NCBI GenBank assembly: GCA_029667085.1
Contig: JARUHJ010000003.1
Coordinates: 248,001-312,000, forward strand
Direction: 5' to 3'
DNA: 64,000 nt
From: Deltaproteobacteria bacterium IMCC39524
GTDB lineage: Bacteria > Desulfobacterota > Desulfuromonadia > Desulfuromonadales > BM103
In this document: one piece after another, positions 1 through 64,000 of the stretch
Numbering within the stretch: position 1 is the stretch's first letter
Layout of the letters: every line of letters begins with the position of its first letter
The notes under the pieces: generated by a model
Database searches by the model: none
Seen by the model: only the letters and a program-made list of their open reading frames with translations
What the model was told of the DNA's origin: nothing
Made by a program: the position numbers and the translations under genes

Positions 1-1
1 C

Positions 2-340
2 CTGCTCACCAAAATGATCAGGAAACGGAAAGATAAAGGTACTTCGGGGAAAGGCATACAGGTTGTCCAGGTCGTCCCGGTCGCGGCACCTGTCTATATA
101 GATCCCTGGTACAACAGTTGGGGATCCTATTACTATCAGGGCACTAGCGTTAAGGACGTTCAGCCAACGACTCCCGGGACCACCACCCTGACGATTGAAT
201 CTGTACTCTATGACCTGAAAACCGAGGAGAGGATCTGGTCAGCTCAACTGGAAACGGTCAAAGAGATAGATGTCATGAAAATGATACAGGATCATGTCGA
301 TGCCGTGGTCAGAAACCTCAAGCAAAAAGGTCTTATCTGA
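2..340 (+). CDS. C-terminal part of a small lipoprotein-family protein (5' end outside window)
   Basis: The reading frame is open from the first bases of the window, so the ATG at 14 need not be the real start; this is the C-terminal ~113 residues of a longer protein. It contains a Tyr/Gly/Ser-rich central loop followed by a beta-rich segment (TLTIESVLYDLKTEERIWSA) and a C-terminal amphipathic helix. The same layout (gly/tyr loop, 'xLYDxxxxxPVWS', terminal helix) occurs in the lipoprotein genes at 423 and 22883, so I place all three in one family. It ends 82 bases before the 423 gene on the same strand, suggesting a tandem pair. Function unknown; probably an outer-membrane or periplasmic lipoprotein by analogy with its paralogues. 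Confidence 0.6.
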   Translation: MLTKMIRKRKDKGTSGKGIQVVQVVPVAAPVYIDPWYNSWGSYYYQGTSVKDVQPTTPGTTTLTIESVLYDLKTEERIWSAQLETVKEIDVMKMIQDHVDAVVRNLKQKGLI

Positions 341-422
341 CGACCTCTGCAGCCAGTCGATTAAAGCCTGCGGCAGGCGCGTTTATAGTCACTTGATACT
401 TCAACAATAAAGGATCAACAAC

Positions 423-1049
423 ATGAGCACTCCCAAATACCTCTGCGCTTGTCTCGTTCTTTTGCTTGTGACGCTAACGGCCTCCTGTGCCCCTATCAAA
501 AAGCTGGAGGTCTGGAAGGAAGAAACTTACACCCAATCTCCGCAGAAAGTCCTGGTCATTGCCAGGGCTCAAGAGAAGAGTGTGCGCGAACAATTTGAAA
601 ACGTCCTTGCGAACCAGTTGTCTGACCGGGGTGTTGACGTTATCCGCAGCTATAAAGTTCTTCCAGATTTGAAGACGAAGCCAGATCGCGAGACGGTTGT
701 GGCAAAAGTCAGAGAGCTTGGCGTTGACAGTGTGCTGGTGGCACGTTCGATCAGTAAGAAAGAGATCACAAATCACCAGTATGGAGGCGTCGTCCTGGGA
801 GGGTCTGCTGTTTACACAGGTGGCAGCTGGTACGGCTACAGTTACGGTTACACTTATGACAAGCAATACGACACGGATTACTTTACAATATCGACCAAGC
901 TTTATGATGTGGGTTCTGAAAAGCCGGTCTGGTCATACATTGCGCAAGTCAAGGTCGACGGCTCCCGTCAGGGCGCGGTCAATGTATTCGTTCCGGCCAT
1001 CGTTGAGCAGCTAGAGGGCAGCGAGCTCGTCAACAGCAAACGCCCCTAG
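423..1049 (+). CDS. Uncharacterised lipoprotein, paralogue of the 22883 gene
   Basis: 208 residues. The N-terminus is a clear lipoprotein signal: a hydrophobic stretch ending in LTASC, with Cys22 as the probable lipidated residue. The mature part starts with 'APIKKLEV', followed by a beta-alpha domain (KVLVIARA..., then QFENVLANQLSDRGVDV) that resembles the fold of GNA1162/CsgG-like or DUF4136-like lipoproteins, then a Gly/Tyr/Ser loop near residues 120-150 and a C-terminal strand-helix unit. An AAAGGA ribosome site sits 8 bases before the ATG. It lies convergent to the pst operon and shares its terminator region. The 22883 paralogue is strikingly similar (e.g. ENVLANQL versus EKVLANQL) and sits beside the second phosphate locus. 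No function can be assigned. Confidence 0.85.
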   Translation: MSTPKYLCACLVLLLVTLTASCAPIKKLEVWKEETYTQSPQKVLVIARAQEKSVREQFENVLANQLSDRGVDVIRSYKVLPDLKTKPDRETVVAKVRELGVDSVLVARSISKKEITNHQYGGVVLGGSAVYTGGSWYGYSYGYTYDKQYDTDYFTISTKLYDVGSEKPVWSYIAQVKVDGSRQGAVNVFVPAIVEQLEGSELVNSKRP

Positions 1050-1136
1050 CGGCCTGTCGGACAATCCTCAAATTAGCTGCCAGTCTCAGTCTTTTTGGTC
1101 TGTTTAGACGAATGAACAACCCTTCCTCCCGCAATG

Positions 1137-1170
1137 AAAGGGCCCGACACATTCATGTGTCGGGCCCTTT
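1137..1170. terminator. Intrinsic terminator between the lipoprotein gene and phoU (convergent)
   Basis: A perfect 15-bp stem (AAAGGGCCCGACACA with its complement) closes a 4-base loop TTCA, followed on the plus strand by CTGCTTTT. It lies between the ends of the convergent genes at 423-1049 and 1208-1864 and can serve both, although the T-run favours the plus direction. Confidence 0.9.
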
Positions 1171-1207
1171 CTGCTTTTCAAAAGGATGTTCTCACGGTTT
1201 TATCCCG

Positions 1208-1864
1208 TCAGGCAATCGTATGGCGCACGATGGTTCCTTCGTTTAAGTAGATGACATCCTCGGCGATATTGGTTGCAAGATCGGCCACGCGTTCGAGGTG
1301 ACGGGAGACGGTCAGGTAACTCAGCACCGTGTCGATGGTCTCCGGGGCCTTGCGAATATAGTCTTTGAATAGGCCGTAGTTACGGCCATGCAGGATATCG
1401 ACCTCATCGTCGAGTTCAAGGACAGCCTGGGCCAGTTCCAGATCTGCATTGATAAGCGCCTCGATCGCCTGTCCGAGCATAAGGATGACTTTTTGTGCCA
1501 TGTCCTCGAGGTTTAACGGACAGTCCATATGAGCGAATTTGGCTAAGTCGACAGTCCGCTCGGATATATTGACCGCCTGATCAGCGATCCGCTCCAGGTT
1601 GCTGTTGATCTTGAGTATCGCAACGATCATACGCAGATCATTAGCCACCGGCTGATGTAGGGCCAGAATCTTCAGACATTCTTCTTCGAGCTCGACCTCC
1701 TTGCGATTAACCTCCTCGTCGGAGGCAATCAGTTTTTCTGCCAGGGCGACATCTCTTTCGGTGAGAGCCCTGAATGAGAGCTGCACGTTCTCTTCGACGA
1801 TTGCCGTCAAGGCGAGCAGCTGCTTCTCAAGCTGTCCCAGCTCTTTATGCAATAAGCTTGTCAT
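1208..1864 (-). CDS. phoU: Phosphate signalling complex protein PhoU
   Basis: 218 residues, the usual PhoU length (~220-240). Two tandem three-helix PhoU repeats are visible; each carries the acidic metal-binding type motif (for example NLERIADQAVNISERT near residue 90 and HLERVADLATNIAEDV near residue 190). PhoU links the Pst importer to the PhoR sensor and represses the Pho response when phosphate is plentiful. It is the last gene of pstS-pstC-pstA-pstB-phoU; a GAGGAG site lies 6 bases upstream of the ATG and only 11 bases separate it from pstB. Cytoplasmic, membrane-associated through PstB/PhoR. Confidence 0.96.
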   Translation of the reverse strand: MTSLLHKELGQLEKQLLALTAIVEENVQLSFRALTERDVALAEKLIASDEEVNRKEVELEEECLKILALHQPVANDLRMIVAILKINSNLERIADQAVNISERTVDLAKFAHMDCPLNLEDMAQKVILMLGQAIEALINADLELAQAVLELDDEVDILHGRNYGLFKDYIRKAPETIDTVLSYLTVSRHLERVADLATNIAEDVIYLNEGTIVRHTIA

Positions 1865-1875
1865 GGTTTAACTCC

Positions 1876-2724
1876 TCAACCAAACCGCCCGGTGATGTAA
1901 TCCTGGGTCCTGGTATTGTTTGGGTTGGTGAAAATCTTGTCGGTGGCACCGAACTCGATAATCTCCCCTTTGTAGAAAAAGGCCGTGTAGTCAGAGATGC
2001 GGGCAGCCTGCTGCATATTGTGGGTGACGATGACGATGGTGTAATGCTCTTTCAGGGTGTCAACCAGCTCTTCAATGCGTGCCGTGGCGACAGGATCAAT
2101 CGCTGAGGTCGGTTCGTCCATCAACAGGATTTCCGGCTCCACGGCGATCGCCCGGGCGATGCAGAGACGTTGCTGTTGACCACCGGAGAGTGCTGTGCCG
2201 GGCTGGTTCAGTTTGTCTTTAACGTCATCCCAGAGCGCGGCCTGCTGCAGGGCTTTCTCGACCCGGTCACGCAGCTCACTGCGGTTGATGTGGTAGTGCT
2301 GCTTGAGGCCGTAGGCGATGTTGTCGAAGACGCTCATCGGGAAGGGCGTCGGTTTCTGAAAGATCATGCCGACCTTGCGACGTAACTCCAGGACATCACA
2401 ACTGCTGTCGAGAATGTTCTGGCCGTCGAGAAGAACTTCACCACTAACACGCTGACCGCGATAGAGCTCAAAGATACGGTTGTAGGTCCGCAGGTGAGTC
2501 GACTTGCCGCACCCCGAAGGGCCGATGATCGCAGTCACCTGGTTGGCGGCGATCTCAAGGTTGTTGTCAAAGAGGGCCTGCTGATCGTCGTAATAGAAGT
2601 TAAGGCCCCGGGTCGCGATTTTGATCTGAGTTTTCTGTGCCAAGGGTCCGGCCTTCGTTGAATGTAATGCAAAGGGTCGCTTCAGCTGTTGATCCTGATA
2701 TTCTGCGGTCGCAGTCTGAATCAT
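1876..2724 (-). CDS. pstB: Phosphate ABC transporter ATP-binding protein PstB
   Basis: 282 residues. Walker [10 protein letters not shown] (~69-77), signature LSGGQQQR, Walker B ILLMDEP and the switch His in '[10 protein letters not shown]' are all intact; the spacing and the '[18 protein letters not shown]' Q-loop are diagnostic of PstB. About 35 extra N-terminal residues precede the normal domain start. A His follows the Walker A motif ([12 protein letters not shown]), where a hydrophobic residue is more common. The enzyme hydrolyses ATP to drive phosphate import through PstCA. A GGAG ribosome site is 9 bases upstream; the gap to pstA is 2 bases. Confidence 0.97.
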
Positions 2725-2726
2725 AA

Positions 2727-3572
2727 TTATTTGCTCCTGTACCAGAGAAGTCCCCGGCTAATAACGGTCGTGCCTAGAACGCTGGCTGCAATAAGCAGCG
2801 AAGCCCCCCAGGCCAAGGTTTGCCAATCTTCGTAAGGGGACATGGCGTAGTTAAAAATGGTTACGGTTAAATTCGCAGTCGGCTCGTTGAACGATTCGGG
2901 CCAATAAGGACTGTTCAGGGACGTGAAGAGCAGGGGAGCCGTTTCGCCACTAACCCGGGCAACGGCAAGTAAAATGCCAGTTAAAAGGCCCGTCTTTGCA
3001 GAGCGGAAAACAATGCCCAGCGTCGCTTTCCAGCGGGGCACGCCAAGGGCTAATGCTGCTTCGCGCAGAGCACTCGGCACCAAAGCCAGCATGTCCTCAG
3101 CGGTGCGTGCGACCACCGGCAACATGATAATTGCCAGGGCTACGGCGCCTGAGATTCCCGAGAAATGTCCGGTCGTCATGACGATTGCTACGTAAACGAA
3201 GACGCCAATGATGATCGACGGTGTGCCCATCAGTAAGTTAGCCGCAAAACGGACGGCTTCAGCCGTTTTCGACTGTTGACCGAATTCCGCCAGCCAGACG
3301 CCTGCGGCGAGCCCGATCGGGACACCCATCAGAACGGCTAACAGGGTAATTAGCAGGGTGCCGAGGATTGCGTTGGCGAGCCCGCCGCCCGGCATTCCCG
3401 GCGGCGCCGGTAACTCGGTGAAAAACTGCCAGTTGATGGCCGGCATCCCCTTGAGAATGACGATGCTGAGAATCCAGCCGAGCATGGCCATTCCGAACAG
3501 GGCCGCCAGGAAGCTGATCAGGCGAATCCCCAGGTCGATGCCACGACGGTATGTCAAGCTGCGTTGTCTCAT
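2727..3572 (-). CDS. pstA: Phosphate ABC transporter permease PstA
   Basis: 281 residues with six predicted membrane helices and the EAA-type cytoplasmic loop ([21 protein letters not shown]) that docks on PstB. I place the start at the ATG at 3572 because it overlaps the pstC stop as ATGA (translational coupling); an upstream in-frame start would add 18 residues encoded inside pstC. It forms the channel of the PstSCAB importer together with PstC. The gene is immediately followed by pstB. Confidence 0.95.
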
Positions 3573-4498
3573 CTTACGGCCCCCAACTTGCGCGCTGTGC
3601 GGCGCAGCCACCAGCGGGCTGCCCACTGCAAGACCAGAGTGACGCCAAACAGGACCAGACCGAGTTCGATCAGGGCAGCGAGGTAAAGATCGTCGGAAGC
3701 CTCGGTAAATTCGTTGGCCAAGGTCGAAGCGATGCTGTTGCCGGCAGCAAACAGCGAGGCAGAGATCTCGTGCCGGTTGCCTATGACGAAGGTTACCGCC
3801 ATGGTTTCACCGATGGCGCGACCGAGGCCGAGGAAGCAGGCGCCGACGACACCCTGGATGCCGTAAGGAATGGTCACCTTGCGGGTCACTTCCCAGGTCG
3901 TGCTGCCCATGCCGTAGGCTGATTCCTTAACCACCGCGGGGACCATCTGAAAGACGTCGCGGGTCACCGAGGTGATGAACGGCAGCACCATCAGGGCGAG
4001 GATGATTCCGGCTGAGAGCATGCCAATACCCATGGGCGGGCCCTGGAAGAGTGCGAATCCAGGGGCGATGCTTGCCAGCCACGGTTGTGCGTGATCTGCC
4101 ATGAATGGAGCAAACACGAACAGGCCCCACATGCCGTAAATAATGCTTGGGATGGCGGCCAGAAGCTCGATGGCGCCACCCACGATGCGGCTCACTGCCG
4201 GCGGGGCAATCTCCACCAGGAAGAGAGCGATCACCAGGCTTAAGGGAACGGCGATCAGCATGCCGATGGCAGTCGAAGCAAGAGTGCCATAAATGCTGCT
4301 GAGCGCGCCGAACTCCATGAAGGCGGGATCCCACTCCTGCGAGGTCAGAAAGCCGAAGCCGAAATGTTTGAGCGCTGGCATGGCTCCCATTACCAAGGTG
4401 TAGAGGATACTGCCAACGAGCAACAACACAGCTAGCCCGCTGGCTAGTGTCAGCCAACGGAATGCCGGGTCAAGATTGATATGGGTTTTCGTCTGCAT
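3569..4498 (-). CDS. pstC: Phosphate ABC transporter permease PstC
   Basis: 309 residues with six membrane helices, the inner-membrane partner of PstA. Family features include the 'FGFLTSQEWDP' periplasmic segment near residue 45, the 'IPSIIYGMWGLF' helix and the EAA loop 'VVKESAYGMGSTTWEVTRKVTIP'. It ends in an ATGA overlap with pstA. A small inverted repeat (AACCTT/AAGGTT) lies in the 55-base gap after pstS and may reduce expression of the downstream genes relative to the binding protein (inference). Confidence 0.95.
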   Translation of the reverse strand: MQTKTHINLDPAFRWLTLASGLAVLLLVGSILYTLVMGAMPALKHFGFGFLTSQEWDPAFMEFGALSSIYGTLASTAIGMLIAVPLSLVIALFLVEIAPPAVSRIVGGAIELLAAIPSIIYGMWGLFVFAPFMADHAQPWLASIAPGFALFQGPPMGIGMLSAGIILALMVLPFITSVTRDVFQMVPAVVKESAYGMGSTTWEVTRKVTIPYGIQGVVGACFLGLGRAIGETMAVTFVIGNRHEISASLFAAGNSIASTLANEFTEASDDLYLAALIELGLVLFGVTLVLQWAARWWLRRTARKLGAVR

Positions 4499-4553
4499 AT
4501 TTCAACCTTTTGAAGGTTTGTTTTTTCCGCGCTTCACGCCACGAACACGCTCT

Positions 4554-5609
4554 TTATGGCCAAACCGGTTTGCCTGTTGATTGGATCTCTTGCGCCCAGG
4601 TTTTTTCAACCAGGCTGACGACGGCATCGGGCATCGGCACATAATCGAGTTTTTCTGCCGTGCTGGCTCCGTTGCGATAGCACCAGTCAAAGAAGGTCAA
4701 AATCTCTTTGGCGGTTGCGACATTCGCCTGCTCTTTGTGGACCAGGATGAACGAAGCTCCGGTGATCGGCCAACTCTCAGCACCGGGCTGGTCGGTCAGC
4801 ACCAGGTAGAAGCCCTCGGCGTTAGCCCAGTCGGCATTGGCCGCTGCAGCCTGAAAGGCTGTGCTGGTTGGGGCGACGTAATTACCAGCCTGGTTTTGCA
4901 ACAGGCTGTAGGCCAGTTTGTTCTGCAGGGCATAGGCATATTCGACGTAACCGATCGAACCTTTGATGCGCTGCACGTAGGCGGCGACGCCTTCATTACC
5001 CTTGCCACCAACCCCGGCAGGCCACTTCACCGCCTTGGCGTTGCCGATCGAATCTTTCCACGTCGGTGAAACTTTGCTCAAGTAGTTGGTAAAGATCCAG
5101 GTTGTGCCCGAGCCATCGGCCCGGTAGACGACCGTAATTGCTGTTTCTGGAAGCGCCAGGCCTGGATTCTCCTTGGAAATCGCTGCATCGTTCCAGGTTT
5201 TTATCTTGCCCAGGAAGATGTTGGCCAGGGTGGTTCCGGAGAGTTTTAAGGCCCCTTCTTCAATGCCCGGCACATTAACAACCGGAACCACGCCACCCAT
5301 GATCATGGGAAATTGCAGCAACCCGGCTTCGTCCAACTCAGCCACTTTTAATGGTGCGTCAGACGCCCCGAAATCGACAGTTTTAGCTTTGATCTGGCGA
5401 ATGCCGCCGCCCGAGCCGATCGACTGGTAGTTCAACTTGACGCTGGTCTCTTTGTTGTATTGCCAGGCCCACTGCGCGTAAACCGGGTAGGGGAAGGTTG
5501 CTCCCGCGCCGTTGATCGTGGCTGCGGCGAGAGCAGGAGCGGAACTTAGTATCAGGGTGGTCAGGGTGATCAGGATCGTGCGGAAAAATTGGTTGCTCTT
5601 TGGGTCCAT
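4554..5609 (-). CDS. pstS: Periplasmic phosphate-binding protein PstS
   Basis: 351 residues with a Sec signal peptide (hydrophobic segment ending ...SSAPALA, cleavage near residue 28). The mature protein has the PstS hallmarks: GAGATFPYPVYAQW, the phosphate-binding 'SIGSGGGI' loop, 'DFGASDAPL' and 'RADGSGTTWIFTNYL'. It captures phosphate in the periplasm and delivers it to PstCA. It is the first gene of the operon, with an AAGGAG site before the ATG and a PhoB-type box ~60 bases upstream. Confidence 0.97.
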   Translation of the reverse strand: MDPKSNQFFRTILITLTTLILSSAPALAAATINGAGATFPYPVYAQWAWQYNKETSVKLNYQSIGSGGGIRQIKAKTVDFGASDAPLKVAELDEAGLLQFPMIMGGVVPVVNVPGIEEGALKLSGTTLANIFLGKIKTWNDAAISKENPGLALPETAITVVYRADGSGTTWIFTNYLSKVSPTWKDSIGNAKAVKWPAGVGGKGNEGVAAYVQRIKGSIGYVEYAYALQNKLAYSLLQNQAGNYVAPTSTAFQAAAANADWANAEGFYLVLTDQPGAESWPITGASFILVHKEQANVATAKEILTFFDWCYRNGASTAEKLDYVPMPDAVVSLVEKTWAQEIQSTGKPVWP

Positions 5610-5655
5610 GGGACTTGTCTCCTTAATGGCTTTCTCGTTAATTTGGAGACGAGTC

Positions 5656-5695
5656 TGACGTGAAACTGTTAGCGGATGGTTAGAGGACGGTAAGC
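5656..5695 (-). promoter_or_regulatory. Predicted PhoB (Pho) box upstream of pstS
   Basis: On the plus strand, TGTTAGC (5667-5673), GGTTAGA (5678-5684) and GGTAAGC (5689-5695) repeat at exactly 11-base intervals, with a weaker unit at 5656. Read toward pstS the units are variants of CTAACA. Seven-base direct repeats separated by four bases are the standard PhoB operator layout, and the same unit recurs upstream of the Na/Pi symporter at 22613. The rest of the 5610-5956 gene-free stretch holds only a weak inverted repeat (GCCCCTGGA/TCCAGGAGC, 5906-5937) that may terminate the nuclease gene. Confidence 0.75.
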
Positions 5696-5956
5696 AGTGA
5701 ATTAAATATGGCCGACGGGAGAGTTTTCCTTGTGGCCGTATTTGCTGTGTAGTGTACTCAATAAATCTCGGGGTGATTCAGGGAAGAGTTGCGATAGGCT
5801 TTGTAGTAATCAGTTCCTGCAGCATGGTGCCATTACTGGAAATCATAAATTAGAAGGAGCCTTCGTTTATCCTGTTCATAAAGTCAAAGACTTAAGTTAA
5901 TCCTTGCCCCTGGAATTGGTTAACCCTCTCCAGGAGCAAAAAGAGGCCGGTTTTGA

Positions 5957-7366
5957 TCACACCTCGCAAGTTTGAAAGGGTTCTGGAATAACCACATTTT
6001 CGAGATCAAGTTCATTGCGCAAGTCGTTAGCCAGACTCTCGGAGGATTCCTCTTCGCCATGAACGATGAAGGTATGTTGCGGTTTGCACTGCATGGCCCG
6101 CACAAAATCGATCAGACCATCCCGGTCAGCGTGCCCGGAAAAGCCGGTCAGAATCTCTAGTTTGGCACGCACAGTATATTCTTCACCGTAGATGCGAACC
6201 GTCTTCTCCTTCTCCACTATATGGCGGCCCAGGGTGTTGGGCGCCTGCCAACTGGTGAAGAGGATTGTGTTGCGCGGGTCTCCGATACGGTTTCGCAGGT
6301 GATGGAGAATACGGCCGCCCTCAAGCATGCCGCTACAACTGATGATGATCGCCGGGAACTTTAAGTTGTTGAGCGCCTTCGATTGCTCAACGGTCTGGGT
6401 GTACTGGAGACGACCGAAACCAAAGGGGTTGTTATCATCGTCTGTCAGCAGGAACTCGCGGATTTCGGCATCATAAACCTCCGGGTGCAGTCGGAAGATC
6501 TCGGTGGTGCGGGTGGCCAGCGGGCTGTCAACGAAGATTGGCAGATCGGGGATCGCTCCCTCGCTGTGCAAGCGGTGGAAAGCATAAACGAGCTGCTGGG
6601 TCCGACCAACGGCAAAGGCCGGGATCAGCAGCAAGCCACCGCGACTGGCGGTTTCGTTGACAATGCGTTCCAATTCCTTCTCTGAGTCGGGATAAGCCGG
6701 ATGTTGCCGGTTGCCGTAGGTGCTCTCCATGATCAGGATATCGCAACCGTCGCTTATTGGCACGGGGTCACGAATGATGGGGATGTCCGGCCGGCCGATA
6801 TCTCCGCTGAAGACCAGACGGCGGTTCTGGCCGGTCACCTGATCGTCGATGTCAAGGAGGACATGGGCGCTGCCTAGCATGTGGCCGGCATCGATCAAGG
6901 TGAGGTGAATGCCGGGAAAGAGCTGGTGGCGACGGTTGTAGCTTAAACCGACGAATTGCTCCATCGCCTTACCCACATCGGCCTTTCTATAGAGAGGCTC
7001 AAAAAGGCGCTGACCTTTCTTCTTCCTCCGGCGATTGACGAACTCCACGTCATTTTCCTGAATAAAGGCGCTGTCCATGAGCATAACGGCACACAGGTCG
7101 CGGGTGGCCGAGGTGCAGAAAATGTCACCGCTGAAACCATCCTTGACCAGCCGCGGGATGCGTCCTGAGTGGTCAATGTGGGCATGGGATAGCACCAGGC
7201 AATCGACACTCTCGCCCGAACACAATTCCTTGCGGTTACGCTCGAAGGCTTCCTTTCGTTTGCCCTGAAACAGACCACAGTCCAACATGATGGTTTTGTC
7301 GTTCACTTCGATAAGGTGCTGGGATCCGGTAACGGTACGGGCGGCGCCATGGAAAGTGATTTTCAT
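5957..7366 (-). CDS. Beta-CASP metallo-beta-lactamase-fold RNA nuclease (RMMBL family)
   Basis: 469 residues, typical of bacterial homologues of the eukaryotic CPSF73/Ysh1 nuclease. The zinc motif HxHxDH is present as HAHIDH (residues 61-66), followed by the metal ligands in 'AGHMLGSAHV' and 'FSGDIG', the beta-CASP core ('PAFAVGRTQQLVYAF', 'IFVDSPLA') and the C-terminal RNA-specificity block ('GFSGHADRDGL', 'IVHGEEESSESLA'). Predicted to cut or trim RNA in the cytoplasm; exact substrate unknown. Monocistronic, with an AAGGA site upstream. It is unrelated in function to the neighbouring pst operon as far as can be seen. Confidence 0.9.
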   Translation of the reverse strand: MKITFHGAARTVTGSQHLIEVNDKTIMLDCGLFQGKRKEAFERNRKELCSGESVDCLVLSHAHIDHSGRIPRLVKDGFSGDIFCTSATRDLCAVMLMDSAFIQENDVEFVNRRRKKKGQRLFEPLYRKADVGKAMEQFVGLSYNRRHQLFPGIHLTLIDAGHMLGSAHVLLDIDDQVTGQNRRLVFSGDIGRPDIPIIRDPVPISDGCDILIMESTYGNRQHPAYPDSEKELERIVNETASRGGLLLIPAFAVGRTQQLVYAFHRLHSEGAIPDLPIFVDSPLATRTTEIFRLHPEVYDAEIREFLLTDDDNNPFGFGRLQYTQTVEQSKALNNLKFPAIIISCSGMLEGGRILHHLRNRIGDPRNTILFTSWQAPNTLGRHIVEKEKTVRIYGEEYTVRAKLEILTGFSGHADRDGLIDFVRAMQCKPQHTFIVHGEEESSESLANDLRNELDLENVVIPEPFQTCEV

Positions 7367-7507
7367 GTTACAGTCCTTTCCCGAAGATTAAACTTGTGGT
7401 TTGTGAGTTAGTCGTTCATCCCGTTTGAGATCGAATGCCATAATCTTATGATGACAAACCTCAACATTTTGTCAAAATATCAACGTTTCATATTGCCTGG
7501 ATTACAA

Positions 7508-7621
7508 AAAGGCCACCCGTTTCCAGGTGGCCTTTATTGTTTGGCTAAGGTGCCTCTCAAATGTCTCTATCAATAAGAAGCCGTTTCTTTTCTCTCACAA
7601 GTCGTGACGTATAAGAAAAGC
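7508..7621. repeat. Repeated structured intergenic element, copy A
   Basis: Starts with a hairpin AAAGGCCACC / GGTGGCCTTT (7508-7517, 7526-7535), then about 30 bases, then CTCTATCAATAAGAAGCC (7565-7582), then a second stem CTTTTCT / AGAAAAG (7587-7593, 7614-7620) whose loop carries AAGTCGTGAC. The same order of blocks recurs at 11651, 12187 and, diverged, at 17358. On the minus strand the first hairpin is followed by TTTTTG, so it also terminates the GSU3473-like gene. This is the only recognisable content of the 7367-7692 gene-free stretch. Confidence 0.75.
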
Positions 7622-7692
7622 TAAAGGTACGAACCTGAGGATGTTGCTTCTATGGCAGGTCAGGCAATCGTTGAGGGCCTCAGTTATGGTTT

Positions 7693-7992
7693 TTACAGCA
7701 ACCCCGAGAATAGAATTGAAGTAAAAACCAGTACGGCAGCGATAAGTAGAAGCTCTTGCATCAACTTCATCACCAAGCCCTTTCCAGATGGAGCCTCCAA
7801 CATGCAACCTCGACGATCTACCCCCTCGTATACTCGAGAACGGCTATGCCTGCGAATCTTATCACGGCCAACAATAGCCCAGCCCTCTGCGCGCAAGATA
7901 CCAGACACCAACTTTCTATCTAGCATGCGGTCTAGCAGCTGCGGTTTAATCATGCCCAACCTGCCATCAGCATACATAACCCGTATTAGCAT
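7693..7992 (-). CDS. GSU3473-like small protein with C-terminal membrane helix
   Basis: 99 residues. The N-terminal ~55 residues (MLIRVMYADGRLGMIKPQLL... through 'EGWAIVGRDKIR') match my recollection of the GSU3473 family, a small conserved domain abundant in Geobacter relatives and of unknown role. The C-terminus is a single predicted membrane helix (LLLIAAVLVFTSILFSGLL), so it should be membrane-anchored. A strong AAAGGAGAGG ribosome site precedes the ATG. Transcription likely ends at the hairpin of repeat copy A. Domain assignment is from memory, not a search. Confidence 0.75.
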   Translation of the reverse strand: MLIRVMYADGRLGMIKPQLLDRMLDRKLVSGILRAEGWAIVGRDKIRRHSRSRVYEGVDRRGCMLEAPSGKGLVMKLMQELLLIAAVLVFTSILFSGLL

Positions 7993-8039
7993 GCGACACC
8001 TCTCCTTTTGTCTCAGGTTTGAATCTGAAGAATTAAACC

Positions 8040-8081
8040 AAAAAACCGCTACTCAACAATAAGCTGAGACAGCGGTTTTTT
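8040..8081 (-). terminator. Intrinsic terminator after the PilZ-like gene
   Basis: AAAAAACCGCT pairs with AGCGGTTTTTT, with an inner CTCA/TGAG extension. A T-run follows on either strand, so it could act bidirectionally; on the minus strand it lies ~180 bases downstream of the gene ending at 8258 and upstream of the 7693-7992 gene. Confidence 0.8.
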
Positions 8082-8257
8082 AACATAAAGTAGGGTTCTG
8101 CGAGTCTAAGGACCATTCAGTTTCCCCAGCTAAATAATTTGAATAAGACAGTTTCAATTTACATTAAAATGGCAGAAATGTAAAATTTTTACTGCGAGGG
8201 CAAGAAAGCTCCCTATCCTAAAATGGGTTTGTTTTGAGAGATTTAAAGGATCGGGCT

Positions 8258-8920
8258 TTAATTTTCCAAGCTATCAGGAACTCCTGTGTGAGCTAAAATA
8301 TAGTCCCATATACAGGCTCTGGTTTTTTCATTTAAATTGATGAAACTTACGCCCATCGTGATGCTGTTTTGTTCCTCATCAGTCTTGTTTTTGTCAATCC
8401 AAGCGATTTTCGCAGCTATAGATAAGGGTTCCGCATCATCTGGCAAGGCTAATCGCAATTGAACTTCCGAGCCCTTCTGAGGAAATCCATGCAGCCTCTT
8501 CGGTTTTATGGAGGCACCCTTGGTACATAAATTTAATAAACTCCCGTTCGTTACATTCCCTTCCCATTCGAGGTCTAAAGGTAACTCTTGAGAGATTTTC
8601 AGTCGGTAATTTCCTCTTGAAGCTTCCAATAGTTCCCGAAGGGCGGCATAGTTTTGATTCAGGCTCTTTTGGGCAGCCGTGGATGAGACATCACTCTTCC
8701 CCAGAGACAACTTTTCCCGCTCAATCTCTTTTAAAAGAGTCCGGTAATGCCGGATTCGATCGAGGAGAGTGTCTCGGTACATTGTGAAAGCCTCGGTTGT
8801 TACGAACACATCCTTGACTATGACATTTTTTTTACACTGACTACATGTGATAGAGCCCAGCTCAACAAGTAATGAGGAGCTGATGATTCCATCGCATTCC
8901 GGGCATTTCATTTGCAACAT
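8258..8920 (-). CDS. Zinc-ribbon / coiled-coil / PilZ-like protein
   Basis: 220 residues. The N-terminus carries a zinc ribbon (CPEC near residue 5 and CSQC near residue 26), followed by a charged helical region (~45-105) and a C-terminal domain with the pattern of PilZ ('NLCTKGASIKPKR...', a hydrophobic 'EVQLRLALPDD' strand, 'MGVSFINL'). The usual PilZ RxxxR cyclic-di-GMP motif is not evident, so ligand binding is uncertain. It follows the CheY-like gene by 42 bases on the same strand, suggesting a two-gene signalling unit. The PilZ assignment is moderate. Confidence 0.65.
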   Translation of the reverse strand: MLQMKCPECDGIISSSLLVELGSITCSQCKKNVIVKDVFVTTEAFTMYRDTLLDRIRHYRTLLKEIEREKLSLGKSDVSSTAAQKSLNQNYAALRELLEASRGNYRLKISQELPLDLEWEGNVTNGSLLNLCTKGASIKPKRLHGFPQKGSEVQLRLALPDDAEPLSIAAKIAWIDKNKTDEEQNSITMGVSFINLNEKTRACIWDYILAHTGVPDSLEN

Positions 8921-8962
8921 TTGCGACTCACTTTGTGACCAGATGTCCTAAGCTATTAGACA

Positions 8963-9349
8963 TTACCTCAACAAAAGAATCCGGGTCATAGAAACAACCT
9001 TCCCCAGGTTGGTCTTCGGAATATATGCTGCGCAACCATGCCCTCGGGCTTCCTCTTGCGTAATGTCCTTTCCGGTGAGCATGATGACAGGTATAAACTT
9101 ATTGCTCCTGTTCTTGTTTTTAATAAATTGAGAAACATCATATCCACTTAACCCCGTCATCTCTAAGTCAGTTATCACCAGGTCAAAGGGTCCAGTTTCT
9201 CCAAGCTTTGCGCTATCGATCTCTTTAAGAAGGTTGATTGCCTCTTCTCCCGAGATAGCTGTTTCGACATGAAAATCCACAGACAAGGAATCACTGAGGG
9301 CTTTGAGGAAAAAGGGGCTATCATCAACCAGAAGGATTTTCTTTCTCAT
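8963..9349 (-). CDS. Single-domain response regulator (CheY-like receiver)
   Basis: 128 residues consisting only of a receiver domain: acidic pair D9/D10, phospho-acceptor D61 in 'LVITDLEMTGLSGYD', switch Thr in 'VIMLTGKD' (T92) and Lys112 in 'YIPKT'. No output domain. Single receivers of this kind relay phosphate to partner proteins; the adjacent PilZ-like gene downstream is the obvious candidate partner (inference). No kinase gene is nearby. Confidence 0.88.
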   Translation of the reverse strand: MRKKILLVDDSPFFLKALSDSLSVDFHVETAISGEEAINLLKEIDSAKLGETGPFDLVITDLEMTGLSGYDVSQFIKNKNRSNKFIPVIMLTGKDITQEEARGHGCAAYIPKTNLGKVVSMTRILLLR

Positions 9350-10056
9350 CGTTTTCTGAGTTGTCTCCTAGCTCCCGAGGCCCTCATTACCTACCATAAA
9401 CGGGAAAGGCCATCCAATGTATCAGCGGATGGCTTGTGCTCATATCGCATCTTCCCCTTGCAATTCTCAGATACCACCATAAATAAGATACTGGCAATTA
9501 TACCCGTTCATTCGTTGAGGTCAAAGAGGAGGGTTTCTTATTCATCGTCCTGGATTGTTTGGGATGGTTCAGATTGGCGACAACGAAGCTGAAACAGGGG
9601 GGCTACGCTCGAGGTCCTCAGGATCAAGCCTTGCAAAGCGTATAATGCACGGCAATCATCAAAAGCCACAAATTAAGCCGAGGCACGACCAGCCACGCAA
9701 AGTCTATCTGGTAATAAATGCTATATTTGTATAACCCTGTTCTCAATTAAAAATCCCTTATAATTACAAACACCTACTCAACTCATAATTATTACTTCCT
9801 GACACCGCCACAACAGCAAAACATACCAACTGTATACTGTATAAAACAATGCAGGCTTTAAGTAGCTGTAAAATATAGAGAATTTTATTTTTCTAGCTTG
9901 ACTTTGTTGGTGTTTCGGTAATAATTATATCAACTGTGTTAATAAATACCTCTTAAGTTATCGATTGCCGCCATACAGAATCTCCTCTTTCTTCATTCTG
10001 CATGCTGCAAAAAGACGGACGACAAAAAGTCCAATTGAAAAGTAAAGAGAGGGCCT
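9350..10056. other. 707-base AT-rich gene-free stretch
   Basis: No convincing coding frame with a ribosome site on either strand. The right half (about 9720-10050) is markedly AT-rich compared with the flanking operons. It contains one reasonable promoter (9898-9925) directed at the small-gene run; otherwise I see no structured RNA or repeat. Confidence 0.5.
9898..9925 (+). promoter_or_regulatory. Candidate sigma70 promoter for the small-gene run
   Basis: TTGACT (9898-9903) and AATAAT (9920-9925) are separated by 16 bases in AT-rich DNA, 132 bases upstream of the gene at 10057. Sequence resemblance only. Confidence 0.4.
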
Positions 10057-10317
10057 ATGAAATCTCGACTTAAAAAAGCTGGTCTACTGCTCACCGACGA
10101 TGCTGACACCGAGATAGACATCTCTGTCGCCTGGGGCACCTTGTCTCGGCTTGGCTACCCTTCACGGTATGGCGGTAAAGCCCAAGACGGCTCCTACGAA
10201 TATGTCATCATCGACCCCAAAACGGGCAGCTTTTTGGCCACAGGGAAAGGAGCAACACTTGAAAAGTCCATGTGCGAGGCCGCCCTGAATGCTGTGACAC
10301 GATTCGACAGGAGTTAG
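10057..10317 (+). CDS. Small hypothetical protein (86 aa)
   Basis: Not recognised. A GAGAGG ribosome site lies just before the ATG. The protein has a basic start (MKSRLKKAG), a central strand pattern (YEYVIIDPKTGSFLATGKG) and a final helix rich in Ala (EKSMCEAALNAVTRF); the strand-turn-helix ending faintly recalls a double-stranded-RNA-binding fold, but this is only a resemblance. It is first in a run of five small same-strand genes spanning 10057-11532 with AT-richer composition than the neighbouring operons. Confidence 0.7.
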   Translation: MKSRLKKAGLLLTDDADTEIDISVAWGTLSRLGYPSRYGGKAQDGSYEYVIIDPKTGSFLATGKGATLEKSMCEAALNAVTRFDRS

Positions 10318-10385
10318 CACTTCATTTGCCACTTACGACAAATAAAACCATCACAAGCAGCTCAATAAAATTAAAGGAGAAAATC

Positions 10386-10769
10386 ATGAAGTGCCCATTA
10401 TGTAAAAACACCGGACATATTGAAATTGACATGCACACCGACGGTTACTGCCAGGATGCATTCGAATGTGGAGATTGCGGAGGCATTTGGACCTACTCCG
10501 GCAAAGATTTAAAAATCATCAAAGGGAAGAGCAGCAATAAAGTCACAGCTTATTCTGATTTCATCTGCCCAACCTGCAAAGCCGTTCATTGTATTGAAAC
10601 AGATTTGGATGCGTTTCAGTTTCATGAAGAAATCCAGGAATGCGAGAACTGCGGCACGGCGTGTTCCTCCGCCCATGACCTGGTCGAAGTCATCGAAGAT
10701 TCACAGGCCGACTCGTTTCTCAGCACCACATCCGAACATGTCGAATCAGACGACTACGTCTATATATAA
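10386..10769 (+). CDS. Small protein with two zinc ribbons (127 aa)
   Basis: Start chosen at the ATG at 10386, which follows AAAGGAG; longer in-frame starts lack a site. Two zinc-ribbon units are visible: CPLC (residues 3-6) with CGDCGG, and CPTC with CENCG. The tail is acidic. Zinc ribbons of this type bind nucleic acid or protein; no specific function can be given. Second gene of the small-gene run. Confidence 0.8.
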   Translation: MKCPLCKNTGHIEIDMHTDGYCQDAFECGDCGGIWTYSGKDLKIIKGKSSNKVTAYSDFICPTCKAVHCIETDLDAFQFHEEIQECENCGTACSSAHDLVEVIEDSQADSFLSTTSEHVESDDYVYI

Positions 10770-10817
10770 GAACCCTTTTTCAGGTAGTGAAACTACAATT
10801 ATCAAGTGAGGGGCCCC

Positions 10818-10973
10818 ATGGAAAAGTTATGGAAAGAGCACTACTCTGCCATAGGAGTTGAGGATTTCGCCAATACTGTCGTCTTCAAACGTTTCCTCGA
10901 GCGCTTCTGCAAAGAAGAAGAGAATAACCATCGAAGCAGATTGCTCTATGGGGAAGAGGACGCAGAAAATTAA
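10818..10973 (+). CDS. Very small protein (51 aa)
   Basis: ATG at 10818 follows GAGGGG; the frame encodes MEKLWKEHYSAIGVEDF... and ends at TAA 10971-10973. Charged, probably helical, no membrane segment, no recognisable motif. It lies 17 bases before the next small gene, with which it probably forms one transcript. Unknown function. Confidence 0.55.
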   Translation: MEKLWKEHYSAIGVEDFANTVVFKRFLERFCKEEENNHRSRLLYGEEDAEN

Positions 10974-10989
10974 CGCAAGGAGACGTTCA

Positions 10990-11151
10990 ATGTACCTAGA
11001 ACACTGGTCTCATGAAGAGATTGTGACATATTGCAATAACGCTAACCTCCTTTTTTCTAAAGTGAACGAGTTACGCAGCAGAGTAATTCGAGAGCTACTC
11101 GTTCAATTAATAAGACGAGCGACTTCAGTTCTGAAGGAACAGGGCAGGTAA
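10990..11151 (+). CDS. Very small protein (53 aa)
   Basis: ATG at 10990 is preceded by AAGGAG at a good distance. The product (MYLEHWSHEEIVTYCNNANL...) is helical and basic toward the C-terminus (VIRELLVQLIRRATSVLKEQ). No family recognised. Fourth gene of the small-gene run. Confidence 0.55.
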   Translation: MYLEHWSHEEIVTYCNNANLLFSKVNELRSRVIRELLVQLIRRATSVLKEQGR

Positions 11152-11268
11152 ACGACTAACAGGAGCAACAATAAATATTGCCAACGGGGGTGCATAATCG
11201 GGTGATCAGAAGACTATATTCATGTCACAGGTGCAGACATGTACTTAATACAACAAGGAGAATTGATC

Positions 11269-11532
11269 ATGATGCTGCTCTCTAACGCAAATAAGATGCT
11301 GGCCAAAATTTTATTTTGGGGAGAAATACACAGGCAACGAAAGCAACTGAGTAAAATGGATGATTCTCTACTGAAGGATATTGGTGTCAGCCGTGTAGAA
11401 GCTGCCCGTGAAGCGGAACGCAAGTTTTGGGATTATGCGCCAGTTGTAGATGAATCTCTCCAGAGGCGAACGGATACGACCTTAGCCTCATCATCGAAGA
11501 AGAACACCGCCTTCAATCTTCTCTTTCATTGA
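11269..11532 (+). CDS. DUF1127 (YjiS-like) protein
   Basis: 87 residues. The ATG at 11269 has AAGGAG eight bases upstream. The middle carries the DUF1127 signature: RQRKQLSKMDDSLLKDIG followed by VSRVEAAREAERKFW. DUF1127 proteins are small and Arg-rich; some are linked to RNA metabolism and to phosphate or carbon physiology in alphaproteobacteria, but the role here is unknown. The ~27-residue tail after the domain is Ser/Thr-rich. Last gene of the small-gene run. Confidence 0.85.
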   Translation: MMLLSNANKMLAKILFWGEIHRQRKQLSKMDDSLLKDIGVSRVEAAREAERKFWDYAPVVDESLQRRTDTTLASSSKKNTAFNLLFH

Positions 11533-11650
11533 AGACAGGAATGATTTGTTAAACATAGGGGGACTCCTTTTGTTTCACAGGCTTCGTCAGCAGGTTTTGA
11601 TTGCCTTAAATTGCCCATTGTGAATAATTCTAAGAAACCCTGCATTACAA

Positions 11651-11766
11651 GGCCACCAAGGAACGACCCCTGGTGGCCATAGTTTTGCGTACTAAAGAGC
11701 TTTCTGAACACCTCTATCAATAATAAGCCCGTTTTCTTCTTGGAAGTCGTGACTCATAAGAGAAGC
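11651..11766. repeat. Repeated structured intergenic element, copy B
   Basis: Hairpin GGCCACCA / TGGTGGCC (11651-11658, 11671-11678), then CTCTATCAATAATAAGCCC (11712-11730), then AAGTCGTGAC (11744-11753) inside a weaker stem formed by CTTCTT and AAGAGAAG. Same order and spacing as copies A and C. The end of this copy forms the left arm of the terminator at 11763. Confidence 0.75.
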
Positions 11767-11796
11767 CCCCGGTCAGAAGATTGAGGGCTTTCGTAT
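11763..11796 (+). terminator. Weak intrinsic terminator at the end of repeat copy B
   Basis: AAGCCC (11763-11768) pairs with GGGCTT (11785-11790), followed by TCGTATTTTA. It would end plus-strand transcripts from the small-gene run or from the repeat itself. Confidence 0.5.
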
Positions 11797-11823
11797 TTTA
11801 TAGACAGTAACTTATGCGATGAT

Positions 11824-11928
11824 TCAGTCCTCATTTTCCTTGAACATAAACATGAGAAGCTTAATGCCTGCCATGAAGATAGAGCTATATAGCAAAATCA
11901 GTAGAGTAATTTCTATTTTTTCATTCAT
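11824..11928 (-). CDS. Possible 34-aa single-membrane-helix peptide
   Basis: ATG at 11928 with a GGTGG sequence upstream; the product is MNEKIEITLLILLYSS... with one hydrophobic helix and an acidic end (FKENED). The length and composition suit a small membrane protein, but codon evidence is minimal and this may be chance. Confidence 0.35.
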   Translation of the reverse strand: MNEKIEITLLILLYSSIFMAGIKLLMFMFKENED

Positions 11929-11969
11929 TTTATAACCACCGCTAAGAAAAAAACCTCAAAACTATCTTA

Positions 11970-12010
11970 AAAAAGAACCCCACAGCCCAGGAGGTAGAGA
12001 GCGGTGGGGC
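11970..12010 (-). terminator. Minus-strand hairpin with T-run
   Basis: CCCCAC (11978-11983) pairs with GTGGGG (12004-12009); on the minus strand it is followed by TTCTTTTTT. No clear minus-strand gene ends here, so it may end a small RNA or the read-through from element C. Confidence 0.5.
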
Positions 12011-12186
12011 AAGTTTTATGTTTTTAGGAGGTTTTGAAGAAGCTTGTCTCAGACCCGCCTGCCACAGCAAGTCTTCGATGGTGGTTAATTTATAGAATCC
12101 TTCAATAAAAATATACGTGGTGTACCGTAAACTTTGAATCGATACCGCACGAAACGACACTGTGCAAAAGCGCACCGTGAATAAAA

Positions 12187-12296
12187 ATGGCCACCCGCTC
12201 CCTGGTGGCCATAATGTGTCAAGTAAACTATCTCTCAAATTCCGCTATCAATAAGAAGCTGAGTATTCGTCTCAGAAGTCGTGTCATTCGAAAAGG
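12187..12296. repeat. Repeated structured intergenic element, copy C
   Basis: Hairpin ATGGCCACC / GGTGGCCAT (12187-12195, 12204-12212; T-run TTTTTATT on the minus strand), then CGCTATCAATAAGAAGC (12243-12259), then AAGTCGTGTC (12276-12285) in the loop of a TTCG/CGAA stem. The paired bases differ from those in copy A (CTTTTCT/AGAAAAG), which is what compensatory change in an RNA stem would look like. Confidence 0.75.
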
Positions 12297-12482
12297 TTGA
12301 TTCGGCTGATTTTAGTTTTTATCGTTGGCCTTGGTTGGAATTGGGCAAAGGCTCACGAAATGCCCATGGGGAAAAATTTAATCGTTGTTTTGATGTTAAT
12401 GGATTAAAAGCTATCTAAAAGTATTTAGGTTATATGCCAAAGCAAGAGTTACATCAAAAAATAGCTCGGCAGTGCTCAAAAT

Positions 12483-12540
12483 CCGTCTCTAAACCATCTT
12501 TGATATAGAGAAAAAGTACTGATGGCTGGTGTTGAGACGG
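12483..12540 (+). promoter_or_regulatory. Structured leader upstream of the liv-type operon
   Basis: CCGTCTC (12483-12489) pairs with GAGACGG (12534-12540) and, nested inside, CCATC (12494-12498) pairs with GATGG (12521-12525); TGTTTTG follows. It sits 88 bases before the binding-protein start and could be an attenuator or terminator. The remainder of 12297-12628 shows nothing else recognisable. Confidence 0.45.
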
Positions 12541-12628
12541 TGTTTTGTGCGAAGATATGCCCCGTTCAGTTAGAACAAGAATTGTTGCAGAGGAATGAGT
12601 AATATTCAATTTTTATAAGGAGGAAAAA

Positions 12629-13798
12629 ATGAAAAAGTTACTGGTATTGTTGGTTGTCTTTGGGATGTTTGTCCCGAAAGTTTTGCTGGCAGCCGAGCCG
12701 GTCAAGATTGGTATGGTTACCACGCTTTCAACCAAGGCTGGCTACCTTGGTGAAGACGTGCGCGACGGTTTCAAACTGGCTATCGCGCAGGAAGAGGGAA
12801 TGCTAGGTGGAGTGCCGGTTGAACTGCTGGTCGAGGATGACGCTCGTGACCCGGGTAAGGCCAAACAGATTGCCGATCGCTTCGTAAAGCGTGACAATGT
12901 TAAGATCATGACCGGTATTATCTTCTCCAATGTCGCTCTGGCTGTGGTTCCGAAGGTAGTACGCGGCGAGGTTCTCTACATCAGCCCTAACGCTGGGCCC
13001 TCGGACCTGGCCGGCAAAGGCTGTAATGAAAACTACTTCAATGTTGCCTATCAGAACGACAACCTCGATGAGGTCGTTGGCAAGTACGTCAGCGATTCCG
13101 GCTTCAAAAATGTTTACCTGCTGGCACCCAACTATCCGGCTGGCAAGGATCACCTCGCAGGTTTCAAACGTTACTACACGGGTAAAATATCTGGCGAAGT
13201 CTACACCAAGCTTGGCCAATCTGACTACGCGGCAGAAATCGCTGCGCTGCGTGCTGCCAAGCCGGATGCGGTCTTCTTTTTCCTTCCCGGCGGCATGGGG
13301 ATCAACTTTATCAAGCAGTATTCTCAGGCTGGCCTGAACAAGACGACCCCTGTCTTCGGTCCCGCCTTCTCCTTCGACGAACGACTACTTGGCGCGGTTG
13401 GTGCTGCTGCCCTGGGGGTGAAAAACGGCTCCCAGTGGACCCACGACCTCGACAATCCGGCCAACAAACAATTTGTTGAAGCTTTCCGCGCTGCCTACGA
13501 TAGGACCCCGACTCTCTACGCCAGCCAAGGGTATGAGGCTGCACGTTTGATCGGCAGTGCCCTCAAGAGCGTCGGTGGAGATGTGACTAAGTTCGACCAA
13601 CTGCGTACCGCAGTTCGCAAGGCTGATTTTGAGTCAGTGCGCGGCCAGTTCGCTTTCACTTCCAACCAGCACCCGGTACAGAACCTCTACATCCGCGAAG
13701 TCGTCGAAGATGGCGAGGGGGGCTTCACCAACCAGACACTCAAAGCGGTTTTCACCAACCACGGCAATGCCTACGTTGATGAATGCAGCATGAAGTAG
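12629..13798 (+). CDS. Branched-chain-amino-acid-type ABC transporter substrate-binding protein
   Basis: 389 residues with a Sec signal peptide (MKKLLVLLVVFGMF...LLA, cleavage near 21). The mature part is a type-1 periplasmic-binding (LivK-like) fold: 'KIGMVTTLSTKAGYLGEDVRDGF', 'VELLVEDDARDPGKAKQIADRFV', 'YISPNAGPSDLAG', 'YASQGYEAARLI'. A strong AAGGAGG site precedes the ATG. It heads a complete permease/ATPase set. The ligand is not certain: LivK-like proteins bind branched-chain amino acids, but relatives bind amides, urea or aromatic compounds. Confidence 0.9.
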   Translation: MKKLLVLLVVFGMFVPKVLLAAEPVKIGMVTTLSTKAGYLGEDVRDGFKLAIAQEEGMLGGVPVELLVEDDARDPGKAKQIADRFVKRDNVKIMTGIIFSNVALAVVPKVVRGEVLYISPNAGPSDLAGKGCNENYFNVAYQNDNLDEVVGKYVSDSGFKNVYLLAPNYPAGKDHLAGFKRYYTGKISGEVYTKLGQSDYAAEIAALRAAKPDAVFFFLPGGMGINFIKQYSQAGLNKTTPVFGPAFSFDERLLGAVGAAALGVKNGSQWTHDLDNPANKQFVEAFRAAYDRTPTLYASQGYEAARLIGSALKSVGGDVTKFDQLRTAVRKADFESVRGQFAFTSNQHPVQNLYIREVVEDGEGGFTNQTLKAVFTNHGNAYVDECSMK

Positions 13799-13835
13799 GC
13801 GGTTGCAGGGTCGATACAATTTTATGGTAGTAATA

Positions 13836-13883
13836 GGCACGTTTCTACAAGCAGGAGTGTTCTCTTTGCCGGAGAAACGTGCC
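13836..13883 (+). promoter_or_regulatory. Intra-operon hairpin between binding protein and permease
   Basis: GGCACGTTTCT (13836-13846) pairs perfectly with AGAAACGTGCC (13873-13883); a second hairpin CGCCCCG/CGGGGCG follows at 13894-13910. No T-run. Such structures commonly stabilise the 3' end of the binding-protein mRNA so it is made in excess over the membrane parts (inference). Confidence 0.6.
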
Positions 13884-13924
13884 GGCCTTTATCCGCCCCG
13901 TAACGGGGCGCGGCGAGTGATCTC

Positions 13925-14839
13925 ATGCTCCTGGTTATCGAACAGCTCTTCAACGGCCTCCAACTCGGTGTGACCCTGTTTCTTATGTCGGCCGGTTTGA
14001 CCCTGGTTTTTGGCATCATGCAGGTGATCAACCTCGCGCACGGGTCCTTCTACATGATTGGAGCCTATGTCGCGGCAACGGTGACCGCACGCAGCGGTTC
14101 TTTCCTGCTTGGCATGGCCGTAGCGTTGCCCGCAGCAGCGGTGGTCGGCATGCTGGTCGAGATGGTCGTGCTGCGGCGACTCTACAAAAAGGAGCACGTC
14201 GACCAAGTTCTCGCCACCTTCGGACTTATTATGTTTTTCAACGAGTTGACCCGCATCATCTGGGGACGCCAGCCGTTGTTCATGGACGTGCCGCCCTGGC
14301 TGTCCGGCAGCGTTGAGCTTATTCCCGGCATCCCCTATCCGAGCTACCGTATTGCGGTTATCGGCGTTGGTTTGATGGTGGCGCTGTTCCTCTACCTGAT
14401 GTTTACCCGCACCCGAATCGGTATGCAAATTAGGGCCGGGGCGAGCAACAGAGAGATGGCTGGTGCTTTGGGCATCAATATCCGGCTTTTATACACCTTG
14501 GTCTTCGGACTCGGAACTCTGCTTGCCGGTTTGGCTGGAGTGATGGCTGGCCCGATCCTTGCGGTCGAGGCGGGGATGGGAGAGAGTATACTGATCTTGA
14601 CCTTCGTGGTGATCGTGATCGGTGGCATCGGCTCGGTGCGCGGTGCATTTATCGGAGCGCTTTTGGTCGGCATGGTTGACACCCTCGGGCGTGCGTTTCT
14701 GCCCGCCCTGTTTCGTATGTTTCTGTCGTCAGCACATGCCGACGGGGTTGCTGCCTCGGTGGCCTCGATGTCGATCTACATTTTAATGGCTATTATCCTG
14801 ATCTGGCGCCCCAAAGGGCTACTGCCGGCACATTCCTGA
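13925..14839 (+). CDS. livH: Branched-chain-type ABC permease (LivH)
   Basis: 304 residues, eight or so membrane helices, LivH family: starts 'LLVIEQLFNGLQLGVTLFLMSAGLTLVFGIMQVINLAHGSFYMIGAY', with the typical 'NREMAGALGINI' cytoplasmic loop and 'VVIVIGGIGSVRGAFIGALLVG' near the end. Forms the translocation path with LivM. Second gene of the operon; spaced from the binding protein by hairpins. The ribosome site is weak (GGCGAGTGAT), consistent with lower expression than the binding protein. Confidence 0.93.
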   Translation: MLLVIEQLFNGLQLGVTLFLMSAGLTLVFGIMQVINLAHGSFYMIGAYVAATVTARSGSFLLGMAVALPAAAVVGMLVEMVVLRRLYKKEHVDQVLATFGLIMFFNELTRIIWGRQPLFMDVPPWLSGSVELIPGIPYPSYRIAVIGVGLMVALFLYLMFTRTRIGMQIRAGASNREMAGALGINIRLLYTLVFGLGTLLAGLAGVMAGPILAVEAGMGESILILTFVVIVIGGIGSVRGAFIGALLVGMVDTLGRAFLPALFRMFLSSAHADGVAASVASMSIYILMAIILIWRPKGLLPAHS

Positions 14840-14855
14840 GTTGGACAATAAATAG

Positions 14856-15857
14856 ATGCGCATGCTGTCACGATTCGATCGAAAAAACCTCTGTATCTTC
14901 AGCAGTGCGCTGTTGCTGTTACTGCTGCCAATGCTGGCGGCCCTGGCCGGTGAACCTTATCTGGTTTCACTCTTTTCCCGCATCCTGATCTACGCTCTCG
15001 CTGCAGCGAGTCTCGATTTAATCCTCGGTTATGGAGGCCTGGTCAGCCTCGGACATGCTGCATTCTTCGGCATAGGTGCCTACGCAGTCGGGATTCTTGC
15101 CCATCATGACTTTGAAGAGACCGCGCTGATCTCCTGGCCGCTGATCATTCCGGGGAGCGACAGCGGTCTGGTCGCCTGGCCGGTCGCAATACTGTTGTCC
15201 GCCTTGCTGGCGGCAATCATAGGAGCTCTGAGCCTGCGCACCCGCGGCATGCACTTTATCATGATCACTCTGGCTTTTGCGCAGATGCTCTTCTTCTTTT
15301 TCGTCTCCCTCGAAGGTTACGGAGGCGACGATGGGCTCACCCTCTTTTCGCGCAATACCCTGCCGGGACTCGACTTGGGCGACGACGTGCAGTTCTACTA
15401 TATCTGCCTGGCTTCGCTGAGTGTTTTCCTGTTCTTGGCCGGCCGGCTGGTAGCGTCACGCTTCGGAATAGTGATCCGAGGTTGTCGCGAGAATGAAAAA
15501 CGCATGCAGTCGCTCGGTTTTCCAACCTATCGCTACAAGTTGCTCTGTTTCGTGATCGCCGGTGCTGCGGCTGGTCTTGCAGGCGCCCTGATCGCCAACC
15601 AGGTCGAGTATGTCAGCCCGGGGCTGATGCACTGGACCCGCTCCGCGATTATCCTGGTCATGGTGCTTTTGGGGGGGAGCGGCACTCTCTATGGGCCGGT
15701 GTTCGGTGCTGCGGCCTTTCTGTTGCTTGAAGAGGTGCTCTCGATCTACACCGAGCACTGGATGGTCTACTTCGGCCCGGTGATGATCCTGGTGGTGTTG
15801 TTTGCTCGTCACGGTCTTTTCGGCATCCTGGTTGGCAAGGAGAAGCGCCATGGCTGA
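14856..15857 (+). CDS. livM: Branched-chain-type ABC permease (LivM)
   Basis: 333 residues, LivM family: 'SLDLILGYGGLVSLGHAAFFGIGAYAVG' helix, 'LSLRTRGMHFIMITLAFAQM', 'CRENEKRMQSLGFPTYRYKL' cytoplasmic loop and 'VMVLLGGSGTLYGPVFGAAAF'. Partner of LivH in the inner membrane. Its last 8 bases overlap the start of the ATPase gene, implying coupled translation. Confidence 0.93.
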   Translation: MRMLSRFDRKNLCIFSSALLLLLLPMLAALAGEPYLVSLFSRILIYALAAASLDLILGYGGLVSLGHAAFFGIGAYAVGILAHHDFEETALISWPLIIPGSDSGLVAWPVAILLSALLAAIIGALSLRTRGMHFIMITLAFAQMLFFFFVSLEGYGGDDGLTLFSRNTLPGLDLGDDVQFYYICLASLSVFLFLAGRLVASRFGIVIRGCRENEKRMQSLGFPTYRYKLLCFVIAGAAAGLAGALIANQVEYVSPGLMHWTRSAIILVMVLLGGSGTLYGPVFGAAAFLLLEEVLSIYTEHWMVYFGPVMILVVLFARHGLFGILVGKEKRHG

Positions 15858-16599
15858 ACCGTTGCTGCGCATCGAGGGCCTGTGTAAGAGCTTTGGCGCG
15901 GTCAAGGCCTGTCATGACCTTTTTCTTCAGGTTTATGCTGGCGAGATTCATGCTTTGATCGGTCCTAACGGCGCCGGGAAGACCACTCTGCTGAATCAGA
16001 TTGCCGGTGACTTGACCCCCGACAGCGGACAGATTTTCCTGGCCGGGCAGGACATTACCCCTCTTCCATTGTATCGACGTGCTCCTCTCGGGCTGGCGCG
16101 CTCCTACCAGATCACTTCGGTGTTCGCCAACTTGAGTGTCGAGGAGAACATGCTGCTCGCGATTCAGGCCCACCATGGCCATAGCTTTCGCTTCTGGGGC
16201 CGAGGACTGAAGGACCCGCAACTGTTGGCTGAGCTTGGACCGGCACTGGAAACGGTGGGCCTCAGTGAGCGTGCCGAGGCTATTGCCGGTAATCTCTCCC
16301 ACGGTGAAAAGAAGCAGCTTGAGGTCGGTATGGCGCTGTCCTGCAAGCCGAAACTACTGTTGCTTGACGAACCGATGGCAGGGATGGGACCGGGAGGGAG
16401 CATCGAACTTTCCAAGTTGATCCGCAAGCTAAAGAAAGAGATGACCATCCTCTTGGTCGAGCACGACATGGAGGCGATTTTCTCTCTCGCAGATCGCATC
16501 ACAGTGCTGGTATACGGCGAGGTGGTTGCAACCGGTAGCGTCGAAGAGATTCGTAGCAACCCGGCGGTACGACAAGCTTACCTCGGTGAGGAGGACTAG
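15850..16599 (+). CDS. livG: Branched-chain-type ABC ATPase (LivG)
   Basis: 249 residues. Start at 15850 (MAEPLLRIEGL), overlapping the livM stop. Walker A GPNGAGKTT, LivG-type signature LSHGEKKQLEVGMAL, Walker B LLLLDEPMAGMGP, and switch His in 'LVEHDMEAIF'. Energises import with LivF. Confidence 0.94.
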   Translation: MAEPLLRIEGLCKSFGAVKACHDLFLQVYAGEIHALIGPNGAGKTTLLNQIAGDLTPDSGQIFLAGQDITPLPLYRRAPLGLARSYQITSVFANLSVEENMLLAIQAHHGHSFRFWGRGLKDPQLLAELGPALETVGLSERAEAIAGNLSHGEKKQLEVGMALSCKPKLLLLDEPMAGMGPGGSIELSKLIRKLKKEMTILLVEHDMEAIFSLADRITVLVYGEVVATGSVEEIRSNPAVRQAYLGEED

Positions 16600-16601
16600 A
16601 C

Positions 16602-17303
16602 ATGCTAAAGGTCGAGCAGATAGAAACCTTCTACGGCAGCAGCCAAGCGTTGTTTGGTGTCAGCCTTGAGGTGAGCGCCGGCGAGGTGGTGACTCTGCTC
16701 GGGCGGAATGGCATGGGCAAGAGCACGACGATCAAGTCGATTATGGGCCTCACACCGGTGACACGGGGACGCATCACCTTCAATGACGTTGAGATCCAGC
16801 AACTACCGAGCTATCAGGTGGCCCGTCAGGGGCTCGGGCTGGTTCCCGAGGGACGGCAGATTTTTCCTAATCTGACGGTTCTTGAGAACATCATGGTTGG
16901 TGCCGCTAATCGCGGTGGCAGAAAAGAGCCTTATACCTTGGACGAGGTGTTGGAGATTTTTCCACGCCTGGCAGAGCGCCTGAAAAACTACGGCAACCAG
17001 CTCTCTGGTGGAGAGCAGCAGATGCTTGCTGTGGTCCGCGCCCTGATGACGACACCCAAACTGTTGATCCTTGACGAGGCAACCGAGGGATTGGCACCGT
17101 TGGTAAGGAAAGAGATCTGGTACGGACTCAGTGTGCTCAAAGCACGGGGACAGTCGATCCTGGTAATCGATAAGAACCTCGATGCGCTGATGAAACTCGC
17201 CGATCGACACTACGTGATGGAAAGGGGGGCGGTGGTCTGGTCCGGGGAAACGGATGAGATCGCTGATAACGAAGAGCTCAAGGCACGCTATTTGGGGGTG
17301 TGA
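16602..17303 (+). CDS. livF: Branched-chain-type ABC ATPase (LivF)
   Basis: 233 residues. Walker A GRNGMGKST, signature LSGGEQQMLAVVRAL, Walker B LLILDEATEGLAP. The switch position reads 'LVIDKNLDAL' where many LivF have VEQN; this Asp-Lys variant is found in LivF-like ATPases of aromatic/amide-type systems as I recall, so the substrate may not be leucine. A GAGGAG site lies in the end of livG. Last gene of the operon. Confidence 0.92.
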   Translation: MLKVEQIETFYGSSQALFGVSLEVSAGEVVTLLGRNGMGKSTTIKSIMGLTPVTRGRITFNDVEIQQLPSYQVARQGLGLVPEGRQIFPNLTVLENIMVGAANRGGRKEPYTLDEVLEIFPRLAERLKNYGNQLSGGEQQMLAVVRALMTTPKLLILDEATEGLAPLVRKEIWYGLSVLKARGQSILVIDKNLDALMKLADRHYVMERGAVVWSGETDEIADNEELKARYLGV

Positions 17304-17357
17304 TGAGGTAGGGGACGCTGTGGGTTAGTCTGAAAATTCTAAGCCTCTATTTTTACT

Positions 17358-17445
17358 GACACCACGAGACCATAACTTTCTGGATTTAAAGTGTCTCTGA
17401 GGTAGCTCTATTAATAACAAACCTTGTCATGTCATAACTTGACCG
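17358..17445. repeat. Repeated structured intergenic element, diverged copy D
   Basis: Retains CTCTATTAATAACAAACC (17406-17423), the preceding 'GTGTCTCTGAGGTAG' block similar to copy A, and a degraded ACCACGAGACCAT in place of the first hairpin. The AAGTCGTGAC loop is only weakly preserved. Identified by alignment with copies A-C by eye. Confidence 0.45.
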
Positions 17446-17547
17446 CATGGCCTACGACCCAGTTAACCTGGCAAGGCGCTTTCGCAGACAGGAAATGACA
17501 ACAAAGAAGCATGCGCCCTGTTAGGCACCGTGGTTAGTCGGAATAGC

Positions 17548-18000
17548 TTATTTCGTTGCTGCGGCTTTTGTTATTCCAGATAAGGCTTTTTCAACTTTGC
17601 TTATTACTTCATCGCAACCAATAATATTATGTCTTTTCCCCAAGTATCTTGGATCATTATAAGATATCCACACCTTAGACTTATCATCTTCCCAAATAAT
17701 CGCTTTTTGAGGTAAATCGATAGCGACACTTTGTTGGCATTGCATGAGAGGGCTTCCCACTTTTGGGCTCCCGAATATTATGAGTCGTGTTTCTCGAAGT
17801 TCTACGCCCACTTTTTGTGCCGCGTCGGAATGATTTATTTGATTGAATATCGTCATACCTTTTTCATTTAATATGTTCTCAAGTCTTTCGGTTGTTTCCT
17901 TAACGGTGAAATCACTTTGAACCTTGAGCAGGCCCTCTGCGGCCATTAATGGCAATACAGTAAACAAGATTAACAGCAACGTTAAAGATGATTTTTTCAT
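17548..18000 (-). CDS. DUF302 family secreted protein
   Basis: 150 residues with a signal peptide (MKKSSLTLLLILFTVLPLMA, cleavage near 20). The mature domain matches DUF302: 'SDFTVKETTERLENILNEKGMTIFNQINHSDAAQKVGVELRETRLIIFG...' in spirit, with the conserved 'FGSPKVGSPLMQ' and 'AIDLPQKAIIWED' blocks. Probably periplasmic; biochemical role of the family is unknown. Single gene with a GGAG site, located between the liv operon and phoR. Confidence 0.85.
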   Translation of the reverse strand: MKKSSLTLLLILFTVLPLMAAEGLLKVQSDFTVKETTERLENILNEKGMTIFNQINHSDAAQKVGVELRETRLIIFGSPKVGSPLMQCQQSVAIDLPQKAIIWEDDKSKVWISYNDPRYLGKRHNIIGCDEVISKVEKALSGITKAAATK

Positions 18001-18210
18001 TACTTACTCCTTGCGTGGGTTGTCGTAATATACAACTCATTAATGAGAAATCTTGATGCCGACTCACATTATCTCTTCTGTCCTTATACTGAAGTGTAAC
18101 GGGCAATAGGCTTCGGTCAAATACGTAGTTTTTCTAGTGCTGATCAGTTGGTTTTGAGAAGTTGTAAACAGCTTGTTTCTCGAGGTCTCAGATACCTTCT
18201 GCCAAAGAAG

Positions 18211-18241
18211 AAAAGGCTACCCGGTTAAGGGCAGCCCTTTT
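18211..18241 (-). terminator. Intrinsic terminator after phoR
   Basis: AAAAGGCTACCC and GGGCAGCCCTTTT form an imperfect stem (one bulge, one mismatch) around GGTTAA; on the minus strand it is followed by CTTTTCTTCTTT. It lies 33 bases past the phoR stop codon. Confidence 0.7.
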
Positions 18242-18273
18242 ATGAAATTTATAGGTGTTGTTCGATTGGATCG

Positions 18274-20049
18274 CTATGAAACTGGCAGCCTAATCGTAAA
18301 CACACTCCCTTCACCGGGTGTGCTGTGTGCTGTCACCTCACCGTCATGGGCCTGAACGATGTGTTTGACGATTGCCAGCCCCAGTCCGGTACCACCGATG
18401 GCACGGCTGCGGGCCGCATCAACGCGGTAGAAACGTTCAAACAGTCGAGGCAGATGTTCTTTGGAGATGCCCTGACCACGGTCCTGAACCTTGATCATGA
18501 CGTGCTCGCCCTCCTGCCAGCTCTCAACGGTCACAATTTTTCTGCTTTCGCTGTATTTGATGGCGTTGTCGACTAGGTTTATGACGGCCTGTTCAAGCAG
18601 GGTGCTGTTGACCTTTGCTACGAGCTCCTCTGAACAGAACAGTTTAACGTCTACCTGCCGGGACTTCGCAATGCTTGAACATGATTGCAGCGCTGATTCC
18701 AGAATTGGTAGCAGCCTCTCATGCGTACGATCAACCTCATCAGATTCGGCATCCCGCTCAAGGCGCGAGAGGGATAACAGGTCTTCTATGATGGCATTGA
18801 GACGGTCAGATTGCCGGTTGGCGATCTCAAGAAACCTCTGGCTGTCTTCCGGGTTCTTGTTGGCTCCGGCCAATAGAGTTTCTACCGCACCTTTAATAGC
18901 TGTAATTGGTGTTCTCAATTCGTGGGAGACGTTGGCGACGAAGTCTCGACGCAGGTTCTCAAGTCGTCGTAGGCGGGTAAGATCATGGATGACAATCAGC
19001 GCGCCGATCGTTTGCCCGTCTGAACCTCGCAGAGGTGTTCCATGGGTCTGCAGAAAACGTTCTTCTCCCTGGTACAAAAGAGTCATGTCAGCTTCGATGC
19101 TGGTCCGGCTCTGTAGCGATTCGGTGATGAATCTCTGCAGCTCGGGTTTACGGACCACCTCCTGAAGACTCCGGCCAACGGCCAACTCAGGGTTTGTCCC
19201 GAGCAGAGTTGCTGCCGCCCGGTTAATCCGCAGGATGCCTTCTTGATGATCCACGGCCAGAACGCCCTCGATCATGCTGGCAAGAACGGCTTCCTGCTCG
19301 TTACGCTGACTCACCACTGTTTGAAGTCGATCATTGAGCTGGGCCGCCATCTGGTTCATGGCTTCGGCCAGCCCGCCCATTTCTTCGCCCTTGTAGACCG
19401 GAAGGCGTCGATCGAGTTCGCCACCGGCAAAACGTTCGGCACCGCGTTTCATTTCCACAAGAGGGCGACTGATGCGTCGTGATACCCAAAGGCTGATCAG
19501 GGCGGCTATCAGGGCAATCAGAATGCCGCTGTTGATCACATGGAAGAGGACGGTTTCAAGGGCTTTGTCAACTCGGGCGATGGGTAAAGCCGTGCGGACG
19601 CATCCGATAATTTGACCGTTGCTTCTGACCGGTAGAGCCACGTACATCATTTCCTGTTGCAGGGTTGTGCTGTAGCGTGTTGCCGCACCGGAACGCCCTT
19701 CCAGGGCCACCCGGATCTCAGGCCTTCTGGCATGATTATCCATTTTGACGGGGACTTCTTCAGAATCACCGACGACGCGGCCATCCGGCAGGATAATGGT
19801 CAGGCGGGTGCCAGATTGTTTGCCCAGGGCGAGGCTCAGGCTTTCAAGAGAGCCGATATTGCCCGACACGAGAGCGTCTCGTGCCTGGTTGACGACCAAC
19901 TGCCCCTGCGCCTCAAGGCCTCTGCGCTTTTCTTCGCGATAGAAGTCATCCAGAGTTCTGGAGAAAAACCAGGTGAGCGTCACCAGTGCGATCAGGATGA
20001 TCACCAGGAAAGGGGGGTAGATCTGCCATATGAGACGTTTACTAGGCAT
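18274..20049 (-). CDS. phoR: Phosphate regulon sensor histidine kinase PhoR
   Basis: 591 residues, longer than E. coli PhoR (~430) because it has a periplasmic domain. Order: membrane helix ~11-29, extracytoplasmic sensor ~30-165, membrane helix ~172-189, HAMP ~190-243, PAS ~255-355, dimerisation/phospho-acceptor with H376 in 'FVANVSHELRTP', then the ATPase domain with N box 'NLVDNAIKYS', 'DRGQGIS', and 'GGTGLGLAIV'. It phosphorylates PhoB under phosphate limitation. It follows phoB by 43 bases, where the DNA consists of degenerate heptamers of the AGCTTTT type. Confidence 0.93.
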   Translation of the reverse strand: MPSKRLIWQIYPPFLVIILIALVTLTWFFSRTLDDFYREEKRRGLEAQGQLVVNQARDALVSGNIGSLESLSLALGKQSGTRLTIILPDGRVVGDSEEVPVKMDNHARRPEIRVALEGRSGAATRYSTTLQQEMMYVALPVRSNGQIIGCVRTALPIARVDKALETVLFHVINSGILIALIAALISLWVSRRISRPLVEMKRGAERFAGGELDRRLPVYKGEEMGGLAEAMNQMAAQLNDRLQTVVSQRNEQEAVLASMIEGVLAVDHQEGILRINRAAATLLGTNPELAVGRSLQEVVRKPELQRFITESLQSRTSIEADMTLLYQGEERFLQTHGTPLRGSDGQTIGALIVIHDLTRLRRLENLRRDFVANVSHELRTPITAIKGAVETLLAGANKNPEDSQRFLEIANRQSDRLNAIIEDLLSLSRLERDAESDEVDRTHERLLPILESALQSCSSIAKSRQVDVKLFCSEELVAKVNSTLLEQAVINLVDNAIKYSESRKIVTVESWQEGEHVMIKVQDRGQGISKEHLPRLFERFYRVDAARSRAIGGTGLGLAIVKHIVQAHDGEVTAHSTPGEGSVFTIRLPVS

Positions 20050-20092
20050 AGAGGCCAGCTTTTAGCTTTCAGTTGTAAGCTGCAGGAAAAAA

Positions 20093-20785
20093 CTATTCGC
20101 GGAAGCGGTAGCCGATACCGCGGACGGTCTCGATATATTCACCGCAGCTGCCGAGCTTCTTGCGCAGGCCGACAATCTGGACATCAACGGCACGATCGGT
20201 GACGGCATAACTTTCGCCATGGATGGCGTCGACGATCTGGGTGCGGGTGAAGACCCAGCCGGGTCGGCAGGCCAGTAGGTAGAGTAGCTGAAATTCGCTA
20301 AAGGTCAGCTCGATGTTCTCGCCGCAGGCCTTAACCTTGTTGCGTCCCGGGTGAATATAAAGGTCGTGGATCTCTATCGGTTGTTCCGCGTCCGCTGGTT
20401 TGTCCGGCTTGACCCGCCGTCTCAGCACTGCTCGTGCTCTTGCCTGGAGAATCTGCGGGCTGAATGGTTTGGTGATGTAGTCATCAGCCCCGAGTTCCAG
20501 GCCCTGGACAATATCGGCCTCTTCGCCCTTGGCTGTGAGCATGATGATCGGGGTTTCCTGGGTGTCGGGAGCCTGGCGCAGTCGCCGACAGACTTCGAGG
20601 CCATCGATGCCCGGCAACATCAGGTCAAGAAAGACCAGGTCCGGCTTGTATTCGCGGACTTTGGTAAAGCCTTCTTCGCCTGTCATGGCGCATTCCACCT
20701 GGAAGCCTGCCTTGACCAGGTTGAAATGAATCAGGGCTAGAATGTCCTCTTCATCTTCGATAACCAGGATGCGTTGTTTGTTCAT
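20093..20785 (-). CDS. phoB: Phosphate regulon response regulator PhoB
   Basis: 230 residues, matching E. coli PhoB length. Start placed at the ATG at 20785 (MNKQRILVIEDEED), which follows AAGAGAG; an ATG 13 codons earlier has no ribosome site. Receiver domain with acidic pair D11/E12, D54 in 'LVFLDLMLPG' and K in 'DYITKPFS'; winged-helix DNA-binding domain with 'LTFSEFQLLYLLACRPGWVF' and 'VDVQIVGLRKKLG'. Activates genes carrying Pho boxes, presumably including 5656-5695 and 22613-22630 here. Confidence 0.95.
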   Translation of the reverse strand: MNKQRILVIEDEEDILALIHFNLVKAGFQVECAMTGEEGFTKVREYKPDLVFLDLMLPGIDGLEVCRRLRQAPDTQETPIIMLTAKGEEADIVQGLELGADDYITKPFSPQILQARARAVLRRRVKPDKPADAEQPIEIHDLYIHPGRNKVKACGENIELTFSEFQLLYLLACRPGWVFTRTQIVDAIHGESYAVTDRAVDVQIVGLRKKLGSCGEYIETVRGIGYRFRE

Positions 20786-20850
20786 GGCCTGATGACTCTC
20801 TTGTAAAATTAGATGGCGAGCCAAACTTACCCGGTGACTGTTGTTTGAAT

Positions 20851-22536
20851 TTACGTCGCGGTCGAATCCTCGGCAAAAAGGGCCTCATGCAGGTTAACCG
20901 TGTGATTCTTGATCCGTCGCAAGGCAACGGCCATATCGCTGAAGGTCAGGGCGGGCAGAGCACCGCAGGAGCCCTCCTTCATCCGGACGAGGTGTGCTTT
21001 ACGAACCTCATCAGCCAGATCGTTGAGACGATTGGCCTCATCGTAAATTTTGCGCATACTGCTGACATCTTCATCCTTGAAGGCATTGCTGACCAGGTTG
21101 AAGAAGGCAAAAACCTCACGGTGAAAGGCGCGCAGGTCTTTCCAACCATCTTCGCTGAAATCAAGCTCATGCTTATCGAGCCGTTTCATATATGAGCAGA
21201 GGGAATAAGCGTAGTCGGCAATCGACTCAAGCTCATCGGCGGCACGAACGTAATTGTAGGCCCGGTCCGACTGTGCTGTACTGGCGCCACCGGCTTGCAT
21301 GAGGGTGACGGTAAAGCTCGTGATTTCGTGCTGCATGACATCGGTTTCGTCTTCGAGCTTCTTCACTTCGCGGTAGATGCTGTCGCGCCCTTTAAGGTCT
21401 CGTTGCAGAAATTTTTCGGCATTGATCAAAACCTCATGAACGGCCTCCTGCATGCGCTTGAGTTCTTCGAAAACCATCGAAATACCCATCGCCACGGGCA
21501 TGGTGCCGGGAGAACCGATATATTTGAAGGAACCTTTTTCAGCGCCGGCTTTCTCAGGGATCAATTTAGTGACGAGCTTTGCCAGCTGGTTGAGAAACGG
21601 TAGCATCACCAGGGTGGCGGTTACATTGAAGAAGGTGTGCGCCATGGCGATATGAGCGGCAATGTAGGGACGACTGCCATCGGCATCGACAAAGTTTGAA
21701 AGGCCGGGCACAAATAGTTCAATCATGTCGACATAGGTCGAGAAGATCGAAATAATGATGAAGACCCCAAGAACATTGAACACGCTGTGGGCCATCGCCG
21801 CACGTCGGGCAGCAATGGATCCGCCGATCGCGGCGAATTGGGCGGTGATGGTGGTGCCGATATTTTCACCCATAACCAAAGCAACAGCTGTATACAGAGG
21901 GATGGCGCCGGTTGCCGCGAGAGCCATAGTGATACCGAGCATCGCCGAACTGCTCTGGATGATCATGGTCATCATACAGCCAATGGCGACGCAACCGAGG
22001 ATACTCAGCAGCGACTGGGCATCAAGGGTCAGCATCAGGTTCATGAAGCTTTCATCGCTGCGCAATGGTTTGAAAGCATTACTCATGATCTCAAGGCCGA
22101 AGAAGATCAGACCCAGAGCTACCAGAACCTTGGCCGTTGCCGAGGTCCGATCATTTTTGGAAAAGAGCATCGGAAAGACACCGATGGCGACCAGCAAGAG
22201 CCCGTACTTGCCGACCTTGACCGCCAGGATCCAGCCGGTGATGGTGGTGCCGATGTTGGCACCGAGGATAACACCGATCGCCTGGGTCAGATGCATCAGG
22301 CCGGCGTTGGTCAGGCCGACCACCATGACCGTCGTGATCGACGAAGATTGAACGAAACAGGTAACCACCAAGCCGACTATGACCGCGAGGAAGCGGTTGC
22401 TGGTCACTGACGAGATCGCCTTGCGGATCAGGCCGCCCGAGAGCGACTGCAAGCTGTCGGAAAGGTATTTCATGCCGAGGATAAAAATCCCGAGGCCGCC
22501 GATGGCGGTGTAACCCATTGTGAATGGTTCGATCAT
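20851..22536 (-). CDS. Sodium/phosphate symporter with C-terminal PhoU-like domain (NptA/YjbB type)
   Basis: 561 residues. Start placed at the ATG at 22536 (MIEPFTMGY), eight bases after AAGGA; an ATG three codons earlier is too close to the site. The N-terminal half contains the two Na/Pi-cotransporter repeats with the signature QSSS motifs ('VTCFVQSSSITTVMVVGL' and 'MMTMIIQSSSAMLGIT') and 'GANIGTTITGW' / 'GENIGTTITAQ'. The C-terminal ~200 residues are helical and PhoU-like. Imports phosphate with sodium. It begins a probable nptA-phoB-phoR operon behind a PhoB-type box. Confidence 0.92.
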   Translation of the reverse strand: MIEPFTMGYTAIGGLGIFILGMKYLSDSLQSLSGGLIRKAISSVTSNRFLAVIVGLVVTCFVQSSSITTVMVVGLTNAGLMHLTQAIGVILGANIGTTITGWILAVKVGKYGLLLVAIGVFPMLFSKNDRTSATAKVLVALGLIFFGLEIMSNAFKPLRSDESFMNLMLTLDAQSLLSILGCVAIGCMMTMIIQSSSAMLGITMALAATGAIPLYTAVALVMGENIGTTITAQFAAIGGSIAARRAAMAHSVFNVLGVFIIISIFSTYVDMIELFVPGLSNFVDADGSRPYIAAHIAMAHTFFNVTATLVMLPFLNQLAKLVTKLIPEKAGAEKGSFKYIGSPGTMPVAMGISMVFEELKRMQEAVHEVLINAEKFLQRDLKGRDSIYREVKKLEDETDVMQHEITSFTVTLMQAGGASTAQSDRAYNYVRAADELESIADYAYSLCSYMKRLDKHELDFSEDGWKDLRAFHREVFAFFNLVSNAFKDEDVSSMRKIYDEANRLNDLADEVRKAHLVRMKEGSCGALPALTFSDMAVALRRIKNHTVNLHEALFAEDSTAT

Positions 22537-22612
22537 TTGATTCATCCTTGAGGAGTGTAATGGCTTAGCAATAAAAATATGGCTGTTTAACCGTGGGTGA
22601 ATATCAGCCTTT

Positions 22613-22630
22613 TGTTAGGGTTATGTTAGG
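22613..22630 (-). promoter_or_regulatory. Predicted PhoB (Pho) box upstream of the Na/Pi symporter
   Basis: Two perfect plus-strand TGTTAGG units (22613-22619, 22624-22630), exactly 11 bases apart, read as CCTAACA-N4-CCTAACA toward the symporter. About 9 bases further is a TATTCA that could be a -10 element. The unit and spacing match the pstS box. This box lies in the 22537-22882 divergent region shared with the lipoprotein gene at 22883. Confidence 0.8.
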
Positions 22631-22882
22631 AGCATCAACTTTTTGACTGTATGAGTAAAGATAAAAGGCCAAATTCAAAAAAAAAAATGCTCTTTATCTG
22701 CTGTCGTTGTTTGAGGCGGCACGACGCCACCCCGAATCATCTCTGTATGGCGAGACCAGGGTTCTGTCAAGGTCTTGGAATGCGAAGGATTGACAGTAGT
22801 ATTGTCCAAGAGTTTTTGTAATAATCGGACGCGTGATATTAATTTGTCAAACAACCAAACTCTTAAGAAAAGGATGCATAAC

Positions 22883-23497
22883 GTGACCAAAACACAAAAA
22901 GCAAGTCTGGCCATTGCTCTTCTCTTCATGTCATTGATCGTCGCCTGCGCCCCGGTCAAAATGTTAGAAGTTCGCAAAGATCCTGCTTATACCGAGAAGA
23001 TGGGCAAGGTTCTGGTTCTAGCTATGGCGGGAGAGCCCTATATCCGCAAACAGTTTGAAAAAGTTCTCGCTAACCAGTTGATTGAAAGAGGGGTCGAGGT
23101 GGTCCTGAGTCATGAAGTTCTGCCCCAGTCCACCAAGGAGCTCGATCGGGAAATTGTGGTGGCCAAAGTCAAGGAGCTCGGGGTTACAAATGTTCTGGTC
23201 AGCCGTTCTATCAGTCGACAGGAAGTTACTAACCAGCAGGCGGGTGGCCTCTATTTTAAGGAAACCTCTCTTTATCCTGATGGTTGGTCTTCTTATGCTG
23301 TCGCCTCTTCAGGGCAACGGGAGGCGGGCTACACGACAGATTTTTTGACTGTCGAATCCAACCTCTTTGTGGTTGGGAACAAAAACCCGGTCTGGTCGAA
23401 TCTTGCCGAGCTCAAAGTTGAAGATTCCAGGCAGGATGCGGTTAACAAATTTATTCCTTTCCTGGTGGAACAGCTTGAGTTGAGCAATCTCCTCTGA
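22883..23497 (+). CDS. Uncharacterised lipoprotein, paralogue of the 423 gene
   Basis: 204 residues from a GTG at 22883 placed 9 bases after AAAAGG; an ATG three codons earlier overlaps that site. The signal ends in SLIVAC, with Cys21 as the lipidation residue. Domain layout equals the 423 gene: 'KVLVLAMAGEPYIRKQFEKVLANQL', 'REIVVAKVKELGVTNVLVSRS', a Gly/Ser/Tyr loop, 'NKNPVWSNLAELKVE', and a C-terminal helix. It is divergent from the symporter operon with a Pho box between them, while its paralogue adjoins the pst operon, so a phosphate-stress envelope role is possible but unproven. Confidence 0.85.
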   Translation: MTKTQKASLAIALLFMSLIVACAPVKMLEVRKDPAYTEKMGKVLVLAMAGEPYIRKQFEKVLANQLIERGVEVVLSHEVLPQSTKELDREIVVAKVKELGVTNVLVSRSISRQEVTNQQAGGLYFKETSLYPDGWSSYAVASSGQREAGYTTDFLTVESNLFVVGNKNPVWSNLAELKVEDSRQDAVNKFIPFLVEQLELSNLL

Positions 23498-23526
23498 TCG
23501 GTCTTGCATCATAAGTTCTGGTACTA

Positions 23527-23562
23527 AAAAGCCCCCAACCGCATAAACGGTTGGGGGCTTTT
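23527..23562. terminator. Intrinsic terminator (bidirectional)
   Basis: A perfect 15-bp stem (AAAAGCCCCCAACCG and its complement) with a CATAAA loop, T-rich on both sides, lies between the convergent genes ending at 23497 and 23602. Confidence 0.92.
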
Positions 23563-23601
23563 ATCCTTCTGCAAAGTTCTTAACCGACCTGTCGGTGCTC
23601 T

Positions 23602-24063
23602 TTAATAAACCTTGATAAGCCAGACCCCGCCGCAGAGCATCAGCACGCCGGCAACGCGGCCAAGACTGATCGGATGGATTGGATAACCGAGCACACCAAA
23701 GTGATCGAGGAGCAACGAGGCGAACATCTGTCCGGCCAGGATCAGGGCGACCATGGCGGTCGCACCGAGTTTGGGAACCAGGATGATCGTTGCCGTGACG
23801 AAAAAGGCGCCCAGCATGCCGCCGAACCAGATCCACCAGGGGTGACTTCCGGCTGAAGCCAGCGCCGGGAGAGGGAGGCGGGTCGCCAGTGAATAGATGA
23901 CCAGGGTCAACGTTCCTACAGCGAATGAGATGGTTGATGCGAGGACCGGAGACTTAGTCCAGAGACCCAGCTGTGCGTTGATGCCGGCTTGGGTCGGCAC
24001 GGAAATGCCGGCCAGAATCGCCATTAAAATAAAAAGCGTTGTTGATGACATAAACAAGTCCAT
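23602..24063 (-). CDS. DMT-superfamily (DUF606/YdcZ-type) membrane protein
   Basis: About 150 residues with five membrane helices, the length of half-size DUF606 proteins. Family features: 'GISVPTQAGINAQLG' near the start, 'WIWFGGMLGAFFVTATIILVPKLGATAMVALILAGQM' in the middle (split here only as description) and 'LGRVAGVLMLCGGVWL' at the end. Such half-size proteins usually act as dimers; substrate unknown. Neither the first ATG nor the ATG at 24051 has a strong ribosome site, so the start may be four codons later. Confidence 0.8.
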   Translation of the reverse strand: MDLFMSSTTLFILMAILAGISVPTQAGINAQLGLWTKSPVLASTISFAVGTLTLVIYSLATRLPLPALASAGSHPWWIWFGGMLGAFFVTATIILVPKLGATAMVALILAGQMFASLLLDHFGVLGYPIHPISLGRVAGVLMLCGGVWLIKVY

Positions 24064-24117
24064 TTTTGCTGGTGTAAGTAGTTTGTAAATAAGAGCTTTT
24101 TCAGCCCCAGCCTTCGC

Positions 24118-24645
24118 TTAACCCGCTAGCTCTTCCAGGGTCAGAATCGATTCTATATCGCGCCGTTCCGATTTGTTGATAATTACGGCAGCGCCGACCA
24201 GGCTCGCTTCGGCCTGCTCAACGATCTGTTCGATCGCCTTGTAGGTGGAGCCGACAGCGAAGAAGTCGTCGGCAAGCAAGAGGCGCTCACCGGGCAAGAG
24301 GACTTCATCCGAAACATAAAGAGTGGTTGATTCTTGTTTGGTAAAAGAGTAGCTCGATGCGGCAAAGAACCCGCTCATGGTGAGTGGCCGTTTCTTTTTG
24401 GCGTAAATAAAGGGGATGCCGAGGTGGGTTGCCATGGCCTGGGCGATCATGATTCCGCTGCTCTCGGCGGTGATGATCTTGTCGACAGGGCTTTCGCTGA
24501 AGCGGCTTGCGAGTTCGGCTCCGATGCGATTTATCAGCAGGGGGTCGACCATATGATTGAGAAAACGGTCAACCTTGATGACCTGGCCGTTGATTGAGCC
24601 GTCCTGCTTGATGCGTTGAAGCAGTTCCTGGGCGACCTGGTTCAT
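24118..24645 (-). CDS. xpt: Xanthine phosphoribosyltransferase
   Basis: 175 residues, type-I phosphoribosyltransferase. The PRPP loop reads 'LLLADDFFAVGSTYKAIEQI'; the N-terminal 'FLNHMVDPLLINRIGAEL' and 'KIITAESSGIMIAQAMATHLG' blocks are typical of Xpt/adenine-PRT-like enzymes. Converts xanthine (possibly other purines) plus PRPP to the nucleotide. Its ATG overlaps the stop of the upstream permease gene (ATGA), tying it to the purine-nucleoside importer as its salvage enzyme. Slightly shorter than B. subtilis Xpt (~194). Confidence 0.88.
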   Translation of the reverse strand: MNQVAQELLQRIKQDGSINGQVIKVDRFLNHMVDPLLINRIGAELASRFSESPVDKIITAESSGIMIAQAMATHLGIPFIYAKKKRPLTMSGFFAASSYSFTKQESTTLYVSDEVLLPGERLLLADDFFAVGSTYKAIEQIVEQAEASLVGAAVIINKSERRDIESILTLEELAG

Positions 24646-25562
24646 TTACGGTCCTCGCGATCATAGGGCTGACCGAGACCTTCGGGCTGCTGAGAAGCAC
24701 CCTTCTGTAACCGGATGGTTGAGATGACCAGCACCAGAATGGTGAAGAAGTAGGGCAGCATCTGCAGAATGTGCACGCTGACTGTTGTACCCATGGCCTG
24801 GAAGCGCAGCTGCATGGCGGTGATGCCGCCGAACAGGTAGGCTCCGGCCAACGCCCGGTAACTCGACCAGGAGGCGAAGATGACCAGGGCTACGGCTATC
24901 CAGCCGCGCCCGGCCGTCATATTCTCAATCCACATCGGCGTAGTGGCGAGGCTCAAGTAAGCGCCGCCAATGCCGACAATTCCAGAACCAATAGTGACGG
25001 CCAGAAAGCGGAACAAGAGAACCGGTACGCCGCAGGTGTCGGCCGCGGCCGGGTTCTCGCCCACGGTCCTCAGTGCCAGTCCCCAGCGGGTGCGGGCGAA
25101 AAAGAAGGCGATACCAAAAACGAGCAGGAAGCTGAAATAGATCAGCAGGTCCTGGTTGAAGAATGGTTTGCCAATGATCGGCAGCTGGCTCAACCCCGGG
25201 ATAGCCACCCGTTCGAAGCCTTTGATGGTCAAGCCGACCATGCCGCGGCCGAACAGGGCGGTGATGCCGACACCGAACATGGTGAGAGCCAGGCCGCTGA
25301 CGATCTGGTTGCCGCGTAACTGAACGGTGATGAAGGCGTGGATGCTGCCGGCAATCAGCGCCGCGGTAAATGCAGCAAGAACGCCGACCAGTAATGAGCC
25401 GCTGGCCTGGGTGCCTGCGAAGCCCGCCAGGGCGCCGATCAACATCAGGCCTTCGATGCCGAGATTGATAATGCCTGCCCGTTCGTTGATGATCGCACCC
25501 AGGGTGGCGAAGAGGATCGGGGTGCCGGCTCTGACCGTTGCGTCAAGCAGGATCTCAAGCAT
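24642..25562 (-). CDS. Nucleoside-type ABC permease 2 (NupQ/YufQ-like)
   Basis: 306 residues with about eight to nine membrane helices. 'RAGTPILFATLGAIINERAGIINLGIEGLML' at the N-terminus and 'TVGENPAAADTCGVPV' loop are characteristic of the BMP-type importer permeases. Overlaps the upstream permease by 8 bases and xpt by 4. Works with the 25555 permease, the 26622 ATPase and the 28197 binding protein. Confidence 0.9.
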   Translation of the reverse strand: MLEILLDATVRAGTPILFATLGAIINERAGIINLGIEGLMLIGALAGFAGTQASGSLLVGVLAAFTAALIAGSIHAFITVQLRGNQIVSGLALTMFGVGITALFGRGMVGLTIKGFERVAIPGLSQLPIIGKPFFNQDLLIYFSFLLVFGIAFFFARTRWGLALRTVGENPAAADTCGVPVLLFRFLAVTIGSGIVGIGGAYLSLATTPMWIENMTAGRGWIAVALVIFASWSSYRALAGAYLFGGITAMQLRFQAMGTTVSVHILQMLPYFFTILVLVISTIRLQKGASQQPEGLGQPYDREDRK

Positions 25563-26625
25563 GGTGATCTCCCTTTGCCAGCTTCAGTCGGTTATGGATG
25601 AAAAAGTCGGAGGCCAGCAGGAAAAAGAGGATCAGCCCTTGGAACGCATAAACAAACGCCACCGGCAACTGCCAGGTCAGCTGCAGACTGTCACCACCGA
25701 CCAATAAAACACCCATCAGGAAAGAGACGATGACAACACCCAGGGCACTGCGTTTGGCGAGCCAGGCGATAATGATCGCCGTGTACCCATAGCCGGGCGA
25801 GATGCCGTGCTGCAGGCGGTGCTGCAAGCCGGAAACCTCACTGAATCCGGCGATACCGGCGATCGCACCACTTAAGAAGAGCACCGCGAAGATCGCCAGA
25901 CCGGTGCGCATGCCGGCGTAACGGGCGGCCTTCGGGTTGCTGCCAATGACCTTGATTTCATAACCCCAGACCGTGCGCTCCATGAACAGGTACAGCACCA
26001 GGGCACAAAACAGAGCCAGAAAGAAACCACTGTGGAAGCGGGTGTCGAAATATTCCGTCAGGCGGGCCGCATCGCTGAACTGTGCAGTCAAAGGGAAGTT
26101 GAAGCCTTTGGGGTCTTTCCATGGGCCATAGATCAGGTAGTCGACACCGAGGATGGCGATGTAGTTCATCAGTAGTGTAACGATGACTTCGTTGACCCGC
26201 CAGCGGGCTCGCAAAATACCGGCCACACCGGCCCAGAGCCCGCCGCAGAGGAACGCGGCCAGGAACATGGCTGTGATCATCACGGGGTGACTTTCGATGC
26301 CGGAGAAAAGCGCGACGCCACTGGCACCGCAGGCGCCCATGTAAATCTGGCCTTCGGCGCCTATATTCCAGATCTGCATGCGGAACGCCAGCGAGACACC
26401 GAGACTCGCAAAGATCAGCGGTGTGGTTTTGACTAGGGTTTCGGAGAGGCCATAGCTTGAGCCCAAAGCCTCCTGGAGGATTTCGAGATAAGCTTGGGCC
26501 GGGTTGACTCCGGCGGCCAGAAGCAGGAACCCGGCGACGAACAGGGCGACCAGGACCGAGATGATGGGTGCCGTGAATCTGAACAGCCGCGAGGAGAGTT
26601 CACGTTTTTCCGTGATCAGCTTCAT
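25555..26625 (-). CDS. Nucleoside-type ABC permease 1 (NupP/YufP-like)
   Basis: 356 residues. Start at the ATG at 26625, which overlaps the ATPase stop as ATGA; a longer frame start lies inside the ATPase gene. Features: 'LSETLVKTTPLIFASLGVSLAFRMQIWNIGAEGQI' region, 'NEVIVTLLMNYIA', 'IKVIGSNPKAARYAGM' cytoplasmic loop. Inner-membrane half of the importer. Confidence 0.9.
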   Translation of the reverse strand: MKLITEKRELSSRLFRFTAPIISVLVALFVAGFLLLAAGVNPAQAYLEILQEALGSSYGLSETLVKTTPLIFASLGVSLAFRMQIWNIGAEGQIYMGACGASGVALFSGIESHPVMITAMFLAAFLCGGLWAGVAGILRARWRVNEVIVTLLMNYIAILGVDYLIYGPWKDPKGFNFPLTAQFSDAARLTEYFDTRFHSGFFLALFCALVLYLFMERTVWGYEIKVIGSNPKAARYAGMRTGLAIFAVLFLSGAIAGIAGFSEVSGLQHRLQHGISPGYGYTAIIIAWLAKRSALGVVIVSFLMGVLLVGGDSLQLTWQLPVAFVYAFQGLILFFLLASDFFIHNRLKLAKGDHHA

Positions 26626-28130
26626 GTCTGCACCTCGCCGCTCATCAACAGGCCGATCTCTTCGCGGGTGGTTGTCTGTGGGTCGACGCAACCGACCAGG
26701 CGACCACGGAACATGACGACAATCTCGTCGGAGAGCTTGAGCAGCTCGTCCAGGTCTTCGGAAATCAGGATCGTGCTCATCCCCTGGTTGGCACCGTCGA
26801 TAATGACTTTGTGTACATATTCGGCGCTGCCGATGTCGAGGCCGCGGGTCGGGTAGAGGGCCACCAGCACGGCGGGTTTTTCGGACAACTCGCGGGCGAT
26901 GATGACCTTCTGGATATTGCCGCCGGAGAGGTAACGGACCGGGTTGCCGTCGGGGCCGGCCTTGATCGCAAACTGGTCGATCTTGGCGGTTGCGTTCTTA
27001 CGGATGGCGGCGCGGTCCTGGAAGATCCAGCGACGAAAAACCTTGGAGTTGAAGTTTTTCATGATCAGGTTATCGCCAACCGTCATGTCGGGGGCGATGC
27101 CGATGCTTTTGCGATCCTCGGGAATATGGGCGATGCCTGCTATATAGGAACTTCTTGCCGTACTGTTGGTGATGTCTTTGTCGCCAGCCAGGATCCGGCC
27201 GCTGGTTGCTTCCTTGAGGCCGGTGAGGACTTCGGCCAGAGGCTTCTGGCCGTTACCGGCGACTCCAGCGACACCCAGAATCTGGCCGCTGTAGAGCTTC
27301 ATGTTGAAATTGTCGAGGTCCGCCCGGCCACGGGTGTTACTCACCGACAGGTTCTTGATCTCCAGGGCCAATTGATCGTGCTTGCAGGCGGGCTTGATCC
27401 ACATGGGGATCTGGTCTTCGCCGATCATCAGTGATGCCAGGCGGTTCTCATCATATTCGCCCCGCTTCAGGGTGGTCAGGCTGCAGCCCTTTTTCAGTAC
27501 GGTGACACGATCGGAGATCTCCATCACTTCGCGCATCTTGTGGGAGATGAAAAGGATGCTCTTGCCCTGGTCGCGCAGTCGGTTCAGAACCTGGAAAAGT
27601 CGTGCGCTTTCCTGGGGGGTCAGAACGGCTGTCGGCTCATCCAGAATCAGCAGGCGGCAGTCCCTGACCAGCAGCTTGATCAGTTCGATCCACTGCTGGG
27701 CGCCTATCGACAGCTTCCAGACCGGATCATCCAGATCAAGGTCGAGCTCGAACTCGTCGAGTATCTTTTGCACTTGTTGTTTATACTTGCGCCGGGAAAA
27801 GAGCAGGGGAACGCCATCCAGTGCCAAGAGGATGTTTTCAAAAACCGTGTGGGCGGGGACCAGCATGAAATGCTGATGGACCATGCCGATGCCTACGGCC
27901 AGAGAATCCCGCGGGCTGTTGAAATGAATCGGTGTGCCGTTAAACAGGATCTCGCCTCGATCCGGTCGGTAAAGGCCGGTCAAGACGTTCATCAGGGTAC
28001 TTTTGCCGGCACCGTTCTCGCCTAGCAGGGTGTGGATTTCACCGGGAGCAATAGACAAAGAGATGTTGTCCAGAGCGATGACGCCGGGAAAAGTCTTACG
28101 GATGTTCTGGATTTCGAGGAGATCAGTCAT
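26622..28130 (-). CDS. Nucleoside-type ABC ATPase, double nucleotide-binding domain (NupO/YufO-like)
   Basis: 502 residues, two fused ATPase domains as in sugar/BMP importers. First domain: Walker A GENGAGKST, 'GMVHQHFMLVPAHTVFENI', Walker B LLILDEPTAVLTP. The first domain lacks a canonical LSGG signature (it reads 'LSIGAQQWIEL', usual for this family). Second domain: degenerate 'VAGVAGNGQKPL' P-loop and a normal 'LSGGNIQKVIIAREL'. Start placed at 28130 (MTDLLEIQN) because the upstream in-frame start falls inside the 28144 hairpin. Confidence 0.92.
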   Translation of the reverse strand: MTDLLEIQNIRKTFPGVIALDNISLSIAPGEIHTLLGENGAGKSTLMNVLTGLYRPDRGEILFNGTPIHFNSPRDSLAVGIGMVHQHFMLVPAHTVFENILLALDGVPLLFSRRKYKQQVQKILDEFELDLDLDDPVWKLSIGAQQWIELIKLLVRDCRLLILDEPTAVLTPQESARLFQVLNRLRDQGKSILFISHKMREVMEISDRVTVLKKGCSLTTLKRGEYDENRLASLMIGEDQIPMWIKPACKHDQLALEIKNLSVSNTRGRADLDNFNMKLYSGQILGVAGVAGNGQKPLAEVLTGLKEATSGRILAGDKDITNSTARSSYIAGIAHIPEDRKSIGIAPDMTVGDNLIMKNFNSKVFRRWIFQDRAAIRKNATAKIDQFAIKAGPDGNPVRYLSGGNIQKVIIARELSEKPAVLVALYPTRGLDIGSAEYVHKVIIDGANQGMSTILISEDLDELLKLSDEIVVMFRGRLVGCVDPQTTTREEIGLLMSGEVQT

Positions 28131-28143
28131 GGCCAATAAAAAG

Positions 28144-28175
28144 AGGCACGCGCCGGTAGCCACCGGCGCGTGCCT
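28144..28175 (-). terminator. Attenuator hairpin between binding protein and ABC ATPase
   Basis: AGGCACGCGCCGGT (28144-28157) pairs perfectly with its complement (28162-28175), loop AGCC; on the minus strand CTCTTTTTATT follows. It looks like a strong partial terminator that lets the binding-protein gene be expressed above the downstream transporter genes. Confidence 0.85.
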
Positions 28176-28196
28176 TTAAGTCTCAGGAAAGAATCC

Positions 28197-29273
28197 TTAC
28201 TTGGGGATGGTGCCTTGTACACCTTTGACGAAGTAGCTCATGCCGAGCAGTTGACCGTCGTCATGGGTGCTGCCTGCGGCCACCTGGATTTTGCCGTCCT
28301 GATCCGTGATCGGACCGGCGAAGGGGTGCAGTGTGCCCGCTTTGATCGCGGCCGTTTTTTCTGCGACCAGTGCCTTGACGTCGGCAGGGATCTTATCGTT
28401 AAGCGGTGCCAGCTGCACCAGTTCCTCTTTCATGCCCCACCAGATCGACTCTGATTTCCAGGTGCCGTCTTTGACTTCCTGGGCGACTTTCGAGTAGAGC
28501 GGGCCCCAGTTCCAGATCGGCGCGGTAAGGAAGGCGTTGGGGGCGAACTCTCGCATATCGGAGTTGTAGCCGATCACGTAAGCGCCGCGAGCTTCGGCCG
28601 CCTGCAGGGTGGCCGGAGCGTCCTGGTGCATGGTTAGCACGTCGGCACCAACATCAAGCAGACTGTCGGCTGCGTCACGCTCGACACCTGGGTCGAACCA
28701 GGTCTGGGTCCAGACGACGCGAACCTGTGCGTCCGGGTTAACACTCTGTACGCCGAGGGTGAAGGCGTTGATGCCGCGAATCACTTCCGGAATCGGGAAG
28801 GCGGCAACGTAGCCGATGACGTTCTTTTTAGTCATTTTGCCGGCAACGATGCCGGAGAGGTAGCGGGGTTCATACATGCGACCGAAGTAGTTGCCAACGT
28901 TCTCGGCAGACTTGAATCCTGAGCAGTGCATGAAGACGACGTCTTTGTTGCGCTTGGCAACGTCCAGGGTCGCGTCCATGTAGCCGAAGCTGGTGGTGAA
29001 GACCAGGTTGTGGCCTTTGCGGACCAGGCCGTTGATAACGCGTGCAGATTCAGCACCTTCAGGAACGGATTCAATATAGGTGGACGGCTCGACAAACGAG
29101 AGCTCTTCCATCTCTTTACGGCCCTCGTCGTGAGCATAGGTCCAGCCGGCGTCACCGACCGGTCCGACGTAGATAAAGCCGGCTTTGATCTTCTTGTCGC
29201 TTGCCTCGGCGGTGGTCGCCAACTGGGGCAGGATCAGCAGTATGGCAAGAGCCAAAAAAGCAAATCTTTTCAT
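28197..29273 (-). CDS. BMP-family nucleoside-binding lipoprotein/periplasmic protein
   Basis: 358 residues. Start at the ATG at 29273, seven bases after AAAGGA; a GTG two codons upstream sits on top of that site. Signal peptide ends ...LATTAEA near residue 24 (no lipobox Cys, so secreted rather than lipidated). BMP/PnrA features: 'KAGFIYVGPVGDAGWTYAHDEGR', 'TTSFGYMDATLDVAK', 'YFGRMYEPRYLSGIVAG', 'HQDAPATLQAAEARGAYVIGYNSD'. The family binds purine nucleosides; the linked xpt agrees with a purine substrate. Confidence 0.9.
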   Translation of the reverse strand: MKRFAFLALAILLILPQLATTAEASDKKIKAGFIYVGPVGDAGWTYAHDEGRKEMEELSFVEPSTYIESVPEGAESARVINGLVRKGHNLVFTTSFGYMDATLDVAKRNKDVVFMHCSGFKSAENVGNYFGRMYEPRYLSGIVAGKMTKKNVIGYVAAFPIPEVIRGINAFTLGVQSVNPDAQVRVVWTQTWFDPGVERDAADSLLDVGADVLTMHQDAPATLQAAEARGAYVIGYNSDMREFAPNAFLTAPIWNWGPLYSKVAQEVKDGTWKSESIWWGMKEELVQLAPLNDKIPADVKALVAEKTAAIKAGTLHPFAGPITDQDGKIQVAAGSTHDDGQLLGMSYFVKGVQGTIPK

Positions 29274-29417
29274 CGTCACGTCCTTTCAAAAGTCAGGGGA
29301 AGGTGATTGGGCCAAGGTCCCTTCTACCCTACCCCCGAAACCATGTCAAACCAAAACCCGACAGGCCTGGAGTGCTCGTCTTTTTGTCGCCTGCTGAAGT
29401 GGTTGTCAGACAAAACC

Positions 29418-29480
29418 CGACTGCGGTCGACTTTTGTCTTGACATATCCTTCTTGGGATGTAAAATCTCGACCGCAGTCG
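29418..29480 (+). promoter_or_regulatory. Efflux operon promoter framed by two operator palindromes
   Basis: TTGACA (29439-29444) and TAAAAT (29461-29466) are 16 bases apart. CGACTGCGGTCG (29418-29429) lies just before the -35 and CGACCGCAGTCG (29469-29480) just after the -10; each is a CGAC-N4-GTCG inverted repeat and the two are reverse complements. A TetR dimer bound at both would block polymerase; the TetR gene starts 20 bases downstream. Confidence 0.8.
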
Positions 29481-29499
29481 ACTTTATCTGGAGGTTTTT

Positions 29500-30183
29500 A
29501 TGTCTGGAGTGCGTGAACAGAAAAAACAGCAGACGCGCAAGGCTATTATCGATGCGGCGGTCAAACTCTTCACAGTAAAGGGTTTTGAACAGACCAGTAT
29601 GGATGAGCTGGCCCGCGCGGCCGGTGTTGGCAAGGGTACTATTTACGGGTATTTCAAGGCTAAGGAAGAGATTTTTCTGTCTTATTGCGAGGCTGAGCTC
29701 GAATTTGCTTTCGCCGCGCTGGATCGTAAGATCGACGAAGAGGCCTCCCTGGTTGACCAGTTGGTCGCCTACATGATGGGGCAGATTACCTTTGTCACGG
29801 AGAACCGAGAGTTTGGTCGCATCTTCGCCCGCGAGATGACCTTCCCCGGCGAGAATACCCGATTAAGGAGCCGTGACCTGGATATGCGCTACCTGAACAA
29901 GCTCGGAGAGGTCCTGGGCCGGGCGCAGCTTCGCGGCGAGTTGCCTGCGGAGAGTGAACTTCTGCTCCTGATCGCCCATCTGCACGCACTCTACATTCTG
30001 GTTCTGTCGTCCATTTACAGTGGCGATGTGACGAGCCTAGAAAATGCGAAAATATTCTGCCGCTCACTGGTCCTGCAGGCCCTGCACGGTCCAGCGGCGA
30101 TAGCTCAGGCCCCGGTGGACGTTCAAAAGGGTTGGCAAGAGTTGAGACAGAAATTTTTAGAGCAGCGCAAGCTCGAAATGTGA
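29500..30183 (+). CDS. TetR-family repressor of the efflux operon
   Basis: 227 residues. N-terminal helix-turn-helix 'TRKAIIDAAVKLFTVKGFEQTSMDELARAAGVGKGTIYGYFKAKEEIF' pattern (residues ~11-60) is canonical for TetR; the C-terminal ligand domain is unspecific. GGAGG site 6-7 bases before the ATG. First gene of tetR-tolC-adaptor-RND and probably autoregulatory through the twin sites at 29418-29480. Its stop codon overlaps the ribosome site of the next gene. Confidence 0.93.
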   Translation: MSGVREQKKQQTRKAIIDAAVKLFTVKGFEQTSMDELARAAGVGKGTIYGYFKAKEEIFLSYCEAELEFAFAALDRKIDEEASLVDQLVAYMMGQITFVTENREFGRIFAREMTFPGENTRLRSRDLDMRYLNKLGEVLGRAQLRGELPAESELLLLIAHLHALYILVLSSIYSGDVTSLENAKIFCRSLVLQALHGPAAIAQAPVDVQKGWQELRQKFLEQRKLEM

Positions 30184-30191
30184 GGAACATC

Positions 30192-31703
30192 ATGCGAAAG
30201 ATAGTCATTGCCCTGATTCTTCTGGCCTTCTCAACAACGAGTTTTGCCGAGACTGAAACCCTCAGTCTGCAGCAGGCTCTGGCTTTGGGACTTCAGTACA
30301 ATTTTGATCTGCAGATCTCCCGCCTCGATGTTGAGCGAGCAGATGCCGGCATCATGGGTGAAGAAGGTCGTTTTGATGTCCTGGCCGAGCTGGGGCTTGG
30401 GGTCAGCCGAGATGAACGCCCTGTTGATTCAACGCTTATTGCCGATGATCTTGTTTCCACTGACAAGGCAAGCGCTGAGGCAGCGCTGAGTAAAACCTTT
30501 GCGACAGGTTTGCAGACGCGCCTCAGCCTGATCGGTGAGAGTAATGACACCGACGCTCTGGCCGATCGACTTGACCCCGCCTATCGGACTTACCTGGTCC
30601 TTGACTTTACCCAGCCCTTGCTCAAGGACATGGGCATCGATATCAATACAACAAGTTTACAGATTGCCAGAACACGACAGCAGCAGGCGGCGCTCGGTTA
30701 CTTGAGTCGGGCCCAGCAACTCGCAGCTGAAATCGAGCTGACATACCTGGACCTGGTGCAAGCTGATGAGGAGTATCGCTACGCAATCCTTGCCCGCGAC
30801 CTGGCACAGGAACTTCTCGATGGCAACCAGCGTAAATTTAATGCCGGCCTTATACCCGTTACCGAAGTCAACGAAGCCCGCTCGGCAAAGGCAGGTCGAG
30901 AGGAGAATATGCTTCTGACTGAACAACAGGTGACCCTGGCGCGCAATCAACTCCTTGAATTGATTGAGCAGGGGGAAGCACAATTACCGCAGATCTGGCA
31001 GGCTGATTTACCCGAAGTCACAAATGAAAAAAGCCCTGACCTGATGAACGCGCTCGCAACCGGGCTCAAGAAGAGGCCGGATCTCCAGCAGGCTCGTCTG
31101 GAGATTGAGTCTCGTAAGATTGCGCTGGTCTATGCCGACAACCAACGCTTGCCACGCCTCGACCTTGAGGCCAGCCTCGGTGTCAATGGCCTTTCCGGCG
31201 AAGGCGACAATACCCAGTACGACGGTGACTGGCAGCGCTCTGCAAGCCGTGCCCTTGAGCAAGATGGCACCAGCTGGTATGCCGGGTTGCGTTTCAGTGT
31301 GCCCCTGCAGAATCGCACGGCAAAAGCTCAATATCGTGATGCAGCCGCACAGGATAAACAATCGATCTATCGCTTGCGACGTGCAGAAATATCTGTCGAA
31401 ACTGTGATTCGGTCGGCGCATGCCGTCCTCGACCTTGGCGAAGAGCGTCTGGAGGTCGCAAAGCACTATGCTGATCTGGCACAGACCACCCTGGATCAGG
31501 AAACCCGTCGCTTGCAGGAGGGTTTGTCCAATACCTTCCGGGTCCTGACCTTCCAAAATGCTCTGGTGGATGCGAAGATCCGCGAGGTGGCTGCGAAAAC
31601 TGATTACTACCGGGCCCAGACCAGCCTGTATGAGGCCATGGGCACCAATCTCGAACGCTACAATATTGTCGCGGCTTTGCCGCATGAAGGAGTTACACCA
31701 TGA
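30192..31703 (+). CDS. TolC-family outer-membrane efflux channel
   Basis: 503 residues. Start at the ATG at 30192 (GAGGA site within the tetR stop). Signal peptide 'MRKIVIALILLAFSTTSFA'. Two OEP repeats with long periplasmic coiled coils: first 'LSLQQALALGLQYNFDLQISR', later 'ATGLKKRPDLQQARLEIESRKIALVYADNQRLP' region. Forms the outer-membrane duct for the RND pump. Overlaps the adaptor gene by ATGA. Confidence 0.92.
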   Translation: MRKIVIALILLAFSTTSFAETETLSLQQALALGLQYNFDLQISRLDVERADAGIMGEEGRFDVLAELGLGVSRDERPVDSTLIADDLVSTDKASAEAALSKTFATGLQTRLSLIGESNDTDALADRLDPAYRTYLVLDFTQPLLKDMGIDINTTSLQIARTRQQQAALGYLSRAQQLAAEIELTYLDLVQADEEYRYAILARDLAQELLDGNQRKFNAGLIPVTEVNEARSAKAGREENMLLTEQQVTLARNQLLELIEQGEAQLPQIWQADLPEVTNEKSPDLMNALATGLKKRPDLQQARLEIESRKIALVYADNQRLPRLDLEASLGVNGLSGEGDNTQYDGDWQRSASRALEQDGTSWYAGLRFSVPLQNRTAKAQYRDAAAQDKQSIYRLRRAEISVETVIRSAHAVLDLGEERLEVAKHYADLAQTTLDQETRRLQEGLSNTFRVLTFQNALVDAKIREVAAKTDYYRAQTSLYEAMGTNLERYNIVAALPHEGVTP

Positions 31704-32770
31704 GCAGCGCAATCCGCAATCTGGTTTTCTTGAGTCTCTGTCTGGCGCCCCTCTTGGCGGGCTGCGGAGCTGATTCGGCAAGTGAAGCAAGCCCGGCAAC
31801 GCAAGGGCCTGCCAATGACAAGGCAACCTCGGTCAAGGTGCAGATCGTTACGGCCCAAGATCTTGAAGAGCGCTTCAGCTTGCCGGGTTCCCTGCACGCC
31901 TGGGAGGATTTGACCCTGGCGGCAGAGATTGCCGGGCCGGTCGACTGGGTCGGTCCCGAAGAGGGTGAGATGCTGACCGCCGGGCAAAAGATCATGACGA
32001 TTGATTCGGTGAGCCAGAGGGCCAATCTGGAACGCAACCGGGTTGATGCCGATATCAAGGAGAAGGCGATGCAGAGGCTGCAGCGGTTGGTTGCTGAAAA
32101 CCTGGTCAGCCAGCAGGAGTACGATAATAGCGTAACCGCCTATGAGGCGGCCCGGCAGAATCTTAAGCTTGCCAGCATTGCTCTGCAGAAAAGCATCATT
32201 AATGCCCCGGTCGCCGGTGTCCTCGATGATCGCATGGTGGAACGCGGTGAATATGTAAAAGTCGGTGATCCCGTGGCGCTGGTGGTGCAGGTGGATCGCC
32301 TCAAGGTGTTGATCAATGTGCCGGAAAAAGACGTTCGTTATTTCCACCCCGGAGAAGAGGTGAGTGTCGTTCAAGCGCAGATCGACACCGGGGAAGAGAT
32401 CCATCGCAGCGGCAAACTTGTCCATCTGGCGTACAAGGCGGACGAACTGACCCGCACCTACCTGGGCAAGGTCGAGGTCGACAATCAGGATCGACAGCTG
32501 CGCCCCGGCATGATCGTCCGCATTGATGCCTTGCGGCGAGAGCTCAAAGGTGTGATTGCGATCCCTCTCTATGCCGTAGTTGATCTCGATGGCCGCAAGG
32601 TGGTCTACGTTGAAGTCGAGGGTGTGACGAAGCTGCGTCCGGTGAAGATTGATAAAGTGATCGGTGGTCAGGCCGTCATTCTGGAGGGCTTGGGCCTTGA
32701 TGAGAAATTGATAGTCAAAGGCCACCAGTTACTGGCTGATGGTGCCAGAGTCAAAGTCGAGGCCGATTGA
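31700..32770 (+). CDS. RND efflux periplasmic adaptor (membrane fusion lipoprotein)
   Basis: 356 residues. Signal ends in LLAGC, so it is probably lipidated at Cys23 and anchored to the inner membrane. HlyD/MFP fold: barrel-lipoyl part 'LPGSLHAWEDLTLAAEIAGPVDWV', a short coiled coil (~95-160), 'INAPVAGVLDDRMVERGEYVKVGDPVALV', and the membrane-proximal domain ending 'KGHQLLADGARVKVE'. Bridges pump and TolC. Confidence 0.92.
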   Translation: MSSAIRNLVFLSLCLAPLLAGCGADSASEASPATQGPANDKATSVKVQIVTAQDLEERFSLPGSLHAWEDLTLAAEIAGPVDWVGPEEGEMLTAGQKIMTIDSVSQRANLERNRVDADIKEKAMQRLQRLVAENLVSQQEYDNSVTAYEAARQNLKLASIALQKSIINAPVAGVLDDRMVERGEYVKVGDPVALVVQVDRLKVLINVPEKDVRYFHPGEEVSVVQAQIDTGEEIHRSGKLVHLAYKADELTRTYLGKVEVDNQDRQLRPGMIVRIDALRRELKGVIAIPLYAVVDLDGRKVVYVEVEGVTKLRPVKIDKVIGGQAVILEGLGLDEKLIVKGHQLLADGARVKVEAD

Positions 32771-32771
32771 T

Positions 32772-35700
32772 ATGCTGATTTCCAATGCCGCAATCAAGCA
32801 GCGCAGTACGGTCTTTGCCCTGATGCTGATCATCATCGTGGTCGGTATCTACAGCTATGCCACCCTGCCGCGCGAGTCGACTCCCGATATCACCATTCCC
32901 TACGTGTTGGTGGTGACTCCCTACGAGGGGGTGTCGTCCAGTGATATCGAATCGTTGATCACCAACCCGATTGAACGCAAACTGCGTGGCCTGAAAAACG
33001 TCGAAGAGGTCCGTTCGGTGAGCGCCGAAGGTTCGTCGATGATCACCGTCGAGTTTATCCCAGAAGTCGATATCGACGACGCCATACAGTGGGTGCGCGA
33101 CAAGGTTGACCAGGCCAAGGGTGACCTGCCTGTCGACCTGGAAAATGATCCACAGATTCTCGAAGTCAATCTGGCCGAGTTCCCGGTGCTGATGGTGGCG
33201 GTCTCCGGTGAAGTGCCGGAAACGCTCCTCAAAGGGGTGGCCGAGGAGCTCGAGGAACATATCGAGGAAATTCCCGGCGTGCTCGATGTGGTCTTGACCG
33301 GTGGTCGTGAAAACCAGGTGCGCGTAGAGATCGATCCCGATCGCATGGCTGCCTACCGGGTTTCGTTCAACGAAATCGTGACAGCGGTTGCGCGCGAGAA
33401 CGTCAATATCCCCGGCGGCAGCATCGATATCGGTCAGGGTAAGTACCTGCTGCGCATTCCCGGAGAATTTACCGACCCGGCGCAGATCGATAATCTGGTG
33501 ATGGTGGTGCGCGACGGCAAGCCGATCTACTACAAGGATATGGCGACCATCGATTTCACTTTTGAAGACGCCAAAAGCTACGCGCGTCTCAACGGCAAGC
33601 CAAGCGTGAGCCTGGCGGTCAAAAAGCGCACCGGCGAGAATATTATCGAGCTGACCGACCGGGTCTTTGCCCTGCTCGAATATGCCAAGCCATTGATGCC
33701 GGAAGGGGTCGAACTCTCGGTCACGCTCAACCAGTCAAAAGATATCCGCAACATGGTCTCGGAGCTGGAGAACAACATCCTCACCGGTCTGCTCCTGGTG
33801 ATCTCGGTACTTTTCCTCTTCCTCGGTCTGCGCAACTCCTTCTTTGTCGCCCTGGCGATCCCCTTTTCGATGCTCATGTCCTTTGCGATTATCCAGGCTC
33901 TCGGCATGACCCTTAACATGGTGGTGCTCTTCAGCCTGATGCTGGCGCTCGGCATGCTGGTCGATAACGCCATCGTTATCGTCGAAAATATCTATCGTCA
34001 CATGCAGGAGGGCAAGAACCGGGTTGACGCAGCGCGGATCGCGGCCAGCGAAGTCGGTTGGCCGGTGATCAGCTCGACGATTACCACCCTCTGCGCCTTT
34101 TTCCCCATGACCTTCTGGCCGGGGCTGATGGGCGAGTTCATGAAATTCTTGCCCATTACCCTGATCATTACCCTCACCTCTTCATTGTTTGTCGCGCTAG
34201 TGATCAACCCGACGGTGTGTGCCACCTTCATGCGCGTTAAAAAAGGTGAAGTGCAGCCGGATGTGGAGCGGACCCTTGTCGTGCGTTTCTACAAGAGGGT
34301 CCTGCAATGGGCTCTCAAGCATCAGGGGGCGACGGTCGGTCTTGCCGTGGCAGTGTTGCTGGTTATCTGCGGCATCTTTGGTGGCATGGTCAGCGCCAAG
34401 ATCCTCGGTGTCGAACTCTTTCCTGATACCGAACCAAACCGGGCTTTCGTTGAAATCAAGTCACCAGAGGGGACCGGTCTTGATACTTCGGACGAGTATG
34501 CCCGCATCGTTGAAAAGGTAGTTTCGCCTGAACAGGACATCAAGTACACGATCGCCGAAGTCGGCGTGGCCCCGAGTGGTGAAGCCGGCTCCGGCAGCGG
34601 TGGTCAGTCGCATATGGCCAAGGTCTCTTTGGAGTTTGTCGACAGCGAAGATCGTCACGAATCGTCTTCCCTGATCCTTGATCGGGTGCGCAACAGTCTT
34701 GCCAACTTTACCGGTGCGGAGATCAAGGTCGAAAAGGAAAAGGAAGGGCCACCAACAGGGGCGCCGGTGAGTATTGAAATCAGTGGCGAAAATGTCGTGC
34801 TTCTGGAAAGCCTGGTCAGTCAGGCACGTGAAAAGATAAAGGGTATCCCCGGGCTCGTCGACCTGAAAGATGACTTCTCCCGGGCCAAGCCGGAGATCCG
34901 TGTGCTGGTGGATCGTGAAAAAGCGACTCTTTTAGGACTCTCCACGGCTGACATCTCGGTGCTGGTCAAGGCCGCGATCAGCGGTAGCAAGATGGGGGTC
35001 TACCGTCAGGGCAAGGACGAGTACGATATCATCGTGCGTCTGCCGGAAGAGCGTCGTCAGTCGATCGCTGACATCGAGAGTCTGCTGGTGCCGACCAACC
35101 TCGGCTCACCGGTACCCTTGACAACGGTGGCCAAGCTGGAGATCGGAGCCGGCTTTGGTTCGATCCGCCATATCGACCAGAAACGGGTGGTGACTATCTC
35201 CGGTAATACCACCGGGCGTAACAGCAATGATGTGCTCGTCGATGTGCAAAACGCTTTGTCGGGCATCGATCTGCCTGGTGGCTACCGCATCGATTATTCC
35301 GGAGAACAGGAGGAACAGCAAAAAGCCTCAGCATTCCTCGCCAAGGCCTTCGTGATCGCGCTCTTTCTGATCGTGCTGGTACTGATTACCCAGTTCAACT
35401 CGATCTCGCAGACATTCATCGTTATGACCAGCGTGGTTCTCTCCCTGTCAGGCGTTTTCCTCGGCCTGATTCTGACCATGACCAACTTCGGTATCATTAT
35501 GACCGGCATCGGCGTGATCTCGCTGGCCGGGGTGGTGGTCAACAACGCCATTGTCCTGATCGATTACATCAATCAACTACGCCGGCAGGGGGTGGAGCTT
35601 TACGAAGCACTGCTGCGTGCCGGCCTGGTCCGTTTCCGTCCGGTTATGCTGACTGCTATTACCACCATCCTCGGTCTGCTACCGATGGCTATCGGTGTCA

Positions 35701-35897
35701 GCTTTGACTTCCGCAACCTCTCAATGATCGTTGGTGGCGAGTCGGCACAGTGGTGGGGGCCGATGGCGGTCGCGGTCATCTTCGGCCTGGCGATCGCCAC
35801 CTTGTTGACCCTGATCGTGGTGCCGGTTCTTTATGCGGTCTTCGCCCGTATCAAGGAGTCTATGGCCAAGCGCTTTCAGGTGGAGACGCAGGTGTGA
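32772..35897 (+). CDS. RND-superfamily efflux pump (AcrB/HAE1-like)
   Basis: 1041 residues, normal for an RND pump, twelve membrane helices and two large periplasmic loops. Starts at 32772 (MLISNAAIKQRST) one base after the adaptor stop. Landmarks: 'LPRESTPDITIPYVLV', 'PIERKLRGLKNVEEVRS', the TM4 proton-relay region 'SLMLALGMLVDNAIVIVEN', and 'VINPTVCATFMRVKKG'. The second half repeats the pattern ('AGVVVNNAIVLIDYINQLR'). Proton-driven exporter; substrate range not predictable, but hydrophobic drugs, bile-like compounds or lipids are usual. Confidence 0.94.
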   Translation: MLISNAAIKQRSTVFALMLIIIVVGIYSYATLPRESTPDITIPYVLVVTPYEGVSSSDIESLITNPIERKLRGLKNVEEVRSVSAEGSSMITVEFIPEVDIDDAIQWVRDKVDQAKGDLPVDLENDPQILEVNLAEFPVLMVAVSGEVPETLLKGVAEELEEHIEEIPGVLDVVLTGGRENQVRVEIDPDRMAAYRVSFNEIVTAVARENVNIPGGSIDIGQGKYLLRIPGEFTDPAQIDNLVMVVRDGKPIYYKDMATIDFTFEDAKSYARLNGKPSVSLAVKKRTGENIIELTDRVFALLEYAKPLMPEGVELSVTLNQSKDIRNMVSELENNILTGLLLVISVLFLFLGLRNSFFVALAIPFSMLMSFAIIQALGMTLNMVVLFSLMLALGMLVDNAIVIVENIYRHMQEGKNRVDAARIAASEVGWPVISSTITTLCAFFPMTFWPGLMGEFMKFLPITLIITLTSSLFVALVINPTVCATFMRVKKGEVQPDVERTLVVRFYKRVLQWALKHQGATVGLAVAVLLVICGIFGGMVSAKILGVELFPDTEPNRAFVEIKSPEGTGLDTSDEYARIVEKVVSPEQDIKYTIAEVGVAPSGEAGSGSGGQSHMAKVSLEFVDSEDRHESSSLILDRVRNSLANFTGAEIKVEKEKEGPPTGAPVSIEISGENVVLLESLVSQAREKIKGIPGLVDLKDDFSRAKPEIRVLVDREKATLLGLSTADISVLVKAAISGSKMGVYRQGKDEYDIIVRLPEERRQSIADIESLLVPTNLGSPVPLTTVAKLEIGAGFGSIRHIDQKRVVTISGNTTGRNSNDVLVDVQNALSGIDLPGGYRIDYSGEQEEQQKASAFLAKAFVIALFLIVLVLITQFNSISQTFIVMTSVVLSLSGVFLGLILTMTNFGIIMTGIGVISLAGVVVNNAIVLIDYINQLRRQGVELYEALLRAGLVRFRPVMLTAITTILGLLPMAIGVSFDFRNLSMIVGGESAQWWGPMAVAVIFGLAIATLLTLIVVPVLYAVFARIKESMAKRFQVETQV

Positions 35898-35955
35898 TGG
35901 TTTGTTATGATGCACAGAACAGCTTTCACCGCCCGTTCGATTCTCTCACTCGAGT

Positions 35956-36007
35956 CACAGAGAACACAGAGAAGACTAAATTATTGATTTACTCTGTGTC
36001 CTCAGTG
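35956..36007. repeat. Imperfect inverted repeat of 'CACAGAG...' type
   Basis: CACAGAGAACACAGAG (35956-35971) and CTCTGTGTCCTCAGTG (35992-36007) form an imperfect 16-bp stem with a 20-base AT-rich loop in the gap between the RND gene and tadA. It resembles dispersed non-coding palindromes found in many bacterial genomes; it has no T-run of a terminator. Confidence 0.6.
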
Positions 36008-36076
36008 TCTATTTGGTGAAATGCTTTATATCTTTTCCTATCGCCAGTAAAGGGTAATAGCGCGCCGAGGTAACTT

Positions 36077-36565
36077 TTGGGTACAACATCAGAACAAGAC
36101 ATCTTTTTTATGCAGGCCGCCGTGGACGAAGCCGACATTGCCCTCTCTCTTGGCGAAGTGCCGATCGGTGCAGTGATCGTCTTCGAAGGTGAGATCATCG
36201 GTCGTGGCCACAACCTGCGCGAAACCAGCAACGATCCGACCACCCACGCCGAGATGGTGGCGATCCGCCAGGCCGCAGAACATATTGGCCACTGGCGTCT
36301 GCTTGAAACCACGCTCTACGTCACCCTGGAGCCCTGCGTGATGTGTATGGGCGCCATGATCCTCGCGCGCGTCCCGCGGCTGGTTTACGCCTGCCGCGAT
36401 CCGCGAGCCGGGGCGGTTGGCTCCATCTATGATTTTGCGCAAGATGATCGTTTCAACCACAAAGTCGAAGTCACCGAAGGTGTGCTGGGTGAAGAATGCA
36501 GCCAGATGTTGAGCGGGTTTTTTAAAGAATTAAGGGCTGGAAAAAAAACGAAAAAGACATTATAA
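36077..36565 (+). CDS. tadA: tRNA adenosine(34) deaminase TadA
   Basis: 162 residues. Start placed at a TTG (36077) seven bases after GAGG; the first ATG (residue 12) has no site and would cut into the N-terminal helix. Zinc/catalytic motifs: H57-A-E59 in 'THAEMVAI' and P-C87-V-M-C90. Converts A34 to inosine in tRNA-Arg(ACG), cytoplasmic and normally essential. The C-terminal run 'RAGKKTKKTL' is basic. It is directly upstream of a tRNA-Ser gene. Confidence 0.95.
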   Translation: MGTTSEQDIFFMQAAVDEADIALSLGEVPIGAVIVFEGEIIGRGHNLRETSNDPTTHAEMVAIRQAAEHIGHWRLLETTLYVTLEPCVMCMGAMILARVPRLVYACRDPRAGAVGSIYDFAQDDRFNHKVEVTEGVLGEECSQMLSGFFKELRAGKKTKKTL

Positions 36566-36590
36566 AGGTGCTCCCAAACAGAACACCCAC

Positions 36591-36680
36591 GGAGGGGTGT
36601 CCGAGCGGCCGAAGGTGACAGACTCGAAATCTGTTGTACGTTTACGCGTACCGTGGGTTCAAATCCCACCCCCTCCGCCA
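36591..36680 (+). tRNA. tRNA-Ser (anticodon CGA)
   Basis: 90 nt including an encoded CCA end. Acceptor stem GGAGGGG/CCCCTCC with discriminator G, anticodon stem ACAGA/TCTGT around loop CTCGAAA (anticodon CGA, reads UCG), a long variable arm as required for class II tRNA-Ser, and T-loop GGTTCAAATCC. Confidence 0.97.
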
Positions 36681-36688
36681 TATTTGAA

Positions 36689-36716
36689 AAGGCCCAACCA
36701 TTCCTGGTTGGGCCTT
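36689..36716. terminator. Terminator after tRNA-Ser, shared with glpK end
   Basis: AAGGCCCAACCA / TGGTTGGGCCTT (12-bp perfect stem, loop TTCC) lies 8 bases past the tRNA and downstream of the convergent glpK. T-runs are short. Confidence 0.75.
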
Positions 36717-36762
36717 CAATATTTCAGCCTATTGCCTTGGCCTATGGCCTATCTCTTTGTTT

Positions 36763-38250
36763 TTACCCAACTAGCACCCTGGAGACGGCTTTTTCCCAGC
36801 CGCTCAGCAAATCGTGTCGTTTTGCAGCGCTCAGTTTGGGGGTAAATAATGCGTCACGTTGCCAATGGCTGCCTATGTTGGCCAGCGAATCAAAGACACC
36901 GAGCTGGACGCCCGCCAAAGAAGCCGCCCCCAAGGCTGTGGTTTCCGTGACCTGGGGGCGCTCAACCGGAACGTCGAGCAGGTCCGCCAAAAACTGCAGA
37001 AACCAGTTGTTGGCGGCCATGCCGCCATCGACCCGCAACGCCTTCGAGCCGGTTTTGCTGTCGCGCTTCATCGCTTCCATGAGGTCGTAGGTCTGGTAGC
37101 CGACCGATTCCAGGGTTGCCCGGACTATTTCAGCAATTCCGGTGTCGCGGGTCAGCCCGAAGATGGCTCCGCGTGCTTGAGGGTCCCAATGTGGAGCGCC
37201 CAGGCCCGTAAAAGCCGGGACCAGGTAGACGCCGAAATTGGAGGCGAGGCCTTGCGCCAAGCCTTCGACCTCGCCGGCGGAGTCGATCAATTTCAGCCCA
37301 TCGCGAATCCACTGGACAGCCGCTCCGGCTGCAAAGATGGAGCCTTCGATGGCGTAGCTGGTCTGTCCGTCAACGCGGTAAGCGACCGTTGTCAGCAGGC
37401 GATTCCGGGAACGTAGAGCCTTTTCACCGGTGTTCATCAACACGAAACAGCCGGTGCCGTAGGTACTTTTGATCATTCCCGGTTCAAAGCAAGCTTGGCC
37501 GATGGCTGCCGCCTGTTGATCCCCGGCTATGCCACTGATAGGAATGGTTCGTCCGAACAGCTTGGCGTCGGTCGTGCCGAAGTCGGCGATGCAATCTTTG
37601 ACTGCGGGCAACAGGGCCTCTGGGATGTTGAACATCTCCAATAAAGAGCTGTCCCATTCTTGCGTATGGATATTGAACAGCATGGTCCGCGACGCGTTGG
37701 TGGCGTCAGTGGCGTGTGCCTTGCCGCCGGTCAGCCGCCAGAGCAGAAAACTGTCGACAGTGCCGAAGGCCAGTTCACCCCTTTCGGCTTTGGCCCTGGC
37801 CCCGACGACATGGTCCAGAATCCAGGCTAGTTTGGTTGCCGAAAAGTAAGGGTCGAGCAGCAGACCGGTGCATGCGGCGACATGTTCCTCCTTGCCAGTG
37901 GCTTTGAGCTCGGTGCAACTGTCAGCGGTGCGCCGATCCTGCCAGACGATGGCGTTGTAGATGGGCTTGCCGGTTTGGCGATCCCATACCAGGGTCGTCT
38001 CGCGCTGGTTGGTGATGCCTATGCCCGCAACCTCTACCCCCTCTTCCCCGGCTTGCTGCATGGCCTGGCGACAGACATTGAGCACCGACTGCCAGAGCTC
38101 CTCCGGGTCATGCTCGACCCAGCCATCCTGAGGGTAGATCTGGGTGAATTCCTTCTGGGCAAGAGCGATACAGTGCCCTTTGTCGTCAAAGATCATCGCG
38201 CGGGAACTGGTTGTCCCCTGGTCGATCGCAAGGATGTGACGTCCTTTCAT
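36763..38250 (-). CDS. glpK: Glycerol kinase
   Basis: 495 residues, standard FGGY kinase length. Start at 38250 ([20 protein letters not shown]), after a perfect GGAGG; a longer frame start would place extra residues before the conserved phosphate-1 motif. 'DQGTTSSR', '[10 protein letters not shown]', '[19 protein letters not shown]', '[10 protein letters not shown]' and '[14 protein letters not shown]' are diagnostic of GlpK. Makes glycerol-3-phosphate from glycerol. Divergent from glpR-glpD with a shared operator region. No glpF facilitator is present in the window. Confidence 0.96.
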
Positions 38251-38329
38251 ACGATGCCTCCTGTAACCCCTGATTTTGTTTGTGACACGTTCATGATCAA
38301 TCAATATCGAAAATTGTCAAGGGCAGACC

Positions 38330-38345
38330 TGTTCATAAGCGAACA
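38330..38345. promoter_or_regulatory. GlpR-type operator between glpK and glpR
   Basis: TGTTCATAAGCGAACA is a TGTTC-N6-GAACA inverted repeat, one base off the symmetric TGTTCG-N4-CGAACA of the E. coli GlpR site. Further half-site-like sequences (CGTTCATG near 38288, ATGAACA near 38369) flank it in the 197-base divergent region. Confidence 0.7.
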
Positions 38346-38447
38346 AAAAGACCTTCCTTTCCTTGTCAGATGAACAAAAGTTGATATAAGGATTTAAACC
38401 CAATTCGAGACAGAACGTGATTCTCTTCTGACTGGCCTGGATGCAAT

Positions 38448-39242
38448 ATGAACCAGCGACAACAGGAAATTTTACTTCTCGTTCAACAGCAGGCCTTCGT
38501 TGCCATCGAAACGCTGGCGCAGAATTTCCAAGTTACGCCGCAAACGATCCGCCGCGATATCAATACCCTCTGCGATCAGCAACTGCTCACCCGCTACCAT
38601 GGCGGGGCCGGGCTCTCCACAAATGTTGAAAATGTTGAATACTCTGCCCGCCAGGTCATGAATCTGGATGAGAAGCGTTGTATCGCCGAGCTCACCGCAA
38701 AGCAAATTCCCGATCGGGCATCGATCTTTATCAACATCGGCACCACAACCGAAGAAGTTGCCAAGGCCTTACAGAATCATACCGGCTTGCGGATTATCAC
38801 CAACAACCTCAAGGTTGCAGTGATTCTGCGCAGCAATCCCAGTTTTGAAATCATTATACCAGGTGGCGCTGTCAGACCTCGTGATGGCGGCATTACCGGC
38901 GAAGCAACCCTCGATTTTATCCGCCAGTTCAAGGTTGATTTCGGCATCATCGGCATTTCCAGCATCGACGCGGATGGAACGCTGCTCGACTTTGACTATC
39001 ATGAGGTTCGGGTAACCCAGGCCATTATCGAAAACGCCCGACAGGTCTTTCTGGTTGCGGACCAGAGCAAATTCGAGCGCAGTGCAATGATCCGGATCGG
39101 CAACATCAGAGAGGTTGACGCTTTCTTTACCGACCGTCCGCCACCAACGCAGATCCTTGAGATGCTAAGCGAAGCTAACGTTGTCCTACATACTTCTGAT
39201 GCTGCCATGGGCAAGACGAAACGGCCGACAGGGATAATCTGA
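38448..39242 (+). CDS. glpR: DeoR-family repressor, GlpR-like
   Basis: 264 residues. N-terminal DeoR helix-turn-helix ('RQQEILLLVQQQAFVAIETLAQNFQVTPQTIRRDINTL', residues ~3-40) and a sugar-phosphate sensor domain with 'FINIGTTTEEVAKAL', 'IPGGAVRPRDGGITGEATLDFI' and 'ADQSKFERSAMIRIG'. Inducer expected to be glycerol-3-phosphate. The gene is 17 bases before glpD and divergent from glpK, with the operator above between them. Confidence 0.93.
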   Translation: MNQRQQEILLLVQQQAFVAIETLAQNFQVTPQTIRRDINTLCDQQLLTRYHGGAGLSTNVENVEYSARQVMNLDEKRCIAELTAKQIPDRASIFINIGTTTEEVAKALQNHTGLRIITNNLKVAVILRSNPSFEIIIPGGAVRPRDGGITGEATLDFIRQFKVDFGIIGISSIDADGTLLDFDYHEVRVTQAIIENARQVFLVADQSKFERSAMIRIGNIREVDAFFTDRPPPTQILEMLSEANVVLHTSDAAMGKTKRPTGII

Positions 39243-39259
39243 ACAAGGGAAATGTCTTT

Positions 39260-40876
39260 ATGGCAAGACCTCAGCATTTACAGCATTTGAAAGATGGTCG
39301 CACTTTTGACCTGCTTGTCATTGGCGGTGGAGCAACAGGCTGCGGGGTCGCCCTTGACGCGGCAACGCGTGGTCTGGACGTTGCGCTGGTTGAAAAAAAT
39401 GACTTTTCCGAAGGCACCAGTAGTCGTAGCACCAAGTTGGTTCACGGCGGTGTTCGCTACCTGGAGATGGCGGTAACAAAACTGGACCGGGTGGAGTATA
39501 ACCTGGTCAAGGATGGTCTCCGCGAACGAGGCCTCTTGCTGAAAAACGCACGACACTTGTCAAACCGACTGCCCCTGATCACTCCGCTCTACAAATGGCT
39601 TGACGTGCCTTATGTTTTTGCTGGGCTCAAACTCTACGACATCCTCTCCGGAAAACAGAATATTGGTCACAGTCGTCTGTTGAGCCGCAAGGAAGCCTTG
39701 CGTCGTTTCCCGATGTTGAAAGCCGAAGGGTTAAAAGCCGGAGTCCTCTATTACGATGGTCAGTTTCATGATTCCCGTATGGCCCTCTCCCTGGCATTGA
39801 CGGCCGCACAGCATGGCGCGACGATTGCCAACCATGTTGCAGTTTCCGGATTATGCAAAGAGGGTGGGAAAATTGTCGGGGCGGAATTGACAGATTCTTT
39901 AACCGGCGAGTCCTGGCCGTTGAAGGCCAAGGGCGTGATCAATGCCACCGGTCCTTTTGTCGATCAAATAAGGGTGATGGACAACCCCGAAGCGTCCAAA
40001 ATCCTTTCTGCAAGTACGGGAATTCACCTCGTGCTGGATAAACGTTTCGCTCCACCCGACACCGGCCTGATGATTCCAGAAACCGAAGATGGCCGGGTTC
40101 TCTTTGTCCTGCCCTGGGAAGATCATGCCTTGGTCGGCACGACTGATGAGCCTGCAGAAGTTACCGATCACCCCCAGCCCCTTGAATCAGAGATTGACTA
40201 CCTGCTGCGTCACGTCGCCCAATATTTTAATCTCAAAGTCAAAAAATCAGACATCAAGGCAGTCTGGTCAGGATTGAGACCACTTGTATCCGACCCGAAT
40301 GCCATCGGCACAGCCAAATTGGCTCGCGACCATGTGATCGAGGACAGTGCCAGCGGCTTACTGACCATTGCCGGCGGTAAGTGGACCACGTATCGAAAAA
40401 TGGCTCTTGATACCGTAGATCATGCATTAAACCGGTTCACCTTGTCTGCACCGAGACCGACATGTCAGACCGAGCAGTTACCGATTATCGGCAGCGCAAA
40501 CTATCATGAGAAGGGCGATCTTGAGCTGAGCAAAAAATATGGTTTCGCCGCGGATGTTGCTTCCTACTTGAATCGAACCTACGGTGATCAGGCGGAGCAG
40601 GTTGCTGAATTAGCTGAAGCAAGACAAGGGATACGGCTTGTCAAAAATCACCCGATTCTGGAAGCGGAAGTTGTTTATGCTGCTCGCTATGAATTGGCTG
40701 AACGGGTTATCGATGTTCTCGCTCGGCGAACGCCATTGGCCTTGCTGGATACCAAGGCAGCAAGCCAGGCGGCACCGAGGGTACTGGAAATCATGGCAGA
40801 AGAACTGGGTTGGGATCAACGTCGCTGTGATGATGAAGTTTTATTGGTTGAAAAGAGGTTGTCTGAGGCCCTTTAA
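39260..40876 (+). CDS. glpD: Glycerol-3-phosphate dehydrogenase (FAD, aerobic/GlpD type)
   Basis: 538 residues. FAD-binding 'LLVIGGGATGCGVALDAATRG' N-terminus, 'EGTSSRSTKLVHGGVRYLE', 'DHALVGTTDEPAEVTDHP', 'AGGKWTTYRKMA', and a C-terminal helical domain with 'NHPILEAEVVYAARYELAERVIDVLARRT'. The type resembles eukaryotic-style GPD2/GlpD rather than the GlpABC complex. Membrane-bound, passes electrons to quinone while making dihydroxyacetone phosphate. Completes glycerol use with GlpK. Confidence 0.95.
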   Translation: MARPQHLQHLKDGRTFDLLVIGGGATGCGVALDAATRGLDVALVEKNDFSEGTSSRSTKLVHGGVRYLEMAVTKLDRVEYNLVKDGLRERGLLLKNARHLSNRLPLITPLYKWLDVPYVFAGLKLYDILSGKQNIGHSRLLSRKEALRRFPMLKAEGLKAGVLYYDGQFHDSRMALSLALTAAQHGATIANHVAVSGLCKEGGKIVGAELTDSLTGESWPLKAKGVINATGPFVDQIRVMDNPEASKILSASTGIHLVLDKRFAPPDTGLMIPETEDGRVLFVLPWEDHALVGTTDEPAEVTDHPQPLESEIDYLLRHVAQYFNLKVKKSDIKAVWSGLRPLVSDPNAIGTAKLARDHVIEDSASGLLTIAGGKWTTYRKMALDTVDHALNRFTLSAPRPTCQTEQLPIIGSANYHEKGDLELSKKYGFAADVASYLNRTYGDQAEQVAELAEARQGIRLVKNHPILEAEVVYAARYELAERVIDVLARRTPLALLDTKAASQAAPRVLEIMAEELGWDQRRCDDEVLLVEKRLSEAL

Positions 40877-40963
40877 TTGTGGAGTCGCGAGTCAAGGCGA
40901 GCCATTTCATTTGTTGTTCGACAAGGTGATGTCGTTAGCCGGGAACGCTGTAAGGTGGAGAGA

Positions 40964-43900
40964 CTATTCTTCTTTTGCTCCCTTCTTATCAGGGGTCACT
41001 GTTTCAATCAACTTGAGTGGTGATTTTATGAGCCGTTCACCCAGGGAGAGAAGGCTTGAGCCAACCGATGACGCCGACATAATTCGAACCTTGGGGTCGG
41101 TCTGCTTGCCCTTGACACTGACAGGGATCGCCACCAGGCTCCCCCCCATCAGGTAATTGATCCCGGGAATGTTTCTCACCAGGGTATCAACCGTCTTGAA
41201 CGGTGAGGCCAGCAACTCAGCACTGACCGTATCTTCTCTGAAATCAAGCCTGCCCTGGCCAATGACATCCAGTGCGTCACCATCCATCTGGATTTTGTTG
41301 ATATTCAGCTTTTCCCCCTGGAAAGTGCCCTGGATGTCGATAGCTGAGTAAGCAAAGCCATCGACATCCAGGGTAGGCAGTTTCCCTTTGACAATCTCGG
41401 TGACATTGAGAACTTCCAGGGTTCGTGCCATCAGCTTGCTCTGCTCGATCAACCCTTTTGTAAATTTCATCTCAAGGGGCCCTTGCAGGTTGTTAAGCAG
41501 CTCTTTCGCTTGCCCCTGAGATGTGATCTTGCTGGAGAAGTCCAAGGTCCCCGTCATTTTGACGCGTCCTTCGGTGAGGCAGGAATAACTGGTTTCAACA
41601 TCCAGAGCTTTGCCCTCCAGGGTAAAATCCAGAGAGAAATCTTCGCCGGCGATAACCAACAGGCCGGAGGTGTCAATGCCACAGAGTGCTGCTTCGGAGA
41701 TCTTGACATTAATCCTGCCATCGTCGAAACCGATTGTGGCTTTGACCGGAGCCCAGACAAAGTCGTTCCACGAGAGAGCTGTCGCATCGGCTTTAACCTG
41801 AGAACCGTCTGCAGCCAGGGCAATCTTTTCGACTCCAAGCCTGCCGCCAGATGGCAGGTGGATGACCAACTCATTCCCTTCCAGATGACCCTTTAACACC
41901 GGCACTGCTTGCTTTGTAAGCGGGGCTTTGATGTCAAAGTCCCCCTTCAGCCGACCTTTGCCAAACTGCTGATCGATGAACAAAGATTCCAAGGTCTTGT
42001 GGTGGAGGCTGCCAGTGAAGTTCAGCTTGAACTCGGCCTGATCGTGAACGAAAGCAACTGTGGCATCAGAGTCCTGGTCCTTGATTGTCAGCTGCTTGAC
42101 CTGCAACTGTTTTGAGAGATAATCGACATCAATTGTCAGATTCGGACCTTTCTCTATAGAGACATCCCCTTTGAATGAAGTTGTCGAGTCTGGCTGCCAG
42201 AGGATTCTTGCTCCGGAAAAGGTTAGTGGTGTGCGGACAGCATAGTCCCCTGTCTTCGCTGGGACTTCTGTCACAGGTGTTTCTGCTGTGTCTGCTAACT
42301 CGAGGGTATCTTTTAACCAGGCAACAGAATCCTTGCCCATCGTGCCGTCCAGAGAAAGCTCAACCTGATCCAGGGCCTGTGGGAGGCCCTTGAGCACTCC
42401 GCTCAGGGTAAGATCTGCATCCAGGCCGAGCATTTTGAGGCTCTGGAAGGTCAACTTCTCGGCATCAAGGGTAACGTCGCCCTTAGGCAGCTCAATCTTT
42501 GCCGGGAAGCGAGAGGTCTCGATGCCAATCTCATGGATTGCACCGACCCCAGCGATCTGCCAATTTTGGGTCGTATTGACTGCTCCCTTGAGGGTTAATG
42601 CCGTCAGGTCCAGTCGACCGGTTACCTGTTTGACATCTTTCAACGCCTCTTTCGTCGTTTCGAAAGAAGCCAGCCAGAAATAGAGCTGATCAAGGACAAG
42701 AGCAAATTTTCCGGAACTGAGGTCTATGTGAAGAGCATCTGTCCAGTCAATGTTGCATGCGAAATCTGAGAAAGCCGAGCGGCCGAATGTGCCACTTAAG
42801 TCTTTGAGCTCGATATGTTTCTCAGCGAAGGAGAGCTGGCCGCTGCTAACGCCGACCGGGAATGGCAGACCTTGATAATCAGCCGTCAGGTTCAAACCTG
42901 ACATATCAACCCTGGCCTTGATATCAGTCAAGTTGTCACCGAGAATCAGTTTCCCGATGGCGGACCCTTTGAGGTTGGTCACTTTGTCCACGAGCTGCGC
43001 AAATTCAGATTTTTCAATGATACGTTTGAGTATGTGTTGCGCCTGGGGAAGGTCTGCGCTGAGCATAAGTTCCAGCTGAAACAGGTCGCTGTCTTCACCA
43101 AGGGCAACTCTCAGAGTCCCATCGTGTCCGGAGGAGCCTTCAAGGCGAGTTGATATTTTGCTGCCTTCCAGCACGCCCTCGCTGATCACCACATCGCCGT
43201 TAACTTCTGTCAGGTCCAGTTTGATTTGCGGGATCGAGACAGCTCCTTTCTGCAGTTGGCCCTTTATAACAATATTCTTCAGGTCACCCAATGCAGCGGC
43301 GGACTCTCCCTGCGAGTGAAAGCTGATTTGCGGAACCTTGCCGCCGCGCAGGTAAGCAAAGATCTCATTTACGGGCGTCGTCTCGCCAGCCAGGGCCAGC
43401 GCGGCCTCACGGGTCGCATCAACGTCGATGTCAGCCCCTTGCAGGTCAAGTGAAAATGCCGGAGATGTCGAACTGACAACCAGTGCGCCATTGATTTGAA
43501 GTGCCGGTTTGCTCAGAGTCAGTTCGTCCAGGGAGAACGAGAGTTTGTCCTGAACCCTGCGACCTTTGCCATTCAGGACTAAACCTTCAAAACTGATCTC
43601 CTGACCGTTTTGATTGAGTGTAAGGGCAGAGATGGAGCTTTCCAGGGTGATTAGTTCAGAGCCCGCCTTCGCTATGTCCAGGTTCAGCTTCAGTGCCAGG
43701 TCCTTGACTGAACTGAACGGTTTGATGCCTTTGTTGAAGGCCAGGGACCCATTTTTTATCAGCAGGGTCAGTTCCGGAGCGGCCGAGACCAATGGCTCCA
43801 GACCTTGCTTGAGATGACTTTGCAGCTCTCTGAGAGACATGGGCGACGCTTGCGATTTATTCTTTGCCTCGGGAGCCGGCAGGCTCAGGGTAAGATTCGG

Positions 43901-44224
43901 GGCGTCCAGAACGATTCGCCCAGGGCGCACTTGCCCCTTCAGTAAGGACCAGAACTCTGGACCGATCTGAACGGAGTCGACACTTCCTTGCACTTGGCCA
44001 GAAAAATCAACTGTGACCTGGTTCAGGGTGATTGAAAGGCGGGGCAGGAGAGAGAATTCCGCATGCTGGTAATCAACTTGTCCACCCGTCTTTTGTTGAA
44101 TGGCTGCATTCAATTTGACTTTCAGTGAGTCGGAATTGAGGAAAGATGGCAAAGCCAGAAGCAATGCTATAATGACAACTGTTGCGGTCAATAAAGAGTA
44201 TGCGATGTGTTTGCGTGAAAGCAT
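40964..44224 (-). CDS. AsmA-like large envelope protein
   Basis: 1086 residues. One N-terminal membrane helix (~9-27, 'LLTATVVIIALLLALPSFL') followed by a long periplasmic beta-rich body; 'RITLNQVTVDF'-like blocks at the start and the AsmA_2-type C-terminus ('GDALDVIGQGRLDFREDTVSAELLASPF...', 'NIPGINYLMGGSLVAIPVSVKG') match the AsmA/TamB/YhdP group. These proteins are thought to form grooves that move phospholipids to the outer membrane. AAGGG site upstream; monocistronic. Confidence 0.88.
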   Translation of the reverse strand: MLSRKHIAYSLLTATVVIIALLLALPSFLNSDSLKVKLNAAIQQKTGGQVDYQHAEFSLLPRLSITLNQVTVDFSGQVQGSVDSVQIGPEFWSLLKGQVRPGRIVLDAPNLTLSLPAPEAKNKSQASPMSLRELQSHLKQGLEPLVSAAPELTLLIKNGSLAFNKGIKPFSSVKDLALKLNLDIAKAGSELITLESSISALTLNQNGQEISFEGLVLNGKGRRVQDKLSFSLDELTLSKPALQINGALVVSSTSPAFSLDLQGADIDVDATREAALALAGETTPVNEIFAYLRGGKVPQISFHSQGESAAALGDLKNIVIKGQLQKGAVSIPQIKLDLTEVNGDVVISEGVLEGSKISTRLEGSSGHDGTLRVALGEDSDLFQLELMLSADLPQAQHILKRIIEKSEFAQLVDKVTNLKGSAIGKLILGDNLTDIKARVDMSGLNLTADYQGLPFPVGVSSGQLSFAEKHIELKDLSGTFGRSAFSDFACNIDWTDALHIDLSSGKFALVLDQLYFWLASFETTKEALKDVKQVTGRLDLTALTLKGAVNTTQNWQIAGVGAIHEIGIETSRFPAKIELPKGDVTLDAEKLTFQSLKMLGLDADLTLSGVLKGLPQALDQVELSLDGTMGKDSVAWLKDTLELADTAETPVTEVPAKTGDYAVRTPLTFSGARILWQPDSTTSFKGDVSIEKGPNLTIDVDYLSKQLQVKQLTIKDQDSDATVAFVHDQAEFKLNFTGSLHHKTLESLFIDQQFGKGRLKGDFDIKAPLTKQAVPVLKGHLEGNELVIHLPSGGRLGVEKIALAADGSQVKADATALSWNDFVWAPVKATIGFDDGRINVKISEAALCGIDTSGLLVIAGEDFSLDFTLEGKALDVETSYSCLTEGRVKMTGTLDFSSKITSQGQAKELLNNLQGPLEMKFTKGLIEQSKLMARTLEVLNVTEIVKGKLPTLDVDGFAYSAIDIQGTFQGEKLNINKIQMDGDALDVIGQGRLDFREDTVSAELLASPFKTVDTLVRNIPGINYLMGGSLVAIPVSVKGKQTDPKVRIMSASSVGSSLLSLGERLIKSPLKLIETVTPDKKGAKEE

Positions 44225-44445
44225 CAGGGCCCTTGACTTGTCTGGTTGCGATCTATTGGTTCAAATGATTCTAAACACAGAATCTACAGGTTACAATACT
44301 TGCTAGCCGTTTACAGGTTTATAGTTTCTCTGTGAATGTAAACCCCTCCATTTGAGGTGGCAATTAAAAGCAGAGGGAGAAGATACGGGAAGGCTGCTCT
44401 GGATGGCAGCAATTTTATTTTCAGTAGCATCGAAGACAGGAAGCC

Positions 44446-44488
44446 GCCCTGTCTGCTTTTATGCTGGCAGAAAGCAGGGCTGGTTTTT
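44446..44488 (+). terminator. Leader terminator upstream of the ANTAR regulator gene
   Basis: GCCCTG (44446-44451) pairs with CAGGGC (44475-44480), with alternative inner pairing of CTGCTTT/AAAGCAG, followed by TGGTTTTT. Two smaller hairpins precede it: CCTC-GAGG (44345-44357) and GCTGC-GCAGC (44393-44410). No plus-strand gene lies upstream for ~3.5 kb, so this terminates a leader RNA rather than an operon. It occupies the 44225-44548 gene-free stretch. Confidence 0.6.
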
Positions 44489-44548
44489 GGTATTTCCGAT
44501 GCGGTACTCACAATATCAATCTGTTCATTTTATCAGGAGTTAAATGCT

Positions 44549-45112
44549 ATGAGGCGTGCTTTGGTTGTCGATGATGAACCCCTGTTGCGACGTCAGGTTG
44601 CTGAAATCGTTGCCGGGTACGGGTTTGATGAGATTCTCGAAGCTGAGAATGGTGCCCAGGCCCTAGAAATAGCGGCTCACCAGGAGATTCTTCTGGTGGT
44701 TATGGATGTCGGTATGCCTGTTATGGATGGTGTCACTGCTGCCGAAAAAATCGGCAAGATCAAGCCCTTGCCGATCGTTCTGGTCACGGCAAACACGGAG
44801 TCTGAGACGATTGAACGGGCACGTCTGGCCGGAGTCATGAATTATGTCGTCAAGCCGGTGCGTGCCGAACAGCTGTTCGCGGCTGTGGACCTGGCGATCC
44901 ACCAGTTTGTCGAGTTGTCAAGCCTGCGTGAAGAGGTGTCCCAGTTGAAGGAAACTCTCGAAACCCGCAAGGTGATTGATCGCGCCAAGGGTGTTTTGAT
45001 CAAGCGGGGCATGGATGAGCCGCAGGCGTTCCGACGTTTGCAGAAGCTGGCGATGGATAAAAGGAAATCCTTACGGGAGGTTGCCGAGGCGATATTGCTG
45101 ACGGAAGAGTGA
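44549..45112 (+). CDS. Response regulator with ANTAR RNA-binding output domain
   Basis: 187 residues. Start at 44549 after AGGAG; the frame is open much further upstream but through the leader terminator. Receiver domain: acidic D8/D9, phospho-acceptor D53 in 'LVVMDVGMPVMDG', K102 in 'YVVKPV'. A coiled-coil linker (~115-130) leads to the ANTAR domain ('LETRKVIDRAKGVLIKRGMDEPQAFRRLQKLAMDKRKSLREVAEAI' region). ANTAR proteins are RNA-binding antiterminators when phosphorylated. No kinase gene is adjacent. Confidence 0.93.
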   Translation: MRRALVVDDEPLLRRQVAEIVAGYGFDEILEAENGAQALEIAAHQEILLVVMDVGMPVMDGVTAAEKIGKIKPLPIVLVTANTESETIERARLAGVMNYVVKPVRAEQLFAAVDLAIHQFVELSSLREEVSQLKETLETRKVIDRAKGVLIKRGMDEPQAFRRLQKLAMDKRKSLREVAEAILLTEE

Positions 45113-45182
45113 TCTGTTACGACAGCCCTCCGCGGAGGTGGTATACTGACGTCACGCAAGGACGTTTATCAATGGAGGCTTT

Positions 45183-45377
45183 ATGTCAGAACTTTCGAAA
45201 CCTGAATGTACGCATCCCTCGGGACATCATCTGCATATCTGTGAGTTGAAAAAGGCCGGATCGCGTGAAGAAATCGCAACACGCACAGACGCTCCGGGCT
45301 ATCTCTGTCACAACTGTAATGCTTCGGCCAATCAGGCTGAAGATCTTTGCAACCCAAGCCCGTTTATAAAACGGTAA
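45183..45377 (+). CDS. Small Cys/His-rich hypothetical protein (64 aa)
   Basis: GGAGG site before the ATG. The sequence has C9, H11, H15-H16, H18 and C20 followed by CHNC (residues 42-45) and a later Cys, which suggests metal binding, possibly zinc. No family recognised. Its terminator follows at 45405. The ATG lies 70 bases after the ANTAR gene with a possible -10 (TATACT) in between, so it may have its own promoter. Confidence 0.65.
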   Translation: MSELSKPECTHPSGHHLHICELKKAGSREEIATRTDAPGYLCHNCNASANQAEDLCNPSPFIKR

Positions 45378-45404
45378 TTGCATTAGATACGAAACCATTC
45401 ACAT

Positions 45405-45429
45405 GGCCACCCGGAATCTCCGGGTGGCC
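45405..45429. terminator. Intrinsic terminator (convergent genes)
   Basis: GGCCACCCGGA / TCCGGGTGGCC (11-bp stem, 3-base loop) followed by TCTTTTCTTT on the plus strand; sits between the 64-aa gene and the convergent flavoprotein gene. Confidence 0.88.
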
Positions 45430-45441
45430 TCTTTTCTTTGC

Positions 45442-46920
45442 TTAAACTGCCATCTGTTGCAAGCTCGGAAAATGTTCCCAGAGTTCCGGAACCTCCTGAA
45501 TGCGACGGCCCTGTTCAACAGCACTCTGTAACAGCCCTGTCAACTGCATGTCGCCATAGAGGACGGCACCAACGACCTGGCCATCGTGGCACGCCAGGCC
45601 ACGGTAACTGCCGTTTTCTTCGACTTCCAAAAGGCGTGTGCTGGCGTCGATTGCCTGGATCTGTCCAATGCTGAAGAGATCGACATCCAGAACCTTGATG
45701 CGATTGGTCATAGGCAATCCGGGAAACTCACCTGAAGCTCCAACCGCATTGGCTCCGGCGACCAGACCCTGGGCGTAACTGGCGGGCCAGATACCGTAAA
45801 CCTTGCCCTGATGCTCGGAGACGTCACCAGCGGCGAGGATATGTTCATCCGAGGTAAAGAGCTGATCATTGACGACGACGCCCTGTTTGACCTTGAGGCC
45901 GCACTGGCGGGCCAGGTGGCTGTTGGGCCGAACTCCGGTGGCGAGAACCACCAGGTCCGCTGGAATTTCAGTGCCATCTTCGAGTAACACGCCGTGCACG
46001 GTTTCGTCACCCGTGAAGTCCTGGACCTGAACACCACATTTAATCGTCATCTGCTGCTTTTCAAGGTGGGTAAAGAGTAATGCTGCTGCGGCAGGAGGGA
46101 GTTGCCGCGGCAGCAGCCAATCAAAACCCTCCAGAACGGTAACTTCTGCACCGCGTCGCTGCAAGGCCCAGGCGGTTTCCAGGCCGAGTAGGCCACCACC
46201 GATGCAGACCGCACGACATCCTGGACTAAGACTGCTGATCATCTTGCGGGCGTGTTCAATAGTCCGCAGCACCATGACACCATCACGGTTAGCACCGGGA
46301 ATGGGAGGAATGAAGGGGTGAGCACCATTGGCCATGATCAACCGGTCATAATCCAGTTGTTTGCCATCGCGCAGTGTAACTTTGCGGGCATCACGATCTA
46401 TGGATTGTGCTTCGCCGGACAGGTAGTTAATCTTTTGCGCGTCAAACCATTCCTGGTGTTGTATGAGCAGATCCTCTTCTTTGACTTCTCCCGCCAGGAA
46501 GCGGGTCAGGTTGAGCCGGTAATAGGGCAGGCTCATCTCTCTGGAAACGAGGGTGATCTCGACGGTGCTCGCCTGGCGGCGCGCTTCTTCCGCCGCGGTC
46601 ATCCCTGCAATGCCGGCACCCAGGATGACCAGTTTGTCTATATTGGAGGTCTTTGCAGACGTTTCTGGCGCAACGTAAGGATGAAAAAGAGCGGCAGAGG
46701 CGCCACAGATCGGACAGAAATTCGGTGGCGACGAGCCATCTTCAATATGATCGCAAATGCTGCATTGCCAAGCTTCGGTGACCGTTTCACGCGCCGCGGA
46801 AGTTTGAATCTCCAGTGCGGAAAAATGGCTTATGTCCGCCCCGCAAACAGGGCAGGATTGAGGCGCTTCTGGACCATTGTGGACGTAGCCACAGAGGTCG
46901 CACTTCCAAGTTCTAGACAT
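45442..46920 (-). CDS. NAD(P)/FAD-dependent oxidoreductase with two N-terminal rubredoxin-like domains
   Basis: About 492 residues. Start placed at 46920 so the protein begins MSRTWKCDLCGY; longer in-frame starts use TTG/ATG without ribosome sites. Two rubredoxin-like units: C7xxC10...C23xxC26 and C53xxC56...C69xxC72. Then an FAD/NAD(P) Rossmann oxidoreductase of the nitrite-reductase-large-subunit/rubredoxin-reductase type: 'LVILGAGIAGMTAAEEAR', 'VCIGGGLLGLETAWALQRRGAEVTVL', 'TGVRPNSHLARQCGL', 'ILAAGDVSEHQG'. The fusion suggests electrons move from NAD(P)H through FAD to rubredoxin centres and on to an unknown acceptor, for example in oxygen or peroxide defence (inference). Confidence 0.88.
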   Translation of the reverse strand: MSRTWKCDLCGYVHNGPEAPQSCPVCGADISHFSALEIQTSAARETVTEAWQCSICDHIEDGSSPPNFCPICGASAALFHPYVAPETSAKTSNIDKLVILGAGIAGMTAAEEARRQASTVEITLVSREMSLPYYRLNLTRFLAGEVKEEDLLIQHQEWFDAQKINYLSGEAQSIDRDARKVTLRDGKQLDYDRLIMANGAHPFIPPIPGANRDGVMVLRTIEHARKMISSLSPGCRAVCIGGGLLGLETAWALQRRGAEVTVLEGFDWLLPRQLPPAAAALLFTHLEKQQMTIKCGVQVQDFTGDETVHGVLLEDGTEIPADLVVLATGVRPNSHLARQCGLKVKQGVVVNDQLFTSDEHILAAGDVSEHQGKVYGIWPASYAQGLVAGANAVGASGEFPGLPMTNRIKVLDVDLFSIGQIQAIDASTRLLEVEENGSYRGLACHDGQVVGAVLYGDMQLTGLLQSAVEQGRRIQEVPELWEHFPSLQQMAV

Positions 46921-47026
46921 GAGAAAACCCGTCATTGAAGGTGCCCGCACAACTCTCGCTGTAGGCAAAGAAATATGACCAGCGAAGGCTGGTTGGCAAG
47001 TTGTTTCCTCGCGGAAAACTTAACTG

Positions 47027-47263
47027 TTAATGTTTCCGGAAGGACGATTCCCAGATCGTTGGCTCAACCTCGGAACTGAACCGTGTCACGAATTCGGTGT
47101 GCTCTTCCGGAGTCAGGTGTATGCTGCCTGTGATCAGGTCTATCTTCGTGTGTTTTCTGGAAATCAGGACGTCATAAATCCATTTTGCATCCGCTTTACT
47201 GCGCAGACACTGTCCAATAAGGTGGTTGACGTTGTCATCATTAATGTTCATGCGGTATCTCAT
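47027..47263 (-). CDS. Small hypothetical protein (78 aa)
   Basis: GGGGAGG site five bases before the ATG at 47263. Helical, charged (MRYRMNINDDNVNHLIGQ...), with no membrane helix or metal motif. Not recognised. It is convergent/unlinked to the neighbouring flavoprotein and macrodomain genes. Confidence 0.65.
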   Translation of the reverse strand: MRYRMNINDDNVNHLIGQCLRSKADAKWIYDVLISRKHTKIDLITGSIHLTPEEHTEFVTRFSSEVEPTIWESSFRKH

Positions 47264-47475
47264 CGTCGCCTCCCCAGGTTAGGGTTGCATGTTCTATATA
47301 AACATTCTAGTCGTTTTTTCTCCCTGTGCAATTATCAATTCCTCTTCGGGGTCGATGGATTCTGTCTTAATCGGGTTTCGTTTTGTGATGACTTGAATAC
47401 GCGCCGATTGCCGCTAATATTGATATCAGGTTAGCGGCGCCGTTAAATCACAGCCCTGTGCGAGGAGTTATGATC

Positions 47476-47991
47476 GTGGAACAGATAGAAATTATTCAGG
47501 GTGACATCACGCGACTTGAAGTTGAGGCAATTGTCAATGCCGCCAATGAGAAGCTTCTTGGCGGCGGCGGTGTGGATGGAGCCATTCATCGGGCCGCTGG
47601 TCCCGAACTGTTGGAGGCCTGCCGTGAACTGGATGGCTGCCCTACGGGAGAGGCCAGGATTACGAAAGGGTACAATCTTCCGGCTCGGTATGTGATTCAT
47701 ACTGTGGGGCCTGTCTGGCAAGGTGGCGGCTCTAACGAAAACAATCTCCTCGCCAGCTGTTATCGCAACAGCTTGCAACTGGCTGTTGATCACAACCTTC
47801 GCAGTATTGCATTTCCTTCGATCAGCACCGGTGTTTACCGGTTTCCGATAGAACAGGCCAGTCGCATCGCCCTGCGAGTCATCCTCGATTTTGTTGAGAC
47901 TGAGGCGGCTGCTCCGCGCGTGGTTATGGCCTGCTTCTCAGAACAGGATCTGGAAATATACCGGCAAGTTTATCAGGAACTGCTGGCTTGA
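47476..47991 (+). CDS. Macrodomain protein (O-acetyl-ADP-ribose deacetylase type)
   Basis: 171 residues from a GTG at 47476, eight bases after GAGGAG; an ATG two codons upstream is too close to the site. Macro fold: 'EIIQGDITRLEVEAIVNAANEKLLGGGGVDGAIHRAAGPELL' start, 'GEARITKGYNLPARYVIHTVGPVW', 'IAFPSISTGVYRFPIEQASRIAL'. Residues N and the GGGGVDGAIH loop that bind and hydrolyse ADP-ribose esters are intact, as in YmdB. Removes ADP-ribose modifications; terminator at 48029. Confidence 0.93.
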   Translation: MEQIEIIQGDITRLEVEAIVNAANEKLLGGGGVDGAIHRAAGPELLEACRELDGCPTGEARITKGYNLPARYVIHTVGPVWQGGGSNENNLLASCYRNSLQLAVDHNLRSIAFPSISTGVYRFPIEQASRIALRVILDFVETEAAAPRVVMACFSEQDLEIYRQVYQELLA

Positions 47992-48028
47992 TCCTTTAAT
48001 GCAAGCAACGAAAAGCTCCATATTCTCT

Positions 48029-48058
48029 GCCTGTAACGATGTCCGTTACAGGCTTTTT
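48029..48058 (+). terminator. Intrinsic terminator after the macrodomain gene
   Basis: GCCTGTAACG / CGTTACAGGC (10-bp perfect stem, loop ATGTC) immediately followed by TTTTT. Confidence 0.92.
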
Positions 48059-48247
48059 GTCTGTGAATTGAAAAAACTCAAAATTATGGCTGCAATACGG
48101 GCCTTCTTTGTGCAAGTGGAACTGTTTTTGCACAATAAATAGAATGGTGTTATATAAGCGGCTTTTTATCGCTATTTACGGCAAATAACCTGCTCGTTGA
48201 CGGTTAATGACGTAATCAGGATGGTCATGGGAGGTTTAAGGGGAACG

Positions 48248-49084
48248 ATGAATAAAACAATTGGACAATTAGCAACACGGTCAGTGGTTGCTATAGAATC
48301 GGAGGCGACTGTCCAAGAAGCTTTGCAGATTATGTGCGATAGATGCATCAGTTGTATCATTGTTCTGTCTCACAATGAACCGATCGGCATCCTCACCGAG
48401 CGTGATATTGTTTTTGCCGCCAACTGGCTGCTGGGTCAACCTGACCTGCTGGTCAAGGAGGTCATGAACAAGCCGGTTATGACTGTTTCTGAAGATATGT
48501 CAGTTGTTCAGGCTCACCAGCTCTTTTGTCAGCATGGTATCCGCCATCTGGTCGTCCTTGATAGTCGCTTAGAGATGTTTGGTATCTTTACCCAGACTGA
48601 TATGGTTCGCTCCCTGAAAGAAAAAGCCTTTTCCGGTGTCCGAGATGTCTCTCAACTGATGACTGAGCAGGTCCTGCATGTTGCTCCCGATGTCCCGGCT
48701 CGCTACGCCCTCTCCTTGATGGCGCGGCGTTCGGTCAGTTGCATTGTCGTCGTTGAGAACGGTCAACCTGTGGGCATGTTCACAGAACGCGATGTTGTTC
48801 GCTGTGTCGCTAAAGGTGTGGACTTGTCGGGGGTGCCTGTCAGCGAGGTGATGAGTTACTCCATTGTTTCAACCCCGTTAACGTCAGCGCCCTATGAAAC
48901 CATTGGCTTGATGCTGAAGAAATCGATACGACGCTTACTGGTAACTGATGAACGTGGTGGCATGACAGGCATCTTGACACAGACGGATATCGGCAGAGTG
49001 CTGGAGCAGCAGGAGTCGGGTCTGGTCAGCGCGTTGCTTGGAGACTCGGGTCAGGCGGCAGGCTTGGAGCCAGGTTTTGTCTGA
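48248..49084 (+). CDS. Four-CBS-domain protein
   Basis: 278 residues, consisting of two Bateman modules and little else. CBS repeats start near 'IGQLATRSVVAIESEATVQEAL', 'VKEVMNKPVMTVSEDMSVVQA', 'VSQLMTEQVLHVAPDVPARYAL' and 'VSEVMSYSIVSTPLTSAPYETI'. Each ends in the 'GIlTerDi' type motif (GILTERDIVF, GIFTQTDMVR, GMFTERDVVR, GILTQTDIGR). CBS pairs bind adenine nucleotides; a regulatory or sensing role is likely but the partner is unknown. Ribosome site AAGGGG is close to the ATG. Confidence 0.88.
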   Translation: MNKTIGQLATRSVVAIESEATVQEALQIMCDRCISCIIVLSHNEPIGILTERDIVFAANWLLGQPDLLVKEVMNKPVMTVSEDMSVVQAHQLFCQHGIRHLVVLDSRLEMFGIFTQTDMVRSLKEKAFSGVRDVSQLMTEQVLHVAPDVPARYALSLMARRSVSCIVVVENGQPVGMFTERDVVRCVAKGVDLSGVPVSEVMSYSIVSTPLTSAPYETIGLMLKKSIRRLLVTDERGGMTGILTQTDIGRVLEQQESGLVSALLGDSGQAAGLEPGFV

Positions 49085-49115
49085 TCTTTTTTAGAAACAG
49101 AAGTGTTGAACAATA

Positions 49116-49147
49116 CAAGGGCCTTGCATCTTCATGCAAGGCCCTTG
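49116..49147. terminator. Intrinsic terminator (convergent genes)
   Basis: CAAGGGCCTTGCAT / ATGCAAGGCCCTTG (14-bp stem, loop CTTC), then TTGTTG; between the CBS gene and the convergent kinase gene. Confidence 0.88.
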
Positions 49148-49181
49148 TTGTTGACCCTCTTCAGGAGGCAAATCCAGGCTG

Positions 49182-50114
49182 TTACGATGCCTCTGGTTTG
49201 CCGTTTTCGTCGACAGCGATGCTGCGTTCCAGTCGCTTGAGCTGACGTTCGCGCATCGGTTCGCTAATCGTTAACACTTTGCGGACGAGTTGTTTGTCTT
49301 CATCTGTCAGGCGGCTGCAGCCTAGATACAGATGCATAAAGCGCATGCGCTGGCTGCGGGAAAAAGATTGAGTCGCAGCAGAATCGAGAGTGGCCAAGTC
49401 AAATGCCCGGCGCTTGCGCATGATTACCTGTGGCCAGAAATAGCCGCGAGGTGCATCCATCACGTAGAGCTTCGACATGTTCTGTTCCGAGACCATCATG
49501 TTACGAAGAAACAGGTCGTGGTGTTCGAAACCATGATCATGCATCTGCTTGACGACTCGGGCGACTTCGTGAATGAGCTCGCCGGTCTTCTGCTTGCGAT
49601 CCTCTTCGGTTTGCTGGCCGAACCATTCATGGACAAGGTAATCGACGCCCATAGCCTTGGGAATCTCTTCGGTAATAATAAATGCATGGATGATCCCTCC
49701 GGCGAATCGATGGTCACCGTAGGCGACCAGTTGCGGGATACGTAAACCACACTTGGCGAGCCGTTCCAGGTTCTCGTATTCTGCACGCACCATGGACCGG
49801 CCCACGAGGGAACCTCGAAAAGCCCGGGCCCAGATCTTTTCAAAGAGATGGTTCCAGTAAAGCTTCAGGTAGAAAACCCGGGTTTCACCTTCGTAGCTAA
49901 TCTCGATGCGCTTAACAACGTTCTTCTCTTGTTTTCTGTCCATACTGATTGCTTCGCCCAATTTGCTGCGGAGCACACCCTGAATGCTGTCAAGGTCAAT
50001 GGACTTGAGCAACTCAGGATAATCAGGGTGGATGACGACCCGGTGAGTGTTGAGACAACGCAGCCCTTTTGGGGCCGTTCCTTCTTTTAGCGCTGTCCAG
50101 ATTTGATTACTCAA
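49182..50114 (-). CDS. Lipopolysaccharide kinase-like protein (InaA/WaaP/Kdo-kinase family)
   Basis: 310 residues from a TTG start (50114) preceded by AGGGG. Kinase-like fold: nucleotide Lys in 'FYLKLYWNHLFEKIWARAFRGS', 'SMVRAEYENLERLAKCGLRIPQLVAYGD' region, the catalytic loop 'FEHHDLFLRNMM' and the Mg-binding 'MDAPRGYF' (DxxR as in Waa-type kinases). Family members phosphorylate heptose or Kdo of the LPS core at the inner face of the membrane. The adjoining gene is a secreted beta-helix protein; a link to envelope polysaccharide is possible. Confidence 0.85.
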   Translation of the reverse strand: MSNQIWTALKEGTAPKGLRCLNTHRVVIHPDYPELLKSIDLDSIQGVLRSKLGEAISMDRKQEKNVVKRIEISYEGETRVFYLKLYWNHLFEKIWARAFRGSLVGRSMVRAEYENLERLAKCGLRIPQLVAYGDHRFAGGIIHAFIITEEIPKAMGVDYLVHEWFGQQTEEDRKQKTGELIHEVARVVKQMHDHGFEHHDLFLRNMMVSEQNMSKLYVMDAPRGYFWPQVIMRKRRAFDLATLDSAATQSFSRSQRMRFMHLYLGCSRLTDEDKQLVRKVLTISEPMRERQLKRLERSIAVDENGKPEAS

Positions 50115-50181
50115 TGTTTTCCCCTAAACAATTTCTGATTTGATTCATCCATGCACCAACGACTGTTATCTGTGTAAGACT

Positions 50182-51459
50182 CTACAGCTTCGCACCATAA
50201 GTATCCGGTGGTAATGTCTGGCCTCCGGTTTTCGTGAGAATGCTCGTGACGTTGAAATCATACTGCTCGAAGTTCGCGAATGTCGCGGTGCCCTGACTGT
50301 TGTTCTTGCCCGGGAGAAGTTGACTGTCACAAAGAGTGTTTGAAACCTCTATAGAGGAGAGGGCGTCGACTTCAATCGGAGCATTTTGGCTGAGAGCAAT
50401 TAAAGAATTGTCCAATTTGGCGTAGCCGCCACCTTTGCCGGCAACTTTCTCATAGCTCTTGACCGCATAGTCATTTTTATAGAAGGTTGTCTTTGTTATG
50501 GTCACACGGGCGCTATCCTTCACTCCGACGCCGATTGCGCAGTTAGCAATCACGTTGTTGTTAACCAGGGCTTCGGCCTTTTCTCCGACCGAAACACCCT
50601 TGTCAATAAAACCGACGATCAGGTTGTCCTCGATGACAATATTGCGACTACCATGGCCGATATCGATGGCATCTGAATTCTGGCACTTTCCGCCGAAGAA
50701 GCGATTGCCACGAATGACGCCATGCTTGACGTAGTCAGCATCAATGCCATCGACCTTGTAATCAGAATTTGGAGTGAAAAACTCGGAGTTCACAACTTGC
50801 AGGTCTCCCTGGTAAAATTTCATCACATTGATATTGCCGCCACCTGAAAATGTGCGGTAGTCGAAGAGGCATTTGTCAAACGTGAGGCTTGATTTATAAC
50901 CGGAGCAGATTTCGCGCACTTTCTTAAAGGTGCAATGCTCCCAGTTGGCTGATGCGAAAACCAGGCGCGCTCCATAACTGCTGTTTTCAAAGTTGACATG
51001 CTGAAATTTAGAAGGCACATCACTCCTGAAAAACAGGCCTGCCCATGAATCAGCTTCATTCTCTGAATAGGCGCCTAACAGAATGGGGCTTTCCGACGTC
51101 CCAGCAGCCAAGATGCTCCCGTAAACCTGGATGTCAGCATCAGGGGCGAGGAAAACCTCAACCCCGGGTTCGATGCTCAGGGTGGCGCCTTTGCCGATCA
51201 TGAGATGTGAATCAATGACCCAGGGGGACTTCGCCAAGCTCAAAGCAAGGTCCTGCTCGATGCTCTCTGGAACTTTTGTTGCCTGGGCAAGAGAAGGGTG
51301 CTTTTCTGTTGAATGAGAAGTGGCCCGATCGGCCCACTTCTCATTCCATTTCCGCGTTTCACTTCGAATCTCGAGGGCTTTTTTAGCCGTAGGAAATGAA
51401 ACGGCCACAATTGCTGTTATGGCCAGAACAAACAAAATTAGAAAGTGTGTTTTTTTCAT
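50182..51459 (-). CDS. Membrane-anchored right-handed beta-helix protein
   Basis: 425 residues. N-terminal membrane anchor (~5-22), a Ser/Lys linker, then from ~85 on a series of short beta repeats typical of pectate-lyase-like parallel helices ('GVEVFLAPDADIQVYGSILAAG', 'FRSDVPSKFQHVNFENSSYGARL', 'NIVIEDNLIVGFIDKGVSVGEKAEALVNNNVIANC' region). 'GSRNIVIEDN' and 'NNNVIANCAIGV' coils are classic. Likely periplasmic, polysaccharide-interacting; enzymatic residues cannot be judged. Located 67 bases upstream of the kinase gene on the same strand, so possibly cotranscribed. Confidence 0.82.
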   Translation of the reverse strand: MKKTHFLILFVLAITAIVAVSFPTAKKALEIRSETRKWNEKWADRATSHSTEKHPSLAQATKVPESIEQDLALSLAKSPWVIDSHLMIGKGATLSIEPGVEVFLAPDADIQVYGSILAAGTSESPILLGAYSENEADSWAGLFFRSDVPSKFQHVNFENSSYGARLVFASANWEHCTFKKVREICSGYKSSLTFDKCLFDYRTFSGGGNINVMKFYQGDLQVVNSEFFTPNSDYKVDGIDADYVKHGVIRGNRFFGGKCQNSDAIDIGHGSRNIVIEDNLIVGFIDKGVSVGEKAEALVNNNVIANCAIGVGVKDSARVTITKTTFYKNDYAVKSYEKVAGKGGGYAKLDNSLIALSQNAPIEVDALSSIEVSNTLCDSQLLPGKNNSQGTATFANFEQYDFNVTSILTKTGGQTLPPDTYGAKL

Positions 51460-51775
51460 ATGGGAATAGAGTCCTTGTGTCCATTGAGCATAGGGCCGCT
51501 GAGCTGGCTGGGCGCTCCCTTGAAAGCGTCTGAAACTTCAGACTGGTGGAAGACTCTACCATAGTCTCTATAGCCAGCCAAGGTTGTTCAAATCAACTCT
51601 GTTTAGCAAAGACTTCGACCTGATTGTCCTGTCGTCCAACATCTCCTGATGAACTGCAGTAGTCGAGACCTGCGGTTGGAAGTTTTCCAATATTACTGGA
51701 TTTCTCTAGTAGATGGTTTCCTTAATCCACCCGCTTTGTCAGGTCAGGAACACACAAGGAACGGGGAAACAGAAA
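51460..51775. other. Gene-free stretch upstream of the beta-helix gene
   Basis: About 316 bases with no coding frame, repeat or convincing RNA structure that I can identify; it presumably contains the beta-helix gene's promoter. Confidence 0.4.
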
Positions 51776-51803
51776 AGGGACCTGCATATTAATGCAAGTC
51801 CCT
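51776..51803 (-). terminator. Terminator of tRNA-fMet
   Basis: AGGGAC-C-TGCAT pairs with ATGCA-A-GTCCCT (one mismatch, loop ATTA); on the minus strand TTTTCTGTTT follows. Ten bases beyond the tRNA 3' end. Confidence 0.85.
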
Positions 51804-51812
51804 GAGTTCTTT

Positions 51813-51889
<77 letters not shown>

Positions 51890-52007
51890 ACAGAGGCGCC
51901 AAACTACCGGAAGCCTTCCGGGTTGTCAACCTTTTCTTCTCTATTCGGCACAGCGCTTGCCGGTTGTCCACTTTTGGAGTATAACCACTCAACCGAGAGA
52001 GAGTCCT

Positions 52008-53060
52008 ATGTCACTATCCATATCCCTTGAACAAGCCCTGACCCTGCGCAATAAAGGCGCCTTGCTGGTTGATGCCCGCAGTCCAGATGAATTTGTTGAG
52101 GCGACCATTCCCGGTGCGATCAATGTGCCGATTCTTGATAATGCGGAACGGCAAGAAGTCGGCACCCTTTACAAGCAGGTTGGCAAGCAGCAGGCACGAC
52201 GGCGTGGTGTGCAAATCGTTGCGCCCAAAATCCCGGCAATGGTTGACCGGGTGGCTGCTCTGCAAGCAGGGACATCACAGCCGGTGGTTGTCTTCTGCTG
52301 GCGTGGTGGCATGCGCAGTCTGGCCCTGGTACAGTTCCTTGAACTTGCCGGTGTTCCTGCCCGCCAGTTGTCAGGGGGGCATAAGGGCTTCCGACGCATG
52401 GTCCTCGATTTCTTCGAGCATGGTGAGTGGGGGCGATTGCTGGTCTTTCGCGGCCTGACGGGGGTTGGTAAAACGGAATACCTGAAGCAGCTGGCGGAGA
52501 AGGGTTATCCTGTTGTTGATCTGGAAGGCCTGGCCAATCACCGTGGCAGCGCTTTCGGCAACCTTGGCTTGCCCCCGCAACCGGGCCAGAAGATGTTCGA
52601 AGCCCTGTTGTGGGATGAATTACGTAAAATCCCTCGTGATGCCTACGTTTTGGCAGAGGGCGAAAGCCGTCATATCGGGAGGGTCGCTCTACCACCCAGG
52701 TTTTACAAGGCTTTGCAGCTTGAGACCTCGATCTGGATTAATGCTTCTTTGGAAGCAAGAGTCAGAAACATCCTGGCTGACTATCCTGCCGTGGATAAAC
52801 TCAAAAATGAGTTCGTCCAGCCGATCAAGGCCCTAAAGGACAAATTGGGCAAAGAGACGATGAATCATTACCTTCAGCTTCTGGAAGAAGGCAACTGGAC
52901 GGAGTTGGTCGGTGAGTTGATGGTGAATTACTACGATCCTCTTTACCGTCATACGCTGCCTGAAAGGCGTGTTGAGATCGACCTGGAGCCAGAGAATACG
53001 GTTATGTCGCGTATCGAAACAGTTGTTGCTGAAGTGCTTGAAAAGTCATCAGGAAACTAA
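52008..53060 (+). CDS. mnmH: tRNA 2-selenouridine / geranyl-2-thiouridine synthase
   Basis: 350 residues (SelU/YbbB). Start at 52008 after GAGAGAG; the frame is open back through the tRNA but that is not coding. N-terminal rhodanese domain with catalytic Cys97 in 'VVFCWRGGMRS', then a P-loop domain with 'GLTGVGKTEYLK' (149-160) and the family 'DLEGLANHRGSAFGNLG' block. Replaces sulfur by selenium at the wobble uridine of several tRNAs. Divergent from the tRNA-fMet gene. No selD in the window. Confidence 0.95.
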   Translation: MSLSISLEQALTLRNKGALLVDARSPDEFVEATIPGAINVPILDNAERQEVGTLYKQVGKQQARRRGVQIVAPKIPAMVDRVAALQAGTSQPVVVFCWRGGMRSLALVQFLELAGVPARQLSGGHKGFRRMVLDFFEHGEWGRLLVFRGLTGVGKTEYLKQLAEKGYPVVDLEGLANHRGSAFGNLGLPPQPGQKMFEALLWDELRKIPRDAYVLAEGESRHIGRVALPPRFYKALQLETSIWINASLEARVRNILADYPAVDKLKNEFVQPIKALKDKLGKETMNHYLQLLEEGNWTELVGELMVNYYDPLYRHTLPERRVEIDLEPENTVMSRIETVVAEVLEKSSGN

Positions 53061-53126
53061 ATGATCTCTTTACCAGCGAGTCTTTGTCCTGATATGGTGA
53101 AGGCGTGACCTTGATTGGACAGAACT

Positions 53127-53300
53127 ATGAAGCCCTCTCCTGACGAAAAAGCACTGAATCCTCTCTGCCTGAAGTGTTTGCGTAACTGCAAACAGCCGGC
53201 GGCCAACCTTTTGCTCGAGTGTCCTCGTTACTTCCCCTTGCCGTTTAAGGTTGAAAAACACCGCTTTGACCAGATGGGCTTGTTTGGTGAGGATGAGTAG
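53127..53300 (+). CDS. Small Cys-rich hypothetical protein (57 aa)
   Basis: ATG at 53127 follows GGACAG; a TTG four codons earlier is a poorer alternative. Cysteines in the pattern CLKCLRNCKQ with a fourth Cys in 'LLECPRYFPLP' suggest a zinc- or iron-binding site. Follows mnmH by 66 bases on the same strand. Not recognised. Confidence 0.6.
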   Translation: MKPSPDEKALNPLCLKCLRNCKQPAANLLLECPRYFPLPFKVEKHRFDQMGLFGEDE

Positions 53301-53349
53301 GGCAAGCAAAAACGAATAACCAAAAGCCCGTTATTCAGGGGAAAGTTTG

Positions 53350-53688
53350 TCAGCCTGGCCCATGTGGCTTTGATGCGTCTTTACCGCTCTTCATCCCGTA
53401 ATCCCGCACAACCTCCGCAACACGAATCCTGAAATCAGCAAAAAATTCCGATTTGCCTTTCTCCTGTGCCAAGCGATGCATGCCAAACTCGCGCCACTGT
53501 TTGACGGAAGCTTCGTCCTCCCAGAAAGATAGAGAACAAAGCTTGCGCTCTTCAGACAAACTGGAAAAGCGTTCGATGGAAATAAATCCATCAAAACGAA
53601 CCAGATGCTCTCTCAATTCAGCGGCGATCTGCAGATATTCCTCCTGTTTGCCTTCCTTGAGCTGAACTTCGAAAATGACCGCAATCAT
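53350..53688 (-). CDS. Antibiotic-biosynthesis-monooxygenase (ABM) domain protein
   Basis: 112 residues. Dimeric alpha-beta barrel signature 'MIAVIFEVQLKEGKQEEYLQIAAELREHL' start, 'FISIERFSSLSEERKLCSLSFWEDEASVKQWREFGMHRLAQ' core, typical of ABM proteins, some of which are quinone- or heme-related. Probable function not specified. Ten bases before the tag gene end and on the same strand (tag-ABM pair). Confidence 0.85.
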   Translation of the reverse strand: MIAVIFEVQLKEGKQEEYLQIAAELREHLVRFDGFISIERFSSLSEERKLCSLSFWEDEASVKQWREFGMHRLAQEKGKSEFFADFRIRVAEVVRDYGMKSGKDASKPHGPG

Positions 53689-53698
53689 GATGGCTCTC

Positions 53699-54274
53699 TT
53701 ATTTCGTTAACTGGTTGATTTGTTCGTAACGGAAACAGTCGGTGGTGTGGTCATTGACCATGCCGATGGACTGCATGAATGCGTAGCAGATGGTTGAACC
53801 AACAAAGTTAAAGCCACGCTTTTTGAGGTCTTTGCTCAGCTGATCGGAGATCTGCGTATTGGCTGGGATAGCGGAGTGGTCTTGCCAGGCATTGATGATC
53901 GGTTTGCCATCAACAAAGCGCCAGAGGTAGTTTGCGAAAGAATTGAACTCTTCACGGAGCTGTAGAAAGCCACGGGCATTTTTAATGGTTGCTTCGATTT
54001 TGAGCCGGTTGCGCACGATGCCGGCGTCCTGCATCAGACGGTCGATCTCTTTCTGGTCGTAGGCCGCTATTGTGGCCGCATCAAAGTTATGAAACGCCTT
54101 GCGGTAGTTCTCACGTTTTTTCAAAATGGTCAGCCAGCTGAGACCGGCTTGCGCTCCTTCGAGAATTAGCATCTCGAAGAGCTGTTGATTCTCATAGACA
54201 GGAACGCCCCAATCTTCATCGTGGTAGGCGACATATAACGGGTCGCTGCCGCACCAAGTACAACGCTTGACCAC
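53699..54274 (-). CDS. tag: DNA-3-methyladenine glycosylase I
   Basis: 191 residues from a GTG start after GGAGG. Tag hallmarks: 'RCTWCGSDPLYVAYHDEDWGVPV' N-terminal zinc-snap Cys residues, 'FEMLILEGAQAGLSWLTILKKR', 'GFNFVGSTICYAFMQSIGMVNDH' and the C-terminal zinc ligands (H, C in 'HTTDCFRY'). Excises 3-methyladenine from alkylated DNA. Confidence 0.97.
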   Translation of the reverse strand: MVKRCTWCGSDPLYVAYHDEDWGVPVYENQQLFEMLILEGAQAGLSWLTILKKRENYRKAFHNFDAATIAAYDQKEIDRLMQDAGIVRNRLKIEATIKNARGFLQLREEFNSFANYLWRFVDGKPIINAWQDHSAIPANTQISDQLSKDLKKRGFNFVGSTICYAFMQSIGMVNDHTTDCFRYEQINQLTK

Positions 54275-54300
54275 CTCTTCCTCCTTCTTGAAACTGAGCC

Positions 54301-54363
54301 AGTCCCCAGTCCCCAGTCCCCAGTCCCCAGCTTACAGCTTACAGCTTACAGCTTACAGCTTAC
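54301..54363. repeat. Adjacent heptanucleotide tandem repeats
   Basis: AGTCCCC repeated four times (54301-54328) directly followed by AGCTTAC repeated five times (54329-54363). It lies between the starts/ends of tag and the nuclease gene, outside coding DNA. Both units are seven bases, so copy-number change would not be frame-relevant here but could alter spacing of the tag promoter. Degenerate AGCTTTT-type heptamers also occur at 20057-20084. Confidence 0.95.
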
Positions 54364-54373
54364 AGCCTCCGCT

Positions 54374-54868
54374 TTATTTCCAAAGACCTTGTTTGTTCTT
54401 CATCGCTTCTGTTTCGGCAGTTAAGAAATCCTCTTTCATGCGGAAAGAAAATCTTCTGTAAACAACCGCCAGGCCTTGCTCGAGCAACACGCGATTAAGC
54501 ATTCGACCATCAGGGAGGTGGAGATAGGCAAGTAGCCGGCCGTGCCGATCACGTTCAGGGTCGTCGAGGGTCAGGGTCACATGTTGACCTTTGACCTGTT
54601 TGATGTTGAAGGCTTTGGCTTGTTGATAGAACTCTCTTTGTCTGGCGGCTGAAATTCCTTTTTTGATGAGATAACTGTCGCGCTTGGAATTTTCTCTTTC
54701 CGGTGTGTCGATACCGATCAGGCGGACTTTGCCGTGCGGGTCTACCTCGAGGGTGTCCCCGTCGTAGATCCAGGTGACTGTGCCTTGCAGAGCAGGTCCT
54801 GATTCTTCCGCACAGGCGGACAGGGCCAGAATGCAGCTCAGGCAAAGAAGAAGAGCCAGGAGGCGCAA
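54374..54868 (-). CDS. Staphylococcal-nuclease-like lipoprotein
   Basis: 164 residues from a TTG start two bases after the stop of the upstream gene. Signal ending LSAC marks a lipoprotein. SNase core: 'GTVTWIYDGDTLEVDPHGKVRLIGIDTPERENSKRDSY', with catalytic Asp/Arg/Glu ('DGDTLEV', 'RLIGIDTPE'), 'RDRHGRLLAYLHLPDGRMLNRVLLEQGLAVVY'. Thermonuclease-family proteins degrade nucleic acids; envelope-located here. Follows the membrane protein gene, with coupled translation likely. Confidence 0.88.
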   Translation of the reverse strand: MRLLALLLCLSCILALSACAEESGPALQGTVTWIYDGDTLEVDPHGKVRLIGIDTPERENSKRDSYLIKKGISAARQREFYQQAKAFNIKQVKGQHVTLTLDDPERDRHGRLLAYLHLPDGRMLNRVLLEQGLAVVYRRFSFRMKEDFLTAETEAMKNKQGLWK

Positions 54869-54870
54869 CT

Positions 54871-55296
54871 TTAACCACGCCCCCAGAAGAGTCGACAGAA
54901 GATTCCGGTGCAGAGTCCCCAGACCAGGTTATAGGCAAAGATGAAGAGCGGGGTCAGTTGACCGAGTTCAAGACCGAACCAACCGTAGCTGGTCATATAG
55001 GGATAGACATAAAGGAGCTGAAATGCAGTCGGCAGAAAGCTGATCCACAAGCCCTTGCGGGCCCAGTGGCGGCGGGATTTGAGAGGGCCAATCACCAGAA
55101 AATAAACCAAACCCCAGAGGCCGCCCCAGATCATGCGTGAATAGATCCAGTCCGGACTCAGAGAGGGGTTTATGCGAACGCCAGCCATGGCAGGAAGCCC
55201 CATCTGCCCCGATTGCCAGGCAACCAGACTGCTGCAGAGTCCAGCAAGCAGGCCGGCACAGAAACAGATTGATAACAGGGCTCTGGTGTGTGGCAT
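54871..55296 (-). CDS. Four-helix membrane protein of unknown function
   Basis: 141 residues. AGGAG site before the ATG. Four hydrophobic helices ('LLSICFCAGLLAGLCSSLVAW', 'MIWGGLWGLVYFLVIGPL', 'GLWISFLPTAFQLLYVY', 'LFIFAYNLVWGLCTGIFC'). Not recognised. Lies between larE and the nuclease gene, all on the minus strand. Confidence 0.7.
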   Translation of the reverse strand: MPHTRALLSICFCAGLLAGLCSSLVAWQSGQMGLPAMAGVRINPSLSPDWIYSRMIWGGLWGLVYFLVIGPLKSRRHWARKGLWISFLPTAFQLLYVYPYMTSYGWFGLELGQLTPLFIFAYNLVWGLCTGIFCRLFWGRG

Positions 55297-55318
55297 GGGT
55301 TCTCCTGAGCTATACGGT

Positions 55319-56140
55319 TCAGGCTTCTTTCAGGGCATCACCTTCATTCATGCTACCCGTGCGGTAGCCTTGAAGGTCAAGGGCCACGTAGGTAAATCCG
55401 GCACCTTTGAAAACGGTCAGGATTTTTTCACGCATTTGATCATCAACGATTCGCGGCAGCTCGTCAAGGGCAACTTCTATGCGGGCTGTTTCATTGTGAT
55501 AGCGAACGCGAAAGGTATGAAAATTATTTTCCCGCATGAATGTCTCGCAGAGATCAATCTGTTGCAGGCGCTCTGCGGTAATGCGGGTGCCGTAGGGGAA
55601 GCGTGAGGCCAGGCATGCGAAGGCTTGTTTTTCCGCTGTCGGCAGTCCGCTACGGCGGCTCAAGACACGGATGTCTTCTTTAGTCAGCTCCGCTTCGAGC
55701 AAAGGAGAGCGAACTTTCATCTCTTTGGCCGCTTCCCGGCCTGGTCGGTAGTCATCGAGGTCATCCAGGTTCGAGCCGTCGAGGACTTCTGCATATCCTA
55801 GCTCTTTCGCTTTAAGCATGCAGATTTCAAAGAGCTCTTTCTTGCAGTGGTAGCAGCGGCGGGGCGGGTTGTCGGCAAAGCCTGGGATCAACAGCTCGTT
55901 GCTGTCGACAACCAACTGCTGGACCCCGAGATCCTTGGCCAGCTTTACGCTTTCGTTAAACTCGTAGCTTGGGTAGGTCGGCGAGGTTGCTGTAAGTGCA
56001 ATAACACGTTCGGCGCCGAGGACGTCGCGAGCTGTCTGAAGCAGGAACGTTGAGTCGACGCCGCCTGAAAAAGCGACCACGGCCGAACCCAGTTCAGTGA
56101 GAATGTCTTTCAGCTTTTCAAATTTGCTATCAATAGTCAT
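55319..56140 (-). CDS. larE: LarE-family sulfur transferase
   Basis: 273 residues. Start at 56140 (MTIDSKFEKLKDIL); upstream in-frame ATGs are inside the hairpin-rich leader. PP-loop ATPase motif SGGVDS (25-30). Cys176 in 'FACLASRF' corresponds by position to the sacrificial sulfur-donor Cys of Lactobacillus LarE; an additional C96xxC99 pair ('RRCYHCKKE') could, with Cys176, hold an iron-sulfur cluster as in the non-sacrificial LarE type. Role in vivo: thiocarboxylation for the nickel-pincer cofactor, if LarB/LarC exist elsewhere; no larABC genes are in the window. Confidence 0.9.
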   Translation of the reverse strand: MTIDSKFEKLKDILTELGSAVVAFSGGVDSTFLLQTARDVLGAERVIALTATSPTYPSYEFNESVKLAKDLGVQQLVVDSNELLIPGFADNPPRRCYHCKKELFEICMLKAKELGYAEVLDGSNLDDLDDYRPGREAAKEMKVRSPLLEAELTKEDIRVLSRRSGLPTAEKQAFACLASRFPYGTRITAERLQQIDLCETFMRENNFHTFRVRYHNETARIEVALDELPRIVDDQMREKILTVFKGAGFTYVALDLQGYRTGSMNEGDALKEA

Positions 56141-56150
56141 GAGATAATTA

Positions 56151-56286
56151 AGGACTCCGTCTGGTGAGCCGGAGTCCTGTTCCGTGAATGAAATGTTATC
56201 TCTGGTTCTTCCAGAGATCATAGTGGCGACTGGTTCGCTCTCTTCAGAGAGCCTTTCGCGCTTTGGCGATCGTCGTTGCCAGTCGC
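56151..56286 (-). other. Hairpin-rich spacer between the rrf2-type gene and larE
   Basis: Three successive hairpins: AGGACTCCG/CGGAGTCCT (56151-56178), ATCTCTGG/CCAGAGAT (56198-56218) and an outer stem GCGACTGG/CCAGTCGC (56226-56286) that encloses GCTCTCT/AGAGAGC. The last starts directly at the upstream gene's stop codon. None has a T-run. Possibly mRNA processing or stabilisation elements, or a regulatory leader for larE. Confidence 0.7.
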
Positions 56287-56754
56287 TTAAATGAAATACA
56301 TGAAGCGATGGTCAAGCTCTTTTTCTACCCCCATCTTCTGTGCATCGTCGCATAGATCTTTCAGCGTGACGGACTCCAGGTAGTCATTGAGACGCTTGCT
56401 TGCTTCTCTCCAGACATTCTGGGTCACGCATTCGGCTTCCATGTCACATTCTTTCTTGCAGCCTTTTCCCGATTTGATGCAGTCGACCAGGGCCATCTCA
56501 CCTTCTGCCGCCATGATGATCTGGTAAACAGTGATTTCGTGTGGTTTTCGAGACAGGAAATAGCCGCCCTGGGGCCCTCTTCGGCTTTTCAGCAGGCCGC
56601 CACGTTTGAGGTCTTGAAAAATTTGCTCCAGGTAGCGTGGAGAGATGTTCTGACGACGGCTTATGTCCTTGATTTGCGCAGGCAAGCTGCCGGCATGGTA
56701 GGCCATGTCAAAGAGAGCTCGCAGGCCATAGCGGCTTTTAGTCGATAAGCGCAT
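56287..56754 (-). CDS. Rrf2-family transcriptional regulator (IscR-like)
   Basis: 155 residues. N-terminal winged helix 'MRLSTKSRYGLRALFDMAYH', 'ISRRQNISPRYLEQIFQDLKRGGLLKSRRGPQGGYFLSR' typical of Rrf2. The cluster-binding region has four cysteines (C92, C99, C103, C109), close to the C92/C98/C104 spacing of IscR, so an iron-sulfur cluster is likely. AAGGAG site. Upstream DNA contains two copies of AACTTAGTTG around the promoter (56771-56826). Confidence 0.93.
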   Translation of the reverse strand: MRLSTKSRYGLRALFDMAYHAGSLPAQIKDISRRQNISPRYLEQIFQDLKRGGLLKSRRGPQGGYFLSRKPHEITVYQIIMAAEGEMALVDCIKSGKGCKKECDMEAECVTQNVWREASKRLNDYLESVTLKDLCDDAQKMGVEKELDHRFMYFI

Positions 56755-56770
56755 ATAGTAATCTCCTTAA

Positions 56771-56826
56771 AACTTAGTTGGTAGAATTCTTATTAAAGTT
56801 TATTTTACTTGTCAAGAACTTAGTTG
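56771..56826 (-). promoter_or_regulatory. Promoter and repeated putative operator of the Rrf2 gene
   Basis: Two identical plus-strand copies of AACTTAGTTG (56771-56780, 56817-56826), 46 bases apart, flank a minus-strand -35 TTGACA (56815-56810) with an AT-rich -10 region. Position and duplication suggest autoregulation by the Rrf2 protein. Confidence 0.6.
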
Positions 56827-56899
56827 TTGTTAGGCTTTTGTGGTGTGAGGAAATGACGTATAATAATAACACTTTTCATACGTAGTAAGGGTGTTGACT

Positions 56900-57397
56900 A
56901 TGAATGAGCCGCCTTATGGAACAAAAGCTCCTGTTGCCTGGCGTCCTGCCGGGTTGATCAGCTGGTATGGTCCTGACGGTAAGCCTCTGGTGCTGGTCAC
57001 TTCCTGGATTGCATTGGTTGGTGGTTCCTTACCTCGTCTTCGTACGGCTTGGTGTGGTTGCTTCGATTCTGATTCGTGTTATTGGCCGGGCGGTGACTTT
57101 ATCCTGAATGTACCCCAGGAAGGCGACCTTGAGACGATCAGCAGAATTATGGACAAAGGCAAGTTCTGTCTGCAGGCTGAGGAAGAACTGAACTATTCAT
57201 GTCTTTCGGGGATAGCCGCGATTGCACCTCGCTTGCAAGAGTGTGCTGTGCAGATTGAATGTGTCGGAGGGCGCCTGATAGAAACAGACTTTGATACAGA
57301 GCTTTGTGGCCACGTGGTGCGTGTGCACAGAGACGGAGTCACCCTGGATCCTTTTCAAATCCCGGATCTTTGCGCGATTTCCCCCTTGAGCCCATAG
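56900..57397 (+). CDS. Flavin-reductase-like (FMN-binding split-barrel) protein
   Basis: 165 residues from ATG 56900; AAGG lies nine bases upstream and a TATAAT -10 sits ~40 bases before. The first part fits the flavin-reductase-like fold ('PVAWRPAGLISWYGPDGKPLVLVTSWIALVGGSLPRLRTAWCGCF...DFILNVP' in pattern). Divergent from the Rrf2 gene across 145 bases, so it may be regulated by it. Eight cysteines are unusual for this fold. Assignment moderate. Confidence 0.65.
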   Translation: MNEPPYGTKAPVAWRPAGLISWYGPDGKPLVLVTSWIALVGGSLPRLRTAWCGCFDSDSCYWPGGDFILNVPQEGDLETISRIMDKGKFCLQAEEELNYSCLSGIAAIAPRLQECAVQIECVGGRLIETDFDTELCGHVVRVHRDGVTLDPFQIPDLCAISPLSP

Positions 57398-57437
57398 CTG
57401 AAAAGTTTTCTGCGCTTAAGGAAACGCATTGTTGCTA

Positions 57438-57459
57438 CCCCCCCCCCAAAAAAAAAAAA
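57438..57459. repeat. Homopolymer tracts C10 then A12
   Basis: Ten C (57438-57447) followed by twelve A (57448-57459) and GAGAGAGA, 40 bases after the flavin-reductase-like stop. Non-coding on both strands; likely length-variable. Confidence 0.9.
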
Positions 57460-57502
57460 GAGAGAGAAAGGGCCGGCTATTGAGCCGGTTCAGATCACTG
57501 AC

Positions 57503-57530
57503 AACCCCCGCATTCGAAAATGCGGGGGTT
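57503..57530 (-). terminator. Intrinsic terminator downstream of sucD
   Basis: AACCCCCGCAT / ATGCGGGGGTT (11-bp stem, loop TCGAAA). Serves the convergent genes sucD and the 56900 gene; the T-runs are short on both sides. Confidence 0.8.
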
Positions 57531-57589
57531 GCTTTGTGGTTTATCTGTAAAGAAATGATGGTAGAGAAATCTCAGAGAACGGTTCTTTC

Positions 57590-58462
57590 TCAAGGCTGCC
57601 AGATCTTAAGCAGTGCATCGGCCATCTCGGCTGGACTGTCGGCAACACTGACACCGCATTCGGCGAGAAACGCTTTCTTACTGGCGGCATCGCCCTTGCC
57701 GCCGGAAATGATCGCGCCGGCATGTCCCATACGTTTACCGGTGGGTGCGGTCGCGCCGGCGATAAAGGCCGCGACCGGCTTGGTCATATGGTCGCGAACA
57801 AAGGCCGCGGCCTGCTCTTCGGCATCACCACCGATCTCGCCGATCATGATAATCGCCTCGGTCGCCGGGTCGTCCTCAAACATTTTCAAGACGTCGAGAT
57901 GGCTTGTGCCGTTAACCGGATCACCACCGATGCCGACGCAGGTGGTTTGACCGATGCCACGGGTTGTCAGCTGCCAGACAGCTTCGTAGGTCAGGGTTCC
58001 GGAGCGGGAGACAACACCGACCGGGCCCGGTTTGTGAATGTAACCGGGCATGATGCCGATCTTGCACGCGCCCGGAGTAATCACACCCGGACAGTTGGGC
58101 CCTACCAGGCGGCAATTCTTGCCTTCCATGTATCTCTTCACCTTGACCATGTCCAGCACCGGAACCCCTTCGGTGATACAGATCACCAGCTCGACACCGG
58201 CATCAACCGCTTCCATGATCGCGTCAGCACTGCCGACTGGTGGCACATAGATAACCGAGGCGTTGGCGCCGGTTTCTTTGACTGCGTCTTCGACCGTATT
58301 GAAAACCGGGAAACCATCGATCTCGGTGCCGCCTTTACCGGGGGTGACTCCACCAACCATCTGTGTGCCATAGTCACGGGCGCCCTGAGCATGAAAGAGA
58401 CCGGTGGTGCCGGTGATCCCCTGGGTGATGACCTTGGTATGTTTATTGATCAATATGCTCAT
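57590..58462 (-). CDS. sucD: Succinyl-CoA ligase alpha subunit
   Basis: 290 residues, standard length. CoA-binding start '[38 protein letters not shown]' region, '[11 protein letters not shown]', and phospho-His in '[17 protein letters not shown]'. With SucC makes succinate, ATP/GTP and CoA in the TCA cycle. Overlaps sucC by 4 bases (ATGA). Confidence 0.97.
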
Positions 58463-59634
58463 TGTTGTCTCTCCTCCTTGACGGCTTTGACGATCTTTTC
58501 AGCCGCATCAGCCATGCCATCAGCACTGACAATATTCAAGCCCGATTCTGCCAGCAGCTTCTTGCCCAGATCGACGTTGGTCCCTTCGAGGCGAACAACC
58601 AAGGGGACCTTGACGCCGACTTGTTTGGCGCCTTCGATGACTCCTGTCGCAATAACATCACATTTCATGATGCCACCGAAGATGTTGACCAGAATTCCTT
58701 CAACCTTTTCGTCGGAGAGGATAATCTTGAAGGCTTCCGTAACACGCTCGATGGTCGCGCCGCCCCCTACATCAAGGAAGTTCGCCGGATCACCACCATA
58801 GTGCTTGATGATATCCATGGTCGCCATCGCCAAGCCGGCGCCATTGACCATGCAGCCGATGTTGCCATCAAGAGCAATGTAGGAGAGGTCGTATTGGGAG
58901 GCTTCGATCTCCATCGGATCTTCTTCGTCATAATCGCGCAGGTCGCGAATCCGGAGATGGCGGAAGAGTGCGTTCTCATCAAAATTGATTTTGGCATCGA
59001 GACAGAGCAGTTTGCCTTCGCCGGTCAGGACCAAAGGGTTGATCTCAAGCAGGGAACAATCAGTTTCGACAAAAGTCTGGTACAGGTTCCTCAGCAGGGG
59101 AACCGCCTGCTTGACCTGGGCGATTTCGAAGCCGAGCTTGAAGGCCACCTTGCGGGCCTGGAAAGACGTCAGGCCGACGACTGGATCGATTGCTTCGAAG
59201 AAAAGTTTCTCCGGAGTCTTGGCGGCGACTTCCTCGATGTCCATGCCGCCTTCGGCAGAAGCCATCAGGGTGACCATGTCAGTGGCACGGTCGACCAGGA
59301 AAGAGACGTAGAATTCGTCGGCAATGTTGCAACCTTTTTCGATCAGCACACGTTTAACAAATTTGCCCTCGGGTCCGGTCTGGGGAGTCACCAGGGTCAT
59401 ACCGAACATCTCACGGGTAAATTGCTTGGCCTCATCGGCCGTTTTGGCGATCTTGACGCCGCCGCCCTTGCCACGCCCGCCGGCATGAATCTGGGCTTTG
59501 ACCGCATAAGGACCTTCGCCGAGGCGCTTGGCCCAATCCCGGGCCGAATTACTGTTGTAGACCACATGTCCTTCCGGAACCGGAACCCCGAAATTCCGCA
59601 GAATTGCCTTGGCCTGATATTCGTGAACATTCAT
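58459..59634 (-). CDS. sucC: Succinyl-CoA ligase beta subunit
   Basis: 391 residues. ATP-grasp nucleotide-binding region at the N-terminus ('[19 protein letters not shown]', '[18 protein letters not shown]'), the '[31 protein letters not shown]' block, '[30 protein letters not shown]' and '[15 protein letters not shown]'. GGAGGG site before the ATG. First gene of the sucC-sucD operon. Confidence 0.97.
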
Positions 59635-59838
59635 GGGTGTTTACCCTCCGAAAAATGGGTTGTCGGGGGCGCTGTATACAGCGCCCTGTTTATTCCCGGC
59701 GACAGTATCGCCTGGGTTGAGTCAGCTAACGATAGAAACTCTACCACATAGCTTTCTAAACGCAGTTTAACACACTCTTTTTGCGGGTCATTGGCGAAAA
59801 AAGTGTATACACATTAAAGTTGTGACTATTCGACCAGG

Positions 59839-60666
59839 CTAGTGATCGTGATGATGGTCGTGAGGTTTACTGCTGTGAGGTGCTACCAGGGGGGGCTGCT
59901 TTGGAGAGGTCTGTTTGCCTGGAGAGCAGACCGGACAGCTCTGCATGGCAAAAGGTTTTTCAAGCCGACAGGTTTTGAGCAGCTCATCGTTGTTGAAAAT
60001 TTCCATGGTCGGCCCGTCTGCCATCACCAGACCTTCGTGCAGGACGATGGTTCGATCGCACAGTTCCAGGATCATGTCGAGATCATGGCTGGTGACAATG
60101 CGCGTATGATGGAAAGCCTGGAGCAGGGCGATCAATTGACGCCGGGCGTGGGGATCAAGTCCATTGGTTGGTTCATCAAGCACCAGAATTTCCGGCAGCA
60201 TTGACAGAACGGTGGCGATCGCCACACGCTTCTTCTCCCCACCCGAGAGATGGTATGGGGGCTTGTTGCGTAACTCCACAGCATCCACTCTTTCCAGCGC
60301 TTCCGTAACTCTGGCTTCGATTTCCTCGTGAGAGAGGCCCATATTCAAGGGGCCAAAGGCGACGTCATCGAAAACCGTGGGCATGAAAAGCTGGTCTTCC
60401 GGATCCTGAAACACCATGCCGACGGTGCGTCTGATCTCGGGCAAAGTCTCCTTCGACAGGGTGTCGTCGCCAATGATGATCTCTCCCGAGGTTGCGGCAA
60501 GATAACCATTCAGGTGAAGCAGCAAGGTTGACTTGCCTGCACCATTGGCGCCGATGATTCCTACCGATTCACCATGGTGAATCAGAAAAGAAACCTCTTG
60601 CAAAGCAACTGTTTGATCAGGGTAAACGTGCTGCAGGTTCTTGACGTGGACAATATGGTGACTCAT
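59839..60666 (-). CDS. Nickel/cobalt ECF importer ATPase (CbiO/NikO)
   Basis: 275 residues. Walker A GANGAGKST, 'GMVFQDPEDQLFMPTVFDDVAFGP' (CbiO-type Q-loop), signature HLSGGEKKRVAIATVL, Walker B ILVLDEPTNGLDP, switch His in 'IVTSHDLDMI'. An unusual C-terminal tail, Cys/Pro-rich then HDHHHDH, probably binds metal. Overlaps the membrane-protein gene by ATGA. Powers import through NikM/CbiM and CbiQ. Confidence 0.92.
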   Translation of the reverse strand: MSHHIVHVKNLQHVYPDQTVALQEVSFLIHHGESVGIIGANGAGKSTLLLHLNGYLAATSGEIIIGDDTLSKETLPEIRRTVGMVFQDPEDQLFMPTVFDDVAFGPLNMGLSHEEIEARVTEALERVDAVELRNKPPYHLSGGEKKRVAIATVLSMLPEILVLDEPTNGLDPHARRQLIALLQAFHHTRIVTSHDLDMILELCDRTIVLHEGLVMADGPTMEIFNNDELLKTCRLEKPFAMQSCPVCSPGKQTSPKQPPLVAPHSSKPHDHHHDH

Positions 60667-61478
60667 GGCATGGTTCCTGTGAAAAGGCCGCCGAGAAATT
60701 GCGGGGCATTGAAAAGGCGCAGCAGAATGAAAAGTGTGATCCAGCCTGCCATGAACAACACTTCGGTGCGGCCGAAGTGACTTGGCCGTCGGGAAGAGTG
60801 GACTTCGCCGGCAAAACCACGGGCCAGCATCGCCATATGAATACGTTCAGCACGTTCCCAGGTGCGCAACAGCAGGTGACCGACAAGAGAACCGAAGTGC
60901 CGGATGCCGAGGCCCCGGTTACCGAAGGTGCGTAATTGACGGGCCCTTGCAGTACGGACGCCTTCGTCTGTAAGGACGAAGATGTAGCGGTATAGAAAGA
61001 GCAATTGTACGGCAAAGGTCTGCGGCATCTTCAACTTTTCAAGAGCTTCGCAGATTGCCGGAAAACCGGTAATCGCCACCAGGATAATCGCCGCGCTTGC
61101 CGTAAGAATAGCGCGAATCAGGATCGAGAAACAGGAGATCCAGCCACCCCAGATATCGAGTGAGCCGATTTGCATAAGCACCTGGCGATCAAAAACCGGG
61201 TTGAAGAGACCAATCAAAAGGGCAAAGGGAATTACGATGATGATCTTGCGCAGGATATAGCCGAAAGGCAAATCACCGACCGCCATCAATACGGCTGGGT
61301 AAATCATAAAGGGCAGCATGGCCGAGATCTGGTAACGATCGAAGGAAACTACGCAGACGATAAAGCAAAGGGTTGTCAATACCTTAGCCCGGGGGTCAAG
61401 GCGGTGCACAGGAGTCTGGCGCAGGGCAAGCAGATCAAGCTGCTTGAAATCGAGAAAGGAGCCGTCAATTGACAGCAT
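60663..61478 (-). CDS. Nickel/cobalt ECF transporter T component (CbiQ/NikQ)
   Basis: 271 residues. Start at 61478 (MLSIDGSFLDFKQLDLLALRQTPVHRLD), one base after the upstream stop; a longer frame start lies inside that gene. CbiQ/EcfT features: 'LDPRAKVLTTLCFIVCVVSFDRY', and the coupling helices with 'ARARQLRTFGNRGLGIRHF' and 'MLARGFAGEVHS'. Five or so membrane helices. Links ATPase to substrate subunit. Confidence 0.91.
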   Translation of the reverse strand: MLSIDGSFLDFKQLDLLALRQTPVHRLDPRAKVLTTLCFIVCVVSFDRYQISAMLPFMIYPAVLMAVGDLPFGYILRKIIIVIPFALLIGLFNPVFDRQVLMQIGSLDIWGGWISCFSILIRAILTASAAIILVAITGFPAICEALEKLKMPQTFAVQLLFLYRYIFVLTDEGVRTARARQLRTFGNRGLGIRHFGSLVGHLLLRTWERAERIHMAMLARGFAGEVHSSRRPSHFGRTEVLFMAGWITLFILLRLFNAPQFLGGLFTGTMP

Positions 61479-61479
61479 C

Positions 61480-62508
61480 TTAAGCCTCTTTCCGCTGCGC
61501 TGCACTTCGTCTCTTCAAAAACACGCCGACCAGGCTACAAACGATCAGGGTCATCGCGCCGCCGAGGAGACCGGAAAGGCTGGTACCCATTCTCTCGGTA
61601 GCAGCAGAGCGAGCCTCTCCTTCTTCAGTAGGGATCGCATAATCAGGGAGGAGGGCTGTCTCTTCCTGAATTTTGGCGAGCCGCTGGTGTTCTCTGTGTT
61701 CTGCCTCTGGTAACTCGGGAGTTCCGGTGACTTTGGCAATCGACCATTCCAGTCCATCCGGGTTCTCGGAAACAAACCACGATAGCACCCCGCCGATCAG
61801 CAGGGTCGCAACCAGAAAGGTCGCCAGCAGCGATTTTATCGGTAAGTCACCAAGGGGTTTCTGCTGCAAGGTACTCTCCAGGATCTCCGGGCGAGCCTGG
61901 TAAATGAAGGAGACAACCAGCGCAGTGACCACCCCTTCGACCACGCCGATACCCAGGTGGATCGGTTGCATAAGCAGGAGGAAGGTATCAAAGGGCAACG
62001 CGGCGACGCCGGAAAGCACGGTTTGCAAGACCACCCCCAGGGAGCCGAACTGAAGGGCCACAACCGCGGCGAGAATTGATGCGGCGACCATCCGGGATTG
62101 ACGTGGATCACGACCGACCAGCTTCTTGTAGATTAAGGGGTAAGCAATGAAAGCGGGGAAGACCCCGAGATTGAAGATGTTGCAGCCGAGCGCAAGCAAT
62201 CCGCCATCGGCGAAAAAGAGCGCCTGAATCATCAGCACCGAAGCGATGGTCAGGTATGCGGCAGAGGGACCGAGCAAGATGGCCAGCAGGAGACCGCCGC
62301 CGAGATGGCCACTTGATCCGGTTGCCGGGATGGTGAAATTGATCATCTGCGCAGCGAAAACGAAGGCCCCAAGCACACCCATAAGCGGCACCTTGCGATC
62401 ATCAAGGTCCTTGCGTACGCGGGCCGAGCAGTAAGCGATGGTTCCGGCGGCGGCCGCCCAGAACGCACCTCCTACGGCAGGGGATACGAGTGCATCTGCC
62501 ATGTGCAT
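61480..62508 (-). CDS. Nickel/cobalt ECF importer substrate subunit with fused PDGLE part (NikMN/CbiMN type)
   Basis: 342 residues. The start MHMADALVSPAVGG is firm because the second-residue His ligates the metal in this family. Conserved 'AAQMINFTIPATGSSGHLGGGLLLAILLGPSAA' region with the metal-loop His, then a C-terminal extension after ~225 containing 'VSENPDGLEWSIAK' (the PDGLE/CbiN-NikN-like signature) and a final helix. Usually annotated as cobalt; the upstream NikR-type palindrome argues for nickel. Followed by CbiQ and CbiO. Confidence 0.9.
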   Translation of the reverse strand: MHMADALVSPAVGGAFWAAAAGTIAYCSARVRKDLDDRKVPLMGVLGAFVFAAQMINFTIPATGSSGHLGGGLLLAILLGPSAAYLTIASVLMIQALFFADGGLLALGCNIFNLGVFPAFIAYPLIYKKLVGRDPRQSRMVAASILAAVVALQFGSLGVVLQTVLSGVAALPFDTFLLLMQPIHLGIGVVEGVVTALVVSFIYQARPEILESTLQQKPLGDLPIKSLLATFLVATLLIGGVLSWFVSENPDGLEWSIAKVTGTPELPEAEHREHQRLAKIQEETALLPDYAIPTEEGEARSAATERMGTSLSGLLGGAMTLIVCSLVGVFLKRRSAAQRKEA

Positions 62509-62621
62509 CGTTGATCTTCCTTTGTCACGCTGTGCTCAATTAAAGCTCACTCGTCAACAGGGTAACGTGAAATCCTGCAGAAAGGCGGGACAGTTGTGCA
62601 GTTAATAGGATCAGAGTCATC

Positions 62622-62650
62622 ATTTTATTGTCCGAAAGGGGTTCGGTCAA
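62622..62650 (-). promoter_or_regulatory. Promoter of the nickel/cobalt importer operon
   Basis: On the minus strand TTGACC (62650-62645) and TAAAAT (62627-62622) with exactly 17 bases between, ~114 bases upstream of the first gene. Very good sigma70 match. Confidence 0.8.
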
Positions 62651-62657
62651 GAGGAAA

Positions 62658-62684
62658 GTGTTACGAATTGTCAAATCGTAACAC
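62658..62684. promoter_or_regulatory. Predicted NikR operator
   Basis: GTGTTACGA-N9-TCGTAACAC, a perfect 9-bp inverted repeat; written as GTGTTAC-N13-GTAACAC it equals the NikR site I recall for deltaproteobacteria. It ends seven bases upstream of the -35 of the importer promoter. No cobalamin riboswitch is visible in the leader. Confidence 0.75.
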
Positions 62685-62696
62685 CGAAAACGCCAG

Positions 62697-63233
62697 TCAG
62701 GGTTTTTGTCTGTCGATAAATTGCAGTGGCGTTTTACAGGCTTTGCAGAGGGCTTGATAGCTGAGACCGATCTTGTTGTGCATGATGCTGGTCAGGCGGT
62801 GCTTTCGACAGCTGCAAGCGTAGAGAAAGGGTCTTTGTACGATTCGGGCTGGCGTGGTCCGGTAGCTGTGGCAGCGTTTTGCCTCAAGACCGAAACAGTT
62901 GCGCATAATCGCCTGCCACTCTGTGCCGTGCGGCCTTGGCTTTAGTCGTTTTTTTTGCGCCTGCCAGTTGGCGACCAGGTGGGCGACTTCATGGGGTATG
63001 GTCTGAGCCAGATAATCATCCAGATTTTCACCGAGGAGTTTCAGGTTGATGCGCAGACGGGTCGACCCCGTCCTTTCAACGATAGCCTGGCCAGCACAAC
63101 GGCCGCGCAGGGAAAAATCTATCGAGGCTTCCGGTAGTTTGATCGCATAAAAATCCCGCGCTCGCCTTTCGGCGCGGCGGACTGCTGCAAAAGCTTTTTC
63201 CTGAAGCTCTGCTCTGCAATGGTTATCGTGCAT
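62697..63233 (-). CDS. SprT-like zinc metalloprotease-fold protein
   Basis: 178 residues. HEVAH zinc motif ('IPHEVAHLVANWQAQ'), 'HGTEWQAIMRNCFG' third-ligand region, and a C-terminal zinc ribbon 'YACSCRKHRLT...CKACKTP'. Matches SprT/SprT-like (bacterial relatives of the DNA-protein crosslink protease Spartan). Function in bacteria unsettled. No strong ribosome site. Confidence 0.9.
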   Translation of the reverse strand: MHDNHCRAELQEKAFAAVRRAERRARDFYAIKLPEASIDFSLRGRCAGQAIVERTGSTRLRINLKLLGENLDDYLAQTIPHEVAHLVANWQAQKKRLKPRPHGTEWQAIMRNCFGLEAKRCHSYRTTPARIVQRPFLYACSCRKHRLTSIMHNKIGLSYQALCKACKTPLQFIDRQKP

Positions 63234-63315
63234 GCTAACAACTTAATCGTAAGGGAAAGAGTGTGCGGGCATGATACAGAGGGTCTTTCTTTAAGACAAG
63301 CACTTGAGTTGTGAG

Positions 63316-64000
63316 TCAGGTTTGTTCGCTGCGCAGGGCCTTGATCAGCGCCCTGGCCGGTTGATAGCCGGAATGGATGAGCAGTGCCTTCTCGCAGTCG
63401 GCCAGGGCCAGCTCAAATTGCTGCATATCGTAATGGGTCTGGGCCCGACCGAAGTAGCTGTCGGGACGATTCGGATTGATAATCAGTGCCTGGTCGAAGT
63501 CTTTCAGTGCTTTTTCGTATTTTTTCATAACACGGTAGCAGAGACCACGATTCGCATAGCCCCGGTCACTTTCGGGGTCGTAGCTGATTGCACTAAAAAA
63601 GTCCTTGAGCGCGCGCTGATGACTACCCATAGCAAAGTAGGCCATGCCCCTGTGGTTGTAAACCAAGCCGCGCATTTTGCGTTCCAGTTGCATGCCGAGG
63701 AGTTGACCGTACAGCGCGATTGCGTTTTCGAGGTCATGATTGCTGTGGGCTTTCAAGGCGCGCAGCATGGTTTTTTCCAGGTGGCTGGCCATGCTTGACG
63801 GGATCGGCCCAATGCGAGCCGGTGGTTCTGTTGTCGTGGGATGAGATATGGCTATCAACTCCTGTTCCAGAGCTTCCTTCTCGACGCTGGCACGGCGTTT
63901 TCGACCATGCTGGCGGATCTCTTTCTGGTAGTCCCGAATCTCCTGAAAGATCAGGTCGGAAAGGGTCAGGGTGGCATTCAACGAGGCCAACTTGCGGCGA
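63316..64000 (-). CDS. Tetratricopeptide-repeat protein (5' end outside window)
   Basis: At least 228 residues; the frame is open to the window edge, so the N-terminus is missing or uncertain (the only in-window start is a TTG at 63990 with no site). A basic, Glu-rich N-terminal part is followed by at least three TPRs ('LVYNHRGMAYFAMGSHQRALKDFFSAISYDPESDRGYANRG' pattern with the canonical W/L-G-Y-A-F-A-P spacing). Likely scaffold for protein interactions. Partner not known. Confidence 0.85.
   Translation of the reverse strand, partial: RRKLASLNATLTLSDLIFQEIRDYQKEIRQHGRKRRASVEKEALEQELIAISHPTTTEPPARIGPIPSSMASHLEKTMLRALKAHSNHDLENAIALYGQLLGMQLERKMRGLVYNHRGMAYFAMGSHQRALKDFFSAISYDPESDRGYANRGLCYRVMKKYEKALKDFDQALIINPNRPDSYFGRAQTHYDMQQFELALADCEKALLIHSGYQPARALIKALRSEQT

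Follow-up and report, generated by a model that had tools for sequence, protein, structure and literature searches.

A two-hairpin intergenic repeat of Desulfuromonadales is most likely a DNA joining point between genes in integron-like arrays

The two-hairpin repeat found between genes of Deltaproteobacteria bacterium IMCC39524 is most likely a DNA site at which genes are joined to one another in long integron-like arrays, where they are shuffled, and not an RNA gene. Integrons are the textbook means of gathering and rearranging single genes in bacteria, and they need one tyrosine integrase and folded sites. Our best reading, to which we give a probability of roughly 0.6, is that the repeat is the recombination site of an integron-like chromosomal gene-cassette array which is run by a serine recombinase. 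The cassette-site part of this reading is well supported, while the serine recombinase is suggested as the enzyme of the arrays by its linkage to the element, by the geometry of the sites and by the absence of a better candidate. A type I element is made up of a terminator-like hairpin, a site 1 and a 26-bp site 2, the proposed crossover site, with the central dinucleotide GT, and a type II site is its relative with the centre CT. The features identified in the window (the whole stretch of 64,000 nucleotides that was analysed) are given below, with profile-HMM E-values computed over the whole window.

7507..7617, + strand: copy A, full type I element (terminator-like hairpin, site 1 and site 2), profile-HMM E 4.9e-23
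7511..7532, + strand: copy A hairpin GGCCACC..GGTGGCC, from the sequence and from pair counts on 35 copies
7567..7581, + strand: copy A conserved block CTATCAATAAGAAGC, part of site 1, from the sequence
7592..7617, + strand: copy A site 2, 26-bp dyad, centre GT at 7604-7605 as the inferred crossover
9517..9582, + strand: partial solo type II site, HMM E 9.3e-7
11594..11651, + strand: weak type II site with centre CT, directly left of copy B, HMM E 9.4e-4
11648..11761, + strand: copy B, full type I element, profile-HMM E 3.3e-34
11737..11762, + strand: copy B site 2, 26-bp dyad, centre GT at 11749-11750
12185..12292, + strand: copy C, full type I element, profile-HMM E 2.3e-20
12269..12294, + strand: copy C site 2, 26-bp dyad, centre GT at 12281-12282
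17357..17435, + strand: copy D, decayed type I element, HMM E 2.1e-5

The E-values of copies A, B and C are flattering because the model includes those copies. A first-pass annotation of this DNA had listed four copies, and while A, B and C are real elements, D was found to be a decayed relic (E 2.1e-5). When up to three mismatches were allowed, the block CTATCAATAAGAAGC had six matches in the window against a shuffled mean of 1.33, and six were reached in 0 of 100 shuffles. At the position of copy D, the close relative G003 has a more complete element that is preceded by a type II site. Copy C lies within a 514-bp stretch (about 11891-12405) that is not present in G003, and the ends of the stretches that this relative lacks around copies A and C do not fall at the GT centres. 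At the copy A locus of another relative, G007, the left side is kept up to site 2, and other DNA lies to the right of the GT.

Further copies were found, about 125 in all in the window's own genome (G000). A pattern search of this genome with up to two mismatches gave 99 matches, compared to 5 with the reversed pattern, and the model search, in which up to 150 candidates per genome were scored, gave at least about 125 matches in G000, at least 149 in G003, at least 133 in G005 and at least 116 in G007. In these four array-rich genomes the elements serve as gene separators, in more than 100 copies each. The copies lie mostly in head-to-tail arrays: all type I elements, partials included, share one orientation in 13 of the 14 stretches fetched from G000 (2 to 13 elements per stretch), and in C11 the order is 22 on the plus strand, then 10 on the minus strand, then 3 on the plus strand. 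The element set comprised 362 elements, 354 of them distinct since a few places were fetched twice, and its 292 anchored sites represent 282 distinct contexts. A Pfam family was assigned (E<=1e-5) to 20 of 32 array genes, out of 86, and to 5 of 8 window genes, and these families mostly have ordinary functions, for instance response regulators, ZIP, LysR, glyoxalase, SCO1, MFS and a Lon-like protease. Viral contigs contained no exact match to one 27-base pattern of the element.

Copy A's hairpin is terminator-like on the minus strand because the A-run lies on its 5' side. By eye, the hairpin loop resembles a tRNA T-arm. The right-hand neighbour ORFs (at least 80 aa, within 600 bp, chosen by a simple script) read into the element in 130 of 188 cases, at a median distance of 67 bp, and to this extent the earlier suggestion of a 3'-UTR module holds in part. 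On the strand of these ORFs a terminator scan listed the hairpins of two elements as terminator-like, although its total did not exceed that of its shuffles (21 found, 18.5 expected).

Structural conservation was seen for the hairpin GGCCACC/GGTGGCC: 85.5% of 344 cells pair among 35 copies, and nine compensatory cells were observed against a shuffled mean of 3.9. Covariation was limited to this first hairpin, and none was found over the whole element. The strings reported for the second stem are present in copies A and C, but the compensatory change read into them was not confirmed, and this part of the element proved to be a 26-bp DNA site that is nearly palindromic. Conservation of the first hairpin with some compensatory change is what a structured RNA family (small RNA or riboswitch) would predict, a reading which we find barely credible, since the compensatory change is confined to the terminator-like hairpin and the conserved right half of the element is the place of the recombination junctions. 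RNAalifold returned 0 pairs on an alignment of 66 copies, a null that is weak evidence because hairpin 1 was missed as well, and no Rfam family was found at the element places of the window at gathering score, the best match at E<=5 in positions 7000-13000 being sub-threshold (E 0.082). With no consensus structure on 66 copies and no Rfam family at gathering score, the small RNA reading is unsupported.

Site 2 is a 26-bp dyad, TTCTCAGAAGTC-GT-GACTTATAAGAA, whose halves match at a mean of 7.2 of 12 positions, compared to 3.3 for shuffled halves (292 copies). The centre of type I sites is GT in 283 of 292 copies (271 of 279 without duplicates), and that of type II sites is CT in 223 of 234 (222 of 233 without duplicates). 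Among 30 element pairs with homologous right flanks, the left flanks were also homologous in seven, and 18 pairs have both left flanks present and unlike each other. In such right-homologous, left-different pairs, homology begins at the dyad centre. After removal of identical or incomplete windows 16 of the 18 pairs remained, which are partly dependent (three come from one trio), and their joint likelihood peaks at +5 (AAGTC^GTGAC), with -1 worse by 43.5 log units and +10 worse by 19.5. Single-pair optima fell between 0 and +7 in 7 of the 16, the others being scattered.

For pairs that are at least 94% alike, positions +5..+7 lie inside the 2-lnL interval in six of eight right-side pairs and in six of nine left-side pairs, the latter being those left of 13 once four with indels were set aside; exchange near +5..+7 is therefore seen in 12 of 17 good pairs, and three of the nine left-side pairs break elsewhere. 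The joint peak of 44 left-only pairs was at -42 and not at +5, with spread breakpoints. The crossover is sharp on the right-hand side and spread on the left-hand side. In type II sites the breakpoints have a broad distribution, the joint peaks of 27 right-only and 10 left-only pairs lying at +18 and -27 respectively, so that a crossover at CT rests on conservation and on single pairs.

The elements could also be MITE-like dispersed repeats of a serine-recombinase mobile unit, with arrays that are insertion hotspots shaped by homologous recombination and have no cassette function. They do look like derivatives of a recombinase unit that are devoid of the recombinase, locus L103, compared with L240, has a type II site inserted cleanly and on its own over 88 bp, and the spread of left-side breakpoints would agree with such an origin. 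This reading is nevertheless improbable: against it stand the uniform orientation within runs, right-side switching that is limited to about ten bases, and left neighbours that are unrelated in 18 of the 30 right-homologous pairs and related in 7.

A small serine recombinase gene ends 4-6 bp before the element in six of eight full-length loci (at least 77.9% identical) in three genera: two in G000 and one each in G003, where the element is cut by the contig end, G009, G011 and G017. In G002 the gene ends 8 bp before a partial element. Across 280 elements of four genomes, no gene (at least 80 aa, same strand) other than two copies of this serine recombinase ends 6 bp or less from the left end, the next closest gene end being 17 bp away. 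The protein has a resolvase domain (PF00239, E 3.5e-38) and keeps the catalytic serine motif, with YARVST and KLDRLARS both present, and among solved structures the chains closest to it are those of DNA invertases and of gamma-delta resolvase. The gene is intact and under selection, with a dN/dS of 0.03-0.11 in the nine of 15 pairs where it was computable, dS being saturated in three of these.

Genomes that have a copy of the recombinase, of any length and at least 70% identity, contain more elements than the others (Mann-Whitney p 0.0015, 10 vs 12 genomes, uncorrected for kinship), and the difference is weaker with full-length genes alone (p 0.026, 7 vs 15 genomes). The array-rich G005 (at least 133 matches) holds only a C-terminal remnant of the recombinase, with no adjoining element and no intact copy. 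In G007 (at least 116 matches) one remnant lies 12 bp before an element, and a 151-residue match has no adjoining element. No recombinase copy of at least 70% identity is present in G014 (23 elements) or in G001 (16), and G021 has a full-length gene with 0 matches to the element model. Relatives of the recombinase occur in at least 5000 plasmid records, all the matches listed being less than 60% identical. The serine recombinase is our proposed catalyst at these sites.

In integron arrays varied genes stand head-to-tail, the sites that accompany them are partly palindromic, span about 60-130 bp and contain the crossover, and the crossover core of attC is GTTRRRY. Like integrons and integrase-less cassette clusters (CALIN), the arrays described here are head-to-tail runs of varied genes and sites of this kind, with what looks like a one-point crossover inside the site, and their neighbours differ between related genomes. 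As integron integrases were over the cut-off in 7 of 22 family genomes, the arrays might be orphan or divergent integron cassettes, that is, attC-like sites left by an integron integrase acting through single-strand recombination. We hold this to be very improbable, because the integron integrase (TIGR02249) was over the cut-off in none of the four array-rich genomes (G003 is 91% complete), GTTRRRY stands at the crossover in 0 of 292 sites, and six integron-integrase loci with flanks of up to 1.5 kb had no match to either site model. The sites here differ further in having a conserved 26-bp dyad with a central dinucleotide and in their linked gene, a serine recombinase. By its sequence the element is no attC, in agreement with the first-pass statement, but it seems to function as an attC does. 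On searching the window's own genome and the family, every integron integrase over the cut-off was found outside the four array-rich genomes, and this enzyme was rejected as a candidate.

The same cassette array could be served by the host XerC/XerD, as in the dif modules of Acinetobacter plasmids, with the serine recombinase as a frequent passenger only. Bit scores and clustering pointed to no tyrosine recombinases present throughout the four array-rich genomes other than XerC- and XerD-like proteins, and these would account for G005, where an intact member of this serine recombinase family is lacking. In its left arm (TTCTCAGAA), site 2 also shares six of nine bases with the left arm (GTCGCATAA) of a dif-like site at G000 C1:514777, compared by eye and without statistics. 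No dedicated tyrosine integrase was found among the 9 PF00589 matches of G000 and those of the ten genus relatives examined, and clustering of 20 fetched regions with two Xer genes of G000 gave no other family common to the four array-rich genomes; in G003 such an integrase could be missed because this genome is 91% complete. XerC/XerD as the enzyme is unlikely in our view: all but one of the 11 genus genomes have Xer-like matches, element-poor ones too (the exception is the 59%-complete G004), the dyad centre is the map position of right-hand switching, the sites are directly repeated within runs, and the linkage at 4-6 bp to the recombinase gene across genera would be left unexplained. Neighbouring sites of XerCD dif modules are in inverse orientation, whereas here the orientation is the same within 13 of 14 stretches. 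In the Acinetobacter dif/pdif system, gene modules that have short dyad sites as borders are shuffled between replicons, and insertion sequences that target these sites are known (PMC10132070). The arrays share with it gene modules bounded by short dyad sites and differ in the enzyme family proposed, in being chromosomal arrays of direct repeats, and in sites that share part of one arm only with the genome's dif-like site.

The proposed serine recombinase has known counterparts. As in Tn3-type resolvase/res and Sin/res, a small serine recombinase gene lies by a compound site (crossover dyad and further site), and gamma-delta and Tn3 resolvase are among the solved relatives of the protein; accessory sites are described for res (PMC9943657). 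Unlike these systems, the sites here act as gene separators in more than 100 copies per genome in four genomes. DNA invertases (Hin, Gin) provide the best solved relative, 4m6f, as well as 3uj3, and their hix crossover sites are 26 bp long (PMC4513852); the arrays differ from them in the direct order of sites within runs and in the outcome observed, which is new partner genes and not a single inverted segment.

We propose that the small serine recombinase, encoded in its own cassette directly before a type I element, would join matching sites at the central dinucleotide, and that the DNA between two recombined sites would be excised, inserted or exchanged, probably with circles as the intermediates of cassette movement. 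Type I and type II sites may be served by the same or a sister enzyme. The common elements would be derivatives of the end of the recombinase cassette (terminator and recombination site), mostly without the recombinase gene, and of the readings first offered the non-autonomous mobile repeat thus comes closest. We found no description of such arrays among the papers listed for related terms in open PMC full texts, a scope outside which most subscription papers and all bioRxiv preprints fall.

The chances are about even that the large chromosomal arrays of Desulfuromonadales represent a second, independent invention of the integron, with a small serine recombinase, two orthogonal site classes (GT and CT), a built-in terminator, and double-stranded DNA that is cut and rejoined without a single-stranded hairpin. 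If true, an array of more than 100 sites per genome would run on a serine recombinase, and the capture of gene cassettes would have evolved more than once. The system would be double-stranded and addressed by a dinucleotide, and may serve as a tool. The 115-bp repeats and the genes between them would then be mobile, which would be relevant to annotators of these genomes.

The window was searched with a profile HMM for the two-hairpin element, which the first-pass annotation had read as a possible RNA present in four copies. Three of these are clear from their E-values, and the fourth is a relic only:

7507-7617, + strand: copy A, E-value 4.9e-23
11648-11761, + strand: copy B, E-value 3.3e-34
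12185-12292, + strand: copy C, E-value 2.3e-20
17357-17435, + strand: copy D, relic, E-value 2.1e-5

As proposed earlier, the copies look non-coding: none of the stretches they lie in has a convincing gene itself. The suggested genome-wide search, using a covariance model trained on 35 copies with at most 150 candidates scored per genome of the family, bore out the multi-copy claim, with 125 matches in the window's genome G000 (3.78 Mb in 19 contigs, window included), 149 in G003, 133 in G005 and 116 in G007; the remaining 18 family genomes have between 0 and 25 each. The core block alone gave 99 matches with at most two mismatches in G000, against 5 for a reversed control. An order-wide search, with stricter filtering and 27 candidates per genome scored, gave matches at E<=1e-7 in 24 of 136 genomes. 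Of these, 18 belong to the family (22 genomes) and 6 are among the 114 genomes beyond it, these six with one or two copies apiece. Elements were also observed in sequence stretches binned under other groups, namely L103 and L150 (Shewanella MAG-BB-1), L117 (Flavobacteriales MAG), and L134 and L137 (Desulfofustis MAG). Since two L150 contexts are identical to contexts in G007, these are probably mis-binned contigs; otherwise they would reflect horizontal transfer.

From left to right, the full (type I) element consists of an A-rich start, the hairpin GGCCACC..GGTGGCC, in which covariation is present, about 30 less conserved bases, site 1, around CTATCAATAAGAAGC, and site 2, TTCTCAGAAGTC-GT-GACTTATAAGAA. 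Conservation reached background about 19 bases past the start of AAGTCGTGA (84 copies). The dyad match of site 2 averaged 7.2 of 12 at the GT centre and was lower at all 15 other centres tried. Two elements in L034 were listed as terminator-like on the strand of the genes reading into them; the whole scan gave 21 against 18.5 in shuffles, which is within what the shuffles allow.

The 890,966 fetched bases hold 362 elements (354 distinct), of which 254 are full, 62 left-only, 45 right-only and one neither. Many copies are arranged in arrays, with a median spacing of 1250 bases on contig C11 of G000 (30 intervals). Of 14 G000 stretches fetched, 13 have all their elements in a single orientation. 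At L044 3812-4079, a pair of almost identical elements, immediately adjacent in tandem (113-bp period), makes up a cassette that has no gene. At L127 782-900, an element end passes into short tandem repeats, about 12 bases long, of its own site 2.

C11 has two orientation flips. At the first, + to - at about 29-31 kb (L032), a single insertion sequence has a split element on either side, suggesting that an inversion took place between copies of this insertion sequence. An insertion sequence whose ends resemble GAGCCTTTTGCAAAAG was seen repeatedly at the same element point, CTATCAATA/AGAAGC:

L032 9146-10670 (G000 C11): insertion sequence
L032 19527-19572 (G000 C11): insertion sequence
L033 953 (G000 C11): insertion sequence
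L109 7035: insertion sequence
L100 1269: insertion sequence

The one at L032 ~9205-10600 is 1.4 kb long and has a transposase-like frame in two pieces. Some insertion sequences hunt dif sites, and the insertion sequence seen here may likewise hunt this point.

Partners were found to switch within the element. Among 30 pairs with homologous right flanks, both left flanks were present and unrelated in 18 and related in 7. The joint breakpoint likelihood (16 of the 18 right-only pairs) peaked at +5, AAGTC^GTGAC, at the centre of site 2, with a drop of 43.5 log units when moved to -1 and of 19.5 when moved to +10; for 7 of the 16, the single-pair optimum was between 0 and +7. Left-homologous pairs were less tidy (joint optimum -42, n=44; single optima -62 to +10). 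When only pairs at least 94% alike are taken, the 2-lnL interval includes +5 to +7 in 6 of 8 on the right side and 6 of 9 on the left. At the copy A locus, G007 matches G000 across the hairpin and site 1 up to the site-2 GT and then continues into unrelated DNA; the G003 match extends about 40 bases past the GT, after which about 1.2 kb is absent; G005 has the hairpin only and G001 no element. Window stretches ~7645-8880 and ~11891-12405 are missing from G003; neither gap ends at a GT centre, and both resemble ordinary indels.

In two dyads, serine recombinases break both strands with a stagger of two bases and rejoin the ends after rotation, so that partners share only the central dinucleotide. 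Exchange by such an enzyme at the central dinucleotide of site 2 would fit, since the GT is conserved and the right-side switch is sharp. PMC4513852 describes hix sites of 26 bp, and PMC9943657 places the accessory sites of res adjoining its crossover site. Exceptions to a breakpoint in site 2 include recombinase-bearing G000 copies that are alike as far as site 1 but not past it; on this pattern, exchange may take place at site 1 too.

A second repeat, the type II site, lies to the left of 93 of the 254 full elements. Its consensus ends in TTCTTACTGACC-CT-GACATATAAGAA, with the CT centre in 223 of 234. It also occurs solo or preceding other terminators, and one pair of relatives differs by a clean 88-bp insertion of a solo site. 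Type II breakpoints are less sharp (joint peaks +18 in 27 right-only and -27 in 10 left-only pairs).

A resolvase-domain search of the family identified a 190-aa serine recombinase gene immediately before elements. Eight full-length loci with identities of 77.9% or more were compared: in 6 of them (C2 and C13 of G000, G003, G009, G011 and G017) the gene end is 4-6 bp from the element that follows, and in G002 it is 8 bp ahead of a partial element. Of 10 gene copies inspected by eye, 5 have a type II site immediately upstream. With the gene directly before elements and a type II site upstream in half of these copies, the common elements resemble the recombinase cassette's end with the gene missing. 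dN/dS could be computed for 9 of 15 pairs and was 0.03-0.11 there. Counting against the link, G005 holds only a remnant with no adjoining element, and G021 has a full-length gene but no elements, only a similar hairpin beside the gene (by eye). The catalysing enzyme is possibly another one, missed in sequence gaps. XerCD is likewise possible, as the search for tyrosine recombinases across the genus gave no candidate common to the four array-rich genomes except Xer. A resolvase-domain fragment was also seen about 400 bases from a dif-like site (G000 C1:514207-514800; a 22-bit match, under the cut-off).

Integron integrases scoring above the cut-off were observed in G002, G006, G008, G014, G015, G016 and G020, where repeats number 0 to 25; the lower repeat counts in such genomes are a trend and not significant (p 0.069). 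Among the open PMC full texts listed for related terms, no description of many-gene array use of a small serine recombinase was found. The element system would work like an integron, but the arrays failed two of the integron features tested, an integron integrase and GTTRRRY. The small serine recombinase class fits by protein and site geometry.
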